From Tateyamaria sp. Alg231-49 (GTDB lineage: Bacteria; Pseudomonadota; Alphaproteobacteria; Rhodobacterales; Rhodobacteraceae): a stretch of DNA of 64,000 nucleotides. Shown here piece by piece: positions 1-64,000 of this stretch. Numbering within the stretch: position 1 is the stretch's first letter; each line of letters opens with the position of its first letter. The notes under the pieces were generated by a model. It was not told the origin of the DNA. It did no database searches and worked only from the letters and a program-made list of their open reading frames with translations. A program made the position numbers and the translations under genes. The stretch spans positions 186,001 through 250,000 of the forward strand of contig NZ_FRFA01000007.1 of NCBI RefSeq assembly GCF_900143535.1, read 5' to 3'.

Positions 1-1
1 C

Positions 2-4152
<4,151 letters not shown>

Positions 4153-4180
4153 GCCGTCTAGTGCCAGAAAGTTCGCAAAT

Positions 4181-4195
4181 GTTCTTAAAAAGTTC
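4181..4195 (+). promoter_or_regulatory. LexA (SOS) box, GTTC-N7-GTTC
   Basis: GTTCTTAAAAAGTTC matches the alphaproteobacterial LexA consensus GTTC-N7-GTTC exactly, with an A/T-only core. A third GTTC lies upstream at 4171, but with the wrong spacing (N6). The box sits 12 bases before a -10-like TAAAAT (4208-4213), so it would cover the -35 region, the right place for repression. The microprotein ATG is 57 bases downstream of the box. I noticed no other exact box in the intergenic regions read by eye. Confidence 0.75.
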
Positions 4196-4252
4196 TTTAC
4201 GGGGTGTTAAAATTGTGAGAACAAAGAAGCAACTTCAAGGAAGGGCACTGAT

Positions 4253-4381
4253 ATGACCACACTCCGCACACTCAAAGATGTCGCAACCCGCGCCGAGGCC
4301 ACTTTGCTTCAGGATGTGATCGGTGCTGCCGCGTTGACTGTGATGCTGGTTGTGGCTTTGCACTTGCCGTCATTGATCTGA
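4253..4381 (+). CDS. 42-aa single-pass membrane microprotein under SOS control
   Basis: The frame runs from ATG 4253 to TGA 4379-4381, preceded by a good ribosome-binding site (AAGGAAGGG) about 5 bases before the ATG. The product begins with a charged amphipathic stretch (MTTLRTLKDVATRAEATLLQ) and ends in one hydrophobic helix of about 20 residues (AAALTVMLVVALHLPSLI). I recall similar roughly 40-residue proteins in other roseobacters but know no function. A perfect LexA box upstream suggests induction by DNA damage. By analogy with SidA of Caulobacter (a very short SOS-induced inner-membrane division inhibitor) or TisB of E. coli, it may arrest division or depolarise the membrane; that is inference. 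The transcript would end at the terminator at 4524-4559. Confidence 0.7.
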   Translation: MTTLRTLKDVATRAEATLLQDVIGAAALTVMLVVALHLPSLI

Positions 4382-4523
4382 ATTTCTGCCTGCGTACTTG
4401 CCTGTGATCCACCTTTGCGCCCGTCCCAATTGGCGTCCTCACCAAGCGGCTCTGCCTGCCGCACGGTGACCCTGTTTCCCGCAGGAAACCCGGATCCGTC
4501 CCCCGCAAGACACGCTTTACTTG
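4382..4523 (+). other. Structured 3' untranslated region of the SOS microprotein
   Basis: About 140 bases separate the microprotein stop from its terminator, long for a 129-base gene. There is no supported ORF on either strand. At 4474-4489 lies a perfect hairpin (GTTTCC, loop CGCA, GGAAAC). No promoter stands out inside, so this is best read as a long structured 3' UTR, which could also release a small RNA. Confidence 0.4.
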
Positions 4524-4559
4524 CGCCGCCATCCTCCCCGGATGAGCGGCGTTTTTTTT
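4524..4559 (+). terminator. Rho-independent terminator after the microprotein
   Basis: A strong GC-rich stem (4524-4534 with 4540-4551, one bulged base, loop TCCCC) is followed by eight T residues. The T-run lies only on the + side, so it ends + strand transcripts from the LexA-box promoter or recG, and faces the convergent Fe-S scaffold gene. Confidence 0.85.
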
Positions 4560-4578
4560 GGTCATGTCAGAAGAGGGG

Positions 4579-5031
4579 TCAGGCGCAGTTCGCCTGTAAT
4601 GCCTGTTCCATTGCCTCAGCCGTGGCTTCGATGGCAAGCAGGATCGACGCGTGCCGATTTTTGAAATCCTTCGCGGGCGCAAGCACCTCGAACCCGTCAA
4701 AGGGGGCGGTTGGCACGTCGCCGCCGGACTTCAGCATTGCGCGCAGACCATCTCGGGCAGTCTCAATCTCAGCAAGGCTGCGTCCAATGACGGCATGGCC
4801 GGTGACAGCCGCTGCCGCCTGACCCAAAGCGCAGGCCTTCACATCCTGGGCAAAATCCGTGATTCGACCGTCTGCGACGCAAACATCCACTGTCACAGCC
4901 GATCCGCACAACGGAGAGCGTTTTTTGACCGTCGCATGTGCGTCTGCAAGACGTTTGGTGTGCGGGATGTCCGCCGCCAGCGCCAAAATGCGGGTCGAAT
5001 AGAGTTTGATCAGGTCGGTATCGGCGGGCAT
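4579..5031 (-). CDS. IscU/NifU-N-like iron-sulfur scaffold protein
   Basis: 150 aa of the IscU fold, which assembles Fe-S clusters before transfer to target proteins. Two of the three canonical cluster cysteines are present (PLCGSA and KACALGQAAA). At the place of the third, usually H-C, the protein reads KNRHASILLAIEA, so the cysteine is alanine here. It may be a specialised or degenerate scaffold rather than housekeeping IscU. The start has a strong ribosome-binding site (GGAGGGG) directly before the ATG. It is divergent from hisI, with a 77-base shared promoter region; this pairing is common in Rhodobacterales. Confidence 0.85.
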   Translation of the reverse strand: MPADTDLIKLYSTRILALAADIPHTKRLADAHATVKKRSPLCGSAVTVDVCVADGRITDFAQDVKACALGQAAAAVTGHAVIGRSLAEIETARDGLRAMLKSGGDVPTAPFDGFEVLAPAKDFKNRHASILLAIEATAEAMEQALQANCA

Positions 5032-5108
5032 GTCCCCTCCGGCTCTGGTGTCGGTTACTTATCCGTCCTACATAAGCCCGCCCAAGCCAGATGCAAAAAG
5101 GTTTTGTC

Positions 5109-5471
5109 ATGACCACACCCTTTGACCCCGCAAGCCTCGCATATAATGCGCAAGGGCTGGTGCCTGCCATCGCGCAGGATGCCGAAAGCGGGGAAGTCCT
5201 GATGATGGCATGGATGAATGCCGAGGCTGTGGCGCGCACGTTGGAAACGGGGCGAGTCACGTATTGGTCCCGCTCGCGCCAAGCGTTCTGGATCAAGGGC
5301 GAGACGTCAGGGCACGTGCAGGAACTGGTGTCGCTGCGTGTGGATTGCGATCGCGATTGTTTGCTGATGCAAGTAAACCAGACGGGTCCTGCCTGCCACA
5401 CCGGGCGGCGTACTTGTTTTTATACCGAAGTCGCCGACGGGTCCGAAGTGGAGTTGATGGCACCGCTTTAG
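5109..5471 (+). CDS. hisI: Phosphoribosyl-AMP cyclohydrolase HisI
   Basis: Third step of histidine synthesis: opens the purine ring of phosphoribosyl-AMP. 120 aa, single-domain form without the HisE part. Family signatures are [21 protein letters not shown](T)SG, the metal-binding DCDRD, and the zinc cysteine context GPACHTG followed by RTCFY. I chose ATG 5109 over the in-frame ATG at 5091 because AAAAGG sits about seven bases before it. The stop overlaps the convergent gluQ stop by four bases. Confidence 0.95.
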
Positions 5472-6319
5472 GGCCGCAGGTCGACCATCGCGCGAATATC
5501 GTCTGGAGACGTACCTTCTGCGCGGTATTTGGAGATCGCGCGTGCATCGTCGCGTTTGGCCAACCGCTTGCCCGCTTCGTCCCGGATCAGACGGTGATGA
5601 TGATAGGCCGGAGTCGGCGCATCCAGAAGCTTTTGCAGCAGTACGTGAATCATCGTGGCCTCCGCCAAATCGGCGCCGCGCACCACATCCGTAATGCCTT
5701 GGGCCGCGTCATCGACGACCACAGACAGGTGGTAAGATGTACCCATATCGCGGCGCGCCAGAACGATGTCACCTACCGTAGTGACCAGATCACCGCAGGT
5801 GATTTGCCCCGCGTTCAATCCGGTCTCTTTGTAGCTGAGGGGCTTTGTCAGATGACGCAATGCCGCTGCCATATCCAGCCGTAGGGGCTTGTCTGTCGGC
5901 CTCGGGCCAGTACGGGGATGACGGGTACGACAGGTGCCGGGATAGATGAGCCCATCGGGGCCATGACGCGGCACGCCTTCTTGCGGGGCGCTCAGCGCCG
6001 TTTCGATGTCTCGGCGGGTGCAGTCACACACATACATCAGGCCTCGTTCCCATAATATATCATGCGCTTGTGCGTAAAAGTTCATGCGTTCCGATTGCCG
6101 CAATACCGGTTCAGGCCAGCTCACCCCAAGCCATGCAAGGTCGTCATAAATCTGGCTTTCCCAGTGATCACGTGCGCGGGTCTGATCGATGTCTTCGATC
6201 CGTAGCAAGAACGTGCCGTTTTGAGCTTGGGCCATATCATAGGCCAACAGAGCCGAATAGGCGTGCCCCAAATGCAAAGGGCCCGTCGGAGATGGCGCAA
6301 ATCTTGTTGTGAATGTCAC
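5468..6319 (-). CDS. gluQ: Glutamyl-Q tRNA(Asp) synthetase
   Basis: A stand-alone catalytic-domain paralogue of glutamyl-tRNA synthetase that attaches glutamate to queuosine in tRNA-Asp rather than to the tRNA 3' end. 283 aa, no anticodon-binding domain. The class I HIGH-like motif is [15 protein letters not shown] near residue 10, the zinc site is CDCTRRD with YPGTCR downstream, and the KMSKS-like loop is KRLAKRDDA near residue 255. Its start codon overlaps the upstream methyltransferase stop (ATGA), so the two form an operon. Confidence 0.95.
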
Positions 6320-6921
6320 GCTTTTTCAAGCACGTAGACGTTGGATTTCAACCCGATCCCTGGCAGGTGGGGCCCATGTTCCTTGAACAACAGTCGCGCG
6401 GCACCACAGTCGGTCCATTCGGCAACGCCGGCTTCGTTCGCAGGCTCTTCGAGCGCATGGTCATTGAACGAAAACACCAGTTTGCCGTCGCGCGGCAGGG
6501 CGCGCATCAGGATGTGCAGCACTTCGATGGGGGCCGCACCCGCGCCGATAACCCCGATTGCGGCGCATAGCGCATAATCTTTGCGAGGCAGTTCAGCTCC
6601 CGCTTCGATCTGGTCAAGGTGGCGATAGACGCCTTTTGCGCGCGCGCCTTCCAGCATCTCTGCTGACAGGTCGACGCCGTCTATGGTTTCGAACCCGGCG
6701 AGTTTCAGGGCAAGGCCGGACAGGCCCGTGCCACAGCCGAAGTCCAGCAACGGCGCGCTCATGTCGTCCGCATAGTGCTTGAGCGCATCCGCGCAGCGCC
6801 CGGGCGTGGCATAGCCGTGTTCGCCCACTTCCGCTTCGTAACTCGCGGCCCAGTCGTCATAAAGCACGCGGGTCGAGGCCGCGTCGCGGGCGGTGTAAGC
6901 TTTGTCGAGGAATTTGGTCAT
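6316..6921 (-). CDS. Class I SAM-dependent methyltransferase
   Basis: 201 aa with a Rossmann methyltransferase fold: motif I LLDFGCGTGLSGLALKLAG near residue 60, an acidic loop (DGVDLSAEMLEGARAKG), and motif IV region DYALCAAIGVIG. The N-terminus (LYDDWAASYEAEVGEHGYATP) resembles Williams-Beuren-type small-molecule methyltransferases. The substrate cannot be told from sequence. It is cotranscribed with gluQ, though a link to tRNA is only suggested by that overlap. Confidence 0.85.
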   Translation of the reverse strand: MTKFLDKAYTARDAASTRVLYDDWAASYEAEVGEHGYATPGRCADALKHYADDMSAPLLDFGCGTGLSGLALKLAGFETIDGVDLSAEMLEGARAKGVYRHLDQIEAGAELPRKDYALCAAIGVIGAGAAPIEVLHILMRALPRDGKLVFSFNDHALEEPANEAGVAEWTDCGAARLLFKEHGPHLPGIGLKSNVYVLEKA

Positions 6922-7033
6922 GGGCTTACGTTAGCCGCGTCAAATACGCGGCGTCCAGTGGCTTGATAGGGTCCCGGGCCGGGGGCGCGCTGCCTTTCGC
7001 GCTCATTGGAGTACTTTTGATCAGAAAAGAAGA

Positions 7034-8386
7034 TCAGGCTGCTTGGGACTGTGGCGCCAGCCAGTTTTGCCAGTCGGCCTTGGCGCGATCAGTGTAGGCT
7101 TTGTAGCGGTCTTTACGTCCGCGCCGCCCGCCTTTGAGGCCCTCGACAGGGGGGAACAGACCGAAATTGACGTTCATTGGCTGGAACGTCTTGGCCTCTG
7201 CACCGCCAGTGATGTGGGTGATCAAGGCGCCCATGGCCGTTGTGTTGGGGGGGATGTCCAACGCGCCTCCCAAGATCTCCGTTGCCGCCATTCGTCCGGC
7301 CAGCAAACCCATGGCTGCGGATTCAACATAGCCTTCGACCCCCGTGATCTGCCCGGCAAAGCGGATGTTGGGCCGTGACTTCAGCCGCATGTCGGCGCTC
7401 AGCAAGGTTGGACTGTTCAGGAATGTGTTGCGGTGAATGCCGCCCAGGCGAGCAAATTTGGCATTCTCAAGTCCGGGAATGCATTTAAAAACATCGGTTT
7501 GTGCGCCGTATTTCATTTTTGTCTGAAAGCCGACGATGTTGTACAGTGTGCCCAGTTTGTTGTCCCGGCGCAGTTGTACGACGGCATGAGATTTGACGTC
7601 TGGCGCATGGGGGTTGGTCAACCCAACAGGTTTCATCGGACCAAAACGCAACGTCTCGCGTCCACGCTCTGCCATCACTTCGATCGGCAAACAGCCATCG
7701 AAATAGCCTGCCGTTTCGCCCTCTTTGAACTCGGTTTTGTCGGCTGAGAGCAGGGCGTCGATGAAGGCCTCGTATTGGTCGCGGTCCATGGGGCAGTTGA
7801 GGTAGGCGGTGCGCTCTTCTTCGGTTTCGCCCTTGTCATAACGGGACTGCATCCATGCCTTGGACATATCGATGCTGTCGAAATAGACGATGGGTGCGAT
7901 GGCATCGAAAAAAGCGAGGGCTTCGCCGCCCGTTTCCTGCGCGATGGCCTGACCAAGTGCAGTCGAGGTCAACGGACCGGTTGCGAAAATCCAGTTTCCC
8001 GTGGAGGGCAATTCAGTGATTTCACCGTATTCCACCGAAATATTGGGATGGGCGATCAACGCATCTGTCACCGATTGCGCAAAGGGATCACGGTCTACAG
8101 CCAGCGCACCGCCCGCAGGCAGACGATGCTGATCCGCTGTGGCCATAATCAAACCGCCCGCGGTCCGCATTTCCCAATGCAGCAGACCCACAGCATTCTG
8201 TTCGCTGTCGTCTGAGCGGAACGAATTTGAACACACCATTTCACCCAAAAGGCCGGTCTGATGGGCAAATGTCCCGACTTTGGGTCGCATTTCGTGGATG
8301 ACCACGGACACGCCCATATTGGCCGCTTGCCAGGCCGCTTCGGATCCGGCCATTCCGCCGCCAACGATATGCAATTCATCTGTCAT
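7034..8386 (-). CDS. trmFO: Folate/FAD-dependent tRNA U54 methyltransferase TrmFO
   Basis: Makes 5-methyluridine at position 54 of tRNA using methylene-tetrahydrofolate and FADH2. The FAD-binding Rossmann motif is at the N-terminus ([15 protein letters not shown]), followed by [14 protein letters not shown] and the C-terminal [17 protein letters not shown] region typical of TrmFO. I prefer ATG 8386 ([10 protein letters not shown], 450 aa) over GTG 8404, since the fold begins there; neither has a convincing ribosome-binding site. The 266 bases upstream contain a short direct repeat and a hairpin. Confidence 0.95.
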
Positions 8387-8471
8387 GGGGCGGATGTAGG
8401 GCACCGCGCGCCGTTGCGCAACTTTGATCAGGGTGGGGGGGATTTTTGGGGTCGCCGCTGCGGGGATGGTC

Positions 8472-8490
8472 GGTCAGTGAGAGGCTGACC
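8472..8490. promoter_or_regulatory. Hairpin/inverted repeat upstream of trmFO
   Basis: GGTCAG (8472-8477) and CTGACC (8485-8490) form a perfect six-base stem with a seven-base spacer, 86 bases before the trmFO start. There is no T-run on either side, so it is not a terminator. It may be an operator or leader hairpin. Confidence 0.3.
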
Positions 8491-8585
8491 TGGAGGGACC
8501 TTCCGCCAGTCGGCGACCCAAAATCGTATCCGGTTGTTAACCGTGTCCAATTTGTGCCTCATTTGCGCCCAGATTAATAGAGCTT

Positions 8586-8619
8586 ATTCGGAAACAATCG
8601 GGTGCCAATTCGGAGACAA
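8586..8619. repeat. Direct repeat ATTCGGARACAA, two copies 22 bp apart
   Basis: ATTCGGAAACAA (8586-8597) and ATTCGGAGACAA (8608-8619) differ at one base and start 22 bp apart, two turns of the helix, so a protein could bind both on one face. They lie about 200 bases upstream of trmFO and just beyond the 3' end of the crotonase gene. No regulator is identifiable. Confidence 0.45.
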
Positions 8620-8652
8620 CCATAGGTTACCTTTGTTTTTATGGCTCAAACC

Positions 8653-9438
8653 CTATTGAGACCACTCTGGCGGGCGCTTGTTGATAAAGGCATCAATGCC
8701 TTCTTTGGTGTCTGGGTGCACCATATTGTCTACCATAACCTGCCCCGTATAGGCGTAAGCGTCAGCCACGGGCATTTGAATTTGGGCATAGAACGCCTCT
8801 TTCCCGATGCGCACGGCAGAGCCGAGTTTGGACGCCAATTGTTCGGCGAGGGCGGCGGCCTCGGATTCTAGGTCTTCGGGCGCAACGGCCCGGTTGATCA
8901 GGCCCAGCGTTTGGGCGCGCTCTGCCTCGATGAACTCGCCCGTGGTCAGCATCTCGAACGCTTGCTTGCGGGGAATGTTGCGAGACAGGGCGACCATGGG
9001 GGTCGAACAAAACAACCCGATGTTTACACCGTTCACGCCAAATCGTGTTCCGTGGGCGGCGACCGCCAGATCGCAGGTGGCCACCAACTGGCAACCGGCG
9101 GCTGTTGCAATTCCGTGTACCTGAGCAATCACTGGCTGTGGCAGGGACTGAATACGCGCCATCATGGCCGCACAGCGGTCAAACAGGTCTTTGAAATAGG
9201 CAGCACCGCCATCCGCGTTCTGACGCCCCGCGGTCATTTGCTTCAGATCATGGCCTGCACAGAACGCTTTGCCTGCTCCGGACAATACGACGGCGCGCAC
9301 ACTGCGGTCGTCTGCCACGTCATCGAGGGCGCTGTGCAACGCTGCGATCATCTCATCACTCAGCGCGTTTAACCGCTCAGGCGCGTTCATCCGCAGATGC
9401 ATTACGGCACCCCTGACCTCACGTTCCAGAATTGCCAT
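8653..9438 (-). CDS. Enoyl-CoA hydratase/isomerase (crotonase) family protein
   Basis: 261 aa crotonase fold. The oxyanion-hole segments are SGAGKAFCAGHDLKQM near residue 60 and ATAAGCQLVATCDLAVA near residue 110, as in enoyl-CoA hydratases; the C-terminus (KEGIDAFINKRPPEWSQ) is typical of the EchA branch. I chose ATG 9438 because GGGAGAG lies just before it and residue 2 onward matches the family; the frame upstream has no homology. It is divergent from a thioesterase gene 57 bases away, suggesting linked roles in acyl-CoA turnover. The exact substrate is unknown. Confidence 0.9.
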   Translation of the reverse strand: MAILEREVRGAVMHLRMNAPERLNALSDEMIAALHSALDDVADDRSVRAVVLSGAGKAFCAGHDLKQMTAGRQNADGGAAYFKDLFDRCAAMMARIQSLPQPVIAQVHGIATAAGCQLVATCDLAVAAHGTRFGVNGVNIGLFCSTPMVALSRNIPRKQAFEMLTTGEFIEAERAQTLGLINRAVAPEDLESEAAALAEQLASKLGSAVRIGKEAFYAQIQMPVADAYAYTGQVMVDNMVHPDTKEGIDAFINKRPPEWSQ

Positions 9439-9495
9439 CTTGCTCTCCCTCGTCTTTGCAGCGAACCCTAGGGCAATTGTGCGAGGAGGAAAAGT

Positions 9496-9933
9496 ATGGC
9501 CCCAGTTATGGACGCCGCCGAAATGAACGCCTTTCTGGGCCGCGTGTTTCTGGAGGTGGCGGGCGAATTTCATGTGGAAGAGGTCAGTGGGGACACTGTC
9601 ACCTTGCGACTGTTTGTTCAGGACCGTCATTTGCGTCCCGGCGGCACGGTGTCGGGCCCGGCTATGTTTTCCCTTGCGGATGTGACCGCCTACATGGTGA
9701 CGCTGGCCCAGATCGGCCCACGCGCGCTGGCGGTGACCACGAATTGCGCGATTGATTTCATGCGTAAACCCGCCGCAGGGGTCGATCTGATTGCCAAGGG
9801 GCGGCTGTTGAAACTGGGCAAGCAACTGTCCGTGTCGGATGTTCTGATTTATTCCGAAGGCATGGACAAACCCGTGGCGCGGGCCAGCCTGACCTACGCC
9901 ATTCCGCCCCAAGGCGTTGATTTGCCCGGTTAG
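9496..9933 (+). CDS. PaaI-type hotdog-fold thioesterase
   Basis: 145 aa hotdog-fold protein, probably hydrolysing acyl- or aryl-CoA thioesters in the cytoplasm. The family core is visible: HLRPGGTVSGPAMFSLADVTAYM (active-site helix region), then NCAIDFMRKPAAG and the final strand. A strong GAGGAGG ribosome-binding site precedes ATG 9496. Divergent from the crotonase gene; its stop overlaps the convergent zinc-ribbon gene by four bases. Confidence 0.9.
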   Translation: MAPVMDAAEMNAFLGRVFLEVAGEFHVEEVSGDTVTLRLFVQDRHLRPGGTVSGPAMFSLADVTAYMVTLAQIGPRALAVTTNCAIDFMRKPAAGVDLIAKGRLLKLGKQLSVSDVLIYSEGMDKPVARASLTYAIPPQGVDLPG

Positions 9934-10973
9934 ATCAACCCCGCGGCACCCCAAGCCAGCCCCAGCCCAACGGCCAAAGTTGTCAGCACAGCCGCATAGC
10001 CCGCCAGTTTCCAAGCTGAATACGGACGCTCTCCGTATGCGCGCCCTTCGATGCCGCAGACCACGACCATTTTGGCGGTGTCGTTGTAGGTGTAGTGCAA
10101 GATCCAGACTGGCAGCAGGATACGTCGGTAATGAATGCCACTGGTGTCGGTGTGATAACGGATGTTGTGCACGCCGGATTTGTTCACATGCCCCTTGATC
10201 CGGTTGCGGATCAGCAGCGCCTTTTCATTGCCCTTGCGCTCCAACCCCTCGCTCAGCGTTTGGTGGTGCTGTTCGGCGGCAAAGCCTGACAGATATCCAG
10301 CGCGATAAGGGCGCAGCCGCTCTGGGTAAAAGTCGTGCAGGATGCCGTCACGGATCAGGGGCGTCACATGGTGCGAGGCGGGGACTAGCATATCGTCAAA
10401 CCGCATCCGTAACACGCCCGAGGTCTGGCGCGTCTCGGTGCGCTTGTTGCGCCGCACGCGGTAGCTGGCCCAGTACTGAATCAACTCGTCGCTATCAAAG
10501 GTCCAGAACGGGACGTAGATGCCAGCCACACGGGCTTTGGCCACCACGCCGGCCAGATCACTGGGTGCGGCAATGCGTTTGCGCACCCAAGCCTGTGCGA
10601 GGGTCTGGGCATCCTGTTCGGGAACGCGGAAAGGGATCAACGCCATTGGCTCGTATCCGCGGTCATTTGTTTCAACCACAACTGGCCCGTCGCAATAAGA
10701 GCACCGGGTGCTCAGCGATTGGGCCACAAAGGTAACAGACCCGCCGCAGGTCTCACACCGGTGAACGATGCTGTCAAAGTCGATCTGCGCCTCCGGGGCG
10801 GATACCAGCGGATCAAACGGGAATTCTTCAGCTGCTGCGTCGTCGTCAGCAGTTTCCAGCGAAGTGACGTTTCCACAGCTGGCGCATTTTAAGGCTTGCA
10901 CGGCAGGGTCGTACACACACTGACCCGCGCAGGTGGCGCATTGCAGTTCGGACTGGATGACAGGCGCCGCCAT
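9930..10973 (-). CDS. Conserved protein with two zinc ribbons and a C-terminal membrane helix
   Basis: 347 aa. Two C-x2-C ... C-x2-C zinc ribbons lie in the N-terminal third (CATC ... CASC from residue 12, and CETC ... CSYC from residue 93), then an alpha/beta region rich in aromatic residues (FWTFDSDELIQYWASYRV) and a final hydrophobic helix (YAAVLTTLAVGLGLAWGAAG). The ribbons should face the cytoplasm if the single helix anchors the C-terminus. The function is unknown to me; comparable proteins are annotated as TFIIB-type zinc-ribbon proteins. Its start overlaps the stop of the upstream membrane protein (ATGA), so the pair probably acts together. Confidence 0.75.
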   Translation of the reverse strand: MAAPVIQSELQCATCAGQCVYDPAVQALKCASCGNVTSLETADDDAAAEEFPFDPLVSAPEAQIDFDSIVHRCETCGGSVTFVAQSLSTRCSYCDGPVVVETNDRGYEPMALIPFRVPEQDAQTLAQAWVRKRIAAPSDLAGVVAKARVAGIYVPFWTFDSDELIQYWASYRVRRNKRTETRQTSGVLRMRFDDMLVPASHHVTPLIRDGILHDFYPERLRPYRAGYLSGFAAEQHHQTLSEGLERKGNEKALLIRNRIKGHVNKSGVHNIRYHTDTSGIHYRRILLPVWILHYTYNDTAKMVVVCGIEGRAYGERPYSAWKLAGYAAVLTTLAVGLGLAWGAAGLI

Positions 10974-11290
10974 CAGTCCTCTCCCATGATCGCAATGGCT
11001 ATCTCAAGCAGGACACGCAGGCGCAGCCAGGACCGGCCAATCGCGCCTTCCAAATCGCCCGTCGCGCCCCAATCGCCAATGATCGTGGCCAGAAACCATG
11101 TGGTCATCAGCCAGAAGGCGATGATGGACCAGCCACCGATGCTGCGCAGCCAACCGGTGGAGCCCTGCTTCAACTCATGCTTCGCCTCATAAACCGCGAT
11201 TAGCTTTTTTACCGCCGGAACGCCTGCAAGGGTGCCAAACGCGATCAACGCAAGGGCGGCGAGGGCAGGGGCGGCAAGGGACAAAAACAT
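10973..11290 (-). CDS. Small conserved membrane protein
   Basis: 105 aa. An N-terminal hydrophobic segment (SLAAPALAALALIAFGTLAGV), a short charged loop (KKLIAVYEAKHELKQG), a second hydrophobic stretch (WSIIAFWLMTTWFLATIIGDW), and a less hydrophobic C-terminal helix (LRVLLEIAIAIMG). No enzyme motif. It overlaps and probably is cotranscribed with the zinc-ribbon gene downstream. Function not recognised. Confidence 0.7.
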   Translation of the reverse strand: MFLSLAAPALAALALIAFGTLAGVPAVKKLIAVYEAKHELKQGSTGWLRSIGGWSIIAFWLMTTWFLATIIGDWGATGDLEGAIGRSWLRLRVLLEIAIAIMGED

Positions 11291-11376
11291 AAAAGATCAA
11301 AGCCGAAGGACAGGTGTCACACCCTCTTGTTGGACGTAAGACCCCATTGCAAGAGTGGAAACGGCAAAATTGATGG

Positions 11377-11390
11377 GGTATAATAATACC
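11377..11390. promoter_or_regulatory. AT-rich inverted repeat in the rplM intergenic region
   Basis: GGTAT-AATA-ATACC is a perfect five-base inverted repeat in an AT-rich stretch between the divergent membrane-protein gene (start 11290) and the rplM promoter. There is no T-run of terminator strength. Possibly an operator; weak evidence. Confidence 0.25.
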
Positions 11391-11438
11391 TTATTTGTAA
11401 GATATTGTTTTTGAATGTTTAAAACTGACATATGTCCG

Positions 11439-11467
11439 TTGACGTGCAATTCAGCCGCGCCTATACC
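11439..11467 (+). promoter_or_regulatory. Sigma-70 promoter of rplM-rpsI
   Basis: TTGACG (11439-11444) and TATACC (11462-11467) are separated by exactly 17 bases, a near-consensus housekeeping promoter. Transcription would start near 11474, giving a leader of about 33 bases to the rplM ATG, with AAGGGA as ribosome-binding site at 11494-11499. Confidence 0.75.
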
Positions 11468-11507
11468 CGCCCAATCCGAAATTCGAGCCCCCTAAGGGAT
11501 GCGACAC

Positions 11508-11969
11508 ATGAAAACCTATACCGCAACACCTGCGGACATCGACAAGAAATGGATCCTCATCGACGCCGAAGGCGTGGTGCTGGGCCGTCTTGCTTCGATC
11601 GTCGCCATGCGCCTGCGTGGCAAGCACAAGGCGTCTTACACGCCGCACATGGATTGTGGTGACAATGTCATCATCATCAACGCCGAGAAGATCCAGATGA
11701 CGGGCAACAAGCGTCAGGAGAACTTCTACTGGCACACCGGTCACCCCGGCGGGATCAAAAGCCGCACCAAGGAGCAAATCCTTGAAGGCGCGCACCCCGA
11801 GCGCGTTGTGACCCAAGCGGTCAAGCGCATGCTGCCCGGCAACCGTCTGAGCCGTGAGATCATGACCAACCTGCGCGTCTACGCAGGCGGCGATCACCCC
11901 CACGAGGCGCAAAGCCCCGAAGTTCTGGATGTTGCATCCATGAACAAGAAAAACACGCGGAGCGCATGA
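11508..11969 (+). CDS. rplM: 50S ribosomal protein L13
   Basis: 153 aa, normal length for L13, an early assembly protein of the large subunit. Begins [20 protein letters not shown] and contains the signatures [17 protein letters not shown] and [21 protein letters not shown] 11508 is preferred over 11499 because AAGGGA lies nine bases upstream and the family starts there. It runs into rpsI with a three-base or shorter gap, the universal rplM-rpsI pair. Confidence 0.98.
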
Positions 11970-11971
11970 GC

Positions 11972-12460
11972 ATGGCCGACGAAATCAACACACTCGAAGA
12001 CCTGCAAGCCGTGGCCGGCGATGCCGCCCCGGTTGAAGCTGAAGTGATCCACCGCGAACCCGTGCGTGACGCACTGGGCCGCTCCTATGCCACTGGTAAG
12101 CGTAAAGATGCGGTCGCCCGCGTCTGGATCAAGCCAGGCTCCGGCAAGGTCACCGTGAACGGCAAAGAGATGAACGACTATTTTGCGCGCCCCGTGCTGC
12201 AAATGATCCTTGCCCAGCCGTTTTCCGTCGCTGGCGTTGAAGGCCAGTTCGACGTTGTCGCAACGGTCAAAGGCGGCGGCCTCTCTGGTCAGGCCGGTGC
12301 GGTCAAGCACGGCGTGTCCAAGGCTCTGCAACTCTACGATCCGTCCTTGCGCGGCGCCCTGAAAGCGGCAGGCTTCCTGACCCGCGACAGCCGCGTTGTT
12401 GAGCGTAAGAAATACGGTAAAGCCAAAGCGCGTAAGAGCTTCCAGTTCTCCAAGCGTTAA
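11972..12460 (+). CDS. rpsI: 30S ribosomal protein S9
   Basis: 162 aa with the S9 core [20 protein letters not shown] and C-terminal [18 protein letters not shown], whose final basic tail reaches the P-site tRNA. The roughly 35-residue acidic N-terminal extension ([16 protein letters not shown]) is usual in Rhodobacterales. An overlapping ATG at 11966 is possible, but GGAG at 11959-11962 gives correct spacing only for 11972. Confidence 0.97.
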
Positions 12461-12480
12461 GCTTTACACCACAGCAAAGA

Positions 12481-12515
12481 AAAAAGGCCGCTCCTATCAG
12501 GGGCGGCCTTTTTTG
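12481..12515. terminator. Bidirectional terminator between rpsI and the FemAB-like gene
   Basis: A nine-pair stem (12486-12494 with 12500-12508, loop TATCA) is flanked by an A-run on the left and a T-run on the right, so it can end both rplM-rpsI on + and the convergent acyltransferase gene on -. Confidence 0.9.
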
Positions 12516-12531
12516 TTTTCGAAGTTGGTTC

Positions 12532-13362
12532 TTACAGACAAGGTACACGCAACCATGACCCGCCCAGGGCGCGCACCTGTGCACCGGTGCCGATTTTGAA
12601 CCGCGCCAACCCTGGCGCGTTCACCGTATCCACGTGGCCAAGATCAAGGCGGGCCAAGCCTCGCCTTGCCAGATGATCGCATGCTCGCACCAACAGAGCG
12701 TGATGCGCGCCACTTCTGCGCCCGGCTTCTCCAGACCACCCCAGATAATAGGTGGCCACATGCCCATGGACTAAAAACAGCATCGCCGCGATGGGTTCCC
12801 GTTTGTCGGATGCGACGAACACCAGCGCGTTGTCGGGACTGGCCTTGGCATAGGCCTGCAACACAGCATGAGGCAGGCTGTGAAATCCCTTGGAACGCTG
12901 TTGCGCGAGATCCGCGGACAGTAACCAGCCGTGACGGAGCGGATCAAATCGGTCATGTTTGACCCGCAAACGCGCCTTTTCTGCCCGGCGCAAGGTTGCG
13001 CGCCATTTGGGTTTCATCGCGGCCAGACGTGCCGATGAGGTGCCAGACAAGGACAATTCAGCGACCCAGTTTGGCGTATGTATCTGGCGGTACCCGGCAG
13101 ACCTGAGCGCGGCCAGATCGTGCCCATCGCTGTTGATCACGTGCAGACTGGAGCCGCGCAGGATGTTGGCATTATTTGGTCCATACTCAGCCCGCCAGAT
13201 TGGCCCGCGAGAGGCCAGCGTCAGACCAAAGCGTGATATCGCCTGCACTGGTGCTGCACCGGGCAGGTGAACCTCAAGCACGGCACAGCCGGTCTGGCGT
13301 AACGCGGCGCTGTATTGTGGGTGTTGTTGTAAGGGCAGGCAAAGGTCCGGTTCCATCGCCAC
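12532..13362 (-). CDS. FemAB/GNAT-like acyltransferase
   Basis: 276 aa. The C-terminal half resembles BioF2/FemAB-type acyltransferases: KWRATLRRAEKARLRV, then LVFVASDKREPIAAMLFLVHG and TYYLGWSGEAGRRSGAHHALLVRACDHLARRG followed by LDLGHVDTVNAPGLARFKIGTGA. This fold moves aminoacyl or acyl groups; in roseobacters such genes are usually unassigned. It ends at the shared terminator with rpsI. The start could also be the ATG at 13356. Confidence 0.75.
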   Translation of the reverse strand: MAMEPDLCLPLQQHPQYSAALRQTGCAVLEVHLPGAAPVQAISRFGLTLASRGPIWRAEYGPNNANILRGSSLHVINSDGHDLAALRSAGYRQIHTPNWVAELSLSGTSSARLAAMKPKWRATLRRAEKARLRVKHDRFDPLRHGWLLSADLAQQRSKGFHSLPHAVLQAYAKASPDNALVFVASDKREPIAAMLFLVHGHVATYYLGWSGEAGRRSGAHHALLVRACDHLARRGLARLDLGHVDTVNAPGLARFKIGTGAQVRALGGSWLRVPCL

Positions 13363-13403
13363 TGTTAAGTCCTCCGAAACCTAATGTGGCGTTAACTGTG
13401 ATT

Positions 13404-13553
13404 ATGGTTGCACGAAAAACTTCACAAAAAATTGTGGCAGGTTGCTATGCTCCGCCGTCCAAACCAACTCTGTTTGGCGCTGCTGTCGTAGCGAGTGTCG
13501 TCACGTTGCCCATTGCGGTCGTGGTGCTGTGTGTCGAGCTATTTGGGCCATGA
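13404..13553 (+). CDS. Possible 49-aa membrane peptide
   Basis: Starts ATG 13404 (MVARKTSQKIVAGCYAPPSK) and ends TGA 13551-13553. Basic N-terminus, then one hydrophobic helix of about 24 residues (FGAAVVASVVTLPIAVVVLC). No ribosome-binding site is visible and third-position GC is near 50%, lower than the neighbours, so it may be chance. It is divergent from the FemAB-like gene. Function unknown. Confidence 0.35.
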   Translation: MVARKTSQKIVAGCYAPPSKPTLFGAAVVASVVTLPIAVVVLCVELFGP

Positions 13554-13770
13554 TCACCGGGGTTGATGGACGGGACCTTTGCGCTGGTCTGTCATGATTA
13601 ACACTCCGTTTACCATCGCAACCGTCCGTTGCGTTAAGTCCTGCCATTTGCGGAAATCGTTTCTCACGCGGCGCACGGGGTGTGGCTCGACGATTGTCCT
13701 TGTTTTTATGGTGTTAAAACCCGCAATGCATTTGCGCTGGCTGCGACACAAAAAAGCCGTCGCGCGCACG
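13554..13770. other. Intergenic stretch without a supported gene
   Basis: Short frames exist on both strands but none has a ribosome-binding site, sensible composition or recognisable homology. Near 13750 a run of six A, read as T on the minus strand, follows a GC-rich segment just after the TetR gene and could be a weak terminator for it; the stem is imperfect. Confidence 0.3.
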
Positions 13771-14388
13771 CTACTCATCCGGCTTGATCAGCCCCAGTCC
13801 ACGAAGGTAAATCCCAATCCCAGACTCCAGCAAATCCTCGGGCGGAAAGGGTGACGCGCGACCGGGCGAGTTGCGCGCAAACAGCTCCACAACGCCGTGG
13901 CTCATCGCCCAGATATGGGCCGAGAACATGGATGCAGGTGGGCGCTTATCCTCTGGAATATGCTCACTTAAATCGCCAGCAGCCTTTTCCAGAACGGCAT
14001 TAGCCCGGTTGGCCACATCGGCCAGTTCAGGCGTACGATTGACCGAAATCCCGCTTTCAAACATCGCGATATAATGGCCGGGAAAGCGGCGGGCAAAGGC
14101 CAGATAGGCGCGGCCCGTGGCCTCAAATGCGGCCAAGGCCGAAGGCTGCCCGGATTGATAGGCGTGCTCCATCAGATCAGCAAAGATGCCATAGCCCTGC
14201 CGCGCACATTCCGCGATCAAATCTTCGCGCCCTTCATAGTGGCGATAAACGGCAGCAGGGGTCACGCCCGCCTGCTTGGCCGCCTCAGATAGGGTGAAGC
14301 CTGTTGGCCCCTTTTCCTCGATCAATTGCAAGGCTGCATCGATCAAAGCCTGTCGAAGGTTGCCGTGGTGATAGCCGCGTTTAGGCAT
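13771..14388 (-). CDS. TetR/AcrR family regulator with WHG-type C-terminal domain
   Basis: 205 aa. The N-terminal helix-turn-helix is clear ([29 protein letters not shown], residues 35-65), followed by a ligand-binding domain containing an [17 protein letters not shown] segment like the WHG-domain group. The start [13 protein letters not shown] at 14388 matches the family; it overlaps the end of ppk2 by eight bases, so the two are probably cotranscribed and the regulator may be encoded with a gene it controls. An alternative ATG lies at 14409. The ligand is unknown. Confidence 0.88.
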
Positions 14389-15250
14389 CCCAGATATCCG
14401 GTCCGCCACAGATTTCTTTTTCTATTTTACCAATGGCTTGCAGGTCTTTGTTTGTGTAATCCAGTCCGTGCAAAAGCGTGCGGATTGCGTTCAGGCGCGC
14501 GCGCTTCTTGTCGTCCGATCGCACGATGGTCCAGGGCGCGATATCTGAATGTGATAACTGCAGCGTTTCGCGGATCGCGTCGGTGTAGTCGTCCCATTTG
14601 CCCAGACCCTCAACATCGATCCAGCTGAGTTTCCACTGTTTGAGCGGGTTACGTTCGCGCGCCATGATCCGGCGCAACTGTTCGGCCCGGCATACGTTCA
14701 GCCAGAACTTGAAGACATGGATCCCATCGTCGATCATCATCTCTTCGAAGGGGTTCACTTGGGCGAAAAAGTGCGCGCGTTGCGCGGGCGTGCAAAACTC
14801 AAAGACATGCTCGACCACGCCTCGATTGTACCAGCTGCGATCGAACATCACCAATTCACCGGCAGAGGGTAAGTGCTTGGTATAGCGTTGAAAGTACCAC
14901 TCCGTGCTTTCTTTTTCGGTGGGTTTTGACAAGGCCACAACCCGAGCGCTTCGTGGGTTCAGGTTCTGGCGAAACCGTTGGATCGTGCCGCCTTTTCCAG
15001 CGGCATCGCGCCCCTCAAAAACGCAGGCAATCCGCGCGCCGGTTGCCTTGACCCAGCTCTGCATCTTGACCAGCTCGATCTGCAAAGCTTCCATTTCGCG
15101 TTCGTAATCCTTGCGCTTCATCCGCTCTGCGTGAGGGTAAGTCGGGGTCAGGATATCATCCTTGTCAGCGCCGGCGATCTTGTCGCGCACATCGTCTGGG
15201 GCACCGGTTTCGTAGAACTCGGTGATGGCACCGTCAAAGGGAAGGGTCAT
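14381..15250 (-). CDS. ppk2: Polyphosphate kinase 2
   Basis: 289 aa. Transfers phosphate between polyphosphate and nucleotides, mostly regenerating NTPs or NDPs. Walker A is [12 protein letters not shown] near residue 79, Walker B is [13 protein letters not shown] near residue 138, and the lid region carries [17 protein letters not shown]. All catalytic landmarks of a single-domain PPK2 are present. It lies upstream of and overlaps the TetR gene, and is 55 bases downstream of a hydrolase gene on the same strand. Confidence 0.95.
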
Positions 15251-15305
15251 TTGATATCCCGCTCAAGTTACTGCTCTTAACATGCAATATGGGGGAGGTT
15301 AGCGG

Positions 15306-16277
15306 TTAACGCAAACCGGCCCGTGTAGCGACCCGGTCAATTGCCGCGATTACCTCTTTGGGGTTCGTGTGTTGCGGCATGTGTCCGATGCCGGGCAAGA
15401 CGGTGACATTTGCCCCTTCGATCTGCCCGGGAACTTTGGCGGAGTGGACTGACAGCGGCACGATGGTGTCCGCATCCCCGTGCACGATTTCCACGGGCAC
15501 TTTGATTGCACCGTATTGCGCTGACATTTCAACGACATAGGGGCGCAGCCAATTCACCTGACGGGCATTGGCCCGCATCGAATGACGCCGTAACGACAGG
15601 GCCGCTCCGACATGTTCCAGATAGCCATCAGGTGCGTCTTGGGGTTCGAATATACTGGCGAGTGTGGTTTCGACGTAGGTTTTCGGCACGAAAGCCGACA
15701 GCAAAGGCACCGCCAACCCGCCGCCCCAAGCCGAACCATTTACGCGGTAGGTCCAGCCCAGATCACCCGGCCAAGGGTTGGCCACGCCAGCGACCGACAC
15801 AAGCCCGGCCAGATCGTCAAATTCCAGCGCCCATGCGTATCCTATGATCCCACCGAACGAGTGTCCCAACACAATCGGGTTTGTGACCCCCAGCTGATCC
15901 GTGGCGGCCTTTAACAACCGTGCCTGATCCCGTGGGCTGGCATGAGCGGTGGAAAAGGCGCGCCTGTGCGCCGGGTCCAACTGTTCGGTCCATCCCATTC
16001 CGGGTCTGTCCAGCATCGTGACGCGGTAGCGGTCCTTTAGCATATCGGCAAAAGCAAAGGAAAAATCGCGCGTGTTGCCTGAGGCCCCGTGCAGTAGCAC
16101 GACGTCGGGGCCTTGACCCATTTGCACGGCGTGCACTGTCACGCCGTCCACATCGATCAATCGCCCCATATGAGGGTAGTTGGCGGCAGCATCCCGGTCG
16201 CGTTTGATCGAAAAGAACTGAACAATCACAACCGAGACCACAATCACGGCAAGCAGAAACACCAGTGCTGTTTTCAT
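15306..16277 (-). CDS. Membrane-anchored alpha/beta hydrolase
   Basis: 323 aa. An N-terminal hydrophobic helix (ALVFLLAVIVVSVVIVQFF, residues 3-21) should anchor it or export it, followed by an alpha/beta-hydrolase domain. Nucleophile elbow GHSFGG, oxyanion-region HGASGN, acid in HGDADTIVP and histidine in PGIGHMPQHT make a complete triad. The substrate is unknown. It starts three bases after metA ends, so the two are cotranscribed; this does not necessarily mean a shared pathway. Confidence 0.85.
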   Translation of the reverse strand: MKTALVFLLAVIVVSVVIVQFFSIKRDRDAAANYPHMGRLIDVDGVTVHAVQMGQGPDVVLLHGASGNTRDFSFAFADMLKDRYRVTMLDRPGMGWTEQLDPAHRRAFSTAHASPRDQARLLKAATDQLGVTNPIVLGHSFGGIIGYAWALEFDDLAGLVSVAGVANPWPGDLGWTYRVNGSAWGGGLAVPLLSAFVPKTYVETTLASIFEPQDAPDGYLEHVGAALSLRRHSMRANARQVNWLRPYVVEMSAQYGAIKVPVEIVHGDADTIVPLSVHSAKVPGQIEGANVTVLPGIGHMPQHTNPKEVIAAIDRVATRAGLR

Positions 16278-16280
16278 CGC

Positions 16281-17228
16281 CTATCCCCGCAGGTCGGTGC
16301 GATCTTGTCCGATCCGCTCCATCTCGTATGGGGTTGTCAGATAGACTTCTGACAACCAGTTTCCATAGAGAAGGTGGGCGTGGCTACGCCAGCGATTGAG
16401 GGGGCGCTGATTGGCGTCGTTGTTTGGGAAATACCCAACCGGCATGGCGATCTTGGCGCCCTGCACCTGAACAGACGCCAGATCGCGGTCGTATTCCTGT
16501 TTCAGCGTGTCACTGTCGTATTCAAAGTGATTCAGAATGTAGAGCGCACGGTGCTGAGGGTCTTCGATCAAGCAGGGGCCGGTGACGTCCGACCCCAGCA
16601 AAATTGGCAGACCTGCTGCCTCTACTTCATCGCGGCGCACTTCAGTCCAGCGGCTTACGGGGATGACGCAATCATCTGAAAAGCCGCGCAAATAGGGCGA
16701 GGCAGGTGCAAGGTTTGCGTGCCGATACGTGCCGAACAGCTTTTCTGTCAGCAGGTGTTTGGGTACATCATGAAAATGGTGCAGCATCGCCATCCCGCCC
16801 CAGCATACGCCAAAGGTGGAATGTACATGGGTTTGGGTCCAGTCCATGACTTCGCACAGCTCTTCCCAATAGCTCACGTCTTCAAAGTCGAGGTGTTCGA
16901 TGGGCGCGCCAGTGATGATCAGGCCGTCAAACTTCTGGTCTTTGATCTCTGCAAACGGGCGATAGAAGCTGTCCATGTGATCGGCCGAGGTGTTCTTGGC
17001 CTCGTGATCCGTCATCCGGACAAGCGTCAGTTCGATCTGCAATGGTGTGGCCCCAATGAGACGCGCAAACTGTGTTTCGGTCTGAATCTTCTTGGGCATC
17101 AGATTCAGCAGCGCGATTTTGAGCGGTCGAATGTCCTGAGAGGCCGCCAGCTCGTCATCCATCACCATCACGCCCTCGCTGTCGAGGACGGAATAGGCGG
17201 GCAGGGTGCGGGGCAGTTTCAGGGGCAT
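16281..17228 (-). CDS. metA: Homoserine O-acyltransferase of the MetA family, predicted acetyl-CoA type
   Basis: 315 aa, first committed step of methionine synthesis. The catalytic cysteine is C142 in STFGVCWGG; the downstream NHFEYD holds the usual histidine-glutamate pair. In MetA enzymes the residue at position 111 sets donor choice: glutamate in acetyl-CoA users such as Bacillus cereus, glycine in succinyl-CoA users such as E. coli. Here [10 protein letters not shown] puts glutamate exactly at 111, so acetyl-CoA is predicted despite the usual 'succinyltransferase' label. It lies 41 bases after the P-loop gene; no SAM riboswitch is visible in that gap. Confidence 0.93.
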
Positions 17229-17269
17229 GGGTGGTTCCGGGCGAAAGGGCTAGGGGAAGGCAGATAGCC

Positions 17270-18133
17270 TTAGCTTGCGCGGCGCTCAAGGGCGACGGCG
17301 ACGAGATCGATGAAATCCGCTTCACCTTTGAGAGAGGCGACTTCGTCCGCCGTGACACTCACGCCCCAACGTTCCATCGCTTCATAGCGGGGCTGGCGGT
17401 GCGCCAGCGCGCGCGCGTACGTCCAGCGCACAAAGGCGTCTGGGTCGACCTTGTCTTCGCCGAGGCCGGTTTCACCAAGATACGTGTTCCAGCAGTTCAA
17501 TAGGAACTCGGGCTGATAGGCCATGGGCTTGGGCGCCTTGTCGAACCGTGCGATCAGCGCTTGGGTATGGGCGGCATCCCCTTTGATCCAAAGCGGCAGG
17601 CAGGTGCGCGACAGATGGGTCAACAGCGGGTCGTTATCGTCTGTTGCGTCTACCCATTCACAGATTGACCCACCGGTGTCACAGATAAAGTGGGGATAGC
17701 CATAAAGCGCCTGCGCCCGGTCTGCGAAATAGCTGGTGTCGTTCAAGGCGGACAGTTCTGATTGGTGGAACTGTTCTTGACGGCGACGATATTCCGCAAT
17801 GGGCAGTCCACCTTTTTCCGGATCGCCGGGTTTGCCCAGATAGGTGGACACGGGGCTAAGGTTGTCGAACGTGATGTTGGAGCCGATATAGATGCTGTCA
17901 GACATCAGCAGAGACCGCAGAAACGGCACCTTCATGGCTTCGGCCTTGGCGTTGTCGGCGATCAGCTCGCCCATATACCGCGTGCCGATCCGGTAATCGA
18001 TAGAGTAGTGGAACCAATGGCCAGAGGCGCGCACGATGCTCGACATATGCGTCTTGCCCAGACCCGACATGCCATAAACCAACACGCGCTTTTGCGCGGC
18101 TGCGCGCCAGTCATCGGCGGTGCGATAAAGCAT
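17270..18133 (-). CDS. Conserved P-loop protein of unknown role
   Basis: 287 aa with a Walker A motif near residue 21 (VYGMSGLGKTHMSSIVR), followed by RIGTRYMGELI and a long alpha/beta region including HFICDTGGSICEW. No transporter or kinase signature is evident beyond nucleotide binding; similar proteins in roseobacters are annotated only as ATPases. It reads in the same direction as metA and ends 41 bases upstream of it. A small-molecule or protein kinase-like activity is possible but unsupported. Confidence 0.75.
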   Translation of the reverse strand: MLYRTADDWRAAAQKRVLVYGMSGLGKTHMSSIVRASGHWFHYSIDYRIGTRYMGELIADNAKAEAMKVPFLRSLLMSDSIYIGSNITFDNLSPVSTYLGKPGDPEKGGLPIAEYRRRQEQFHQSELSALNDTSYFADRAQALYGYPHFICDTGGSICEWVDATDDNDPLLTHLSRTCLPLWIKGDAAHTQALIARFDKAPKPMAYQPEFLLNCWNTYLGETGLGEDKVDPDAFVRWTYARALAHRQPRYEAMERWGVSVTADEVASLKGEADFIDLVAVALERRAS

Positions 18134-18214
18134 GATGGTCGTTCCTGTCCGCTTCTGTTCGCGCCGTGGTAACGATGTGCCTGCTAGCGGTCAACACGAC
18201 CATCCGCCAGACGC

Positions 18215-19126
18215 TCACCGCATGCTGCGCACCCATGCCCAAAGTCGCCGGTCCAGAATGACAAGGCCAAGGGCCAACAAGGCAAAGCCGACAAAGGCAT
18301 TCGGCCCCAAAGCCTCCCCCCGCACCCACGCACCGAGGGCAATGGCCACAGGCGGGATCAGCAGGGTGACGAGCATCAGATTGCCTGCGCCCGCCAATGC
18401 CAGCACTCGGTAATAAAGCAGGTAAGCACCTGCCGTGGCGATGAAGGCATAGTATCCAATGGCGAGCAGCGTAGGTTTCGCCAGATCAAGGTTGATTGGC
18501 CCGTCAACGATCCACGCCAGTGGTAGGATGATCAGCGTTGACCCGGTCAGCATACCTGCGGCGGCGACTTGAGGGGCAAGCCCGCCCAGAAAATGGCGCG
18601 CCCACACGCTTGCCAGAGCGTAGGACACTGTGCCGGCAAGGATGGCGAGCTGTGCAAGGCTTTGCAGATCAAAGCTGCGAAAATTGTCGAGGCCGATGGC
18701 CGTCGCGACCCCCAAGAAACCCAAGGTCACCCCAATGGCCTTACGCGTGGTGATCCGCTCATCCGCAAAAAACAGCGCGGCTGCAATCACTCCGAAAATG
18801 GCGGTGGCTCCGTTCAAGATCGAGGTCAGACCCGTTTCAATGTAAAGCTGCCCCCACGCCATCAGACCAAACGGGATCACGTTGTTCAGCAGACCCATGC
18901 CCAGAAACCCCAACCAGATACGCGGGTCGCGGGGCAGGGGCAGACGCATCACAGCCACCACGGCCCAAAGTGCCAGCATCGCCCATCCGGTACGGTGAGC
19001 AACAGAAGTCAGAGGGGGGACCTCATCCAGCGCCACCCGGATGGCCAGAAAGGATGCACCCCATATCGTGGCCAGCAAGATCATCTCGGCCCAAGCGCGG
19101 CCTGTCATCGTCTTTTGTGGTGTCAT
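18215..19126 (-). CDS. EamA/DMT-family transporter
   Basis: 303 aa with about ten predicted membrane helices in two EamA repeats, beginning WAEMILLATIWGASFLAIRVALDEVPP and ending ALLALGLVILDRRLW. Such drug/metabolite transporters export small molecules such as amino acids, purines or osmolytes; substrate unknown. The ATG at 19126 is used; MTGRAW at 19108 is an alternative. It is downstream of a terminator, so it has its own promoter. Confidence 0.88.
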   Translation of the reverse strand: MTPQKTMTGRAWAEMILLATIWGASFLAIRVALDEVPPLTSVAHRTGWAMLALWAVVAVMRLPLPRDPRIWLGFLGMGLLNNVIPFGLMAWGQLYIETGLTSILNGATAIFGVIAAALFFADERITTRKAIGVTLGFLGVATAIGLDNFRSFDLQSLAQLAILAGTVSYALASVWARHFLGGLAPQVAAAGMLTGSTLIILPLAWIVDGPINLDLAKPTLLAIGYYAFIATAGAYLLYYRVLALAGAGNLMLVTLLIPPVAIALGAWVRGEALGPNAFVGFALLALGLVILDRRLWAWVRSMR

Positions 19127-19175
19127 GTGAGAAGTAGTGTCAGCGGCGCTGAGTAGGTGCCACCCGAATCCTGCG

Positions 19176-19212
19176 CAAAGAAAAACCCCCGCGGCGATTG
19201 CTGCAGGGGTTT
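19176..19212 (-). terminator. Terminator of the FadL-like gene
   Basis: On the minus strand a stem (19183-19195 with 19200-19212, one mismatch and one G-T pair) is followed by TTTTTCTTT. It lies 25 bases after the stop of the outer-membrane gene. Confidence 0.85.
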
Positions 19213-19236
19213 GGTCATTTTCAATGATTGAATGGA

Positions 19237-20355
19237 TCAGAAATTGTAGCCGATCTTGATGCCGAACGCTATTGCGTCGTTGTCTTCAAAAATACCGCCC
19301 GGCACTGCGGGGCCGACGCGTGTATTTGCATCACCGATGTCGATAAACCGAACACCAGTTGTGACTTTCATATTGCCTTTTGTGTAGATCGCAGACAGCG
19401 CCACACTGGTAAAACCATCAGTCGGGCCTAGGTTCCCTGTTGGCGATCCTGTGGTTTCTTCGTAGCTGACTGATCCTGCAACGGACCACTGATCATTCAA
19501 CCTGCGGCCCAAGCCCAGCGTCCAGGTGATCCGATCATCGTCAAAAAATACCAGCGGCGATCCAACCAAGGCAACATATTGCTCCGGCGCGATTTCGAAC
19601 GAGGACCACTCGACCCAGCGCACCGAACCGAACAGAAGCGTGTCCTTGGCGATCCCGGATTGGAAATCCAGCGTCAGGGATTGCGGAGTTTCGATCTCCG
19701 TAGTTGACGCAACACTGCTTCCCAAAACGCTGCTTTCGATGGTGTCAAGTTCGTGCTCGATGGAGGACTGGTAAGTCAGCGAGACGCGCATCGCAATTTC
19801 GGGCATCTCGTAAGACGCACCAACGAGGTAGCCAACTGCGCCGTCGCTGTCGGCGTTTGCTTCATAAGGTGGAGTCACACCCGGCACCGCCGTAACGAAC
19901 GGCACAACAGCCGCGGCTGAGATAACTTGGTACCGCAGCCCGCCGTAAACGCTGAATTGGTTTGGCATCTTGTACCGCAAAACCGCGGTCAGAGCGTCAG
20001 AATCAAAAAACGCCGTTGAACCCTGAGCGAAGTATCCGGTACCGGTGGGATAATCTACGTCCGCGCCATAGGGCTGGTCATAGATCAATGAATACGAAAA
20101 TTTTTCGTTGATGTCCGCTTTGTACGCGAAACCAAACTGGTTGTAGCTGGGCGTCAAGTCACCCGATTGGGCGCCTGGCGTGACCAACCCACCTACCCCC
20201 GAGGTGTCTGGGCTGATATGCGCATAGCTAAATTCAAGATAGCGGCCGTTCTCGAACAGTGGGGCGACCGATTGATTGGTGCGTTCCACTCCTGCTGCTG
20301 ACGCTGCTGTAGCACCCAGCAAAACGGCGGACGTCGCCAAAATATACGTTTTCAT
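19237..20355 (-). CDS. FadL/OMPP1-family outer-membrane transport protein
   Basis: 372 aa beta-barrel. A signal peptide (MKTYILATSAVLLGATAASA, cut before AG) leads into alternating aromatic strands ending in the barrel motif IAFGIKIGYNF. FadL-type channels take up long-chain fatty acids and other hydrophobic compounds across the outer membrane. The gene is monocistronic, with a strong terminator after it and an AT-rich promoter region before it that includes a TGACG inverted repeat. Confidence 0.88.
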   Translation of the reverse strand: MKTYILATSAVLLGATAASAAGVERTNQSVAPLFENGRYLEFSYAHISPDTSGVGGLVTPGAQSGDLTPSYNQFGFAYKADINEKFSYSLIYDQPYGADVDYPTGTGYFAQGSTAFFDSDALTAVLRYKMPNQFSVYGGLRYQVISAAAVVPFVTAVPGVTPPYEANADSDGAVGYLVGASYEMPEIAMRVSLTYQSSIEHELDTIESSVLGSSVASTTEIETPQSLTLDFQSGIAKDTLLFGSVRWVEWSSFEIAPEQYVALVGSPLVFFDDDRITWTLGLGRRLNDQWSVAGSVSYEETTGSPTGNLGPTDGFTSVALSAIYTKGNMKVTTGVRFIDIGDANTRVGPAVPGGIFEDNDAIAFGIKIGYNF

Positions 20356-20466
20356 TTACTTCCTCCCAAAGCGCGAAATCTGTTTTGAGTGGGTACGCGC
20401 CGGGTGTGCATAAGGTATTTTCAAGGGGGGTGCGTCAATAATGACCCTAGGGCACAAACTTGCATG

Positions 20467-20479
20467 TGACGGAGCGTCA
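20467..20479. promoter_or_regulatory. Inverted repeat TGACG-N3-CGTCA upstream of the FadL-like gene
   Basis: A perfect five-base inverted repeat (TGACG GAG CGTCA) lies 112 bases upstream of the FadL-like start. It is a plausible operator; the regulator is not known. A second palindrome, CCCTAGGG, lies about 20 bases closer to the gene. Confidence 0.35.
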
Positions 20480-20506
20480 TAATTTTGTGACCTTGCAGAC
20501 ACAACC

Positions 20507-21394
20507 CTAACTGCGACGGGTTTCAACCCAGAGGTTTAGGTAGTTTCCGGCAAAGATGATCAGGGCTCCGACAAACACCCAGATATCGATTGCCTCGTTG
20601 TAGGCCAGCATTCCAATTACGGCGATAGTGGGCAGGCGGATAAAGTCAATTGGCACCACGACGGTAGCCGGAGCAATGGCCAGCGCATTGGTCAAACAGA
20701 AATGGGCCAGCAGACCCGCGCATCCGATCAGAAAAACCCATGGAACCATTTGCGCATTCGGGAAAGCGACATCTCCGTCCCAGCTCGCCATCACAACGCC
20801 CATCACCAGTTGCATCACGGTCAACCAAAACAAGATGGACGTGATTCCCTCTGTTCGCGTAAGCCGTTTGGTCAGCATGATGGTAAGCGCAAAAAAGATG
20901 GCACTTGAGGCAGCCGTAATCACGCCAGCGTTCAGCCCGGCCATGTCAGGGCGTGCCACGATCAGGATACCAATGAACCCCATGATCGCAGCAAGCCCCC
21001 GCACCAGCGTCAGCCGCTCACCCAAAACAAGGGGGCTGAGCACGATGACCCATATGGGTGATGTGAATTCCAACGCAAAGACCTGCGCCAGCGGAATCAC
21101 TGTTACAGCGTAGAACCACAGGTTCTGGCCCGTAAAATGGGCCAAGTTCCGCATGGTATGCGTGCCAAGGCGCTCCGTCTTGATGGACCGCCAGGCGCCC
21201 GTTGCTCCTGCCAATACACAGACAATGATCACCCCGACCATGCTGCGATACATCATGATTTCGAACGTATCGAGGCTGCCCGACACTTCGCGTCCGGCCA
21301 CGGCCATGCTGGAAAACGAGGCGATGGACCCGGTCATCCAAAGGGCAGCCTTCAGGACTTGGCCCGTCGCATCTTGGGGTGCTTTGGTCATCAT
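20507..21394 (-). CDS. EamA/DMT-family transporter
   Basis: 295 aa, about ten helices in two EamA repeats, ending IWVFVGALIIFAGNYLNLWVETRRS. The start MMTKAPQD at 21394 has a GGAT ribosome-binding site; the longer frame from 21442 adds a non-hydrophobic tail without support. Substrate unknown. Not close in sequence to the transporter at 18215. Confidence 0.88.
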   Translation of the reverse strand: MMTKAPQDATGQVLKAALWMTGSIASFSSMAVAGREVSGSLDTFEIMMYRSMVGVIIVCVLAGATGAWRSIKTERLGTHTMRNLAHFTGQNLWFYAVTVIPLAQVFALEFTSPIWVIVLSPLVLGERLTLVRGLAAIMGFIGILIVARPDMAGLNAGVITAASSAIFFALTIMLTKRLTRTEGITSILFWLTVMQLVMGVVMASWDGDVAFPNAQMVPWVFLIGCAGLLAHFCLTNALAIAPATVVVPIDFIRLPTIAVIGMLAYNEAIDIWVFVGALIIFAGNYLNLWVETRRS

Positions 21395-21456
21395 TCGGAT
21401 CCAATCCGCATTGGTGCGAACAGGGGATCCGTCGCCGAACAAGTTTGGGGCAGCCG

Positions 21457-21630
21457 CTACAAGATTTCAACTGCAACCACTGAAACTCCAAGGGCCAAGC
21501 CGATCGCGCCGCTCAAAACAAGTTTGGGTCTCTGATACCTCGGTTTTGGTTGGTAGCAGGCGTGGCAGGTAGATCCTGAAAGCCGCATCTTGTGTCCGCA
21601 GCAAGGGCATTTGAAAATTCGGATTGCCAT
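21457..21630 (-). CDS. 57-aa zinc-ribbon and membrane-helix microprotein
   Basis: ATG 21630 follows a good ribosome-binding site (AGGGGAC). The product opens MAIRIFKCPCCGHKMRLSG, with a treble-clef zinc ribbon CPCC ... CHAC, then a basic proline-rich linker and a single C-terminal helix (LVLSGAIGLALGVSVVAVEIL). This predicts a tail-anchored protein with a cytoplasmic zinc knuckle. A longer frame from 21699 has no support. Function unknown. Confidence 0.65.
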   Translation of the reverse strand: MAIRIFKCPCCGHKMRLSGSTCHACYQPKPRYQRPKLVLSGAIGLALGVSVVAVEIL

Positions 21631-21812
21631 ATTGTAGTCCCCTGAAAAATTGGCAAAAGTTTCGTGAAAGACCAGAATTTGGAATCTTACGCAATTCAAT
21701 CAAAAGGGGAATTTTGGCCGCAATCAAGGGTCGCGTGAATGTCGCGTTATGTTATTTTGTGGCTGAAGAAATTTTGCGCGCGAAGTGATCTATTATTGTG
21801 CGCTTGAGGGCG

Positions 21813-23387
21813 TCATTCCCATTCGATCGTGCCCGGAGGTTTGGAAGTGATGTCGTAGGTCACCCGGTTGATCCCCGGTACTTCGTTGATGATCCGCGTG
21901 GCCGTTTCACCAAGGAAATCGTGGCTGAATGGGTAGTAATCCGCCGTCATCCCATCCACAGAGGTGACCGCCCTGAGCGCGCAGGCGTAATCATATGTCC
22001 GCCCGTCGCCCATCACGCCGACTGTGCGCACTGGCAGGATCGCGACAAAAGCCTGCCAGATGTCATCATAAAGACCGTGTTTGCGGATCTGATCGATATA
22101 GACCGCGTCCGCTTCGCGCAGGATCTCCAGCTTGGGGCGCGTGATTTCACCGGGGCAGCGGATGGCGAGGCCGGGGCCGGGGAAGGGGTGTCGTCCGATA
22201 AAGCTGGCCGGAAGACCAAGCTCGCGGCCCAGTGCACGCACTTCGTCTTTGAAAAGCTCACGCAGGGGTTCGACCAGTTTCAAACCCATCTTTTCGGGCA
22301 AACCGCCAACATTGTGGTGAGATTTAATGGTGACCGATGGGCCACCGGAGAAGGAGACCGATTCGATGACGTCTGGATAGAGGGTCCCTTGAGCTAGAAA
22401 CTCTGCGCTTTCGATCTGGTCTGCGTATTTCTGGAACACGTCGATGAACAGGCGCCCAATGATTTTGCGCTTGGTTTCCGGGTCAGACACGCCATCGAGT
22501 TCACCAAGAAACAGGTCTGCCTCATTGGCGTGGATGACCGACAGGTTCATGTTGTCGCGGAACATGCCCACGACCTCAGCGGCCTCGTCCTTGCGCAGCA
22601 GGCCGTGATCCACAAAAACACAGGTGAGTTGATCGCCCACCGCCTCGTGGATCAATGCCGCAGCAACAGAACTGTCCACGCCGCCGGACAAAGCACAGAT
22701 CACGTTCTTGTCGCCGATCTGGTCCCGTATTTTCTGGATCGCTTCCTCGCGATAGGCGCCCATGGTCCAATCGCCTTTGAACCCGGCCAGACGCACGAAG
22801 TTTTCATAGAGTTTGGCGCCGCGTGGGGTGTGGTGTACTTCGGGGTGGAATTGTACCGCGTAGAAGTGCCGATTGGTGTCCGCTGTTACCGCATAAGGCG
22901 CATTCGGGGAGGTGCCATAGACCTCGAAGCCCGGTGCCAGCTTTGACACGTGATCGCCGTGGCTCATCCAGACCTGCTCGCGCCCGGTGTCAAACCACCC
23001 GTCCAGCAGATCAAGGTCACTCGCCGGGGTCACAAAGGCCCGTCCGAATTCCGCAGTGCCGCCGCCACCGGATATCTTGCCACCCAGAACCTCGCCGCCC
23101 AATTGCTGCATCATGACCTGTTGGCCATAACAGATGCCGAGGATCGGCAGGCCGAGGTCAAAGATTCCTTCAGGTGCGCGGGGCGAGCCAGGTCGGGTCA
23201 CACTGTCCGGCCCGCCGGATAAAATTATCGCACGCGGGGCCATCGCGGTCACAAAGTCCATTGTGACGTTCTGGTAGGGGTGAATTTCGCAATAGACGTT
23301 CAATTCGCGCAAGCGGCGCGCGATCAGTTGCGTCACCTGGCTGCCGAAGTCGATGATGAGGAGGCGGTCATGAATCTGGTCTGTCAT
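21813..23387 (-). CDS. guaA: GMP synthase (glutamine-hydrolysing)
   Basis: 524 aa, converts XMP to GMP. The class I amidotransferase domain has the nucleophile in LGICYGQQ near residue 87 and the histidine-glutamate pair in [10 protein letters not shown]; the ATP pyrophosphatase domain has [14 protein letters not shown]; the C-terminal dimer domain ends KPPGTIEWE as in the family. It is divergent from the MttB-like gene across a 193-base intergenic region. Confidence 0.98.
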
Positions 23388-23580
23388 GCTCGTGCAATAG
23401 GCGCGGGGGGTGCGGGTGGCAAGCGCCTGACTGGGGTTCCACCCCTGACCCTGCAGTATTTTTGGTCAGAAGAAACGGGGATGTCGCTTTTTTCCCTCTT
23501 GCGGCGCTTATTGCGCGTTTGGAAAGGCCGGATCGGGTAAGCCCAACTGCACCGGATGAGAGCGATGAGGGGATGGATAC

Positions 23581-25128
23581 ATGGCTGAGGCGACAGCACC
23601 GAGCAGACGCGCCCGTGGTGGTGGAGGGGCGGCACGCCGTGCGGCGCGCAGTGCCGTGTCCTTTGAGACAGCCCGTTACATCGAACGCAACATCCCAAAT
23701 TACGAAGTGCTCACCACCGAAGCCCTCGAGGTGATCGAGCATAATGCCGAGACGATTTTGGAAGAGATCGGCGTTAACTTCCCGGACAACCCTGCTGCCC
23801 TCAAGCGCTGGGCGGATGCCGGGGCGGACATTGACGGCGACCGTGTGCGCATCCCGCGTAGTCTGGCGCGTCAGCTTTGTGCCACGGCCCCCAGCAGCTA
23901 CACCCAGTACGCACGCAACCCCGAACGCAGTGTTGTCGTGGGCGGCAACAACCTTGTGCTCGCCCCGGTTTATGGCCCGCCCTTTGTACGGGATGCCGCT
24001 GGCGGTCGCCGCTATGCCACGATGGATGATTTCCGCAACTTCGTGAAGCTGGGCTACATGTCAAAGTGGTTACACCACTCCGGAGGCACGGTGTGCGAGC
24101 CGACTGACGTTGCGGTGAACAAACGCCATCTTGATATGCTGCACGCCCACATGACTTTGTCGGACAAGCCCTACATGGGCTCTGTCACCGAACCCAGCCG
24201 CGCGCAGGACTCGGTTGAAATGTCCGAGATCCTGTTCGGCAAAGAATTTGTCGCTGAAAACGCAGTCATGACCTCGCTGATCAACATCAACTCGCCGATG
24301 ACGTTTGACGATGTGATGATGGGCGCGCTTGAGGTCTATGCACAGGCCGGGCAGGGCTGCATCATTTCACCCTTTATTGTCGGTGGCGCGATGGCGCCGG
24401 TCTCCGTCGCAGGCACGTTGACGCAAGTGCTGGCCGAAGTGCTGGCTGGCATTGCCTATTCACAGCTGTGCAAACCCGGGGCACCAGTCATCTTTGGCGC
24501 GTTTGTGACGTCCATCGATATGAACTCTGGCGCGCCGACGTTTGGTACGCCCGAGGCCGCGCACATCACCTATGGCGCTGGGCAACTGGCGCGGCGGTTG
24601 GGCTTGCCCTTCCGGTCGGCTGGGTCGTTCTGTGGTTCAAAACTGCCGGACGCGCAGGCAGCTTATGAAACCGCAAACTCGCTCAACATGGGATTGTTGG
24701 CAGGCGTGAACTTTATGCTCCATTCTTGCGGCTGGCTTGAAGGGGGGCTGGTCAGCTCATACGAGAAATTCGTGATGGATGCGGATCAGCTTGGCACGCT
24801 GCATCATCTGGCAGCGGGTGTGCAAATGGATGAAAACGCGCAGGCGATGGATGCGATCCGGGAAGTTGGCCCAGGCGGGCACTATCTGGGATGTGCCCAC
24901 ACGCAGGAGAATTTCAAGACAGCGTTCTGGAAGTCGGATGTGCTGGATTACAAACCGTTCGAGACGTGGGCGGATGAGGGCGCTCGCGATACGCAGGCCT
25001 TGGCCACAGCGCGGGTTGCCAAGCTGCTCAGCGACTATCAGCAACCCGCAATGGAACCTGCAAAGCGCGAGGCGCTGGACGCCTTTGTCGCGCAAAAGAA
25101 AGAAGCGGAACCCGACAGCTTTATGTAG
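23581..25128 (+). CDS. MttB-family trimethylamine methyltransferase-like protein without pyrrolysine
   Basis: 515 aa of the MttB/COG5598 superfamily, which moves a methyl group from a quaternary or tertiary amine to a corrinoid protein. The frame is uninterrupted, with no in-frame TAG, so it belongs to the non-pyrrolysine branch (as in glycine-betaine methyltransferases). Recognisable segments are YEVLTTEALEVIEHNAETIL near the N-terminus, VYGPPFVRD and HSCGWLEGG. The basic N-terminus (PSRRARGGGGAARRAARS) is usual for the branch. GAGGGG precedes ATG 23581. No corrinoid protein or reductive activator is nearby. Confidence 0.88.
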   Translation: MAEATAPSRRARGGGGAARRAARSAVSFETARYIERNIPNYEVLTTEALEVIEHNAETILEEIGVNFPDNPAALKRWADAGADIDGDRVRIPRSLARQLCATAPSSYTQYARNPERSVVVGGNNLVLAPVYGPPFVRDAAGGRRYATMDDFRNFVKLGYMSKWLHHSGGTVCEPTDVAVNKRHLDMLHAHMTLSDKPYMGSVTEPSRAQDSVEMSEILFGKEFVAENAVMTSLININSPMTFDDVMMGALEVYAQAGQGCIISPFIVGGAMAPVSVAGTLTQVLAEVLAGIAYSQLCKPGAPVIFGAFVTSIDMNSGAPTFGTPEAAHITYGAGQLARRLGLPFRSAGSFCGSKLPDAQAAYETANSLNMGLLAGVNFMLHSCGWLEGGLVSSYEKFVMDADQLGTLHHLAAGVQMDENAQAMDAIREVGPGGHYLGCAHTQENFKTAFWKSDVLDYKPFETWADEGARDTQALATARVAKLLSDYQQPAMEPAKREALDAFVAQKKEAEPDSFM

Positions 25129-25133
25129 GCCAG

Positions 25134-25436
25134 TCAGGCGGCAGAGGCGTCAACCTGTGCTGCGCGCAAGGTGCGCCCTTCGCCAATGATGGCGATCAGA
25201 ACATCGATGTGGCGCAACAGGCTATATGACGAATCTTCGCCAAGGCGCAGCGCGTTCAACTCACCTTCGATCTCCATCAGGCGTATCAGGGCGTTTCCAT
25301 GGCTCGGCAATTGCCCATAACCCAGCAGGCGCGGCAAGTGGGCGGCGCGGCGGTAATCTTCTGCTCCGATTCGGGCGGCGCGGATCAGCAGGCGTGGGCG
25401 GTGCAGTGCGTTTAGCATCGACAGGATATCTTGCAT
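25134..25436 (-). CDS. DUF6477-family small protein
   Basis: 100 aa, mostly helical, with the recurring pattern LHRPRLLIRAARIGAEDYRR and LPRLLG that I associate with the Rhodobacterales family DUF6477. No catalytic motif or membrane segment. It ends five bases from the convergent MttB-like gene and is divergent from the DUF6456 gene, so both share the 264-base region that holds the DnaA boxes. Function unknown. Confidence 0.65.
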   Translation of the reverse strand: MQDILSMLNALHRPRLLIRAARIGAEDYRRAAHLPRLLGYGQLPSHGNALIRLMEIEGELNALRLGEDSSYSLLRHIDVLIAIIGEGRTLRAAQVDASAA

Positions 25437-25630
25437 TTTCCAGTACTCCTTGAGTGTCTGCCGGCCTGATCTGCATCACGCTGGCGCCTGTATCATTGCA
25501 CAACTTAAGCGGGTGTTGCGTGGGGTCTGGTGGCGGCGTGCGTTCGTTTAGCAACTGTTTATCATTTGGAAACAATGCTGCGTACATCGACAGATATTAA
25601 CGTACAGGCAACCAATACACTCCTAGGTTG

Positions 25631-25650
25631 TGTGGATAACTTGTGGATAA
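25631..25650 (+). promoter_or_regulatory. Two tandem perfect DnaA boxes
   Basis: TGTGGATAA (complement TTATCCACA, the strongest consensus DnaA box) occurs at 25631-25639 and again at 25642-25650, same orientation and 11 bp apart, one helical turn. They lie 51 to 70 bases upstream of the DUF6456 start, in promoter position. A CtrA-like half site TTAACGTACAG is at 25597. The arrangement suggests DnaA controls this gene; the lack of a larger AT-rich cluster argues against a replication origin. Confidence 0.65.
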
Positions 25651-25700
25651 CTACGGCATTAAGACCGTGCCACACAGACATTGAGGACGGAAAATAACGG

Positions 25701-26837
25701 ATGCAATTGAACGATGGATCTCCTCCCGTGCTTTCGGGATTGCCGACATGGGTGCCAGACGCTGCAATCCACTATCTGGCGCACACAGAGGGCGGGCTTC
25801 CGATCCGCGAAGTGGCCCGCAAATCGGGCTGCCATGCGTCTACCGTCCTACGTCAGATCCGCAGATACGAAACACGCCGCGAAGTTCCCCTGATTGACGC
25901 TGTGCTTCGTAAACTGGGTGCAGGGGTGACCAAGCGAACGTCGAAGAATGCCCAAAAGCAAATTAAGGAGGTGGATCCGATGAGGCTTGCGATCAAGGAT
26001 CAAGGCCCCGATGCAACGACACTGACGCGGGATGCGCGCCGCATCCTGCGCCGCCTCTGTGAGACGGGTGCTGTGCTGGCTGTTGCCGTAGACATGGAAA
26101 AGGCGGTCGTGGTGCGAGACGGTGCCACGGGGTCCAGCACGCGCACGGCTGTGGTGGACCGCAAAGTCGCCGAAGCCATGGCCCTGCAAGAGTGGATCAG
26201 TGCGGACGTGTCCGGGCGCATCACCCGCTACAAGATTACCGCGTCCGGCCGGACAGCTCTAGGCGAAATGATGGAGGGAGAAGATGCTGGGGCATCTGGC
26301 ATGGCCGAAGCCCCGGCGGAATTTGCCGACCAGCATCGGGTCTGGGGCGAGCGCACGATACGTGACAATGAAACCGGCCAATCGCGCAAGGTGCGCTACA
26401 ATCTGGCCGAGTCGCCGCTGACGGCTTTGGCGCGTCGACGAGACAAGAACGGCGCGGTGTTTCTTACGGATGATCTGGTCAGTGCAGGCGAACGTCTGCG
26501 CGAGGATTTCGAATTGGCTCAGATGGGGCCGCGTGTCGCTCAGAACTGGGATCGGTTTTTGACCGCAGGGAGCCGCGGCAGCTTTGCCATGGACAGTGGG
26601 GTGGGCAATGGGCCCGAGCGGGCGCGCGGCCGGGTGGTACATGCGCTGAAGGACCTTGGCCCGGGCCTGTCAGACGTTGTGTTGAGGTGCTGTTGCTATC
26701 TTGAAGGGCTTGAAGCAGCAGAAAAGAAACTGGGCTGGTCGGCGCGGTCCGGCAAGATCGTTCTTCGCATTGCGTTGATGCGCCTGAAACAACATTACGA
26801 TGAAACCACAGGACCGGGGGGCGGACTGATTGGCTGA
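25701..26837 (+). CDS. Helix-turn-helix/DUF6456 regulator, GafA-like
   Basis: 378 aa. The N-terminal third has a helix-turn-helix (GGLPIREVARKSGCHASTVLRQIRRYE, residues 31-58). The C-terminal third fits DUF6456: AQNWDRFLTAG, then ALKDLGPGLSDVVLRCCCYLEGLEAAEKKLGWSARSGK and LRIALMRLKQHY. An N-terminal HTH joined to a DUF6456-like domain is, to my recollection, the layout of GafA, the direct activator of the Rhodobacter gene transfer agent (split into GafY and GafZ in Caulobacter). I cannot confirm orthology without alignment. Preceded by two DnaA boxes and followed by two terminators. Confidence 0.7.
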   Translation: MQLNDGSPPVLSGLPTWVPDAAIHYLAHTEGGLPIREVARKSGCHASTVLRQIRRYETRREVPLIDAVLRKLGAGVTKRTSKNAQKQIKEVDPMRLAIKDQGPDATTLTRDARRILRRLCETGAVLAVAVDMEKAVVVRDGATGSSTRTAVVDRKVAEAMALQEWISADVSGRITRYKITASGRTALGEMMEGEDAGASGMAEAPAEFADQHRVWGERTIRDNETGQSRKVRYNLAESPLTALARRRDKNGAVFLTDDLVSAGERLREDFELAQMGPRVAQNWDRFLTAGSRGSFAMDSGVGNGPERARGRVVHALKDLGPGLSDVVLRCCCYLEGLEAAEKKLGWSARSGKIVLRIALMRLKQHYDETTGPGGGLIG

Positions 26838-26860
26838 TCAGCTTTTCGGTCTGGCAGAAG

Positions 26861-26896
26861 TGGCGCTGCGATCCCTACTTCGCAGCGTCATTTTTT
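26861..26896 (+). terminator. Terminator of the DUF6456 gene
   Basis: An 11-pair stem (26861-26871 with 26880-26890, one G-T pair, loop of eight) is followed by six T. Very strong. Confidence 0.9.
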
Positions 26897-26921
26897 ATGC
26901 GCCGAAGCGCCCATCAGGTTA

Positions 26922-26944
26922 GGGGCGGCTCCAAGCCCCGTTTT
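26922..26944 (+). terminator. Second hairpin after the DUF6456 gene
   Basis: GGGGC (26922-26926) pairs with GCCCC (26935-26939), followed by GTTTT. A weaker backup terminator 30 bases after the first. Confidence 0.5.
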
Positions 26945-27040
26945 GGTTTAATGTAAAATAAACTTGGCGGATTTGGGCCCGGTGCCCGTTGCATAGCGGC
27001 CTTGCGCCGCGTGGTGTTCTTTCGCCGCGTGCCTATGTTA

Positions 27041-27057
27041 AGATGCAGTCAGCATCT
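27041..27057. promoter_or_regulatory. Inverted repeat in front of lipA
   Basis: AGATGC-AGTCA-GCATCT is a perfect six-base inverted repeat ending 20 bases before the lipA ATG, next to a -10-like TATGTT (27034-27039). It could be an operator overlapping the transcription start, or a leader hairpin near the ribosome-binding site AAGGCAC. Confidence 0.35.
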
Positions 27058-27077
27058 AAACCCACAAGGCACAGCAT

Positions 27078-28025
27078 ATGCGCGATTTGAAAATTCCCGA
27101 ACAGCGCCACCCCGAAAAAGCGCGCCGCCCGGACAACCCGCAGCCGAAGAAACCTGACTGGATTCGCGTCAAAGCTCCCGGCGGTGAAGGGTACGCTGAA
27201 ACCGCAAGAATCATGCGCGACAACAAACTGGTGACGGTGTGCGAAGAAGCAGGATGCCCGAATGTGGGTGAGTGCTGGTCGCAAGGCCATGCAACCATGA
27301 TGATCATGGGCGAAGTTTGCACACGGGCCTGTACCTTCTGCAATATTGCGACAGGCAAGCCGCCTGAGGACTTGGACGCTTTTGAGCCGGGTCGCGTGGC
27401 CCATGCTGTCGAAAAACTGGGCCTGAACCACGTGGTCATTACTTCTGTTGATCGTGACGACGTCGAAGACGGCGGCGCGGACCACTTTGCCCAGACCATC
27501 CGGGCCATTCGTCACCGCAGCCCCGCCACAACGATCGAGATTTTGACACCGGACTTTATCCGCTGTGACCCGTCCGTTTTGGAAGTCGTGGTCGAGGCCC
27601 GCCCGGATGTGTTCAACCACAACCTTGAAACGGTGCCCGGCCTTTATCCAGAGGTCCGCCCCGGTGCGCGCTATTTCCACTCGCTGCGGCTGTTGCAACG
27701 GGTCAAAGAGCTGGATCCATCGATGTTCACCAAATCAGGTATCATGGTTGGCCTTGGCGAAGACCGCCAGTCTGTCATTCAGGTCATGGAGGACATGCGC
27801 GCCGCCGATATCGATTTCCTCACCATTGGCCAGTACCTGCAACCAACGCCCAAGCATCACCGCGTCGACCGCTTCGTGCATCCAGACGAATTCGCCTCTT
27901 ACGAAAAAGCGGCTTACGGCAAAGGGTTCCTGATGGTTTCGGCCACGCCTTTGACCCGGTCGTCGTACCACGCGGGCGATGACTTTGCCCGATTGCGTGC
28001 GGCCCGGCAGGCTAAACTGGCCTAA
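27078..28025 (+). CDS. lipA: Lipoyl synthase
   Basis: 315 aa radical-SAM enzyme that inserts two sulfurs into octanoyl groups of E2 and GcvH proteins. The SAM cluster motif is [13 protein letters not shown]; the auxiliary cluster that donates sulfur uses [13 protein letters not shown] near residue 55, and the closing serine motif is LTRSSYHA. Full length with all ligands present. Ends eight bases before the convergent cytochrome gene. Confidence 0.98.
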
Positions 28026-28033
28026 GCTGGCGC

Positions 28034-28921
28034 TTAGGGGACAGCAGGCAGTGCTTTGACATAGGCGGCGATGGCGGCCCTGTCCGTCTCGGGCAGGCGG
28101 CTGAGGTTTTCAACGACCTCGGCCATTTTACCTCCGGCACTGTCGTAGTCCGGGGTGAAGCCGGAGGTGAAATACTCAACCAGATCGCCTTCACTCCAGT
28201 CCAAAGCAGCGGGCGTGATGTTCGGAATCGTTCCCTTGCCCGACGGATTCGGAGCCCCGGCCATCCAACGAGATCGATCAAGGCCGCCAACGGCGTTGCG
28301 CGGCGTGTGGCACTCGGTGCAATGCCCAAGCGCTTCGACCAGATACCGCCCCCGCGCCAGTGTCTCGGTGTCCGCTGCCATGACATAGTCGTCGCTCACA
28401 AACGCCAGTTTCCAAAGGCCCAGCCCTCGCCTGATGTTGAAGGGAAAGCCGACATCATGGGCACGCGACGGAGTTGCATCGCCGGGCAGGGTTTTCATGT
28501 AGGCAAATAGGTTTGCGACATCTTCTGCCGTCATGTGCTGGTAAGCGGCATAGGGAAAGGCAGGATAGTAGTGTTGGCCCCGTGGCGAGACGCCAAGCGT
28601 GACCGCACGGGCAAACTCATCAAGGCTCCAACCGCCCAAACCAGCAGTTTGATCAAAAGAGATGTTTGGGGCGTAGAATGTGCCAAAATCGCTGGCAAAG
28701 GCCTGACCACCGGCCAGTACAGGCATCCCGTCGGTTTCTGCGCCAGGCGACGTGTGGCACGACGCACAGCCCGCGGCGGCAAAGATCAACGCGCCAGCCT
28801 GCGGGTCTGCTGCGGTGCCCGCGGTAAATCCGTCAGGCAAGGTGCGCGGTTGTGTCAGGTACAGCCCGATGGCCACACCCAACACAATCAATACGATCAG
28901 AGTTCTGACGATGCGGCGCAC
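28034..28921 (-). CDS. Membrane-anchored dihaem cytochrome c
   Basis: 295 aa. An N-terminal signal/anchor (RTLIVLIVLGVAIGLYL) is followed by two c-type domains: haem 1 CASCH near residue 53 and haem 2 CTECH near residue 190, with axial methionine candidates in the AYMKTLPGD and GGKMAEVVENL regions. It resembles the cytochrome subunits of periplasmic alcohol or aldehyde dehydrogenases. I chose GTG 28921, eight bases after the upstream cytochrome stop, because of the GAGG site before it; no ATG fits. It is cotranscribed with the cytochrome c' gene; no dehydrogenase is adjacent. Confidence 0.88.
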   Translation of the reverse strand: MRRIVRTLIVLIVLGVAIGLYLTQPRTLPDGFTAGTAADPQAGALIFAAAGCASCHTSPGAETDGMPVLAGGQAFASDFGTFYAPNISFDQTAGLGGWSLDEFARAVTLGVSPRGQHYYPAFPYAAYQHMTAEDVANLFAYMKTLPGDATPSRAHDVGFPFNIRRGLGLWKLAFVSDDYVMAADTETLARGRYLVEALGHCTECHTPRNAVGGLDRSRWMAGAPNPSGKGTIPNITPAALDWSEGDLVEYFTSGFTPDYDSAGGKMAEVVENLSRLPETDRAAIAAYVKALPAVP

Positions 28922-28928
28922 TGCTGCC

Positions 28929-29405
28929 TCAGTTGCGCGGGCCGCGATACGGCTTGTGGCAATCCCCGCATGTCCCGCCAAGGGCCTGCATCTGACCACG
29001 CAGGGCCTCCAGATCAGTGCCCGCGGCCGTAACCATAGCAGCAGCTGCAGTTTCGAACGCGATCGCTTGCTTTTCGAATCCTGCTGAATCGGACCAGATC
29101 TCTGCCTTGGCACGAGATCCCGCTACGGCACCTTGTTCTGACCCTTCCAGATAAAGCACGATCCGCGACATCGCCGCGCCGGCCTGCAAGTTTTCGGCAG
29201 CCGCTGTTGCAAGGGCCGCATCATAGGGTGCTTCGCCTTTGGCCATGCTGCCCAAAACGCCCATATGATAGCCGATCATACTCATATTTGCGTTTCTTGC
29301 TTTTGCAGCCGCCTCAAGGGCCTTGCTGGAGTGTCCGTCCGACAAAACGGGGGCCGCAAGGGATGCGGCGACTAAGGTGAGAACGGAAAGGCTGAATGGG
29401 CGCAT
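28929..29405 (-). CDS. Cytochrome c'/c-556 family protein
   Basis: 158 aa periplasmic four-helix-bundle cytochrome. The signal peptide is MRPFSLSVLTLVAASLAAPVLS; the single haem site CGDCHKPYR is at the C-terminus, as is typical. Members bind NO or act in electron transfer. The start at 29405 is supported by AGGAGT; the longer frame is not. It precedes the dihaem cytochrome in the same transcript. Confidence 0.88.
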   Translation of the reverse strand: MRPFSLSVLTLVAASLAAPVLSDGHSSKALEAAAKARNANMSMIGYHMGVLGSMAKGEAPYDAALATAAAENLQAGAAMSRIVLYLEGSEQGAVAGSRAKAEIWSDSAGFEKQAIAFETAAAAMVTAAGTDLEALRGQMQALGGTCGDCHKPYRGPRN

Positions 29406-29499
29406 TTTGAGAAACTCCTGAATGACTGTGCGACAAAGTGTAGCGCGAATGTGTGCAGAGCCCATGTCACAATTTCATGATACAACCCTGCACAGCGCC

Positions 29500-30036
29500 T
29501 TAGGTAAAGCGAACCTTGCCGATGTAGGGCAGATTACGGTTTCTCTGAGCAAAGTCGATGCCATAACCCACAACAAATTCATCTGGGATTTCAAAGCCTA
29601 TCCAGTCCGAGCTAACGTCGACTTCGCGGCGGCTTGGTTTGTCGAGCAGCGCAATGCTGCGCAGCTTGGCGGGTTTGCGCCCCTTAAGCAGTCGGATCAC
29701 GTGGCTCATCGTGTACCCGGTGTCGACAATATCTTCGACCACTAACACATCGCGCCCTTCAATTGTGCCGCGCAAGTCTTTGAGAATGCGCACTTCCCGA
29801 CTGCTTTCCATGCCGTCGCCATAAGAAGACGTTTCAAGGAAATCGACCTCGATTGGCAGGTCCAGCTCGCGCACAAGATCGGCAATAAACACGAATGACC
29901 CGCGCAACAAACCGACCACAACCAACTTGTCGGTGCCGGAAAACTCAGCCTCAATATCCATGCACAACGCTTCGATCCGCGCGGCGATGGCCTTGGCCGA
30001 GATCATCTTGTCTATGACATATGGCCGCTCTGTCAT
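29500..30036 (-). CDS. hpt: Hypoxanthine phosphoribosyltransferase
   Basis: 178 aa purine salvage enzyme making IMP (and often GMP) from the base and PRPP. The PRPP loop is [31 protein letters not shown] and the base-binding [21 protein letters not shown] region are also clear. Start MTERPYV at 30036 is favoured because AAGGGG lies six bases before it. Confidence 0.95.
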
Positions 30037-30112
30037 GGTCATCCCCTTGATTTCATGCCGCAACCGGGACACATCGGTCGCAACTTTTTCCTTCGAGGTC
30101 TTGTGTAACCCG

Positions 30113-30556
30113 ATGCCTACGCATTCCGAAACCCGGCTTTTGCCTTACACCCCTGAACAAATGTACGCGCTGGTGGCCGATGTGCCATCTTATCCGGAGT
30201 TCTTGCCGTGGTGTTCTGCCGCAAGGGTGCGCAAGGTGACCCCGGTTGGGGACAGTGAAGTCATGGAAGCGGATCTGGTGATCAGCTTCAAAGTGTTTCG
30301 AGAACGCTTTGGCAGCCGCGTTGTTCTGTGGCCGGATGCTCACAAGATCGATACTGAATATCTGGACGGCCCGTTTCGCTTCATGAGGTCGAATTGGTCA
30401 TTTTCGCCTGCCGATGGGGGATGCAACGTGTCTTTCTTTGTCGATTTCGAATTCAAGAACGCGATTCTTCAGGGAATCATTGGCGTGGTGTTCAACGAGG
30501 CGATGCAGCGGATTGTGCGCGCGTTTGAACGGCGCGCAGCGGCGCTCTACGATTAG
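30113..30556 (+). CDS. COQ10/RatA-like START-domain protein
   Basis: 147 aa SRPBCC-fold protein. Begins [20 protein letters not shown], then [16 protein letters not shown] and [12 protein letters not shown], and closes [16 protein letters not shown], the COQ10/RatA signature. In alphaproteobacteria it most likely chaperones ubiquinone in the inner membrane rather than acting as a toxin. Divergent from hpt and convergent with cinA. Confidence 0.88.
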
Positions 30557-30644
30557 TGCTGGCTGGTTTGGTAGGCCGGCCTCCCTGTGGAGGGCAATAA
30601 GGAAGCCGGGCGGCGACGCAGAGTGATACTGGCAGTCTATTGAG

Positions 30645-31118
30645 TCAGCCGGTCTGCAACCGTTCGAGCAGAAGCGCCAAAGCATGATCTTTTGCGGAGG
30701 CGCGCACGGTCTCGCGCCCCAACGCGCCGTATTCGACCGTTTCGCTGTTGACGCCATTTCCATCCGCAATCCCAAAACACACCCGACCTTCCGGTTTGAA
30801 TTCGGACCCGCCGGGGCCTGCGATGCCGGTGATAGAAACCGTCAGGTTAACAGGCGCGTGTGACAGTGCGCCTGCGGCCATCTCGCGCGCAACTTCTTCG
30901 CTAACAGCACCATGCGCGTCGAGTGTCGCCGGGGAGACGCCCAGCATATCGATCTTGGCTTGGTTCGTGTAGGTGACAAAGCCGCGTTCGACCACAGCCG
31001 ACGAGCCGGGAATGTCCGTCAACGCAGCGGCCACCATGCCCCCTGTACAGCTTTCTGCAGTGGCAATCATGATCCCACGTTCTTTCGCTGCATCAAGAAC
31101 TTGCGTGGAAAGGCTCAT
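30645..31118 (-). CDS. CinA C-terminal-family nicotinamide-nucleotide amidase
   Basis: 157 aa, only the amidohydrolase half of CinA (PncC type), which recycles NMN to nicotinate mononucleotide. Signatures are ATAESCTGGMVAAALTDIPGSS near the N-terminus and SITGIAGPGGSEFKPEG. No N-terminal CinA domain, the usual state in this group. Its start overlaps the pgpA stop (ATGA), last in the ispD-ispF-pgpA-cinA cluster. Confidence 0.93.
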   Translation of the reverse strand: MSLSTQVLDAAKERGIMIATAESCTGGMVAAALTDIPGSSAVVERGFVTYTNQAKIDMLGVSPATLDAHGAVSEEVAREMAAGALSHAPVNLTVSITGIAGPGGSEFKPEGRVCFGIADGNGVNSETVEYGALGRETVRASAKDHALALLLERLQTG

Positions 31119-31609
31119 CTTAACACCAGTTCATGCACAAGGACCGCAAGCACCAATACTCCGATGGCTGCAAACACACCCGCAATTACATCATCCAGCA
31201 TCACCCCCAGCGCATCGCCGCGCCGGTCGGCGCGGCCCACCCAAAGTGGCTTCCAGATGTCGAACAAGCGAAACAGTGCAAAGGCGGCAATCCAGCCGGG
31301 CCACATCACCAGAATATCCATCCCACGGTCCCACGCCGCATAGCTGAGTGGGGCAAGTGCGATCCACTGGCCAACCACTTCGTCAATAACGATTTCGGAT
31401 GGGTCGTGATCTGTTTTGCCAGCCGTCATTTGGATGGTGGCCCACCATCCGAGAGCGAAGGCTGCGAGTCCCGCCACCAAAAGTAATGGAAAACCACCGA
31501 GAGTGTGGAGGCCCCAGCCCAATGGCAAGGCAACGGCCGACCCCCACGTGCCGGGGGCAGGACGCAAATGGCCAGCGCCACCCACCGTGCCTATCAGATG
31601 CGCAATCAT
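31115..31609 (-). CDS. pgpA: Phosphatidylglycerophosphatase A
   Basis: 164 aa inner-membrane enzyme removing phosphate from phosphatidylglycerophosphate to make phosphatidylglycerol. Family landmarks are [21 protein letters not shown] near the N-terminus, [14 protein letters not shown] in the middle, and [11 protein letters not shown]. Four hydrophobic segments. Overlaps ispF upstream and cinA downstream. Confidence 0.95.
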
Positions 31610-32085
31610 GGGCGCACCAGCGCGGCTGTCGCGATGCAGGCAATTCCTTCGCCTCGACCGGTAAAGCCGAGACGTTCGGACGTGGTGGCCTTGACCGACA
31701 CGCGCGCCTCTTCCAGTGCCATAACATCGGCCATGACGCTGCGCATACGGTCGGAATGCGGCCCGATCTTGGGAAACTCACAGATCAAAGTGCAGTCGAT
31801 GTTGGAAATCTCGAACCCCATGTCCCGGGCCAGATTGACCGCATGGGTCAGGAAAATATGGCTTTCTGCGCCTTTCCATTGCGGATCAGAGGGCGGGAAG
31901 TGTTGGCCAATGTCGCCTTGCGCCAACGCTCCATAGATGGCGTCCGTCACTGCGTGCATACCCACGTCCGCATCCGAATAGCCAACGAGGCCGTGACTGT
32001 GAGGGATATTGACGCCACACAGCGTGACGTGGTCGCCGGGGCCAAAGGCGTGCACGTCAAATCCATTGCCCAGTCTAATGTCCAT
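31606..32085 (-). CDS. ispF: 2-C-methyl-D-erythritol 2,4-cyclodiphosphate synthase
   Basis: 159 aa, fifth step of the MEP isoprenoid pathway. Metal ligands are in [17 protein letters not shown] and [22 protein letters not shown]; the C-terminus [21 protein letters not shown] is diagnostic. MDIRLGNG at 32085 is the family start and overlaps ispD by 11 bases. Rhodobacterales often fuse IspD and IspF; here they are separate but overlapping. Confidence 0.96.
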
Positions 32086-32740
32086 CACGTCCTCGCAAGA
32101 TTTGATCGGCCCGCGCGAAATCCTCCGCATGGGTGATCTTTAGATTGTCCTCATCTCCCGGCACGATGGCAACGTCCAGGCCATAGGCGCGCGCCACTTC
32201 GACATCGTCGGCAGCACCTCCGGGGTGGGCTGCATGTGCGGCGATAATTGATTCCAGATCAAACCCCTGCGGTGTTTGCGCGCGAAACAGGCCTGCGCGA
32301 TCCATTGTCCCAGTGACCTGACCTGCGGACCCAGTCCATAGGGCGTCCGTTACTGCGAGCGCCGGGGCCGCGCCGGTTTGCTGGCCCAAGGCGCGGATGA
32401 CCCGTGAGATCAGAGTGTGAGTGACCAAAGGGCGCGCAACGTCGTGGATCAGGACCAAGGGGGCATCAGTGACCGCGGCCAGTCCATTTTTGACGGACGC
32501 CGAACGGTCGCTGCCGCCAGTGACCGCGATCGTGTTTGAATCCAGAAAAGGATTGGCGCGCCCCATATCGTCACTGTGCAAAACAAGGACAATCTGATGA
32601 ATATCCGGGTGGCTTTGGAACGCAGCCAAGGTGCGCGCCAAGACGGGCTTTCCGCGCAGGTTCTGCCACTGCTTCGGCTCAGTCCCACCAGCACGCACAC
32701 CGCGCCCGGCAGCCACGATGACGGCAGCCGCTTTGTTCAT
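32075..32740 (-). CDS. ispD: 2-C-methyl-D-erythritol 4-phosphate cytidylyltransferase
   Basis: 221 aa, third step of the MEP pathway, joining CMP to methylerythritol phosphate. The nucleotide motif is [21 protein letters not shown], then [10 protein letters not shown] and [13 protein letters not shown]. Normal length. First gene of ispD-ispF-pgpA-cinA, divergent from dusB. Confidence 0.96.
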
Positions 32741-32918
32741 CTTTCGCTCACAAAAACCATGCCAAAATCTCTATGTGTAATGGCAGTTACTGTCCATGCC
32801 CTGCAAATGTGCTTAAATGTTGTGCAAACGCGCTAAGTGCTAGTGCTGAATGGCTTTGGCCGCATTGAGAAAGGGCTTGTGCTGCTATAGCTCAAGGTAA
32901 CCGCACAAGGATTAGGCA

Positions 32919-33905
32919 ATGTCCACGGCCCTTGGCCCCCTCGATATGACACCCCCCGTGATGCTGGCCCCGATGGCCGGGATCACTGACCTTCCGTTTC
33001 GTGCCCTCGTGGCAGGGTTCGGGGCAGGGATGGTTGTGTCTGAAATGGTGGCCAGTCACGACATGCTGAACGCACGCCCCGGCAGTCGCGAAAAAGCAGA
33101 GCTTGGGATCGGTGTGGGCAGTACGGCGGTGCAGCTTGCCGGGCGCGAGGCAGCGCCGATGGCGGAGGCCGCCAAGATGGTGGCCGGGCAGGGTGCGCAC
33201 GTCATCGACATCAACATGGGGTGCCCCGCCAAGAAAGTAACCCAAGGCTATTCTGGCTCTGCGTTGATGCGCGATCCGGACCATGCATTGACGCTGATCG
33301 AGGCTGTTGTGCGCTCGGTCGATATTCCAGTGACATTAAAGACGCGGCTTGGGTGGGACGATGGGATGATGAATGCGCCTGAGATTGCAGCGAGGGCCGA
33401 GTCGGCAGGAATCAAACAGATCGTGATCCACGGACGCACGCGGTGCCAGTTTTACAAGGGATGCGCCGATTGGGCTGCTATTCGCTCGGTCAAAGAGGCT
33501 GTCAGCATCCCAGTGATCGCGAACGGAGATATCGTGGATGCGGACAGTGCTGCGACCGCGTTGCGCCAGTCAGGGTGCGACGGCGTCATGATCGGGCGCG
33601 GTGCGCAAGGGCGTCCCTGGCTGCTCGCTGAAGTGGCCCATGCGCTTTATGGCACGCCGGCACCTAAGGTGCCAAAGGGGCGCGCATTTGTTGACCTTGT
33701 GATCGGACATTATGAAACGGTGCTGGCCTTTTACGGCGAAGTTTTGGGGCTGCGTGTCGCGCGCAAACATCTGGGCTGGTTCATGGACACGGCCAAAACA
33801 GGTCCAGAGGCGCGACGGGCTGTTTTGACCGCGAAATCAACCATAGATGTCATGGCGCTGTTACCGGACGCGTTGATGGCGGATGCCGGGCAGGTGGCGG
33901 CATGA
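32919..33905 (+). CDS. dusB: tRNA-dihydrouridine synthase B (NifR3)
   Basis: 328 aa flavoenzyme reducing uridines in the tRNA D-loop. TIM-barrel motifs are [38 protein letters not shown] with the catalytic cysteine, [14 protein letters not shown] and [17 protein letters not shown]. First gene of the nitrogen-control cluster; AAGGAT precedes the ATG and its stop overlaps ntrB (ATGA), as in other alphaproteobacteria where it was named nifR3. Confidence 0.96.
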
Positions 33906-34990
33906 CCACTGTTGGAGACCTCTGGGCCTCTTTGCCGGTGCCCACTATCGTGATCGGGCCAAACGACGACATTGTGGACATCAATTCGGCCGCCGAAGGG
34001 TTCTTTAACGTCTCGGCCAAAACGATGCGGGGCGCGCCCCTTTGGGACCAGCTTGCCGTTGATGCCCCCCTTGAGGAAAGCCTTGCCCGGGCACGCAAGA
34101 ATGGCACGCCGCTGTTTGTAAATGACGTCGACGTGGGCTCTGGCCAACGCGCACCATTGCAATGCGCCTTGCAGATCGCGCCTTTGGTTGGGGCATTGGA
34201 CCATATGGTGCTGATGATATCTCCGCGAGAGTTGGCAGGGCGCATGACGCAAAGCCATTCGGTGAAATCTGCGGCCAAATCTGCCATCGGCATGGCCGAG
34301 ATGTTGGCACACGAAATCAAAAACCCGCTCGCTGGGATCACAGGTGCGGCCCAACTTCTCAGCATGAACTTGGGTGCCGAAGATCTTGAACTTACAGACC
34401 TTATTGTCGAAGAATCCCGCCGCATCGTGAAGCTGCTGGAACAGGTAGAGCAATTTGGCAACCTGTCGCCGCCTGACCTGCGCCCCGTCAATATCCACGA
34501 TGTGTTGGATCGCGCACGCCGCTCTGCCTTGTTGGGTTTTGGTGCACATGTGTCGATCATTGAAGATTACGACCCGTCATTGCCGCTTGCTTTTGGCGAT
34601 CCGGATCAACTGCTTCAAGTGGTTCTGAACCTGCTCAAGAACGCGTCTGAGGCAGCAGCCCAAAAAGGCGGAAAGATCCGTCTCCACAGCTATTTTGAAC
34701 ACTCCTTCCGCCTGCGTCGTGCGGATGGGAGCGGGCAATCGCTGCCCTTGCAGATCGAGATCATCGACAACGGCCCCGGTCTTCCGGAAAGCATAGCGGC
34801 GGACATTTTTGATCCGTTTGTCTCGGGCAAGGAAAACGGCACGGGCCTTGGCCTCGCGCTGGTTTCAAAGATCATTTCGGATCACGGGGGCTGGATTTCG
34901 GTCACCTCTGTGCCGGGTCAAACCGTGTTTCGCCTGTCGCTGCCACGCGCGCCTAAATCTGACACACCTGCTGCTGAAAAAAAGGACTGA
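33902..34990 (+). CDS. ntrB: Nitrogen-status histidine kinase NtrB
   Basis: 362 aa soluble kinase that phosphorylates NtrC when nitrogen is short and is switched by PII. An N-terminal PAS domain (residues 10-110) precedes the H-box [20 protein letters not shown] (H137), then the N-box [12 protein letters not shown]1 DNGPGLP and G2 GTGLGLALV. No membrane segment. Four bases separate it from ntrC, so the pair is expressed together. Confidence 0.96.
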
Positions 34991-34993
34991 CTC

Positions 34994-36355
34994 ATGGATG
35001 GCACCGTACTAGTCGCCGACGATGATCGCACAATCCGCACTGTTCTGACCCAAGCGCTGACGCGTGCCGGGTGTAAAGTGCATGCGACGTCTTCTTTGAC
35101 GACGTTGATGCGTTGGGTGGGTGAGGGCAAAGGCGATGTCGTGATTTCCGATGTCATGATGCCCGACGGCAATGGCCTCGAAATGCTGCCCAAGATCAGT
35201 CTGGACCGCCCCGGTTTGCCAGTGATCGTGATTTCAGCGCAGAACACCATCATGACGGCGATTCAGGCGGCGGAGGCAGAGGCCTACGACTATCTGCCCA
35301 AACCGTTCGATTTGCCCGATCTTATGAAACGCACCGCCAAGGCGTTGGAGATGAAGGCGCAAGGCCCGGCCCGCGCGTCCGAGGATGAGCGTCCGGATGA
35401 GTTACCACTAGTGGGGCGCACGGCGATCATGCAGTCGCTTTATCGTGTTGTGGCACGGGTGATGAACACCGATCTTCCGGTATTGATCTGGGGTGAAAGC
35501 GGGACGGGTAAGTCGTTGATTGCGCGCGCAATACATGACTTTTCCGACCGCCGGTCGCTGCCGTTCATTACGGCAAATGCCGCTGATTTGCAGGACCTCG
35601 AGGGGCCAGCGCGGGTGTTGGCACGGGTCAAAGGTGGCACGCTGCTGATTGATGAAATTGGCGATATTCCCGAAGAACTACAGGCCCGCATCGTGCGGAT
35701 GATGGACACGCCCGGCGAATACGTCCCACGCTTTTTGGCCACCAGCCAGTCTGATCTGACTGCGGCCATGGAGGCGGGGCGCGTGCGCAAAGACCTTTAT
35801 TATCGTCTTTCAGGGGCGACGCTGAACGTGCCTGCCTTGCGTGAGCGGGTCGATGACATCCCTTTGCTGGCCGACCATTTTCTTGCTCGCGGTGAAAAGT
35901 CTGGTCAGGCCCCGCGCGTCCTGTCCGAAGCGGCGGCCGAAATTTTCCGCACCTACAGCTGGCCCGGAAATGTGCGCCAACTGGAAAACGCTGTGCGCCG
36001 ATTGGGTCTGACCAGCCGCGCAGTCGAGATCTCCGCACCCGAGGTGGAGCAGGTACTTGGCAGCCAGCCAGAACTGGAGCCGATCCGCAGTGCCGGCGAT
36101 ACCGAAAAGCTTGGCGCGTCCGTAGCCCGCCACCTCAAGCGCTACTTCGATCTGCACGGCAACATGTTGCCGCCCCCCGGCCTTTATCAGCGAATCTTGC
36201 GCGAAGTGGAGATTCCGTTGATCGAAATTGCGCTGGATGCGACCGGTGGAAATCAGGCTAAATGCGCCGATCTGCTAGGAATTAACCGAAATACGCTGCG
36301 CAAGAAGATCACGGACCTCGATATTGAGGTGACACGTCGCCGTAAATTGATGTAA
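34994..36355 (+). CDS. ntrC: Response regulator NtrC lacking the sigma-54 contact loop
   Basis: 453 aa. Receiver domain with D53 in [13 protein letters not shown], an AAA+ domain with Walker [15 protein letters not shown] and Walker [14 protein letters not shown], and a Fis-type helix-turn-helix ([19 protein letters not shown]) at the end. The stretch between FITANAAD and the Walker B runs directly through [17 protein letters not shown], so the GAFTGA loop that touches sigma-54 is missing. This matches the known Rhodobacter capsulatus NtrC, which works with sigma-70 polymerase. Confidence 0.95.
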
Positions 36356-36368
36356 TACTGCCACACAA

Positions 36369-36407
36369 CCAGTGGCATCTGAGCACTCATGCTCAGAAGA
36401 TCACTGG
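36369..36407. repeat. Long hairpin between ntrC and ntrY
   Basis: The inner stem TCTGAGCA (36378-36385) pairs perfectly with TGCTCAGA (36390-36397), loop CTCA; the outer CCAGTG (36369-36374) pairs with CACTGG (36402-36407). No T-run follows, so it is not a standard terminator. It may protect or attenuate the transcript between ntrBC and ntrYX, or be a protein site. Confidence 0.55.
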
Positions 36408-36455
36408 ATTTAGCGGTTAGGTGCCTTTGGCGCCACATCATCGAGGTCATGCCAA

Positions 36456-38696
36456 GTGGCATCCGGGACACGCACCAGTTTGTGGCTGACGGTAATCCGT
36501 CTTTATCGCCGCAAACGCTATCGCAATGCAGCGACGCTTGGGCTTGTCGTGCTTGGGCCCGTGCTGGCGTTGGTTACGTATCTTGTTCTTGGACCGCTCG
36601 ATCAAGGGTCGAGCGCACTTGCGCTGCGCCTCGTTCTGCTGGCCGATCTTGTTTACGTGTTGGTCGTTGCGGCCCTCGTGTTGTCTCAAATCGCCCGACT
36701 CATCGCGGCGCGGCGGGCGAAATCTGCCGGATCACGGCTCCACTTGCGGCTCACGGGTGTGTTTGCCGTTATGGCTCTTATCCCTACTGTGACCGTGGCT
36801 GTTTTCGCGGGCCTGACGGTGAACATCGGACTTGAGGGGTGGTTCTCTGATCGCGTCAGCCGCGTGGTCAGTGCGTCACTGGCGGCGGCACAGGCGTATG
36901 AGACCGAACAACGCGAAGATCTGATCACGGATGCACGGGCTCTGGCGCGTTACATAGACACAGTACGGGGCCAACAGACGGTTGGCGATAGAGAGGTGCT
37001 GAGCGAGGGGCAGGTGCAAGTACAGCGTGGCCTGCGCGAAGCTTACATGATCGATGGCACAGGCGATATGCGCGCACGTGGCAATCGCTCCTATCTTTTC
37101 GATTTTGAACGTCCTTCTGCCGATGAAATCAGCGCAGCCATCGCTGCGGGCGGCATTGTGATTCAGGACTGGCCCAACAACGAATTCCGCGCGCTGGTGC
37201 CACTGGCAAGCTATGTGGACCGTTTGCTCTACGTCAGTCGGCAGGTGGATGGGGAAATCCTGTCGCTTTTGGATGAAACGCAGGAAACCGTGCGGCTGTA
37301 CCAACAGTTAGAGAGCGAGCGGGGTAAGGTTCTGTTTCAATACGGTATTTTGTATCTCGGCTTTGCTGTTATCCTTATTCTGGCGGCGATCTGGCTAGGC
37401 CTTTGGTTTGCTGAACGCCTTTCAGGCCCGGTGGGCCGACTGACGGGCGCGGCGCAGCGGGTTGGCGCGGGTGATCTGGATGTTCAGGTGCGCGAAGAGA
37501 CGGGCGATGACGAAATCGCGATGCTAAGCCGGTACTTTAACCAGATGACCAAACAACTCAAAGGTCAGCGTAAAACGCTGTTGGACAACACCCAGCAGAT
37601 TGAGCGGCGCGAACGGTTGTTTGACTCCGTGCTTGGGTCTGTCACGTCGGGGGTTGTTGGTTTGGATGCCAAGGGGCGTGTGACCTTTGTGAACCGATCC
37701 GGTTCGCGTTTGCTGGGATGGCGGGATGACCGCGAATCTGAGCCGCTGTCCGTCGCGGTGCCGGAGTTTGCAGCCTTGTTCGCGCTGGTGCGCGCCAGCA
37801 AACAGGAGGTGGTGCAGGACGAGGTCAAAGTGACACGCGGCGGACGTCTCGAGAACCTGTTGGTCCGGATCGCCAAGAGGCGGAGAGACGACGGACGGCT
37901 TGAAGGGTACGTGGTCGCTTTTGATGATGTGACGGATCTGCTGAGTGCGCAACGCATGGCCGCCTGGGGCGACGTGGCCCGCCGTATCGCGCACGAGATC
38001 AAGAACCCGCTGACCCCGATCCAGCTGAGCGCGGAGCGGATCAAACGCAAATTTGCCCACAAACTGGGCGAGGACAGCGATAGTCTGGAACAGATGACAG
38101 ATGTGATTGTCCGCCAAACCGGGGATCTGCGCCGGATTGTGGATGAGTTTTCCAAATTCGCGCGTATGCCGGAACCGGACCGCAAGACCCATGATCTGGT
38201 GTCAATTGTGCGCGACGCGGTCGTGCTGCAGCAGTCTGGGCAACCCGAAGTCAAGATTACGGCCGACCTCCCGACAGAGCCGATCCTGTCCGAGGTCGAT
38301 GCGACGATGTTGTCTCAGGCGCTGACCAACCTGATTAAGAACGCGGGCGAAGCGATTGATACTTTGTATGAAAAGGGCAAAGCGCCCGAAGGTCATTCCC
38401 GCCAGATCGAAGTTGCGATGTCTCTCGGAGCGTTGGGCACGGAAATAAAGATTTCGGACAATGGTATCGGATTGCCTGTGGATCGCGCGCGCCTTTTCGA
38501 ACCTTACGTGACGACCCGAGACGAGGGCACGGGCCTTGGCCTGCCCATCGTCAAGAAGATCATTGAAGAACACGGGGGCACACTGACCCTCGATGATGCG
38601 GCCGTTTTTGAAGGCCAAACCCATTCCGGGGCCATGGCGGTGGTGACACTGCCCAACGATGTCCCCGCACAATTTGAGGAGGAGCAGGTGGTATGA
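36456..38696 (+). CDS. ntrY: Membrane histidine kinase NtrY
   Basis: 746 aa sensor of the NtrYX system, linked to nitrogen, redox and envelope control. Several N-terminal helices (VVLGPVLALVTYLVLG, LVYVLVVAALVL, FAVMALIPTVTVAVFAG), a periplasmic region, another helix (ILYLGFAVILILAAIWLGLW), HAMP, PAS, and the H-box with H513 in [17 protein letters not shown]; then NLIKNAGEA and GTGLGLPIV. The start is GTG 36456 with GAGG nine bases before it. The stop overlaps ntrX (ATGA). Confidence 0.95.
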   Translation: MASGTRTSLWLTVIRLYRRKRYRNAATLGLVVLGPVLALVTYLVLGPLDQGSSALALRLVLLADLVYVLVVAALVLSQIARLIAARRAKSAGSRLHLRLTGVFAVMALIPTVTVAVFAGLTVNIGLEGWFSDRVSRVVSASLAAAQAYETEQREDLITDARALARYIDTVRGQQTVGDREVLSEGQVQVQRGLREAYMIDGTGDMRARGNRSYLFDFERPSADEISAAIAAGGIVIQDWPNNEFRALVPLASYVDRLLYVSRQVDGEILSLLDETQETVRLYQQLESERGKVLFQYGILYLGFAVILILAAIWLGLWFAERLSGPVGRLTGAAQRVGAGDLDVQVREETGDDEIAMLSRYFNQMTKQLKGQRKTLLDNTQQIERRERLFDSVLGSVTSGVVGLDAKGRVTFVNRSGSRLLGWRDDRESEPLSVAVPEFAALFALVRASKQEVVQDEVKVTRGGRLENLLVRIAKRRRDDGRLEGYVVAFDDVTDLLSAQRMAAWGDVARRIAHEIKNPLTPIQLSAERIKRKFAHKLGEDSDSLEQMTDVIVRQTGDLRRIVDEFSKFARMPEPDRKTHDLVSIVRDAVVLQQSGQPEVKITADLPTEPILSEVDATMLSQALTNLIKNAGEAIDTLYEKGKAPEGHSRQIEVAMSLGALGTEIKISDNGIGLPVDRARLFEPYVTTRDEGTGLGLPIVKKIIEEHGGTLTLDDAAVFEGQTHSGAMAVVTLPNDVPAQFEEEQVV

Positions 38697-40111
38697 GCGA
38701 TATTCTGATCGTCGATGATGAACGCGACATTCGAGAGTTGATTTCGGATATTCTGAAGGATGAAGGGTATGCAACGCGGCTTGCCGGGAATTCGGATGAT
38801 GCGATGGCCGAGGTCAACTCTGAACCCCCGGCGCTGATGATCCTAGACATCTGGTTGAAGGACAGCCAGATGGACGGGATCGACATCCTGAAGGCCGTGA
38901 AACGTGACAATCCGGATGTGCCCGTTGTCATAATTTCGGGCCACGGCAACATCGAGATTGCCGTCGCCGCGATAAAGCAGGGCGCATACGACTTCATCGA
39001 AAAACCCTTTAATATTGATCAGTTGCTGGTCGTGATCCGGCGCGCAATGGAAACTGCCCGCTTGCGGCGTGAAAACTCCAGCCTGCGTCGTCCCGAGACC
39101 GCACAGTCCACGATGGTCGGCGCGTCTGCCAGCTTTCGTGGCTTGATTTCGCAACTGGATAAAGTGACCAAGTCCAATGGCCGCGTGATGCTGTCGGGCC
39201 CTGCTGGGGCAGGCAAGGAACTGGCCGCCCGCTACATCCATGCCAAATCGGGCCGCGCGCAGTCTCCTTTTGTCACGGTAAACTGTGCCGGAGTCGAACC
39301 AGAAAACATGGAAGACATGTTGTTTGGCCGTGAATCAACGGATAGGGGTCTGGAAAAAGGGCTGCTCGAACAGGCCCATGGTGGCGTGATCTATTTTGAC
39401 GAAGTGGCAGACATGCCCATCGGCACCCAATCCAAGATCTTGCGTGTCCTCGTCGATCAACAATTCCAACGCGTCGGCGGCAATGACAAGGTGCGCGTCG
39501 ATCTGCGCGTGATCTCGTCCACCAACCGCGATCTGGAACAAGAGATTGCGGCGGGCACTTTCCGCGAGGAACTGTACCACCGGCTCAATGTCGTGCCGAT
39601 TTCCGTTCCAAGCCTTGAAGAACGGCGCGAGGATATCCCGTTGCTGGCGACCCACTTTATCGAAGAATGCAACAGCACCCAAGGCCTGCCAAAGCGTGAT
39701 TTGAGCGAAGATGCGTCGGCCCTTTTGCAGACCATGGTGTGGCCCGGCAATGTGCGTCAGTTGAAGAATATGGTCGAACGGGTGCTGATCCTTGGGGACG
39801 GCACAGGTCCGATTGAGGCCCGCGAATTGCCAGGATCAGAAGAGCCGACCAGCGAAGAGGGGCGAGTGGTTCTATCGGGGGCGCTGGCCACCTTGCCTTT
39901 GCGTGAGGCGCGTGAGGCGTTTGAGCGCGAGTACCTTCTGACCCAGATCAACCGCTTTGGTGGCAATATCAGCCGGACTGCGAACTTTGTCGGGATGGAG
40001 CGATCTGCCCTGCACCGCAAGCTAAAGTCGCTGGGCGTGGTTACGTCGTCGAAGGCGGGCGCGCGTGTGGCGCATTTGGATGAAGAAGAGCAGGACGCCG
40101 AAGCCAGCTGA
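38693..40111 (+). CDS. ntrX: Response regulator NtrX
   Basis: 472 aa. Receiver domain with D52 in LMILDIWLKDSQMDGID, AAA+ domain with a variant Walker A (GPAGAGKE in place of GESGTGKE) and Walker B GGVIYFDEVADMP, and a C-terminal Fis helix-turn-helix (NISRTANFVGMERSALHRK). The GAFTGA loop is replaced by MLFGRESTDRGLEKG, as usual for NtrX, so it should not act through sigma-54. Coupled to ntrY. Confidence 0.95.
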   Translation: MSDILIVDDERDIRELISDILKDEGYATRLAGNSDDAMAEVNSEPPALMILDIWLKDSQMDGIDILKAVKRDNPDVPVVIISGHGNIEIAVAAIKQGAYDFIEKPFNIDQLLVVIRRAMETARLRRENSSLRRPETAQSTMVGASASFRGLISQLDKVTKSNGRVMLSGPAGAGKELAARYIHAKSGRAQSPFVTVNCAGVEPENMEDMLFGRESTDRGLEKGLLEQAHGGVIYFDEVADMPIGTQSKILRVLVDQQFQRVGGNDKVRVDLRVISSTNRDLEQEIAAGTFREELYHRLNVVPISVPSLEERREDIPLLATHFIEECNSTQGLPKRDLSEDASALLQTMVWPGNVRQLKNMVERVLILGDGTGPIEARELPGSEEPTSEEGRVVLSGALATLPLREAREAFEREYLLTQINRFGGNISRTANFVGMERSALHRKLKSLGVVTSSKAGARVAHLDEEEQDAEAS

Positions 40112-40160
40112 CCGGATACCGACACGGTTTCCGGACCGTTTTTGTGGCATTAAGCGCTAT

Positions 40161-41168
40161 CTAGCGAGCGCGTACCGAAAGCTGTGCCAGCACGTCTAGC
40201 CCCTGCATGTTCAGGAAATGCAGCATGTCGATGAAGACCCAGTTTTCAGCCAGTTTGTCGCCATCACGCCGGTAAATATCGACCACCCGCATGTCCGCCC
40301 ATTTCCCTGATGGTGGAAGTCCCAGGTAAGGCCCTGTGCATTCCATTGTCAGGTTCGCCCATCCGAAAAAGCCGCCATAGCTTCCTTCGGCCATGCGGCA
40401 GATGTGCCCGTTGAACTTGCGCGCGCCCAGTTGGGTGCGGAACGGCTGCTGGTGCTGCTGTATATATCGGTCGACGGTGTAGGTCGCCCCGATTCCGGTC
40501 GGACCCCACCAGATCATGTCGTCCAGCCAGTCTTGGGCCAGTTCTTCCTGCGGGGTTGGCGGGTTTTCTGCCTTGTTGGCGTTGTCGATCGCACCAATCA
40601 TGCGTTCGATCAGGGCGAGAGTCTTGGCGCTCTCATTTGCGTCCTGTGCATCACGGAGCAGCCCGTCGTGAGTCATCGGCCCAGGCTGGACCAGTTGTGC
40701 CCCAGTCATGTCAGGCAGCGGATACTGACCCACTTGTGCCATCAGGTGCAGCAGGTCGATGAACAGAGCCTGTTCGATGATCTGGTCATTCTCAACGCGC
40801 GAAAACTCGGCATATCGGACCATGACGATCTTGCCTGTCGGTTGAATGCCCAGAAACGGCGCGTCAAAAAGCGCCATGAAATGACCCATGGAAGCGACCC
40901 ATCTGCCGCCAGTTTCCAAATGGTTGTCCCCGGCAAAAAACACATCCTCACGGCGCTGAACCCGTGACATGGCCCGCAGGAAAGGGGCCCAGAACTCTTT
41001 TGCGACTGCACCGGGTCCGGTCTGAACATGGAACGGATGCATGCCGCGCCAGATCACCTCTGGCGCCAAGTGTTGGCCTAATGCGCTGGCAACCGTTTCT
41101 GACGTTGCTGCTGCCATTGCGGCGTGGTGGGCCTGCACGCAGGCCTTTGCACTTGAAAAGTCGGTCAT
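40161..41168 (-). CDS. Protein with two tandem SnoaL/NTF2-like domains
   Basis: 335 aa built of two similar halves (about 1-160 and 180-335), each with the SnoaL-like pattern: VIWRGMHPFHVQTG / MIWWGPTGIGATYTVD near the start and EQALFIDLLHLMAQ / ENWVFIDMLHFLNMQ at the end. The NTF2 fold binds small hydrophobic ligands and includes polyketide cyclases and isomerases; the substrate is unknown. It lies between ntrX and trkA on the opposite strand, three bases after the lipoprotein gene, and interrupts an otherwise conserved cluster. Confidence 0.8.
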   Translation of the reverse strand: MTDFSSAKACVQAHHAAMAAATSETVASALGQHLAPEVIWRGMHPFHVQTGPGAVAKEFWAPFLRAMSRVQRREDVFFAGDNHLETGGRWVASMGHFMALFDAPFLGIQPTGKIVMVRYAEFSRVENDQIIEQALFIDLLHLMAQVGQYPLPDMTGAQLVQPGPMTHDGLLRDAQDANESAKTLALIERMIGAIDNANKAENPPTPQEELAQDWLDDMIWWGPTGIGATYTVDRYIQQHQQPFRTQLGARKFNGHICRMAEGSYGGFFGWANLTMECTGPYLGLPPSGKWADMRVVDIYRRDGDKLAENWVFIDMLHFLNMQGLDVLAQLSVRAR

Positions 41169-41171
41169 TGG

Positions 41172-41633
41172 TTATCCTTGGGTCACGATCCGGAGCCCAC
41201 CATCTGTCTTAATAGCGCAGCTGTTGGAATTCAGGCGAGGCAAAACGGGCGAGGGGCCAGGAGGCGAGGCTTCGGCCACGCCGCGCGGGCAGGCGGGCAA
41301 CTCCACCGGGGAATAGCCAAGATCACTCATGCAAATCCCTTTGACGCGGGCCCGCAAACTCGCGTTCACGTCGACGGTATAGATTTCTCCCGGCACCCAG
41401 TATCCGCCCCGATTGTAGCAATTGCCTCTCGAGTCGCAGGCGCGGCGTGGAATGTATCGGGGGGCAGACTGGCGCGTCTGGTTGGCCACGGGTGCATCGC
41501 GCAGGGCCTGCACGTCGCAATTGGTGTCGTCGCGCGCAAATTGGACGGCTGTCACGCCTTCTGCATAGTAGGTCGAAACCGGCAGACAGCCGGACAAACA
41601 TACAAGGGCGATGGCAACGAACGGAGCACGCAT
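41172..41633 (-). CDS. Small conserved lipoprotein
   Basis: 153 aa. The signal ends in a lipobox (LVCLSGC, cysteine at residue 16), so the protein should be lipid-anchored on the outer side of the inner membrane or moved to the outer membrane. The mature part has six further cysteines (NCDVQ, ACDSRGNCYNRGG, ICMSD, ACPRG and NSCAIK), which suggests disulfides. No known domain. Precedes the SnoaL-like gene by three bases. Confidence 0.75.
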   Translation of the reverse strand: MRAPFVAIALVCLSGCLPVSTYYAEGVTAVQFARDDTNCDVQALRDAPVANQTRQSAPRYIPRRACDSRGNCYNRGGYWVPGEIYTVDVNASLRARVKGICMSDLGYSPVELPACPRGVAEASPPGPSPVLPRLNSNSCAIKTDGGLRIVTQG

Positions 41634-41782
41634 GTCAGCGACTCTGGCCCAACACTTGCGCGTTTACAATCATGATTTGCTGATTTTTGCACACGTTTGC
41701 AACCGTTGACCGGAAACGCCCGCTCTGTCATGCAAACGGGATGAATAGGGGCCTCAGGCGGGTCCAAACACCGGGGATACAT

Positions 41783-43159
41783 ATGAAGGTCATTATCTGC
41801 GGGGCAGGTCAGGTCGGCTGGCAAATTGCGCGCCATCTGTCGGGGGAGCGCAACGATGTCACCGTGGTCGACAGTGATCCGGACCTTGTGCGCCGTGCCA
41901 CGGATACGCTGGATGTGCAGGGGATTGCGGGCTTTGCCAGTTACCCCGATGTATTGGACAGGGCCGGGGCGCGGGATGCCGATATGATCATTGCGGCCAC
42001 CCATTCGGACGAGGTCAACATGGTCACCTGTCAGGTGGCGCATTCGGTTTTTGGCATCAACCGCAAGATTGCGCGCCTGCGCTCTCAGGCTTATCTGACC
42101 GCGATTTATTCCGATCTGTTCCGGCGCGATCACATGCCGATCGACGTGGTGATCAGTCCCGAACGAGAAGTGGCGGCCGCCGCCTTGCAGCGCCTCAGCG
42201 CGCCTGCCGCCTTTGACACGGAGATGTTTATCGACGGGCAGGCCCAATTGCTGGGTATTTCACTGGACCAGGACTGTCCGGTGGTGAACACGCCCTTGCG
42301 CCAATTGACGGACCTGTTTTCCACGTTGCGCGTGGTTGTGGTGGGCGTGCGCCGAGAAGGCACGCTTTTTGCACCCGAGGCTGGGGATCATCTGTTGCCG
42401 GGGGATGAGACGTACATCTTTTCCCATGTGGATGACGTGCCGCGCACGATGGAAGTGTTTGGCAAGACAATGACCAAGCAAGAGCGCCTTGTGGTCGTGG
42501 GCGGCGGTAACGTGGGGCTTGCCGTTGCGCGCGCACTCGAAAAACGCACCACCCGCGTGCGTACAAAGATGATCGAACGCAACCGCAAATGTGCAGAACT
42601 GGCCGCCGAAGCGCTGGAGCGCACAATCGTGTTGCATGGCGATGGTTTGGATGTGGCGTTGCTGTCTGAGGCAGGTGTTGCGCGGGCTGATGCGATGCTG
42701 GCCGTGACGGATGACGACAAAACCAACATGCTGGCGGCTGTGCGCGCCAAGGCAGAAGGCTGCCCCTATGCGATTGCATTGATCAACGATCCCACATTGG
42801 TGCCGATGATGGGGCCATTGGGAATTGATGCCTACATCAATCCGCGCGCCACGACCGTCAGTTCGATCTTGCGCCACATCCGTCATGGACGGGTACGCTC
42901 GGTTTATTCCATTGGGGATGCCGATGCAGAAGTGATCGAAGCCGAGGTGCTGTCCACCTCTCCGATGGCCGGTCAAAAGATAAACGAAATAGACTTTCCC
43001 GAAGGCGTGCTTGTCGGCTCGATCCGCAAGGGAGACAAGGTCATCCGCCCGGTCGGCAGGACGCGCATAGATGAGGGCGATGTGATTGCGCTGTTTGCGC
43101 TGGCCAAGGATGTGCCCGAGGTGGAGCGCCTGATGCAGGTCTCTATCGACTTTTTCTGA
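41783..43159 (+). CDS. trkA: Trk potassium transport regulator TrkA
   Basis: 458 aa cytoplasmic gating subunit that binds NAD(H)/ATP. Two RCK modules: KVIICGAGQVGWQIARHL at the N-terminus and RLVVVGGGNVGLAVARALEKR near residue 235, each followed by a TrkA-C domain. I chose ATG 41783 because the Rossmann fold begins there and GGGG precedes it; the longer frame is non-homologous. Its stop and the trkH start share one base. Confidence 0.96.
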   Translation: MKVIICGAGQVGWQIARHLSGERNDVTVVDSDPDLVRRATDTLDVQGIAGFASYPDVLDRAGARDADMIIAATHSDEVNMVTCQVAHSVFGINRKIARLRSQAYLTAIYSDLFRRDHMPIDVVISPEREVAAAALQRLSAPAAFDTEMFIDGQAQLLGISLDQDCPVVNTPLRQLTDLFSTLRVVVVGVRREGTLFAPEAGDHLLPGDETYIFSHVDDVPRTMEVFGKTMTKQERLVVVGGGNVGLAVARALEKRTTRVRTKMIERNRKCAELAAEALERTIVLHGDGLDVALLSEAGVARADAMLAVTDDDKTNMLAAVRAKAEGCPYAIALINDPTLVPMMGPLGIDAYINPRATTVSSILRHIRHGRVRSVYSIGDADAEVIEAEVLSTSPMAGQKINEIDFPEGVLVGSIRKGDKVIRPVGRTRIDEGDVIALFALAKDVPEVERLMQVSIDFF

Positions 43160-44706
43160 TGCAACTGCCTGCACGACAGCCATCGCGTATCGGGGCCAAC
43201 ATTCTGCGTTTGCCGCTGTTTTTGCTGCTGGTTGGCGTGTTCTCGGCGTCGATGATGTTGCCTGCGGTCTACGGTGGCGTGGCACGTGACCTAGAGGCGG
43301 CGCGTGCCTTTCTCTACACAGCCATACTTGGCGTCAGCGCCTTTGCCATGATCGGACTGGCCCATGCGGGCCGCGATCCACGCCATGGGGCCCTTGGGCC
43401 ACTCATGTCGTTACTCTGTGCCTTTGTCTTCCTGCCCTTTTTACTTGCTGTCCCATTTTACGAAGGGTTGGGTACAACCACTTTTCTGAATGCCTATGTC
43501 GAAATGGTCAGTGCGATCACAACGACCGGGGCCACGATGTTTGATGACCCCGAGCGGCTCAATGGCACGTTGCATCTGTGGCGCGCGCAGGTTGCGTGGA
43601 TGGGTGGTTTGTTGATGTGGATTGCGGCCTCGGCCATTCTCGCCCCCCTGAACCTTGGTGGGTTCGAGGTCACGGCAAGGGCCGAACCGGGGCGCATGCA
43701 GACCCGTGACACGACCATGGCCGCGCCCGAAGTGCGGGTGCGCATTACCAAAGTCAGCACTGTTCTGATCCCAATCTATTTTGGTTTGACGGTGTTGTTA
43801 TGGATCTTGCTGGCGGTTGGGGGGGATACGGGGTTGGTGGCGTTGTGTCACGCGATGTCGGTCATGGCGACCTCTGGTATTTCGCCTGTTGGGGGACTCA
43901 CGGGGGCAAGCTCGGGCGTTACGGGCGAGGCGGTGATGATGCTGTTTATGCTGTTCGCCTTGTCGCGGCTGACCTTTTCGACCGACACGGTGACGTCCGA
44001 CACAGGCGGTTTGCGCAGCGATCCCGAATTTCGGATCGGTATTGCGCTGGTTATCATTGTCCCGTTGGTTTTGTTTTTTCGCCACTATATGGGCGCGTTC
44101 GACGTGAACGCAGAAGACGACATTCAGGGTGGGGCCCGGGCGTTTTGGGGCAGTGCGTTTACGGTTTTGTCCTTTCTCACCACGACAGGCTTCATCTCGG
44201 CCAACTGGGGTGAGGCGCAGGCATGGTCAGGTCTTGGCACGCCGGGATTGTTGTTCATGGGCCTGGCTGTCATTGGGGGCGGGGTCGCCACAACGGCCGG
44301 CGGGGTCAAGTTGCTGCGGGTCTTCGCGCTCTACCTCAATGGACTGCGCGAAATGGAGCGGTTGGTGCACCCGTCTTCTGTCAGCGGCGGCAATCCTATG
44401 GGGCGGCGCTTGCAAAAGGGTGGGGCGTTTATCGCCTGGATCTTCTTTATGTTATTCGCGCTCAGCCTTGCGTTTCTGACCATCGCGCTGACGGCCACGG
44501 GCGTTGCGTTTGACACCAGTCTCGTGATTGTGGTCGCGGGCCTTTCTACAACCGGGCCGTTACTGGACGTGGCCGCTGGAGCACCGATTTCACTGGCGGA
44601 ACTCAGCGGGACGGCCAAGGGCGTTTTTGTCGCAGCCATGGTGTTGGGACGTCTTGAGATGTTGGCCATCATCGCCCTTTTGACACCTGATTTGTGGCGT
44701 GGTTAG
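43159..44706 (+). CDS. trkH: Trk potassium uptake channel TrkH
   Basis: 515 aa integral membrane K+ channel with four selectivity-filter repeats, seen at VSAITTTGATMF, SVMATSGISPVGG, LTTTGFISANW and AGLSTTGPLLD. About ten or more helices. Works with TrkA and the membrane potential. Ends 14 bases before the terminator. Confidence 0.96.
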   Translation: MQLPARQPSRIGANILRLPLFLLLVGVFSASMMLPAVYGGVARDLEAARAFLYTAILGVSAFAMIGLAHAGRDPRHGALGPLMSLLCAFVFLPFLLAVPFYEGLGTTTFLNAYVEMVSAITTTGATMFDDPERLNGTLHLWRAQVAWMGGLLMWIAASAILAPLNLGGFEVTARAEPGRMQTRDTTMAAPEVRVRITKVSTVLIPIYFGLTVLLWILLAVGGDTGLVALCHAMSVMATSGISPVGGLTGASSGVTGEAVMMLFMLFALSRLTFSTDTVTSDTGGLRSDPEFRIGIALVIIVPLVLFFRHYMGAFDVNAEDDIQGGARAFWGSAFTVLSFLTTTGFISANWGEAQAWSGLGTPGLLFMGLAVIGGGVATTAGGVKLLRVFALYLNGLREMERLVHPSSVSGGNPMGRRLQKGGAFIAWIFFMLFALSLAFLTIALTATGVAFDTSLVIVVAGLSTTGPLLDVAAGAPISLAELSGTAKGVFVAAMVLGRLEMLAIIALLTPDLWRG

Positions 44707-44719
44707 GCGGGCCTGTGCA

Positions 44720-44744
44720 ACAGGTCCGTAACGGACTGTTTTTT
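44720..44744 (+). terminator. Terminator of trkAH
   Basis: ACAG and TCCG (44720-44728, one bulged G) pair with CGGA and CTGT (44732-44739), loop TAA, then six T. It separates trkAH from hfq-hflX. Confidence 0.8.
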
Positions 44745-44792
44745 GGGGTGGAATCTTCTGTGACCCCAAGACATACTCCGATCTTGAGGGGC

Positions 44793-44809
44793 GGTCTGAT
44801 CCGCAGACC
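44793..44809 (+). promoter_or_regulatory. Hairpin and A-rich stretch in the hfq leader
   Basis: GGTCTG-ATCCG-CAGACC is a perfect six-base hairpin 26 bases before the hfq ATG, followed at 44810-44824 by an A-rich run (AAGCAAGAAAAAAGG). Hfq binds A-rich leader RNA on its distal face, so self-regulation is plausible. Confidence 0.35.
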
Positions 44810-44835
44810 AAGCAAGAAAAAAGGGCGAACCCGAA

Positions 44836-45075
44836 ATGGCTTCGGACAGACAGAATTTGCAGGATGCATTCCTGAATCACGTGCGCAAGACCAAGGTGCC
44901 CGTGACGATTTTCCTGATTAATGGCGTGAAATTGCAAGGCGTTATCACCTGGTTTGACAACTTTTGCGTGTTGTTGCGCCGTGACGGTCAAAGCCAGCTT
45001 GTCTACAAACACGCGATTTCGACCATCATGCCAAGCCAGCCGATCAGCTTGTATGAGGGCGAAGACGCCTCTTGA
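44836..45075 (+). CDS. hfq: RNA chaperone Hfq
   Basis: 79 aa hexameric Sm-like protein that pairs small RNAs with mRNAs. Sm1 is [28 protein letters not shown] and Sm2 is [16 protein letters not shown], with the proximal-face YKHA residues intact. Short C-terminal tail, usual for alphaproteobacteria. It overlaps hflX by four bases. Confidence 0.98.
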
Positions 45076-46346
45076 GCGAAACCGCGCCTGACGTCACCCG
45101 CGCGTGGGTGATCCATCCTGAAATCAAATCCGATCCTGACCGGCGCGAGGCTTCTCTTGCGCTGGCAGAGGCCGTTTCGCTGGCCCATGCCTTGCCTGAA
45201 CTGGATGTGGTCGGGTCCGAAATTGCGCGGTTGCCGCGTCCTCGTGCGGGTCTGTTGTTTGGCAGTGGCAAGATCGATGAGATCGCCGCCCATTTGAAGG
45301 ACAACGAGATTGAACTGGTTCTGGTGGACGGTGCCGTCACGCCGGTCCAGCAGCGCAATCTTGAGAAAGCGTGGAAGGTCAAATTGCTCGACCGCACTGG
45401 ACTGATCCTTGAAATCTTCTCGGACCGGGCTGCTACACGCGAAGGCGTGTTGCAGGTCGAGATGGCAGCACTCAGCTATCAGCGCACGCGGTTGGTCCGG
45501 GCGTGGACGCACCTTGAACGCCAGCGTGGCGGTCTGGGTTTTGTCGGTGGTCCCGGTGAGACGCAGATTGAGGCGGACCGGCGCGCGATTGATACACAAC
45601 TGGTGCGTTTGCGCCGGCAGTTGGACAAGGTTGTTAAAACACGCAGCCTGCACCGCGCCGCACGGGCCAAGGTGCCGTACCCAATTGTTGCCCTTGTGGG
45701 TTACACCAACGCCGGCAAATCCACGCTGTTCAACCGCCTGACGGGTGCGCAGGTGATGGCCAAGGATATGCTCTTTGCCACGCTGGACCCAACGATGCGC
45801 CGGGTCGAACTTGACTCGGGCCCCGAGGTTATCCTGTCAGACACAGTTGGGTTTATTTCTGACCTGCCCACCGAACTCGTCGCCTCCTTTCGCGCCACGC
45901 TTGAGGAAGTATTGGCGGCGGACATCATCGTACACGTCCGTGATATCTCGCATCCCGAAACAGAGGCGCAGGCCGAGGACGTGGCCGCCATCCTTAACGA
46001 TTTGGGCGTGGATGAAGAGCGCACGCAGATCGAAGTATGGAACAAGCTGGATGCACTGCCAGACGATCTGGCCGATGCAGCGCGCGCGCGCGCCGTGCGT
46101 GAGGAAAACGTGTTTGCCATTTCTGCACTGACGGGCGAGGGGATCGCACCGCTGCTGGATCATGTGGCAGAAGTATTACAGGCGGCTGTTACGACAGAGA
46201 CGCTGCATTTGCCTTATGCGGAGGGGCGCAAACGGGCCTGGCTATTTGAACAGGATGTGGTCGAAGAAGAACGTCAGAACGAAGACGGGTTCGAATTCGA
46301 TGTGCGCTGGAGTGCCATGCAAAAGGCCCGGTTTGAGGGGCTGTAA
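45072..46346 (+). CDS. hflX: Ribosome-associated GTPase HflX
   Basis: 424 aa. An N-terminal HflX domain ([34 protein letters not shown]) precedes the GTPase domain: G1 GYTNAGKST near residue 218, G3 DTVGF, G4 NKLD. HflX splits stalled ribosomes under stress. The start is TTG 45072 inside the hfq stop (TTGA overlap), a rare start codon that suggests translational coupling. Confidence 0.95.
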
Positions 46347-46359
46347 ATTGCCCTCGTAA

Positions 46360-49300
46360 TCACGCCTGCGCTTTCTTTTTCTTCTTTGCCTCAATCACTT
46401 TTTCCGCCAGATCACGGGCGATTGCAAAAGCGCCTTTGATCTTGTCGCTGTCACGCGCCCAATCACGACGTACAACGATCTTGTTGTCCTTGACCTTGGC
46501 AAGCCCACGTTGATCCTGAATGAAGGTCACAAGGCCTTCGGGCGAGGCAAACTTGTCATTGTGGAACTGCACAGTCGCGCCCTTTGGTCCGCCATCCAGT
46601 TTGGCAATCCCGGCCCGTTTGCACATCGCCTTGATGCGCACGACCAGCATCAGCGTGTTAACCTCTTTGGGTAATTCGCCAAATCGGTCGATCAGTTCTG
46701 CGGCAAAACCTTCCAGTTCAACTTTGGTGCTCAACCCACTGAGACGGCGATACAATCCGAGCCGCACGTCAAGGTCGGGCACGTATGCCTCGGGGATCAG
46801 AACAGGCACGCCAAGGTTAATCTGTGGCGCCCATTGGCCGTCTTCTTCGCTGAGGCCCTCCATCTGCCCGGACTTGATCTTGGCGATCGCCTCTTCCAGC
46901 ATGGATTGGTACAACTCGAAACCAACGTCGCGCATCTGGCCCGATTGTTCCTCGCCCAGCAGGTTGCCTGCACCGCGAATGTCGAGGTCTTGGGAGGCCA
47001 GCGTGAACCCGGCCCCAAGTGTGTCGAGAGAGCCGAGAACCCGCAGCCGTTTTTCTGCCGTCGCGGTCAGTTTCGCGCGCGGTTTGGTTGTCAAATAGGC
47101 GTAAGCACGGGTTTTGGAGCGTCCCACACGCCCACGGATTTGATATAGCTGCGCAAGGCCAAACATATCGGCCCGGTGCACAATCATCGTATTGGCAGTG
47201 GGGATGTCGAGGCCGGATTCCACAATTGTTGTGGCCAACAACACGTCATACTTGCCGTCATAAAAGGCGTTCATACGATCATCCAACTCTCCGGCGGCCA
47301 TCTGACCATGGGCGATGACGTAGGTGAGTTCGGGTAATTGTTCCTTTAGGAATGCCTCGATCTCGGGCAGGTCAGAGATGCGCGGGACCACGTAAAACGA
47401 CTGCCCGCCGCGATAGTGTTCGCGCAGCAGCGCTTCGCGGATGGTGACTGTGTCGAATTCAGAGACGTAGGTGCGGATGGCAAGGCGGTCTACAGGCGGA
47501 GTGCCGATGATCGACAGATCGCGCACGCCCGTCAGCGAGAGTTGCAGCGTGCGCGGGATGGGCGTCGCGGTCAGCGTCAGCACATGCACATCGGAGCGCA
47601 TTTGTTTCAGCCGTTCCTTATGTGTGACGCCGAATTTCTGTTCCTCATCAATGACAAGCAGGCCGAGGTTCATAAACTTTACCCCCTTGGCCAAAAGCGC
47701 ATGCGTCCCCACAACGATATCTGCGGTACCTTTGGCCATGGCATCGCGTGCATCGGCGGCATCCTTGGCAGATACAAACCGGCTGAGTTGGCGCACATTT
47801 ATCGGGAAGCCGCGAAAACGTTCGGCAAAGCTTTTGTAGTGCTGCCGCGCCAACAGTGTCGTCGGTGCGATCACGGCCACCTGTACACCGGACATGGCGG
47901 CGACAAAGGCCGCACGCATCGCCACTTCGGTCTTGCCGAAACCAACATCACCGCAGATCAGGCGATCCATCGGAGCACCGCTGGTCAGATCGTCGATCAC
48001 ATTGCCGATGGCCGTCAATTGGTCGTCGGTTTCATCGTAGGGAAAGCGGGCCGAAAATGCGTCCCACATGCCGGGCGGGGGTTCGAGCACCGGTGCCTTG
48101 CGCAAGGCACGCTCTGCGGCGATGCGGATCAGCTTGTCCGCCATCTCGCGGATGCGTTCCTTGAGTTTGGCCTTTTTGGACTGCCATGCGCCTCCGCCCA
48201 AGCGGTCCAGCAATCCTTCTTCATGTCCGTACTTGGAAAGTAATTCGATGTTTTCGACTGGCAGGTACAGCTTTGAACTCTCTGCATATTCCAAAAGCAG
48301 GCATTCGTGGGCAGCGCCTGCCGCGGTGACGACTTCCATGCCCTGATAGCGCCCAATGCCGTGATCGACATGCACGACCAGATCGCCCGGGCTTAATGAT
48401 TGTGTTTCGGTCAGGAAGTTCTCGGCGCGCCGTTTGCGTTTTGGTGCACGGATCAGGCGGTCGCCCAGCACGTCCTGTTCAGAGATCACTGTGATGCCGG
48501 GCGCTTCAAACCCGTGTTCCAAGGCCCAGACAACCAGATGCAGCCCACGCTTGCCAATGCGCGTGGCGTCTGTGATCGGGATGACCTCAGCCAGCCCCTC
48601 ATCCTCAATGAGGCCCGTCAGGCGTTCGCGCGCGCCATCCGAATAACTGGCGACAACGACCGGACCAGCGTCCATTTTCGCTTTAATATGATCTGCCAAA
48701 GCGCCAAAAAGGCTCAAGGATTCCTGTTGGCGCTCTGGAGAAAAATTTCGCCCGATCCGCCCACCTGCATCCGTGACACCCAGTCCGGTTGCCTGTGGCA
48801 GTGCGCTGAATTGCAAGACCCGCTTGGCGGCCACTGCCGTTTCCCATGCAGAATCGTCCAGATACAGCCCTTCGGGCGGTGCCGGTTTATAGACCGAGTC
48901 CATCTTGGAGCGATGCGCCATCGCCAAACGCCGTGTTTCGTACTGGTCCGCAATGCTATCCCAACGGGCCAGCCGGGTTGGGGTTACCTGATCATCGAGC
49001 GAAATGCTTGCATCAGGGATGTAATCAAACAGCGTCTCAAGCCTGTCATGAAAGAAGGCCAGCCAGTGTTCAGCGCCTTGATGCTTGCGCCCTGCGCTGA
49101 TCGCCTCATAAAGCGGGTCGTCGGTGCCCGCGGCCCCAAACTCAAGCCGGTAGGACTGGCGGAACCGCGTGACTGCGGCCTCATCCAAAATCACCTCGGA
49201 CACAGGAGCCAGCTCAACCACATCCAGCTTTTCCGTGGTGCGTTGGGTTGCGGGATCAAAACGGCGTGCGCCGTCCAATACGTCGCCAAACAGGTCCAGC

Positions 49301-49818
49301 CGCACTGGCCCCAGATCGCCGGGCGGATAGATGTCGATAATGCCGCCGCGCACCGCATAGTCGCCGGGCTCCATCACTGTTGGGCTTTGCACAAACCCCA
49401 TGCGCACAAGGAAATTGCGCAACGCCGCCTCATCCACGCGACCACCCACACGGGCAGAAAACGCCGCCTCGCGCAGCAGGTTGCGCGCTGGCACCCGTTG
49501 GCTGGCGGCGTTGATGGTTGTCAACAGCACAAACTTGTCTGGCATCCCGTGTGTCAGTGCCGCCAGCGTAGCCATCCGCTGGGCTGAGATGTCGGCATTG
49601 GGCGACACGCGATCATATGGCAGGCAATCCCACCCAGGAAAGACCAACACAGGCATATCTGGCGCAAAGAAGCGCAACGCCCCCTGCATGGCCGCCAGCC
49701 GCTTGTCGTCGCGCGCAACGTGCACAACCGGGCCACGCGCTGCGACTTCGTCCAAGATCAGCTTGGCGTCAAAGCCCTCTGGGGCGCCGGAAACGGTGAT
49801 GTGGTCTGGCTGGCTCAT
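46360..49818 (-). CDS. mfd: Transcription-repair coupling factor Mfd
   Basis: 1152 aa. Pushes stalled RNA polymerase off DNA and recruits UvrA. UvrB-like N-terminal domains, the RNA-polymerase-interacting domain around GDLVVHVDHGIGRYQGM, RecG-like helicase with Walker A GDVGFGKTEVAM and DEEQKFGV, TATPIPR, QLYQIRGRVGRS, then the TRCF domain. Full length. Convergent with hflX, 13 bases away. Confidence 0.98.
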   Translation of the reverse strand: MSQPDHITVSGAPEGFDAKLILDEVAARGPVVHVARDDKRLAAMQGALRFFAPDMPVLVFPGWDCLPYDRVSPNADISAQRMATLAALTHGMPDKFVLLTTINAASQRVPARNLLREAAFSARVGGRVDEAALRNFLVRMGFVQSPTVMEPGDYAVRGGIIDIYPPGDLGPVRLDLFGDVLDGARRFDPATQRTTEKLDVVELAPVSEVILDEAAVTRFRQSYRLEFGAAGTDDPLYEAISAGRKHQGAEHWLAFFHDRLETLFDYIPDASISLDDQVTPTRLARWDSIADQYETRRLAMAHRSKMDSVYKPAPPEGLYLDDSAWETAVAAKRVLQFSALPQATGLGVTDAGGRIGRNFSPERQQESLSLFGALADHIKAKMDAGPVVVASYSDGARERLTGLIEDEGLAEVIPITDATRIGKRGLHLVVWALEHGFEAPGITVISEQDVLGDRLIRAPKRKRRAENFLTETQSLSPGDLVVHVDHGIGRYQGMEVVTAAGAAHECLLLEYAESSKLYLPVENIELLSKYGHEEGLLDRLGGGAWQSKKAKLKERIREMADKLIRIAAERALRKAPVLEPPPGMWDAFSARFPYDETDDQLTAIGNVIDDLTSGAPMDRLICGDVGFGKTEVAMRAAFVAAMSGVQVAVIAPTTLLARQHYKSFAERFRGFPINVRQLSRFVSAKDAADARDAMAKGTADIVVGTHALLAKGVKFMNLGLLVIDEEQKFGVTHKERLKQMRSDVHVLTLTATPIPRTLQLSLTGVRDLSIIGTPPVDRLAIRTYVSEFDTVTIREALLREHYRGGQSFYVVPRISDLPEIEAFLKEQLPELTYVIAHGQMAAGELDDRMNAFYDGKYDVLLATTIVESGLDIPTANTMIVHRADMFGLAQLYQIRGRVGRSKTRAYAYLTTKPRAKLTATAEKRLRVLGSLDTLGAGFTLASQDLDIRGAGNLLGEEQSGQMRDVGFELYQSMLEEAIAKIKSGQMEGLSEEDGQWAPQINLGVPVLIPEAYVPDLDVRLGLYRRLSGLSTKVELEGFAAELIDRFGELPKEVNTLMLVVRIKAMCKRAGIAKLDGGPKGATVQFHNDKFASPEGLVTFIQDQRGLAKVKDNKIVVRRDWARDSDKIKGAFAIARDLAEKVIEAKKKKKAQA

Positions 49819-49873
49819 GGGCTCGGGCGGTAATGAAAGCGAGCGCCTTCAATTGGGGCAATCGCGTTCTCTG

Positions 49874-50401
49874 TCAACCGCCGAAGGGGCCCACGGACAT
49901 GTTTTGGTACATCCCCCATAGGGCTGTTGCGAAAATCGCGACCATCCCGATGGCCTGCACATAGGTGCGATGGCGGCCAAGGCGGCGCCAAAGTGCTTCG
50001 CCCGTCGCCTGTTCGATCTGTATCAACCGGGCGGTCGAGAGGTTCAGAGCGCCCACAAGGGACATTGGAAAACCCAGCAGAAACACCGCTTGCGCAAACT
50101 CGACACCATAGACAAAGCCCAACAGCGCAAGACCGGTGAGGAAAAAGCAGGTGAAGCCCAGCAGCCAGAGACCCGACACTTTGCTAATGAACAACAGCCG
50201 GTTTGTGTTGATGTGCACCAGCGCATCCAGATCTTCGGACGCTTGCCCGCCATAGCGCCGCGCGCGAGCCACCATGTCATAAGGCACGCCCAGCACCCAA
50301 TGGCTGGCTGTCGACCACACAACCGCCAGCGCGATCCAGAACCACAGGTTCGAGAACGAGCGCATGTCGATGAGTTCAAAGATGGTTTCGTGCCAGTCCA
50401 C
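49874..50401 (-). CDS. Conserved four-helix membrane protein ('SufBCD component' family)
   Basis: 175 aa, four hydrophobic helices (LWFWIALAVVWSTASHWVLGV, VSGLWLLGFTCFFLTGLALLG, AVFLLGFPMSLVGAL, AIGMVAIFATALWGMYQ). The opening DWHETIFELIDMRSFSNLW is the pattern I recall under the annotation 'component of SufBCD complex' in roseobacters; that label is not backed by function I know. GTG 50401 is chosen because AAGG precedes it and family members start there; the frame upstream is not homologous. Divergent from hemB. Confidence 0.7.
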   Translation of the reverse strand: MDWHETIFELIDMRSFSNLWFWIALAVVWSTASHWVLGVPYDMVARARRYGGQASEDLDALVHINTNRLLFISKVSGLWLLGFTCFFLTGLALLGFVYGVEFAQAVFLLGFPMSLVGALNLSTARLIQIEQATGEALWRRLGRHRTYVQAIGMVAIFATALWGMYQNMSVGPFGG

Positions 50402-50542
50402 GCGTCGCCTTGCTTGCCTCTTACGGGGCTTGCCCGCAGTGTTTGGCGACCCTCTTAGCGCGCGCGGGGCAGGATGCCTAGACTTGGCAAGCGCAAAATT
50501 CCATGCCACCCATAGCCTGTCACCCAAACTGGACAACTGCAC

Positions 50543-51544
50543 ATGCGCCCGACCCAAAGCCCCTTTCCGGCAACCCGCCTGCGCCGCACCCGCGCCACGC
50601 CGGCGATCCGCAACCTTGTGCGCCAGAATACGCTAAGCGTCGATGATTTCATTTGGCCCGTTTTTGTTCGGAGTGGCGAAGGGATAGAGGAGCCTATTTC
50701 TTCTATGCCCGGTGTCTTTCGCCGCTCGGTCGATAAAGTGGTCGAGGCCGCCCGCGAGGCTGCTGATCTGGGCATCCCGGCCATTTGCCTTTTCCCCTAC
50801 ACCGGACTCGAAGAGCGCACCGAAGACTGTGCGGGCGCCTGGGATCCGAACAACCATGCCAACAGGGCCATCCGTGCCATCAAAGCGGCGGTGCCCGAGA
50901 TCGCCGTTATGACGGACGTCGCGCTCGATACCTACAACATCAACGGCCATGATGGGTTCGTCGAAGACGGAGAGATCGTGAATGACCGTACCGTTGAGGC
51001 GCTGGTCAAGATGACGCTGGCGCAGGCCGATGCGGGTGCCGACATCATTGGCCCCTCCGATATGATGGATGGCCGAATTGGTGCGATGCGGGCGGCACTT
51101 GAGGGCGCGGGCCATCAAAGGGTGATGATCCTCAGCTATGCCGCCAAATACGCCAGTGCATTCTATGGCCCGTTCCGGGATGCTGTCGGGGCGTCTGGTG
51201 CGCTCACGGGGGACAAGAAAACCTACCAGATGGACCCGGGCAATGCTGATGAGGCGATGCGCCTGATCGAACGCGATCTGGCTGAAGGGGCAGACATGAT
51301 CATGGTCAAGCCGGGCCTGCCGTACCTTGATATCTGTCGCCGTGCTCGCGACACATTCGGAGCGCCCACTTTTGCCTATCAGGTGTCGGGCGAGTTTGCG
51401 ATGATCAAGGCCGCAGGACAGAACGGCTGGATTGACGAGGAGCGGGTGATGCTCGAAAGCCTGATGGCTTTCAAGCGGGCAGGGTGCGACGGCATCCTCA
51501 CCTATTTCGCGCCTGCCGCCGCCCGCCTGCTGCAAGGCGCATGA
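50543..51544 (+). CDS. hemB: Delta-aminolevulinic acid dehydratase, zinc-cysteine-free type
   Basis: 333 aa, condenses two 5-aminolevulinates to porphobilinogen for haem and chlorophyll. The Schiff-base lysines lie in ILSYAAKYASAFYGPF and MIMVKPGLPYLD. At the usual zinc site the sequence is DVALDTYNINGHDGF, with alanine and aspartate replacing cysteines, so it should be magnesium- or metal-independent as in Rhodobacter. No ribosome-binding site is visible. It couples to the next gene (ATGA). Confidence 0.96.
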   Translation: MRPTQSPFPATRLRRTRATPAIRNLVRQNTLSVDDFIWPVFVRSGEGIEEPISSMPGVFRRSVDKVVEAAREAADLGIPAICLFPYTGLEERTEDCAGAWDPNNHANRAIRAIKAAVPEIAVMTDVALDTYNINGHDGFVEDGEIVNDRTVEALVKMTLAQADAGADIIGPSDMMDGRIGAMRAALEGAGHQRVMILSYAAKYASAFYGPFRDAVGASGALTGDKKTYQMDPGNADEAMRLIERDLAEGADMIMVKPGLPYLDICRRARDTFGAPTFAYQVSGEFAMIKAAGQNGWIDEERVMLESLMAFKRAGCDGILTYFAPAAARLLQGA

Positions 51545-51930
51545 CGCGATATTCGGGTCGCTGTCACTGCGGTTTTGTCCGCTTCGAAGTCGAGGCGGAC
51601 ATTGATCACGCGCGCATCTGTAATTGCAGCATCTGTCACAAGCGCGGAGCGCTGAACTTCCGTGTGCCCAATGATGCTCTGACCCTTCATACACCTTTGT
51701 CCGAACTGACGCTGTATGAGTGGGGATCGTTCACCGCCAAAGATTACTTTTGCCCACACTGCGGAATCCTTGCCTTCCGGCGCCCTGCGGCGCTGACACG
51801 GGGCGAAAGGGCACAAGGCCAGACAGAGTTCGATGGCTGGGCGGTCAACTTGCGATGTCTTGATGGATTTGACACCGACGGCATCCCAGTTCGTCACATT
51901 CCCGGGCGCGATATTGCGTTCGACGCCTAA
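51541..51930 (+). CDS. GFA-family zinc protein
   Basis: 129 aa beta-tent fold of the glutathione-dependent formaldehyde-activating family. Zinc ligands: GRCHCGFVRFE, ARICNCSICHKRG and FCPHCGILAF. Such proteins are often misnamed as formaldehyde enzymes; actual substrate unknown. Start ATG 51541 overlaps the hemB stop. Confidence 0.88.
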   Translation: MTRYSGRCHCGFVRFEVEADIDHARICNCSICHKRGALNFRVPNDALTLHTPLSELTLYEWGSFTAKDYFCPHCGILAFRRPAALTRGERAQGQTEFDGWAVNLRCLDGFDTDGIPVRHIPGRDIAFDA

Positions 51931-52062
51931 TCCTCAATCTTAACTCATAGCAAAAACCCGCCAAACAGTTGCAAACACGTGACAGGGGCCAGCAATAGGC
52001 GTATGGTTGCGCCAAGCGCGGGCAAACCGCGCAGCACATTGAGCAATACAGGCGGTTCAAAC

Positions 52063-52629
52063 ATGACACATTTAGGTATGTCGCGGCGTGTCTTCACGCT
52101 TGGGGCATTGGCATCTACAGGCGCAGTTGCAGCATGCGGCAACGGCGTGGGCAGTCGCGGCGCGGTCACAATCGACGCACGCGTTGGGGCCACGCTGGAC
52201 GAGATGTATCGCAGCTATCCCAACACGCGCCAACTGGCAGACAAAGCGGATGGCCTGCTGGTCATGCCGCTGGTGACCGAGGCCGGGTTTGGTTTTGGCG
52301 GGGCCTACGGGCGCGGCGCGCTTTTGGTCAACGACACGACCGTTGACTATTATTCGGTCATCAAAGGATCAGGTGGCTTGCAAATCGGCGCACAGCAGTT
52401 CGCCCACGTGCTGTTTTTCATGACCAATGAGGCACTCACTGATTTCCGCCGTTCTCCCGGCTGGGCGGCAGGCGCGGATCTGGAATATGTGATCTCCGAC
52501 AAAGGCGAAAGCGTTGCGGCAGACACAACCACAACCTTGTCTCCCGTGTTGGCTGCGGTCTTTGCCCAAGCTGGTCTGCGTCTTGGTGCGACATTGGAAG
52601 GCACGAAGTACACGCGCATCATTCCCTGA
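52063..52629 (+). CDS. SYLF-domain lipoprotein (YSC84-like)
   Basis: 188 aa. MSRRVFTLGALASTGAVAACG combines a twin-arginine-like motif with a lipobox cysteine. The SYLF core (ADKADGLLVMPLVTEAGFGFGGAYGRGALLV) binds phosphoinositides or lipids in eukaryotes; the bacterial role is unclear. ATG 52063 is used; ATG 52078 is an alternative. Confidence 0.83.
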   Translation: MTHLGMSRRVFTLGALASTGAVAACGNGVGSRGAVTIDARVGATLDEMYRSYPNTRQLADKADGLLVMPLVTEAGFGFGGAYGRGALLVNDTTVDYYSVIKGSGGLQIGAQQFAHVLFFMTNEALTDFRRSPGWAAGADLEYVISDKGESVAADTTTTLSPVLAAVFAQAGLRLGATLEGTKYTRIIP

Positions 52630-52702
52630 TGCGCGATTTGCGTTGTAACGGTGGGTGAACGTTTGCGCGACTGCGCATATTGGCGCCACCCACCGGGCTA
52701 CA

Positions 52703-53575
52703 TCATCCCATCGCGCGCAATCGCTTGATCAGGCTCGATGTATCCCACCGACCGCCGCCCAGCTTTTGCACATCTTTGTAAAACTGATCGACCAGTGCCG
52801 TGACTGGTAGGCTGGCCCCGTTTTCGTCCGCTGTGTCCAGGCAAATCCCAAGGTCTTTGCGCATCCAGTCCACGGCAAAGCCATGATCAAAATGATCATC
52901 CAGCATCGTTTCGTAGCGGTTTGCCATTTGCCAAGAGCCTGCGGCGCCCTGACTGATCACCTCAACCACGGCACGCCCGTCAAGGCCCGCCTTTTCGGCA
53001 AAGTGCAGCGCCTCTGACAGGCCTTGAACAAGGCCTGCGATGGCAATCTGATTGCACATTTTGGTGGTTTGACCGGTGCCGCTTTCACCGATACGGCGGC
53101 ACAGTTTGGCATAGGTGTTCATAACCGGTTCAGCGCGTTCATAAGCGCCGGCGTCCCCACCGCACATGATTGACAGGGCGGCATTCTCAGCCCCCGCCTG
53201 ACCACCCGAAATCGGGGCATCCACATAGCTGATCTGCAAGGCATCTGCCGTAGCATAAAGCTCTGAAGTTACCGCCGCCGACACAGTGGTGTGATCGACA
53301 AAGACAGCGCCAGATTCCATCCCGGCAAACGCACCATCTTCCCCCAGAGTGACCGAGCGCAGGTCATCGTCATTACCCACGCAGGACATCACAAACTCTG
53401 CGCCTGAGGCGGCTTCGCGCGGTGTTGTTGCCATGGCTCCACCATAGGCCTTGACCCAAGCATCGGCCCTTGCCGCCGTCCGATTGTAAACCGTAACGTC
53501 GTGCCCTGCCTTTTGCAGATGCCCTGCCATTGGTCCGCCCATTACGCCCAGACCCAAGAATGCTAGCTTTGCCAT
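52703..53575 (-). CDS. 3-Hydroxyisobutyrate dehydrogenase-family oxidoreductase
   Basis: 290 aa beta-hydroxyacid dehydrogenase. NAD(P) motif LGLGVMGGPMAGHLQKAG at the N-terminus; substrate-binding APISGGQAGAENAALSIMCGG; catalytic lysine in GQTTKMCNQIAIA. Could act on hydroxyisobutyrate, tartronate semialdehyde or similar. Divergent from the acylase gene. Confidence 0.88.
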   Translation of the reverse strand: MAKLAFLGLGVMGGPMAGHLQKAGHDVTVYNRTAARADAWVKAYGGAMATTPREAASGAEFVMSCVGNDDDLRSVTLGEDGAFAGMESGAVFVDHTTVSAAVTSELYATADALQISYVDAPISGGQAGAENAALSIMCGGDAGAYERAEPVMNTYAKLCRRIGESGTGQTTKMCNQIAIAGLVQGLSEALHFAEKAGLDGRAVVEVISQGAAGSWQMANRYETMLDDHFDHGFAVDWMRKDLGICLDTADENGASLPVTALVDQFYKDVQKLGGGRWDTSSLIKRLRAMG

Positions 53576-53679
53576 GTTTTTCCCTCACGTTTTGCGCCAA
53601 GCCCCGCTTGCGCTTTTGTCCCTGTCTACCTAACAGTCATGAGCCAAGGGTCAACGCACAGCAAGGGGGACCGGTCGAT

Positions 53680-56145
53680 ATGGCAGTGGTGTTTCAGTGG
53701 CTTGTGCGCATGGCCGCGGTTCTGATTGTTCTGAGCGTGATGGCCATTGCGCTGGTGTATTACCTCGCCTCGCGGTCTTTGCCCAATTACGACGCCGTGG
53801 TGCGGGTCCCGGGGATCAGCGACACGATCGAAATCGTGCGCGACAATGCCAACGTGCCCCATATTTTTGCGGCCACCGACGCGGATGTATTTCATGGGTT
53901 GGGCTTTGCCCATGCACAAGATCGCCTGTGGCAGATGATGATGCTGCGGCGAACCGCACAAGGCCGCTTGAGCGAGTTGTTTGGCTCCGCCACTGTCGAC
54001 GTGGACAGCTTTATCCGCCGTTTGGATATTTACCGGCTGGCTGTGCAGTCGGTTGAGGTGCAAGACGCGGAGACACTTACCGCCCTTAAAGCCTACGCCG
54101 CTGGCGTGAATGCCCGCCTTGATCAGATCAATGCGCAAGCGCTCGGGCGCGGTGCGCCTGAGATGTTTCTGTTCAATACGGCGCTTGCCCCGTGGCGGCC
54201 TGCAGACAGTCTGGCTGTGGCCAAGCTGATGGGGCTGCAACTGTCGGGGCATATGAGCGAGGAAGTGTTGCGTGCACGCGTGTCGCTGGCCTTGGATGAT
54301 CCGGCCCGTTTGGCTGATATCCTGCCGGATGTACCCGGACCCGGTGTCGCCAGCTTGCCGGAATATGCGAGCCTCGTGCCCGGCGCGACGCAGTCGTTTG
54401 CAGCTTTGCCAGATGATCCGCATCCGCTCTCGCCGTTCCGTCCGCGCGGGCTGGCCGGGGCGTCGAATGCTTGGGCTGCTGCTGCATCAAGATCTGCTTC
54501 GGGCGGCACGCTGTTAGCCAATGATCCGCATTTGGGTTTTTCGGCCCCTGCGGTGTGGTATCTGGCCCGCCTTTCCTTGCAAAGCGGGGCGGTCATTGGT
54601 GGGACGATCCCCGGTATGCCTATGGTATTGACGGGGCGGTCAGAAAATTTGGGCTGGGGGCTGACCACGGCCTATGTGGACGATCAAGACGTTTTGATCG
54701 AAGAGCTGAACCCCGAAAATCCAAGCCAGTACCGCACGCCGGATGGGTTCAAGGATTTTGAGAGTCGGGCCTCTATCTTACAGATCAAGGGAGAGGACCC
54801 GGTTACTCTGACGCTGCGGTGGAGTGACAATGGCCCCATCTTGCCGGGCAGCTTCCGGAACCTTGAAACCGTCACGCCGCCGGGGCACGTGGCCGCGCTC
54901 AGTTGGACGGTGTTGTCGCCTAGCGACACGTCGGTGCAATCGGGTTTGCGGCTCATGATGGCCCAGACCGTGGCCGAGGCTATCAGCGCCGCCGAAGGCC
55001 ACATCGCGCCTGCCCAGAACCTGACGCTGGTTGACCGCTCCAGCATCGCAATGAAGACAATTGGTGCGGTGCCGCGCCGTGATACGGCGCATCAAAGTCA
55101 AGGGCGGATGCCCTCGCTTGGCTGGCGTTCCGAAAACCGTTGGCAGGGGCGTATGGCCTATCAGTCAAACCCGGGTTTCGTCGCACCCGTTGGGGGTATC
55201 CTTGGCAACACGAACAACAAAACGATCGATCGCCCGTTTCCCAACCACGTCAGTTTTACATGGGGGGACACGCAGCGTGTCCAACGCTGGCGCCGTCTGA
55301 TGCAGGCCCGCGAAGTGCACACACGCGACAGTTTTATCGAAGCGCAATTGGACACCGTGTCGATTACTGCGCGCACCCTGTTGCCCTTCATGGGGTCCGA
55401 GCTGTGGTTTACGGGCGAGGCCGCACCGTCAGGCACCCCGGAACGTCAGCGTCAGCGTGCACTGGCATTGCTGGCCGAGTGGAACGGGGAGATGAACGAA
55501 CATTGGCCTGAACCGCTGATCTATGCGGCTTGGCTGCGCGCCCTTCAGGACCGGTTGGTACGGGACGAGTTGGGACCGCTGACCGATACCCTCACACACC
55601 CCGAACCATTGTTTATCGAACGTGTCTTTCGCGACATCGATGGGGCCGCTGTCTGGTGCGATGTGCGCCAATCCGCCCCGGTCGAAACCTGTGCGGACAT
55701 GGCCCGGTTTGCGCTGGACGATGCGCTTGTCTGGATCAACGAAACATGGGGCAGTCAGCTGGAATCCTTGCGTTGGGGGGATGCCCATCAGGCCACTCAC
55801 GATCATCAGGTACTGGGCGAGGTGCCGGTGCTGCGCAACCTCGTTAACATCCGCCAGTCGACGTCTGGAGGAGACAACACGCTCCAACGGGGTTTGACAA
55901 GCGGGCAGGGGCGCAACCCGTTCCATAATGTGCACGGGGCAGGCTATCGCGGGGTCTATGACTTTGCTGATCCGAACAGCTCGGTTTTCGTCATCTCGAC
56001 GGGCCAATCGGGGCATTTCCTATCGCGTCACTATGACGATCTGGCGCAGCTCTGGCGGCGTGGAGAGTACATCCCCATGTCGCTTGACGAAGGGCTCGCG
56101 CGGGCCGCAGCTGTCGGGGTCACCCGTTTGGAGCCGCTGCGGTAG
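53680..56145 (+). CDS. Penicillin-acylase-family Ntn hydrolase, membrane-anchored
   Basis: 821 aa. An N-terminal helix ([20 protein letters not shown], residues 11-30) anchors it toward the periplasm, with an alpha chain then beta chain freed by self-cleavage at S262 in [13 protein letters not shown]. The oxyanion asparagine region is LGNTNNKT. Relatives hydrolyse acyl-homoserine lactones, cephalosporins or other amides; the substrate is unknown. ATG 53680 has AGGGGGA upstream; earlier frame residues are not homologous. Coupled to rluE by one base. Confidence 0.88.
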
Positions 56146-56690
56146 TGTCTACCATCCTGTTCAACAAACCTTTCGGCGTATTGTCCCAATTCACGGATAA
56201 AGGCACCCAAGGGTCCGCCCGCCCAACCTTGTCGGCCTATATCGATGTACCAGGCGTCTATCCGGCCGGGCGTCTGGATCGGGACAGCGAGGGATTGATG
56301 GTGCTGACGTCCGATGGCGCTCTACAGGCACGCATTGCCAATCCCAAGTTCAAGGCTCCCAAAACATACTGGGCGCAAGTCGAGGGCAATATCACAGAAG
56401 ATGCGCTGGCGGCACTGGCACAAGGCGTGACTTTGAAAGACGGTCCCACGCGTCCGGCAACTGCGAAACGGATCGACGCTCCAACGCAGCTTTGGGACAG
56501 GGACCCACCGATCCGGATGCGCAAATCCGTACCCGATTGCTGGATTGAACTCACCCTGCGGGAAGGGCGCAACAGGCAAGTGCGGCGCATGACAGCGCAT
56601 GTGGGCTATCCGACACTGAGGTTGATCCGTGTTGCGATCGGCGACTGGTCCTTAGACGATTTGCAACCAGGACAGTGGCGCCGGGTTTAA
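56145..56690 (+). CDS. rluE: RluE-type 23S rRNA pseudouridine synthase
   Basis: 181 aa RsuA-family enzyme, no S4 domain, as in RluE, which modifies U2457 of 23S rRNA. Catalytic aspartate in [19 protein letters not shown]; substrate-contact [26 protein letters not shown]. Start GTG 56145 lies in the preceding stop codon. Confidence 0.9.
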
Positions 56691-56732
56691 GCCTGCGTGG
56701 GCATCGTGTCGGTACTCAACCGGTCTTTGATA

Positions 56733-57953
56733 TCAAAGACTGACGCCTTGAACGATTTCAGCCCGTCGCATCCGCTGCATCAAAACAGAGCCAGCCGCAC
56801 TCGCCAACAGCACTGTCACGATCAACGCCATGGGCGTGCCATCAAACAAAAGACCCACTGGAGAGGCGAGAGCTGCTCCCAAAACGGTTGATACGGCCCC
56901 GATGACGGACGCCGCCATTCCCGCAATATGGCCCATTGGTTCCATCGCAATGGCGTTTAGATTGGCGACGGTCAGACCACCCTGAAACATCACCCCCCAA
57001 AGCCAAAAGACAAACACAGGGAACAGGAAAGGCAGACCGGCCAGCATCCACAGCACAAACACTGCCGAAAGAAGCACTTGTGTTGCAAGCGCCCACGTCA
57101 CCAGCCGCCGCATCCCAAAACGCCCTACCACGGCGGCATTGAGCAAGCTGGACACACCGGATGCGATTGCAATCGCGCCAAACCAGAGCGGAAAGCTTTC
57201 CTCGCGCCCAAATGTAACATCAAAGATCGGTTGCACCATCGTCAGCACCGAAAACAGGGTCATCAACATCAGGGTCTGAACATAAATCGACAAACGTACG
57301 GTTGGGTTCGCAAACATCTGGCGCACCGCATCCAGCATCAATGGGACGCGCAAGGGGCGCCGGGCCTCGGCCGGTAGGGTTTCGCCGATGCGTGTTGAGA
57401 ACCAAACAAACAAAACGATGCTGAACACTAGGAAAGCTGCAAAAATCGAACGCCACCCGAACGCATCGGAAATCACGGCCCCGATCAACGGCGCCACTCC
57501 GGGCACCAGCAAAAACACAACCATGGTCAGGGACATGATGCTGGCCATGGCGCGCCCGGAATAAAGGTCTCGGATGATGGCCGCCGACACAACGCGCGGC
57601 CCCGCAGCCCCAAGGCCCTGCAAAACGCGCGCTGCCAACATCAGTTCCAGCGTAGGAGCCATCCAGCTGAGAACAGCGCCAAGCGCGTAGACGGCAAGGC
57701 CTGCGTAGACCACAGGCTTGCGCCCATAGGCATCCGACAACGGCCCGGTAAAGAATGTGCCAGCGCCCATGCCGATCACGAAAAACGTCATAACCAGAGC
57801 GGCTTGCGCCACACCCAGCGGCGCGATGTCGGCGGAAATCGCGGGCAGGGCTGGCATCATCGCGTCGATCGAAAATGCGATTGTTGCGAACATCATCGCC
57901 ATCAGGGCGATAAATTCGACCTTGCTGAGGTTTTGCCCCTTTGGGGTTGCCAC
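56733..57953 (-). CDS. Bcr/CflA-type MFS efflux transporter
   Basis: 406 aa, 12 helices. MFS signature GPLSDAYGRKPVVYAG between helices 2 and 3; helix 4-5 ARVLQGLGAAGPRVVSAAIIRD is the Bcr/CflA hallmark. Probably exports drugs or amino-acid derivatives by proton antiport. Monocistronic. Confidence 0.9.
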   Translation of the reverse strand: MATPKGQNLSKVEFIALMAMMFATIAFSIDAMMPALPAISADIAPLGVAQAALVMTFFVIGMGAGTFFTGPLSDAYGRKPVVYAGLAVYALGAVLSWMAPTLELMLAARVLQGLGAAGPRVVSAAIIRDLYSGRAMASIMSLTMVVFLLVPGVAPLIGAVISDAFGWRSIFAAFLVFSIVLFVWFSTRIGETLPAEARRPLRVPLMLDAVRQMFANPTVRLSIYVQTLMLMTLFSVLTMVQPIFDVTFGREESFPLWFGAIAIASGVSSLLNAAVVGRFGMRRLVTWALATQVLLSAVFVLWMLAGLPFLFPVFVFWLWGVMFQGGLTVANLNAIAMEPMGHIAGMAASVIGAVSTVLGAALASPVGLLFDGTPMALIVTVLLASAAGSVLMQRMRRAEIVQGVSL

Positions 57954-58075
57954 GGCTCATCCGCTCCATAGTTACAGACGCTAAGTCGCGTCACTTTGGT
58001 CGATGGAAGCGCGAGGTGCAACGACTTATGGTTGAGAAGTGGACAATTTTTTAACTTATGCGTGTTTACGTGAGG

Positions 58076-58732
58076 TCAATCCGCGCCAGCGCGCAGTTCA
58101 TCGATGACCTGCGCCCAAAGCTCAGGGGGCTGGGCCCCGGGCACCGCGTGTTTGCCTGCCACGATGAACGTCGGTACCGAATTGATCCCCATACTCCGGC
58201 TATGGGTGTCGCGAGCGGAAATATCTGCCCGATCTGCATCTGACGCCAGCAGACGCGTTACGACAGCGGCGTCCATCTCTATGCTGTCTGCAATGTCAGC
58301 CAACACTTCATGATCGCCAATATCGCGTGCATCCACAAAATAGGCTTTGAACAGGGCGGATACGGCGGCGGTTTGTTTGCCCTCGATCCCGGCCCAGTGA
58401 ATGAGGCGGTGTGCGTCCAGCGTGTTCGGGGTGCGCTGCATGCCTTCAAAGTCGATCTTGAGCCCGGCTTTGGCTGCGTTTTCCACGACGGGTGCATAGG
58501 CGCGCACAGCCCCTTCTTTGCCGCCAAACTTGCCCTCAAGATATGCGCGCCGATCCATTCCGCCTTCGGGCATGTCAGGGTTCAACTGGAATGGGTGCCA
58601 TTCAATGACGAAGGGATGATCCGGATGTGCCGCCAGTGCACGGTCCAGATGCGCCTTGCCGATGTAACACCACGGGCAGATCGGATCTGACATGATGTCG
58701 AGTTTGATGGGGCCGTCAGTGGGTTCGGTCAT
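58076..58732 (-). CDS. DsbA-family (FrnE-like) thioredoxin-fold oxidoreductase
   Basis: 218 aa. Active site SDPICPWCYIGKAHL near residue 17 and the cis-proline NSVPTFIVAGKHAVPGAQ near the end. No signal peptide, so cytoplasmic, like FrnE. MTEPTDG at 58732 starts one base after the ligase stop, so the two are cotranscribed. Confidence 0.9.
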   Translation of the reverse strand: MTEPTDGPIKLDIMSDPICPWCYIGKAHLDRALAAHPDHPFVIEWHPFQLNPDMPEGGMDRRAYLEGKFGGKEGAVRAYAPVVENAAKAGLKIDFEGMQRTPNTLDAHRLIHWAGIEGKQTAAVSALFKAYFVDARDIGDHEVLADIADSIEMDAAVVTRLLASDADRADISARDTHSRSMGINSVPTFIVAGKHAVPGAQPPELWAQVIDELRAGAD

Positions 58733-58733
58733 G

Positions 58734-60257
58734 TCAGTGAGCTTTCGTATTCTTGGGCCAGTACAGGTGCAGGCGGCGGCGCAGGATTTTGCCATTGGCG
58801 CTCATCGGCATCTGTTTGACCCGGATATAGGCACGGGGCTGTTTGTACGTTGCTAAGTTGGGCTCCACATATGTGCGCAAGGCGTCTTCGTCCAGTGGGG
58901 CCGCGCTTGAATAAAAAGCGACGATCACATGTACACCTGGTTTGACCTCAACCTCTGCCGCCCCTGCGGACGTCACGCCCGGTGCTGCGGAGACCACCGC
59001 CTCTACCTCAATTGGAGAGACGCGATACCCACCCGCGTTCATCATGTCGTCATCGCGCCCAAGGTAGTGGATCTGCCCATCCGCGCTCATGCGGCCCAGA
59101 TCCCCGGTGAGGAACCAGTCATCCTTAAATTTTGCCTGTGTCTCAGCAGGGTGCCCAAGATAGCCGATCATAAGGCCCGGATCGCTTTGGTGCACTGAAA
59201 TGACACCGACATCACCTATCGGCACTGGCCCTTGCGCTCCAATGATGGCCACCCGGCGACCGGGTTGGGGGCGCCCAAGCGCTTGTGTCTCGCAAGGCGC
59301 TTCGGGGTTTGACGAGATGAAGGTGGAGCACTCAGACAACCCGTATGCTTCATAGATTTGGGTGCCGGTTGCAGTCTGCCACGCCTCTTGGGTCGCCGCG
59401 GGCAGCTTTTCACCGGCGCTGAGGGCATGGCGCAGGTCGGGCAGGGCGTGCAAGGGGCCGCGGGCCAACATCTGCCGGTAGACGCCTGGAGCGGCGGCAA
59501 ACAGGGTGCCGTTGTGCCGGGCCAACAAAACGCAGAGCGTCTCTGGCGGCGTGCCAGAGCCTGGGACAAGTGCTGTGGCCCCGACGCTCCATGGATCCAT
59601 CAGGCCTGTGCCCAACGTGTAGGTCCAGTTGAATGCCCCGGCATGCATCAGCACATCGTCCGGTCGCAGACCGTACCAGCCTTGGTGCATCATCCGACGG
59701 GCCCAGATCGCGCGATGGGCATGCGCGACGGCACGAGGCGCACCAGACGTTCCGGACGTATAAACGATATATCCCAACCGATCGGGATCGCCCATGTCCC
59801 ATGGCGCCGGAGGAAGCGCACGCATTTCGCGCAGCGCCGCGAGACCGATTTCAGGAGCGCCGGGGACAGAGGTAACATCAGGATCGCGCAGAATGATACG
59901 AGGCTGCATCTGCGCGACAATCAGTGCGACTTCGTTCACGCTGAGCGCGGCGGACGTTGGAATTGGGACAAGCCCGACAGCCAACGCGCCGAGATAGGCA
60001 ATGGGGAAGTCGATGGTATTGCCCAGCCGCAGCAGGATTTTGTCCCCGGGCTTGCACCCGGCTTGAAGAAACCCAGTCCCCGTGCAACGCACTGCCGCCA
60101 CCAGCTTTGCATATGTAAAGCTCTCAACGCTTTTCTCGGACACCACCGCCACAGCAACCTTGTCTGGCAAGGCGTCCGCGCGTGAAAGAACGTATGCCGC
60201 CATGTTGAACGGGCTTGGGCAGGCAGGAAATGGTTTGGGGTTTGTGACGCTCAGCAT
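58734..60257 (-). CDS. AMP-binding acyl-CoA ligase
   Basis: 507 aa ANL-family enzyme. ATP motif IVYTSGTSGAPRAVAH, YEAYGLSECS, DWFLTGDLGRM, hinge GRDDDMMNAGGYRVSP, and catalytic lysine in SANGKILRR. Closest in style to benzoate/short-chain acyl-CoA ligases; substrate unproven. ATG 60257 is chosen because the family begins there. Divergent from an XRE regulator, which likely controls it. Confidence 0.9.
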   Translation of the reverse strand: MLSVTNPKPFPACPSPFNMAAYVLSRADALPDKVAVAVVSEKSVESFTYAKLVAAVRCTGTGFLQAGCKPGDKILLRLGNTIDFPIAYLGALAVGLVPIPTSAALSVNEVALIVAQMQPRIILRDPDVTSVPGAPEIGLAALREMRALPPAPWDMGDPDRLGYIVYTSGTSGAPRAVAHAHRAIWARRMMHQGWYGLRPDDVLMHAGAFNWTYTLGTGLMDPWSVGATALVPGSGTPPETLCVLLARHNGTLFAAAPGVYRQMLARGPLHALPDLRHALSAGEKLPAATQEAWQTATGTQIYEAYGLSECSTFISSNPEAPCETQALGRPQPGRRVAIIGAQGPVPIGDVGVISVHQSDPGLMIGYLGHPAETQAKFKDDWFLTGDLGRMSADGQIHYLGRDDDMMNAGGYRVSPIEVEAVVSAAPGVTSAGAAEVEVKPGVHVIVAFYSSAAPLDEDALRTYVEPNLATYKQPRAYIRVKQMPMSANGKILRRRLHLYWPKNTKAH

Positions 60258-60323
60258 GAGTCTAGCGCTACGGTCTGGCGACCAGTGTTGCAAGCGTGAC
60301 TGCGGCACCATATAGAATGTGGC

Positions 60324-60947
60324 ATGACCGGAAAAGATCCCAAATCTCTGATTGAAATCGCGCGCTCGACTGGCAGCGAAGAGATGCCTGAGCCGTTGGA
60401 TCTGGGCGCACGGGTGCGGGAGTTGCGCAAAGCGCGAGACTGGACGCTCGAGCAGGCCGCAGGGCAGGCGGGATTGGCGCGGTCGACTTTGTCCAAGATC
60501 GAAAACGGACAAATGTCACCCACCTATGAGGCCCTAAAAAAGCTGGCCGTGGGGCTGGAAATTTCGGTTCCTCAACTGTTTACGCCGCCTGAAAAGGGGC
60601 AGATCAACGGACGCATGGTGATGACCCGCTCGGGCGAGGGCAACGCACAGGCAACAGTGACGTATGAGCATGAATTGCTTGCCGAAGCCCTTACGAAGAA
60701 AACTATGTTGCCCTACCGCGCGCGTGTGCGGGCGCGCACCATGGATGAATTTGACGGCTGGGTACGACACGACGGCGAAGAGTTTCTATACGTGCTGACG
60801 GGTGTGATCCGACTGTATACCGAATTCTACGAACCCGTAGAAATGCGGCGCGGAGACAGCGCGTATTACGACGCAACGATGGGCCACAACGTGGTGTCCA
60901 CCAGCGACGATGACGCGCTGATCCTTTGGGTGACATCGCTAGCCTGA
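60324..60947 (+). CDS. XRE-family regulator with cupin sensor domain
   Basis: 207 aa. Helix-turn-helix (WTLEQAAGQAGLARSTLSKIENGQ, residues 40-63) and a C-terminal cupin barrel (DGEEFLYVLTGVIRLYTE, MRRGDSAYYDATMGHNV). The cupin probably senses a small metabolite. The 66-base gap to the divergent acyl-CoA ligase suggests that gene is its target. Confidence 0.9.
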   Translation: MTGKDPKSLIEIARSTGSEEMPEPLDLGARVRELRKARDWTLEQAAGQAGLARSTLSKIENGQMSPTYEALKKLAVGLEISVPQLFTPPEKGQINGRMVMTRSGEGNAQATVTYEHELLAEALTKKTMLPYRARVRARTMDEFDGWVRHDGEEFLYVLTGVIRLYTEFYEPVEMRRGDSAYYDATMGHNVVSTSDDDALILWVTSLA

Positions 60948-60950
60948 TGA

Positions 60951-61172
60951 TCAGGCGGTATGCCGTTCTGTGGATGTTTGCCGCGTCAGATACGCATCGA
61001 ATGCATCTTGCGCCTCTTTAAGTGACATATCGTGCGTGGCGGCCAGATAACTCTCAAAACGTTCTTGGTCCGCTTTTAGAAACGGCATGGCGCTTGGTTC
61101 AAGGTTTGGGAACTCATTGCACAAGGCAGTAAAGCTCGCCGCCCAATTTTGGGTCAGGTCGTTCCAGTTCAT
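60951..61172 (-). CDS. Small conserved hypothetical protein
   Basis: 73 aa, helical and acidic: MNWNDLTQNWAASFTALCNE and LKEAQDAFDAYLTRQ. ATG 61172 follows a G-rich site (GGGGG); the longer frame is unlikely. It resembles short regulatory-type proteins but matches none I can name. Confidence 0.6.
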   Translation of the reverse strand: MNWNDLTQNWAASFTALCNEFPNLEPSAMPFLKADQERFESYLAATHDMSLKEAQDAFDAYLTRQTSTERHTA

Positions 61173-61299
61173 GCGTACCCCCGTACGGTCTAGGTCTGGC
61201 CGTGTCAAAGGCCATAGTAGCGACGTTGCAGATTGTTTACGCACGTCAGACATCCAACCCGGGCAGACTCTATTGCAATTGGCAGAGCGATCAAGGTTT

Positions 61300-61619
61300 A
61301 TCGCGCGAAAAATTTTAGATACAACCTATGATAGAATATGCCTGTGGCCAGTTGGGCAACGACAAAGCCAGTCACCAGCGGCCCCGCAATATCGCCGTGC
61401 AAGTGAAGACGGGGTCACAGCAGGATTGAGGTGTGCACCTGAAATAGAGCCAACAACGGTGATGATGTCGTAGAGCATACATCGGGTGGCAATCGCTTTG
61501 CCCAGCAAAGCGATTGCGTCACTTTCCTATGCAAGGGGCGCACCCAAAGTGCCGTAGCCGATGACGCTGAATGGCAGCGTCATTGTGCCGACCCCTTGGG
61601 CGATCAGTTGCAGGCGTAT
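61300..61619 (-). pseudogene. Aquaporin (MIP family) remnant
   Basis: Reading the minus strand from 61619 gives LIAQGVGTMTLPFSVIGYGTLGAPLA, then a TAG stop (61529-61527), then ESDAIALLGKAIAT and VVGSISGAHLNPAVT with the aquaporin NPA motif. About 130 bases on, a one-base deletion near 61396 moves the frame to GDIAGPLVTGFVVAQLATG. The start is ATA instead of ATG and the second half with the other NPA motif is missing. Four independent lesions show a decayed gene. It lies just after the YejA-like gene. Confidence 0.85.
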
Positions 61620-61623
61620 GGGA

Positions 61624-63453
61624 CTACTCTTCGTACCACCAGAACTGTGGCATCCAATCCGGCCCATCGCCGTAGATTGGGATAACGTCAGGGTGTTTCA
61701 TCTCTTTGACATGCGCGATCCGGCCTGTCGTGAACTGCCAGAACGGCACCACATAACGTCCCGCGATCAAAAGACGGTCGAGGGCGCGGGTCGCGGCAAC
61801 GCTCTCTTCGGCACTGCGGGCTGTGAGCATAGCGGTGATCATCGCGTCAATGGCAGGGTCTTTGGCCCCCATGAGATTGCGTGAGCCTTCTTGATCCGCG
61901 GCTTCAGATCCCCAGTAGAAAAACTGTTCGTTTCCGGGGCTCAGTGACATGGCGCGGCGATGGTATGTCATGTCGAAGTCATAGGTGGTTGTACGGGCCG
62001 TGAATTGCGCGCCGTCCACCAGTTCGGTTGTGACGTCGATTCCCATTTGTTCAAGCGCCTGAGTGTAGAGATCCGCGATTGCGCGGTCTTCACTGCGTTG
62101 CTGATCCAAGAGAATGGTAAAGGCCATGGCCTGACCATCGGCATTGCGCAATTTGCCGTCTTGAGTCGTCCATCCAGCCTCTTCCAGCAGGCCAAGGGCG
62201 CGGCGCAGACCGGCACGGTTGCGCAAAGTGCCATCGCTTTGGGGCAGTTCATAACCTTCCATCACACCTGGCAACAGTTTCCCGTTGAAGGGCGCGAGCA
62301 ATGCGGCAACCGCGCCTTTGGCTGGTCCGGGTTCCATGGCAAGTGGCGAATTGGAGAAGTATGAGGTGATGCGCGGTTGTGCGCCGCCTGTAAGGGTGTC
62401 GTTGATGTATTCAAAGTTGAATGCGGTGATCAGCGCCTCGCGCACGCGCCAGTCATCAAACGGCGCCCGCCTTGTATTCATGACAAAGCCGGTGATGCCG
62501 GATGGCTTTTGGTGTTTGATTTCTGACTTCGACACTGCGCCAGATTCGACGCGGGGGAAGCTGTACTGGTTGGCCCAGGCATCTGCGTTGAACTCGCGCA
62601 TGGCAGATACGCCGCCTGCCTTGAAGGCTTCGAACACCACATCGCCGTCGCCGTAAAAATCGATTGTGATTTCGTCAAAGTTGAAAGTGCCGCGCATAAA
62701 GTTCAGGTCGGCACCCCAATAGTCAGGATTGCGCGTCAGGACGACATTACGGGCCGCCTCGTAATCGCTGATCACGTAAGGTCCGCTTCCTATCGGGATA
62801 TCGCCAAGGGCAGCATCGGCGAAGGATTTCCCTTCCCACTGCGCCTTTTGCAGAATCGGACGCATGCCTGCCAGCAACGCCAGTTCGCGATTTTCGGTGT
62901 TGAAGGTAAACCGGACGGTGGCCGGGCCGACCTGCTCAAGAGTTTCGATCTGGGTCCAGAGACTGCGGTAGCGTCCATGCCCTTCGGTCCCAAGCGTTTC
63001 GTAGGACCAGATCACATCCTCGACCGTCACCGGGCTGCCATCAGAGAACCGCGCCTCGGGGCGCAGGGTGAACTCCACCCAAGAGCGATCGTCCGGCACC
63101 TCAATCGATTCGGCGAGCACGCCGTAGAGCGCAAAGGGTTCGTTGCGGTTGCGCCCCATCAGGGATTCGTGGGTTAAAAAACGCAGCTGCCAGGGCACGT
63201 TGCCCTTCTGAATGTAGGGATTGAGCGAATCAAAGCTGCCAGTGTTTGCCAGCGTTATGGCGCCGCCTTTTGGGGCATCGGGATTCGCGTGCGGAAGAGA
63301 CACAAAATCCGGTGGTAGGGCAGGCGCTCCATACATAGCTATGCCATGGCTTGGCTCTGCTTGTGTCTGCGTCACACCTGACACAAAGGTTAACAGAATC
63401 GCGCCAAATGCGATTAAACGCACCTTCTCAAATTGGAAATAATCCCGGCCCAT
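61624..63453 (-). CDS. YejA-like peptide-binding protein of an ABC importer
   Basis: 609 aa family 5 solute-binding protein with a signal sequence (VRLIAFGAILLTFVSGVTQTQA). Typical YejA segments: HGIAMYGAPALPPDF, PKGGAITLANTGSFDSLNPYI and VPWQLRFLTHESLMGR. Binds peptides or microcin-C-like compounds in the periplasm. No permease or ATPase genes follow; instead comes an aquaporin relic. MGRDYFQ at 63453 is taken as start; ATG 63492 adds 13 residues. Confidence 0.88.
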   Translation of the reverse strand: MGRDYFQFEKVRLIAFGAILLTFVSGVTQTQAEPSHGIAMYGAPALPPDFVSLPHANPDAPKGGAITLANTGSFDSLNPYIQKGNVPWQLRFLTHESLMGRNRNEPFALYGVLAESIEVPDDRSWVEFTLRPEARFSDGSPVTVEDVIWSYETLGTEGHGRYRSLWTQIETLEQVGPATVRFTFNTENRELALLAGMRPILQKAQWEGKSFADAALGDIPIGSGPYVISDYEAARNVVLTRNPDYWGADLNFMRGTFNFDEITIDFYGDGDVVFEAFKAGGVSAMREFNADAWANQYSFPRVESGAVSKSEIKHQKPSGITGFVMNTRRAPFDDWRVREALITAFNFEYINDTLTGGAQPRITSYFSNSPLAMEPGPAKGAVAALLAPFNGKLLPGVMEGYELPQSDGTLRNRAGLRRALGLLEEAGWTTQDGKLRNADGQAMAFTILLDQQRSEDRAIADLYTQALEQMGIDVTTELVDGAQFTARTTTYDFDMTYHRRAMSLSPGNEQFFYWGSEAADQEGSRNLMGAKDPAIDAMITAMLTARSAEESVAATRALDRLLIAGRYVVPFWQFTTGRIAHVKEMKHPDVIPIYGDGPDWMPQFWWYEE

Positions 63454-63532
63454 ATCGTAAACAATCCTCAATTGCCCTTGTTTTGTTAACAATAGCGAGC
63501 GTTGGACCTTTACGCATTATCAAACTTTTAGC

Positions 63533-63561
63533 TTGGACTCTTTGAGCGCATTTGCTTATAA
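63533..63561 (+). promoter_or_regulatory. Promoter of the candidate small RNA
   Basis: TTGGAC (63533-63538) and TTATAA (63556-63561) are spaced by 17 bases. Transcription would start near 63568. Divergent from the yejA-like gene. Confidence 0.6.
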
Positions 63562-63567
63562 CTAAGT

Positions 63568-63645
63568 CACTGCTCGATAGGTTTCTTGCCTGTATGAAAC
63601 CTGCCTCAATAACTTAACGCCAGCTTCGTGCTGGCGTTTTTTTTT
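63568..63645 (+). ncRNA. Candidate intergenic small RNA, about 78 nt
   Basis: No ORF lies here, but a promoter, a hairpin and a strong terminator do. The hairpin stem is AGGTTTC (63579-63585) with GAAACCT (63596-63602), loop of ten. After a short single-stranded linker (GCCTCAATAACTT) comes the terminator (63616-63645). The T-run of nine suits Hfq binding. Targets unknown; not a family I recognise. Confidence 0.6.
63616..63645 (+). terminator. Terminator of the small RNA
   Basis: AACGCCAGC (63616-63624) pairs perfectly with GCTGGCGTT (63630-63638), loop TTCGT, and T continues from 63637 to 63645. No A-run on the left, so it works on the + strand, where no coding gene lies upstream. Confidence 0.9.
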
Positions 63646-63748
63646 GTTCGAATTTGTGTCAGTGCAGAACACGATCACCAAAAGAATATGTGGCGTTGAT
63701 CCCGAATCTGATGGCGCAGGTGAACGATTGGCATGCTTCAACCAATGC
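63646..63748. other. Gap with no feature seen
   Basis: 103 bases between the small RNA and the DUF502 stop. Short frames only; no terminator for the DUF502 gene is visible. Confidence 0.5.
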
Positions 63749-64000
63749 TTACTTGGGTGGCTGCGTCGGGTCCTTGCCATTCGGATAAACGAGCCCCGCC
63801 GAGATCACCAGTTTGGCTGCATCCTCGACACTCATATCCAGTTCGATCACGTCTTCGGCAGGGAAGAACAGCAAAAATCCAGAGGTCGGGTTTGGTGTCG
63901 TGGGCACAAAGATGCTGCGCAGCTCACCTGTATTACCAGCGCGCTCGCTGACCTCGCCTTTGGCGGTCGTTGAAATAAAGCCGATAGCCCAGATGCCCTT
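63749..64000 (-). CDS. DUF502 membrane protein, C-terminal part
   Basis: The last 83 residues before the stop at 63749-63751; the gene continues beyond the window. RSIFVPTTPNPTSGFLLFFP and DVIELDMSVEDAAKLVISAG are the DUF502 hallmarks. These are small two-helix inner-membrane proteins of unknown function; the visible part is the soluble C-terminal domain. Confidence 0.88.
   Translation of the reverse strand, partial: KGIWAIGFISTTAKGEVSERAGNTGELRSIFVPTTPNPTSGFLLFFPAEDVIELDMSVEDAAKLVISAGLVYPNGKDPTQPPK

Follow-up and report, generated by a model that had tools for sequence, protein, structure and literature searches.

A candidate SOS-controlled membrane microprotein with a structured 3′ RNA behind recG in Rhodobacteraceae

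What stops Rhodobacteraceae from dividing while damaged DNA is being repaired? These organisms are among the commonest marine bacteria, and to our knowledge no agent that halts their division after DNA damage has been assigned, nor do we know of a counterpart of SidA in the family. The locus studied here raises this question in a concrete form. In the window (the whole stretch of 64,000 nucleotides that was analysed) a GTTC-N7-GTTC box, GTTCTTAAAAAGTTC, stands behind recG and is followed by a short open reading frame encoding MTTLRTLKDVATRAEATLLQDVIGAAALTVMLVVALHLPSLI. A gene that almost all sampled genera possess, with operators resembling those at recA and lexA, would be a natural candidate for the division stop. 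We describe it here as a candidate brake on Rhodobacteraceae division during DNA repair, a strong one and, it appears, not described before. The parts of the unit are collected in Table 1.

Table 1. Features of the unit and its upstream neighbour, in window coordinates
Feature	Position	Strand	Basis
recG (upstream same-strand neighbour; context, not a member of the unit)	2065..4152	+	RecG domains (Pfam)
Extra GTTC half-site	4171..4174	+	GTTC-N6-GTTC kept in 107/114 loci
Operator A, GTTC-N7-GTTC, GTTCTTAAAAAGTTC, predicted LexA site	4181..4195	+	perfect in 114/114 distinct loci; geometry as at recA/lexA
TTTACG, -35-like element, assignment uncertain	4196..4201	+	GTTCTTTAC in 105/114; column conservation
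Operator B, GAAC-N7-CAAC, GAACAAAGAAGCAAC, probable second LexA site	4219..4233	- (reverse strand GTTG-N7-GTTC)	GAAC-N7-[GC]AAC in 107/114
Ribosome-binding site AAGGAAGGG	4237..4245	+	read from sequence; Shine-Dalgarno-like motif in 110/118 homologues
Microprotein ORF, 42 aa; N-terminal helix and hydrophobic segment 22-39	4253..4381	+	conservation; dN/dS; one predicted helix
Exposed motif CUGCCUG, 5′ single strand	4386..4392	+	fold
Structured 3′ UTR RNA: long closing stem, internal loop, three hairpins	4387..4521	+	covariance model R1; compensated pairs; fold
Exposed motif CGUCCC, loop of hairpin 1	4422..4427	+	fold
Exposed motif CUGCCUG, loop of hairpin 2	4452..4458	+	fold
Exposed motif CGUCCC, internal loop of closing stem	4497..4502	+	fold
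Intrinsic terminator, GC-rich hairpin then T8	4524..4559	+	fold; terminator in 110/114 loci

The microprotein and its distribution

An earlier note, made from the letters of this stretch, had described a 42-codon reading frame with one hydrophobic helix, next to recG and behind a good ribosome-binding site. All of this held when the locus was analysed. The frame lies on the same strand as recG, and recG was found just 5′ of the microprotein, on the same strand, in 117 of 118 homologous loci; the ribosome-binding site is AAGGAAGGG. The segment 22-36 is strongly hydrophobic, with a Kyte-Doolittle mean of 2.71, and AlphaFold2 models a single helix over residues 2-41 with a pLDDT of 92.8. Homologues measure 38-42 residues; their last 18 residues are uncharged in 117 of 118 cases, and D21, G24, L36 and P39 are invariant in an alignment of 22 sequences.

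Searching with the 42 residues we found the protein in all 20 genomes of the genus, its own included, in 11 of 17 other family members and in none of 24 genomes of other families. With a profile of 22 homologues, matches were obtained in 258 of 298 Rhodobacteraceae genomes, a sample of nearly one genome per genus, about 13% being without a match. In a profile search of 240 genomes spread over the class, convincing matches came from family members only, next to two marginal ones (E 0.005 and 0.007). Within the genus, differences at the three codon positions numbered 1307, 719 and 3311 and the median dN/dS was ~0.12, indicating purifying selection. Both results argue for a real protein and rule out an ORF without coding function. 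Selection on the coding sequence and restriction to the family are thus established by comparison of genomes, and we regard a translated membrane protein as very probable.

The microprotein gave no significant family in Pfam, NCBIfam or PDB, and its only match below 0.01 in PHROGs was to a family of unknown function (E 0.004). A mobile or phage origin was considered and rejected, there being no plasmid or phage match. The literature searched, from which subscription papers were largely absent, held no description of the microprotein. Downstream of the unit lies a convergent ORF of 150 aa (4579-5031, minus strand), whose 3′ end is also present downstream in relatives. By sequence it resembles a NifU/IscU-type scaffold protein, with no Pfam match at E 1e-5.

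Operators and promoter

Box counts in a single genome are no better than chance. The window holds 3 sites with GTTC-N7-GTTC where 2.0 are expected; genome-wide there are 140, fewer than the 176 of the reversed control pattern. A chance occurrence of the box would therefore hold for this genome taken singly; it is conservation across loci that carries the weight and rules it out. As to the other sites in the window, a perfect GTTC-N7-GTTC at 53117-53131 lies inside a 290-aa minus-strand ORF resembling 3-hydroxyisobutyrate dehydrogenase and is probably due to chance, and a third match is found at 57448.

Conservation was followed in 114 distinct upstream regions at loci chosen on the strongest protein matches; one genus contributed about 20 of these regions. 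The extra GTTC, 10 bp upstream of the box, extends operator A to GTTC-N6-GTTC-N7-GTTC, and this triple repeat is present in 107 of the 114 regions; GAGAACAAA is present in 102. A second operator, B, reads GAACAAAGAAGCAAC in the window. Most species have it in imperfect form (CAAC), and the three most diverged loci as a perfect GAAC-N7-GAAC; the distance from operator A to its GAAC is 23 nt in 108 of 118 loci. Comparison among relatives thus establishes the operator pair. The earlier note had placed a perfect box across a promoter. The box stands, and the promoter hexamers are uncertain: the only match of the promoter scan is TTAAAA-N17-TAAAAT at 4185-4213 (TAAAAT at 4208-4213), whereas the element conserved in most relatives is TTTAC or TTGAC directly after the second half-site. 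Of the parts listed here, that note had box, ribosome-binding site and ORF right and had overlooked operator B and the structured 3′ UTR.

In an independent DNA pattern scan for GTTCNNANAAAGTTCTTTAC over a species-level genome collection the loci were chosen on the promoter instead. At least 80 loci matched; among the matches listed, 77 adjoin the microprotein, with the element directly before it, and the remaining 3 of 80 belong to unrelated Bacteroidota/Firmicutes. Just upstream, recG was detected in 76 of these 77 listed loci, the exception (L280) having too little upstream sequence. Since the loci of both samples were picked either on the promoter or on the best protein matches, genomes without a protein match provide a check that matters. 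Among 20 such genomes the promoter pattern was absent in 17 and present behind recG in 3, and these 3 loci carry a small hydrophobic ORF overlooked by the profile, a diverged homologue, with operator B as a perfect GAAC-N7-GAAC. Hence the box predicted the gene where homology could not.

The same geometry is found at the core genes of the SOS response. GAAC-N7-GAAC occurs in the lexA promoters of 24 of 24 family members inspected and in 16 of 17 recA promoters, the single failure being a truncated locus. In Caulobacter the LexA motif is GTTC-N7-GTTC as here (PMC12700426), and it has also been given as (T/A)TGTTC-N6-TGTTC (PMC13384398). The T before the first half-site of operator A is kept in 97%, whereas the base before the second half-site is A, where the lexA/recA sites and the Caulobacter consensus have T; the GTTC-N6 repeat is not a LexA spacing. 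The proposal that the box is the alphaproteobacterial LexA site is well supported by the shared operator at lexA and recA of the same genomes and in Caulobacter. The ORF and the box are conserved together in related genomes (258 of 298 genomes, box in 114 of 114 regions), a strong outcome of the check that the earlier note had named, so that a LexA-controlled single-helix microprotein is well supported. As far as sequence comparison can tell, LexA/SOS control through the predicted operators is highly probable.

Conservation of the box spacer, T[CT]A[AT]AAA, and of its TTTAC flank goes beyond what LexA should require. The stretch 4171-4195 may involve a further regulator or a special kind of promoter.

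The 3′ RNA and its candidate target

The stop codon is followed by an untranslated region of about 150-200 nt with an intrinsic terminator at its end; a stricter pattern scan did not report the terminator of the window. The UTR in the window folds far better than shuffled sequence (z -5.0). Alignment of the UTRs with MAFFT and RNAalifold gave few pairs because hairpin lengths vary, and covariance models (A3 and R1, built from genus sequences alone) were therefore used. Given 98 loci, the genus-built model recovered the syntenic UTR in other genera, with 30 loci at E ≤ 0.01 and 49 of 98 up to E = 1, where the weaker ones are not all certain. In its own genome R1 has one strong match (E 2e-24), the next being at E 0.49. 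A genome-wide search with R1 matched in 3 of 61 family genomes; stricter filters applied there, few candidates were scored, and syntenic copies were found when the loci were given, so that this count is not evidence of absence.

In 35 model-aligned sequences, an alignment fitted to the model and favouring the structure, two-sided changes occur at 28 of 28 pairs, compensated cells number 209 against 65 ± 6 in shuffles, and pairing reaches 87% against 35-42% in slid controls. An alignment-free count of the hairpin-1 stem agrees with the model, with 85 of 101 against 42% in shuffles and many different arm sequences. By comparison of related loci, the RNA structure is thus established. The UTRs are also rich in TGCCT or [TC]GTCCC motifs, with 4.0 per UTR against 0.73 in shuffles, and most of the bases in these motifs are free of pairing (0.78 against 0.38); the conserved UTR, roughly 180 nt long, thus displays some four exposed CUGCCU/UGUCCC motifs. 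A known RNA family was sought in Rfam and none matched at gathering thresholds, the best weak match being sX13 (E 0.24). As one would look for in a dual-function or 3′-UTR-derived regulatory RNA, a conserved structured RNA and a terminator are present here on a coding transcript, and we think it reasonably likely that the 3′ RNA is functional.

In Paracoccus (L317, L292) a shorter microprotein of about 30 residues goes with a reduced 3′ RNA, both operators being kept. Since promoter and ORF persist there while the RNA is shortened, the protein seems, from these sequences, to form the core of the unit, to which the RNA would add a second layer.

A precedent comes from Klebsiella: from the dinI mRNA, which is under LexA control, DinR is released and blocks the ribosome-binding site of ftsZ (PMC10907235). 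For this reason ftsZ was the sole RNA target tested. In Rhodobacteraceae, 21 of 22 ftsZ loci read have CAGGCGGA or CAGGTGGA as their ribosome-binding site, G023 being the exception; the genome studied here has the latter. This site is unlike that of the eight other alphaproteobacterial families shown. At ftsZ loci of the family (L388, L377, L390 and others) a non-canonical conserved ribosome-binding site, ACAGGCGGA, lies about 10-20 nt before the ATG. The exposed UCUGCCUG (UUUGCCUG in G022) could form 8-10 uninterrupted pairs with the ftsZ site in 20 of 20 genomes tested, which are related to one another. This match is equalled by 0-9 of 51 background ribosome-binding sites, typically 3, and thus stands only modestly above background. 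Given these background matches and the kinship of the genomes, the pairing is no more than a lead. Whole-duplex energies of the UTR are only mildly favourable, with a mean z of -0.87 for ftsZ against +0.38 for recA and +0.17 for lexA. It might be possible that ftsZ is the target of the 3′ RNA, but on these sequences we consider it doubtful. A bolder version would be a bifunctional, family-wide SOS brake, with the microprotein on the late divisome, the 3′ RNA occupying the ftsZ ribosome-binding site (UCUGCCUG to CAGGCGGA), and site and RNA having co-evolved; this appears rather unlikely.

Proposed action, rival readings and known systems

From these observations we infer the following course of events. 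LexA, bound to two operators straddling the promoter, would keep a single-gene, Rhodobacteraceae-specific SOS operon switched off. Upon damage RecA would be activated, LexA cleaved and the promoter freed, and a transcript of about 340 nt would be made, ending at the terminator at 4559. The 42-aa product is predicted to span the inner membrane once, its N-terminal helix being cytoplasmic and its second half fully hydrophobic. As its most likely action, in the manner of SidA, it would hold division back until LexA has recovered, by binding a late-divisome component in the membrane. The transcript's 3′ half is a conserved structured RNA with C-rich motifs, probably regulatory in the same programme, for which the ftsZ ribosome-binding site is a candidate target. 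SulA was not found in the 25 family genomes searched, the E. coli control being positive. We would give a division brake as the main action an even chance. The earlier note's reading, a damage-induced division inhibitor or membrane-active peptide, is supported in part, the action itself being a proposal. For the reading as a whole, an SOS-induced, SidA-like, divisome-binding microprotein with a probable regulatory 3′ RNA in a single-gene operon, the balance tips slightly towards yes.

Other readings of the locus have to be weighed against this one. TisB of E. coli is an SOS-induced single-span membrane peptide, and the microprotein might likewise belong with TisB and DinQ among the membrane-active peptides under LexA control: instead of binding the divisome it would, upon damage, reduce membrane potential or ATP and favour dormancy. 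It resembles these peptides in size, in its single helix and in its predicted SOS control; DinQ is a toxic E. coli peptide with a single transmembrane segment, regulated by LexA (PMC3567139), and tight double operators would suit a toxic product. A helix of the TisB type is amphipathic and carries charged residues in the membrane, whereas the membrane half found here is uncharged. Together with the invariant D21, G24, L36 and P39 this favours a specific membrane binding partner, as in SidA, over a pore-former with a charged membrane helix. Moreover, no adjacent antitoxin RNA was identified in a search that covered antisense transcripts unsystematically. We consider a peptide of this kind unlikely. 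It is less likely still that the locus acts chiefly through its RNA, a regulatory RNA induced in the SOS response and bearing several C-rich loops, with an ORF that is accessory or whose translation only regulates the RNA. The strongly compensated structure, the excess of exposed motifs, the absence of an Rfam match and the complementarity of 8-10 bp to a family-specific ftsZ site all speak for it, as does the DinR precedent, in which the protein-coding function of dinI is dispensable for elongation (PMC10907235). However, the protein is under purifying selection, promoter and ORF outlast the full RNA in Paracoccus, and 0-9 of 51 background sites equal the ftsZ match.

The SOS assignment itself could be wrong if another regulator, for example one recognising tandem repeats one helical turn apart, were to bind the GTTC repeats and the gene lay outside the SOS response. 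Three or four repeats at 10, 10 and 11 bp would fit such a protein, and the strongly conserved spacer and TTTAC flank are absent from lexA/recA sites. Yet every region keeps the N7 pair, whereas 7 lack the N6 pair, and operator B repeats the N7 geometry, forming a perfect box in the three most diverged loci. In the genomes scanned the triple repeat is essentially confined to the microprotein locus, so that no other regulon for it is apparent. We hold this to be the least probable of the readings, and a very improbable one.

SOS membrane microproteins as such are known; what appears to be new is one that is lineage-wide and comes with two operators and a conserved structured RNA. If the 3′ RNA has a function, this would make it a dual-function RNA under SOS control throughout the lineage, as against DinR of Klebsiella, whose pairing region is Klebsiella-specific.

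Several known systems invite comparison. Pos19 of Rhodobacter sphaeroides is a small coding RNA from the same bacterial family, reported only from R. sphaeroides strains; it is controlled by RpoE and lies between cxp and fadB on chromosome 2, and the different locus and regulator rule out that our locus is Pos19 (PMC5036791). DinR shares an SOS mRNA for a small protein, a 3′ part that is regulatory RNA (and may be so here) and ftsZ as candidate target (PMC10907235). Protein and RNA are unrelated, however, and the RNA described here is conserved across many genera. With TisB and DinQ the microprotein shares predicted SOS control, size and a single helix (for DinQ, PMC3567139), and it departs from them in its uncharged membrane half, its invariant D, G, L and P, and the lack of an identified antitoxin RNA. 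Precedents for damage-linked division microproteins in an alphaproteobacterium are SidA and DidA of Caulobacter crescentus (PMC4211646). DidA is likewise a damage-linked small single-span membrane protein, which is damage-induced and contacts FtsN, but at 71 aa it is nearly twice as long and is SOS-independent, being controlled by DriD (PMC4211646). SidA, with 29 aa, is an inhibitor of division in the inner membrane; it is under LexA control and interacts with FtsW (PMC4211646). Likeness to SidA extends to an alphaproteobacterial host, a tiny single-span membrane protein and a GTTC-N7-GTTC operator (PMC4211646, PMC12700426), a LexA-type operator and a single-span hydrophobic helix being predicted here. 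The microprotein differs from it in length, in its place behind recG, in its two operators, in its conserved structured 3′ UTR and in its lineage-wide presence in Rhodobacteraceae. On this reading it would work as SidA does, beside which we set it by its features and not as a member of the SidA family.

Follow-up and report, generated by a model that had tools for sequence, protein, structure and literature searches.

Tandem predicted DnaA boxes beside the CtrA site of gafA in Tateyamaria: a candidate link between replication control and gene transfer agent activation

In this study, we describe the promoter of a gafA gene within the window, a 64,000-nucleotide stretch of the genome of Tateyamaria sp. 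Alg231-49 (contig NZ_FRFA01000007.1). GafA is the transcriptional activator of the gene transfer agents (GTAs) of Rhodobacterales. The gene (25701-26837, forward strand) is present in a single copy in the genome and encodes a 378-aa protein with an N-terminal helix-turn-helix (HTH_23, E 7e-6) that may be DnaA-like, the recognition helix GCHASTVLRQIRR and a C-terminal DUF6456 domain (E 8.5e-62). The recognition helix reads H-A-S-T, and its H, S and T are invariant across 25 homologs. A PDB profile search with this N-terminal HTH matched HTH proteins, none of them DnaA; the likeness to DnaA comes from the published HHpred match. The divergent neighbour is a DUF6477 gene (25134-25436, reverse strand; Pfam E 6.6e-36), which from its position appears to be the counterpart of rcc01866, the gene that adjoins R. 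capsulatus gafA in divergent orientation (PMC9638019). An MTTB methyltransferase gene (23581-25128) stands between it and guaA (21813-23387, reverse strand), and lipA (27078-28025, forward strand) lies on the other side of gafA. These two flanks, recognized by eye from their translations as GMP synthase and lipoyl synthase, are conserved around Rhodobacterales gafA, for which PMC6363796 describes gua1/lipA synteny. Judged by domain content, recognition helix, guaA/DUF6477/lipA synteny and the CtrA site, the gene is a genuine ortholog of R. capsulatus GafA, and the sequence-only reading of it as a GafA-like HTH/DUF6456 gene was correct. Just 3' of gafA, a sub-threshold Rfam match to the CcsR1 sRNA was observed (26841-26896; 27 bits, where the gathering score is 65). 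The gafA-like gene of phage RDJL Phi 1 has no boxes within 100 bp upstream.

The promoter alignment places a CtrA site, TTAAC-GTACAG-GCAAC, at 25597-25612 on the forward strand. Among the gafA promoters of the 110 loci compared, TTAA[CT]-N6-G[TC]AA is found at this position in 102, and the second half-site is GTAAC in nearly all relatives whereas it has decayed to GCAAC here. The half CtrA motif noticed earlier is therefore indeed a CtrA motif, but not half of one: it is a full-length site with a mutated second half. At R. capsulatus gafA, CtrA binding to the corresponding site has been demonstrated by EMSA and mutation (PMC6363796). Upstream of the CtrA site, the interval between the two divergent genes also contains a strongly conserved block like TGTTTATCATTTGGAAACAATG (25555-25580), which may serve the DUF6477 gene as promoter or operator.

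Between the CtrA site and the boxes lies a TAGGTTG block (25624-25630, forward strand), invariant in 19 of 19 Tateyamaria and represented widely in the family as (A)GGTTG, and perhaps a core-promoter or initiator-like element. A sigma-70 consensus scan gave no match, a scan that is uninformative for this group. The DnaA box has the consensus TTWTNCACA. Two predicted DnaA boxes follow, exact copies of TGTGGATAA on the forward strand (25631-25639 and 25642-25650), equivalent to TTATCCACA on the reverse strand. They are set 11 bp apart from start to start and form a perfect 11-nt direct repeat of TGTGGATAACT; the array begins 70 bp and ends 50 bp before the gafA ATG at 25701; two boxes in the same orientation, 11 bp apart, in front of an HTH gene had been claimed, and this holds exactly. 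They are the only two copies of TGTGGATAA in the window, where 0.24 would be expected and where none of 100 shuffles contained two. In the 4.5-Mb genome the 9-mer occurs at 26 sites against 23 for the reversed control; a single box is thus not enriched and means little by itself. The tandem pair, on the other hand, is unique in the genome, about 0.002 such pairs being expected. At the loci inspected, namely the first eight exact-box sites and the dnaA locus, no origin with an oriC-like cluster of exact boxes was identified, and the only close pairs were that of gafA and one spaced 76 bp apart at another CtrA-type promoter. The latter pair (L007:1418-1600, on contig 15 around position 161359, some 24.6 kb ahead of the window) consists of two perfect copies of TGTGGATAA after a full CtrA site, TTAAC-TATTTC-TTAAC, and before a small gene with FSSGSAP repeats, a layout as at gafA.

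It could be argued that the twin boxes are themselves the CtrA site of gafA in disguise, since they can be read as ATAAC-N6-ATAAC and both this spacing and the 65 bp to the ATG match the R. capsulatus CtrA site (PMC6363796). We consider this highly improbable, because in nearly all relatives the true CtrA site is a distinct element whose start lies 34 bp 5' of the boxes; the alignment, in which the boxes come 34 bp past the CtrA site and after AGGTTG, rules it out.

Boxes were counted in 89 distinct promoters, over the leader that runs from the CtrA site to the start codon. TGTGNAWAA occurs 37 times in forward and never in reverse orientation, against a mean of 0.6 and a maximum of 3 in shuffles, although congeners and promoters share ancestry and these counts are not independent. 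At least two boxes are present in 8 of the 89 promoters and in none of the shuffles, and the excess persists outside Tateyamaria (16 against 0.5 in shuffles). At least one consensus box is found in 29 of the 89 family promoters, and many members have none. Consecutive TGKGGAWAA-like, GGRWAA-centred units are spaced by 11 bp in 11 cases and by 12 bp in 13, a helical spacing, with up to four in a row. Within Tateyamaria, neither box shows any change in its TGTG (CACA) core (19/19), the second box also keeping TGTGG and its terminal AA in 19 of 19, while variation falls on the A/T side, mostly at the third box position; this is the pattern expected of DnaA boxes. A protein not orthologous to GafA and an absence of the boxes from close relatives had been named among the results that would count against the idea; the gene is an ortholog, and the boxes are conserved in close relatives, with an excess also outside the genus. 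Moreover, within 20 congener genomes the combination of a CtrA site and a box no more than 35 bp after it occurs at 14 places, 13 of which are gafA, and at none in the reversed control. That the array is chance or non-functional sequence, as the lack of genome-wide enrichment of TGTGGATAA might suggest, is hardly credible against this conservation, fixed orientation and periodicity. In a Rhodobacter/Tabrizicola-like clade (L101, L104, L107, L108, L112-L115, L117), an inverted repeat like GTCCAAGGCTGGAC fills the slot after the CtrA site, and DnaA boxes are absent.

Which protein reads the array is a separate matter. The host DnaA has the canonical recognition helix GRDHTTV (GRDHTTVMHGVKRI). 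In actinobacteria the DnaA box is TT(G/C)TCCACA (PMC4285127). Elsewhere than in the present genome, one strong box is accompanied by weaker neighbours, and at oriC of E. coli weak DnaA sites 2 bp apart are bound cooperatively (PMC6727663). The N-terminus of GafA itself resembles DnaA domain IV by HHpred, and GafA acts on its own promoter (PMC9638019), so the boxes might serve autoregulation through this HTH; the Tateyamaria GTA promoter also carries conserved TTGTG/CACA elements, GGGTTGTG and CACACGTATAACTTGTG. We regard this as unlikely. The base-reading D-H-T of DnaA is replaced in GafA by a nearly invariant H-A-S (CHASTV), the same GTA promoter lacks a TGTGGATAA array, and the N-terminal 86 residues of R. 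capsulatus GafA bind the gafA promoter only non-specifically and are dispensable for autoregulation, according to PMC9638019. In addition, the tandem pattern recurs at 13 places over 120 family genomes (one in the control), of which four are at gafA, two before nrdR (MRCPFCGN), two at clpB and the others unassigned. Tateyamaria G014 has one more clpB array, likewise preceded by a CtrA site. Arrays at nrdR and clpB favour a general DNA binder such as DnaA over the HTH of GafA. The Rhodobacteraceae tandem arrays with 10-12 bp spacing were seen upstream of clpB (L160, L171, L173) and nrdR (L166, L167), and the clpB array of L160 has a full CtrA site just upstream.

Another regulator, such as an OmpR-family response regulator, GtaR or a RogA-like repressor, or else an RNA element in the leader, may use the repeats instead. 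Outside Tateyamaria the weak units frequently read TGGGGATAA, which makes a poor DnaA box, but they retain GGATAA, so another reader of the motif is possible. OmpR-family proteins, CtrA included, recognize 11-bp direct repeats, and ATAAC closes every unit here; in the gafA promoter of R. capsulatus, GtaR binds close to where transcription starts (PMC6363796); and the content of the leader slot differs by lineage. Nevertheless, the 12-bp spacing is as common as the 11-bp spacing, conservation of the C of TAAC reaches only 39% outside Tateyamaria whereas TGTG never varies within the genus, the RogA sites of Caulobacter are GGAA-N4-TTCC, and the gafA leader matches no Rfam family. We therefore consider such a reader possible but rather doubtful.

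DnaA is favoured by the spacing and shared orientation of the units, the mixture of strong and weak ones, the recognition helix of the host DnaA, the differing helix of GafA and the use of arrays at nrdR and clpB. With boxes in numbers beyond chance, kept in relatives, and a canonical host DnaA, the gafA leader has, as far as sequence can tell, the features of a DnaA-regulated promoter. We propose, with about an even chance of being right, that the gafA promoter is activated by CtrA and followed by a DnaA operator, which most likely acts as a brake that is released when DnaA is cleared. The CtrA site would drive the promoter, and DnaA would occupy the array, cooperatively as at oriC. Abundant DnaA would obstruct RNA polymerase at initiation or early elongation, so that switching on gafA would require both active CtrA and a drop in DnaA, as at growth stop. 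We infer here the binding of DnaA, repression rather than activation, and clearance of DnaA as the signal; an activating role of DnaA at gafA is possible. The array is assumed to lie downstream of the transcription start, which in R. capsulatus gafA maps near the CtrA site by RNA-seq (PMC6363796). In Caulobacter, DnaA is cleared on entry into stationary phase through Lon and reduced translation (PMC4489657), and GTA production belongs to stationary phase (PMC6363796); a relieved brake fits this coincidence.

The sequence-only reading went further and proposed that the DnaA boxes link gene transfer to replication. For this organism that cannot apply, since the GTA structural cluster has been deleted and gafA is an orphan: neither a capsid gene nor GTA_TIM is found anywhere in the genome, while GTA_TIM is present in 18 of 20 genus genomes, truncated in one of them. 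A capsid protein search gave no match in this genome, its sister genome G007 or G019. The syntenic GTA site, between yceG and cysE, lies outside the window (L132, contig 28: 704000-716000). There, within one contig, only g1 (small terminase) and codons 1-327 of terL are left, and these run out of frame into the last part of g15; G007 has a different, in-frame terL::g15 junction, which indicates that the two losses were independent. Between this genome and G007, dN/dS of gafA is 0.08 overall, 0.22 in the N-terminal domain and 0.02 in DUF6456, and the terL remnant is still constrained as well (0.10). Since both remain constrained, the loss is probably recent, and the constraint on gafA says little about a GTA-independent role. 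The gafA switch is here without its known main output, although its orthology stands; where the GTA is retained, as in 17 of 20 congeners, the proposed link of the boxes to gene transfer could still operate. Intact CtrA half-sites were found in 9 of 15 GTA-less and 25 of 28 GTA-bearing genomes (p = 0.046, from counts made by hand and uncorrected for phylogeny), so that half-site decay may go with GTA loss, an association that is suggestive only. Of 120 family genomes, 15 have DUF6456 but no GTA_TIM or only a truncated one, and nine have neither. Orphan gafA is thus not rare, and such strains allow GafA function to be studied apart from GTA production. The Tateyamaria GTA promoters upstream of g1 (L122, L124, L125, L134-L146) share CACACGTATAACTTGTG.CAAGCTAG and an upstream GGGTTGTG-like block, often with a CtrA-like TTAAC-N6-TTAAC; this CtrA-like site is lost in the two GTA-deleted genomes.

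A terL::g15 fusion in place of the GTA cluster, at the same locus, was also seen elsewhere (L123:14023-16539; L175-L181, in G086, G098, G113, G122, G135, G147 and G075). Its junction is codon-exact, AWVDE|xGC..DKG; seven genera read through it and an eighth ends at a contig edge. The fusion ORF (815-840 aa) is open in six of seven. The tree of the g15 part needs at least five and up to eight changes, each fusion grouping among intact GTAs, and the DNA near the junctions has no shared tract. Recurrent exact deletion, allele transfer or a selected protein may lie behind the fusion, which is unexplained and merits a study of its own.

GTA production is confined to stationary phase and to a small fraction of cells. 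The known inputs are CtrA and quorum sensing, but CtrA is expressed throughout growth. The growth-phase signal still missing from this picture may come from the conserved predicted DnaA array adjoining the CtrA site, a candidate that is specific and can be mutated. Tentatively, and with distinctly less confidence than we attach to the operator, cooperative binding of DnaA to the array may let GTA production reflect the state of replication initiation and starvation, with CtrA on and DnaA off. If true, roseobacters would have a direct connection, not described before, from the replication initiator to a gene transfer programme. No paper linking DnaA boxes to gafA was found in the literature searched, which lies mostly outside subscription journals; the parts of PMC6363796 and PMC9638019 covered here do not mention the array for gafA, and the Rhodobacter-like promoters examined lack it.

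The promoter of R. capsulatus gafA (rcc01865) shares with the present one the orthologous gene, the neighbours and an upstream CtrA site, TTAAC-N6-GTAAC there, whereas here the CtrA site is half decayed and followed by the tandem DnaA-box array. The gafYZ genes of Caulobacter likewise encode a homologous activator and have a promoter-bound repressor, RogA, but the gene is split, the repressor site is of a different type, as given above, and no DnaA array is described in the passages covered. As in the arrays of E. coli oriC, 9-mers in one orientation, separated by 2-3 bp, combine strong with weak units; unlike those arrays, the gafA array lies in the leader of a regulator gene, has one to four units and no unwinding element, and gives no indication of an origin. 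The Caulobacter origin, Cori, is similar in that CtrA and DnaA sites lie close together, so that both cell-cycle proteins could oppose each other, although gafA provides a promoter rather than an origin and its boxes match the E. coli type perfectly, not the Caulobacter G box.

Follow-up and report, generated by a model that had tools for sequence, protein, structure and literature searches.

An StsR-like small RNA locus conserved across the Rhodobacteraceae and complementary to the mraZ/dcw leader

A small RNA locus between two minus-strand genes

The window analyzed here, a stretch of DNA 64 kb in length, carries at positions 63533-63645 of its plus strand a compact locus made up of promoter-like boxes, a hairpin and an intrinsic terminator. 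The nearest coding genes on both sides are located on the minus strand: a divergent neighbor for an extracellular solute-binding protein of family 5, oligopeptide type (61624..63453; Pfam PF00496), and a convergent neighbor for a DUF502 protein (63749..64000; Pfam PF04367), which is cut by the window end. The initial annotation had described a small RNA (sRNA) with no coding gene upstream on its strand and with Hfq encoded in the same window; the gene arrangement bears out the first point, and hfq is found near 44.8-45.1 kb.

The individual elements that had been named at the locus can be read directly from the DNA. The -35 box TTGGAC (63533-63538, in the context CTTGGAC) is separated by a 17-nt spacer from TTATAA (63556-63561), and the -10 box extends to 63562 as TTATAAC; in relatives, CTTGG of the former is kept, as is TAT of the latter in most. 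Directly 5' of the -35 box lies an AT-rich element, TCAAACTTTTAGC (63520..63532, plus strand), that is nearly invariant in aligned loci. Among aligned relatives conservation sets in abruptly at ACTGCTCG, and on this basis we infer an sRNA start at A63569 or C63570, giving an StsR-like plus-strand transcript of about 77 nt at most (63569..63645). Its predicted fold opens with hairpin 1 (63578..63603), in which UAGGUUUC and GAAACCUG enclose a 10-nt loop, UUGCCUGUAU, and form the seven Watson-Crick pairs noted earlier plus a closing U-G. A single-stranded linker follows, CCTCAATAACTT (63604..63615), with first letters that are invariant and a middle that varies in relatives. The intrinsic terminator detected by a terminator scan, AACGCCAGC-TTCGT-GCTGGCGTT followed by a T run (63616..63645), has a stem of nine pairs (63616-63638), six of them G-C, around the loop TTCGT. 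The run of nine T (63637-63645) is present on the plus strand only, and its first two T also close the stem on the 3' side.

The sRNA as a whole is predicted to fold at -24.8 kcal/mol, compared with a mean of -14.4 for shuffled sequences (z = -4.3), and none of 200 shuffles did as well. Terminator-like sites as such are no more frequent than expected, with four in 4 kb against 4.4 in shuffles, although that of the sRNA is the strongest by far (9 pairs versus 5), and the sRNA promoter, which has no strict sigma-70 match, was passed over by a consensus promoter scan. With the promoter uncalled, a motif scan alone is no proof of a gene; it is conservation that rules out chance. We also observed a 72-codon frame antisense to the sRNA (63562-63780, minus strand), where the conservation pattern has no sign of coding. 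A short frame within the sRNA, ATGAAACCTGCCTCAATAACTTAA (MKPASIT), is unlikely to be coding because its length or its stop shifts in relatives.

Conservation within the Rhodobacteraceae

A search with the sRNA region recovered it in all 20 genomes of the genus, and nearly all of 394 Rhodobacteraceae genomes, sampled at one per genus, have a strong match. The roughly ten of the 394 with only a weak best match (E above 0.02) are mostly assemblies of 70-92% completeness. In 26 aligned relatives the first ~39 nt of the sRNA are invariant; little or nothing changes between ACTGCTCG and CCTGCCTC, and the linker varies slightly. The initial annotation had tied its reading to conservation of the hairpins in relatives, and these are kept in essentially the whole family. 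The terminator stem shows compensatory changes in three of its nine pairs, with A-U, C-G and U-A replacing G-C at one pair and C-G replacing G-C at another. Hairpin 1 shows no variation in any of its eight pairs, so that covariation neither supports nor refutes its pairing.

A covariance-model search had been suggested as a check. The model scores 109 bits over the 77 positions 63569..63645 and reaches 103-109 bits in the five family members of a class-wide sample, while nothing outside the Rhodobacteraceae exceeds 33.3 bits among 385 alphaproteobacterial genomes. As far as tested, the sRNA is confined to this family. The same scores bear on whether the locus could instead belong to Rfam family BjrC1505 (RF02356), an sRNA of Alphaproteobacteria that was originally found in Bradyrhizobium. 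A 400-base search did return a full-length match to that model (29.0 bits, E = 0.0011), and similarly weak matches occur at the loci of two relatives (L029 and L030). However, 29.0 bits falls well short of the gathering score of 50, the alignment takes in the promoter, which would lie outside the RNA, and the sRNA model itself stays at or below 33.3 bits outside the family against at least 103 inside. We consider membership in BjrC1505 very improbable.

The surroundings of the sRNA are conserved selectively. The SBP_bac_5 gene is divergent from it in every locus examined, and the DUF502 neighbor is not adjacent in all relatives. A purely cis-acting element, consisting of a terminator of the neighboring genes and chance promoter-like boxes with no trans-acting RNA, would suit a position between two minus-strand genes, and the stem could end DUF502 transcription from the other side. 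Against it, the T run is on the plus strand only, the promoter boxes are conserved, the DUF502 gene is not a fixed neighbor, and the transcript body is conserved far better than its flanks; we give this explanation almost no credence. The family-wide conservation supports the original proposal of a free-standing sRNA gene that has a promoter and a terminator of its own. In Paracoccus, the sRNA resides on very large secondary replicons of ~1.46 to 2.24 Mb, and on plasmid pPAN3 of Paracoccus pantotrophus it is found at record positions 53170-53289.

Upstream of the transcript, TCAAACTTTTAGC and the promoter boxes are kept in relatives, and the spacer between the boxes differs in its letters and, by one base, in its length. 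Together with the -35 box, TCAAACTTTTAGC has a single exact copy in its own genome, and a search of that genome for similar motifs within three mismatches returned eight matches, compared with 14 for the reversed control, giving no sign of a regulon. Candidate roles for it are those of an UP element and of a regulator site, and the divergent solute-binding-protein gene may share it. The TTG and TAT boxes of the promoter fit the RpoHI/RpoHII type, and the genome encodes two rpoH paralogs. The -10 box is missing a T at -9, a base reported to be critical for RpoHI (PMC3441632), and the sigma factor is for this reason uncertain; judged from these boxes, RpoHII or the housekeeping sigma factor is a possible driver.

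Predicted pairing with the mraZ/dcw leader

The initial annotation had suggested that the linker could pair with mRNAs, at their translation starts. Both suggestions shift on closer inspection: the best-supported pairing region is TGCCTGTATGAAACCTGC, the loop plus 3' arm of hairpin 1 (63587..63604, plus strand), and the best-supported target is the long mraZ/dcw leader, which also yields UpsM. A target search with loop and linker had been recommended, and the loop, together with the 3' arm, does lead to this leader; the linker is not the best-supported part. In the window genome, all 18 nt of 63587-63604 have a perfect complement at G000:C16:208570-208587, a sense-strand site that precedes mraZ; the mraZ match itself is at G000:C16 208801. 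A 20-mer query with up to three mismatches matched only the sRNA itself and the mraZ-leader site in the whole genome, and its reversed control had zero matches there; a 17-mer search with three mismatches proved too permissive for counting targets. The isolated 18-pair duplex has a predicted energy of -32.4 kcal/mol, compared with -8.4 for hairpin 1, which the duplex must open.

The core of this site recurs across the family. All 12 genomes examined, including Cereibacter and Rhodobacter capsulatus, have the loop-complementary 9-mer CATACAGGC at an equivalent position of the mraZ leader, and it occurs once per mraZ-leader locus and never on the opposite strand. Because the 9-mer was sought after it had first been sighted, the weight lies on its recurrence at one position and not on length alone. 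For two of the 12 genomes, the longest complementary run is only 9 nt, a length that shuffled sequences also reach. In every genome examined across the family, the sRNA and its target site co-occur. A further candidate target, rpoE, was not confirmed: simple duplex energies were no better than those of shuffled targets in any genome. The mraZ leader of the window genome (G000:C16 near 208570-208801) is itself UpsM-like: it carries a strong inverted repeat that runs into T, an arrangement described for UpsM of R. sphaeroides (PMC5089854).

For the window organism, transcription itself, its start site and sigma factor, binding to Hfq, cleavage by RNase E and the consequences for division are all inferred, and the following course of events is proposed. 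The StsR-like sRNA would be transcribed from its own stress or stationary-phase promoter, presumably of the RpoHI/RpoHII type, and would end at its own intrinsic terminator, leaving a U tail that may suit Hfq. Hairpin 1 would then use its loop and 3' arm to invade two RNAs, namely the mraZ/dcw (division and cell wall) operon in its 5' leader and UpsM, an sRNA terminating within that leader. The resulting duplex could extend over up to 18 continuous bp; the complementarity is observed, the pairing predicted. By orthology with R. sphaeroides, duplex formation would expose the leader to RNase E, lowering dcw mRNA and slowing division in stationary phase.

The degree of sRNA conservation goes beyond what the varying dcw-leader site requires, and for this reason it is likely that the RNA has other conserved targets or binds a protein. 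The same observation, an invariance of ~39 nt beyond the demand of a varying UpsM site, makes other targets likely and also speaks for a family-wide sRNA distinct from StsR, acting chiefly on mRNA translation starts and with the 18-nt dcw-leader match as a secondary feature; it can be added that what ties the window RNA to StsR is its partner, its relatives and its length, and not the published letters. On the other hand, the genome has no near-perfect complement besides the leader site, the core of which is present in all 12 genomes tested, and the dcw leader and UpsM represent the very pairing by which StsR is named. A distinct sRNA is improbable in our estimation, if somewhat less so than the explanations weighed above.

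Relation to StsR and other known RNAs

The copy of Rfam that was searched contains no gathering-level match for the sRNA, which is thus an RNA that this copy does not recognize. Two previously described RNAs deserve comparison. SorX (RF02784) of R. sphaeroides resembles the sRNA through weak model matches in three relatives; these reach only 21.1 to 29.6 bits against a gathering score of 46.6, the window locus itself is not among the matches listed, and membership was rejected. SorX moreover arises through RNase E processing of a precursor (PMC8625941), whereas the window RNA has its own promoter. Intergenic 134 of Paracoccus denitrificans is an expressed 84-nt sRNA, conserved in Rhodobacteraceae and with a gene context in common with R. 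sphaeroides (PMC5107571). By its number it is possibly encoded on chromosome 2, and the Paracoccus copies of the window sRNA are on large secondary replicons; it may be the same RNA, and we treat it as a candidate lead only. Among the papers searched, none names RSP_0827 or its neighbors.

The agreement of partner, relatives, length and architecture makes it highly probable, on comparative grounds, that the locus is a previously unannotated ortholog of StsR (formerly RSs0827), predicted to pair with the dcw leader and UpsM. The name StsR stands for sRNA targeting sRNA. Orthologs of the window sRNA are found in Cereibacter johrii, C. azotoformans and Rhodobacter capsulatus, R. sphaeroides 2.4.1 being outside the genomes compared, and that of Cereibacter johrii keeps the core and is matched by a site in the leader. 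PuhA of Cereibacter johrii is 100% identical to an R. sphaeroides PuhA probe sequence, and we take this species to be a near relative of R. sphaeroides.

The sRNA is real and very probably functional, representing a further member of an already known kind of RNA and not a new system. For the window genome, this provides a named regulator together with a testable target, and family-wide conservation would make the link between a stress sigma factor and cell division testable in marine roseobacters, beyond R. sphaeroides. More broadly, it is an evenly balanced proposition that StsR is a universal and near-invariant regulator of the Rhodobacteraceae, fixed beside one SBP gene and a conserved upstream element, with its invariance set by many further targets or a protein partner, and that StsR-UpsM control of division is ancestral to the family and not a speciality of R. 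sphaeroides.

In R. sphaeroides, StsR is a 72-nt RNA, formerly RSs0827 (PMC8307010). RpoHI/RpoHII induce it in stationary phase, it is bound by Hfq, and its base pairing with UpsM and with the 5' UTR of dcw leads to RNase E cleavage, less dcw mRNA and slower growth (PMC8307010, PMC8625941, PMC11354728). For rpoE, with which StsR is reported to pair near the start codon in R. sphaeroides, the duplex energies of the window sRNA are at shuffle level. StsR and the window sRNA are both orphan genes with their own promoter and terminator, the maximum of ~77 nt estimated here suits the published 72 nt if the transcript ends inside the T run, and both have complementarity to the mraZ/dcw leader and UpsM, with which the window sRNA is predicted to pair.
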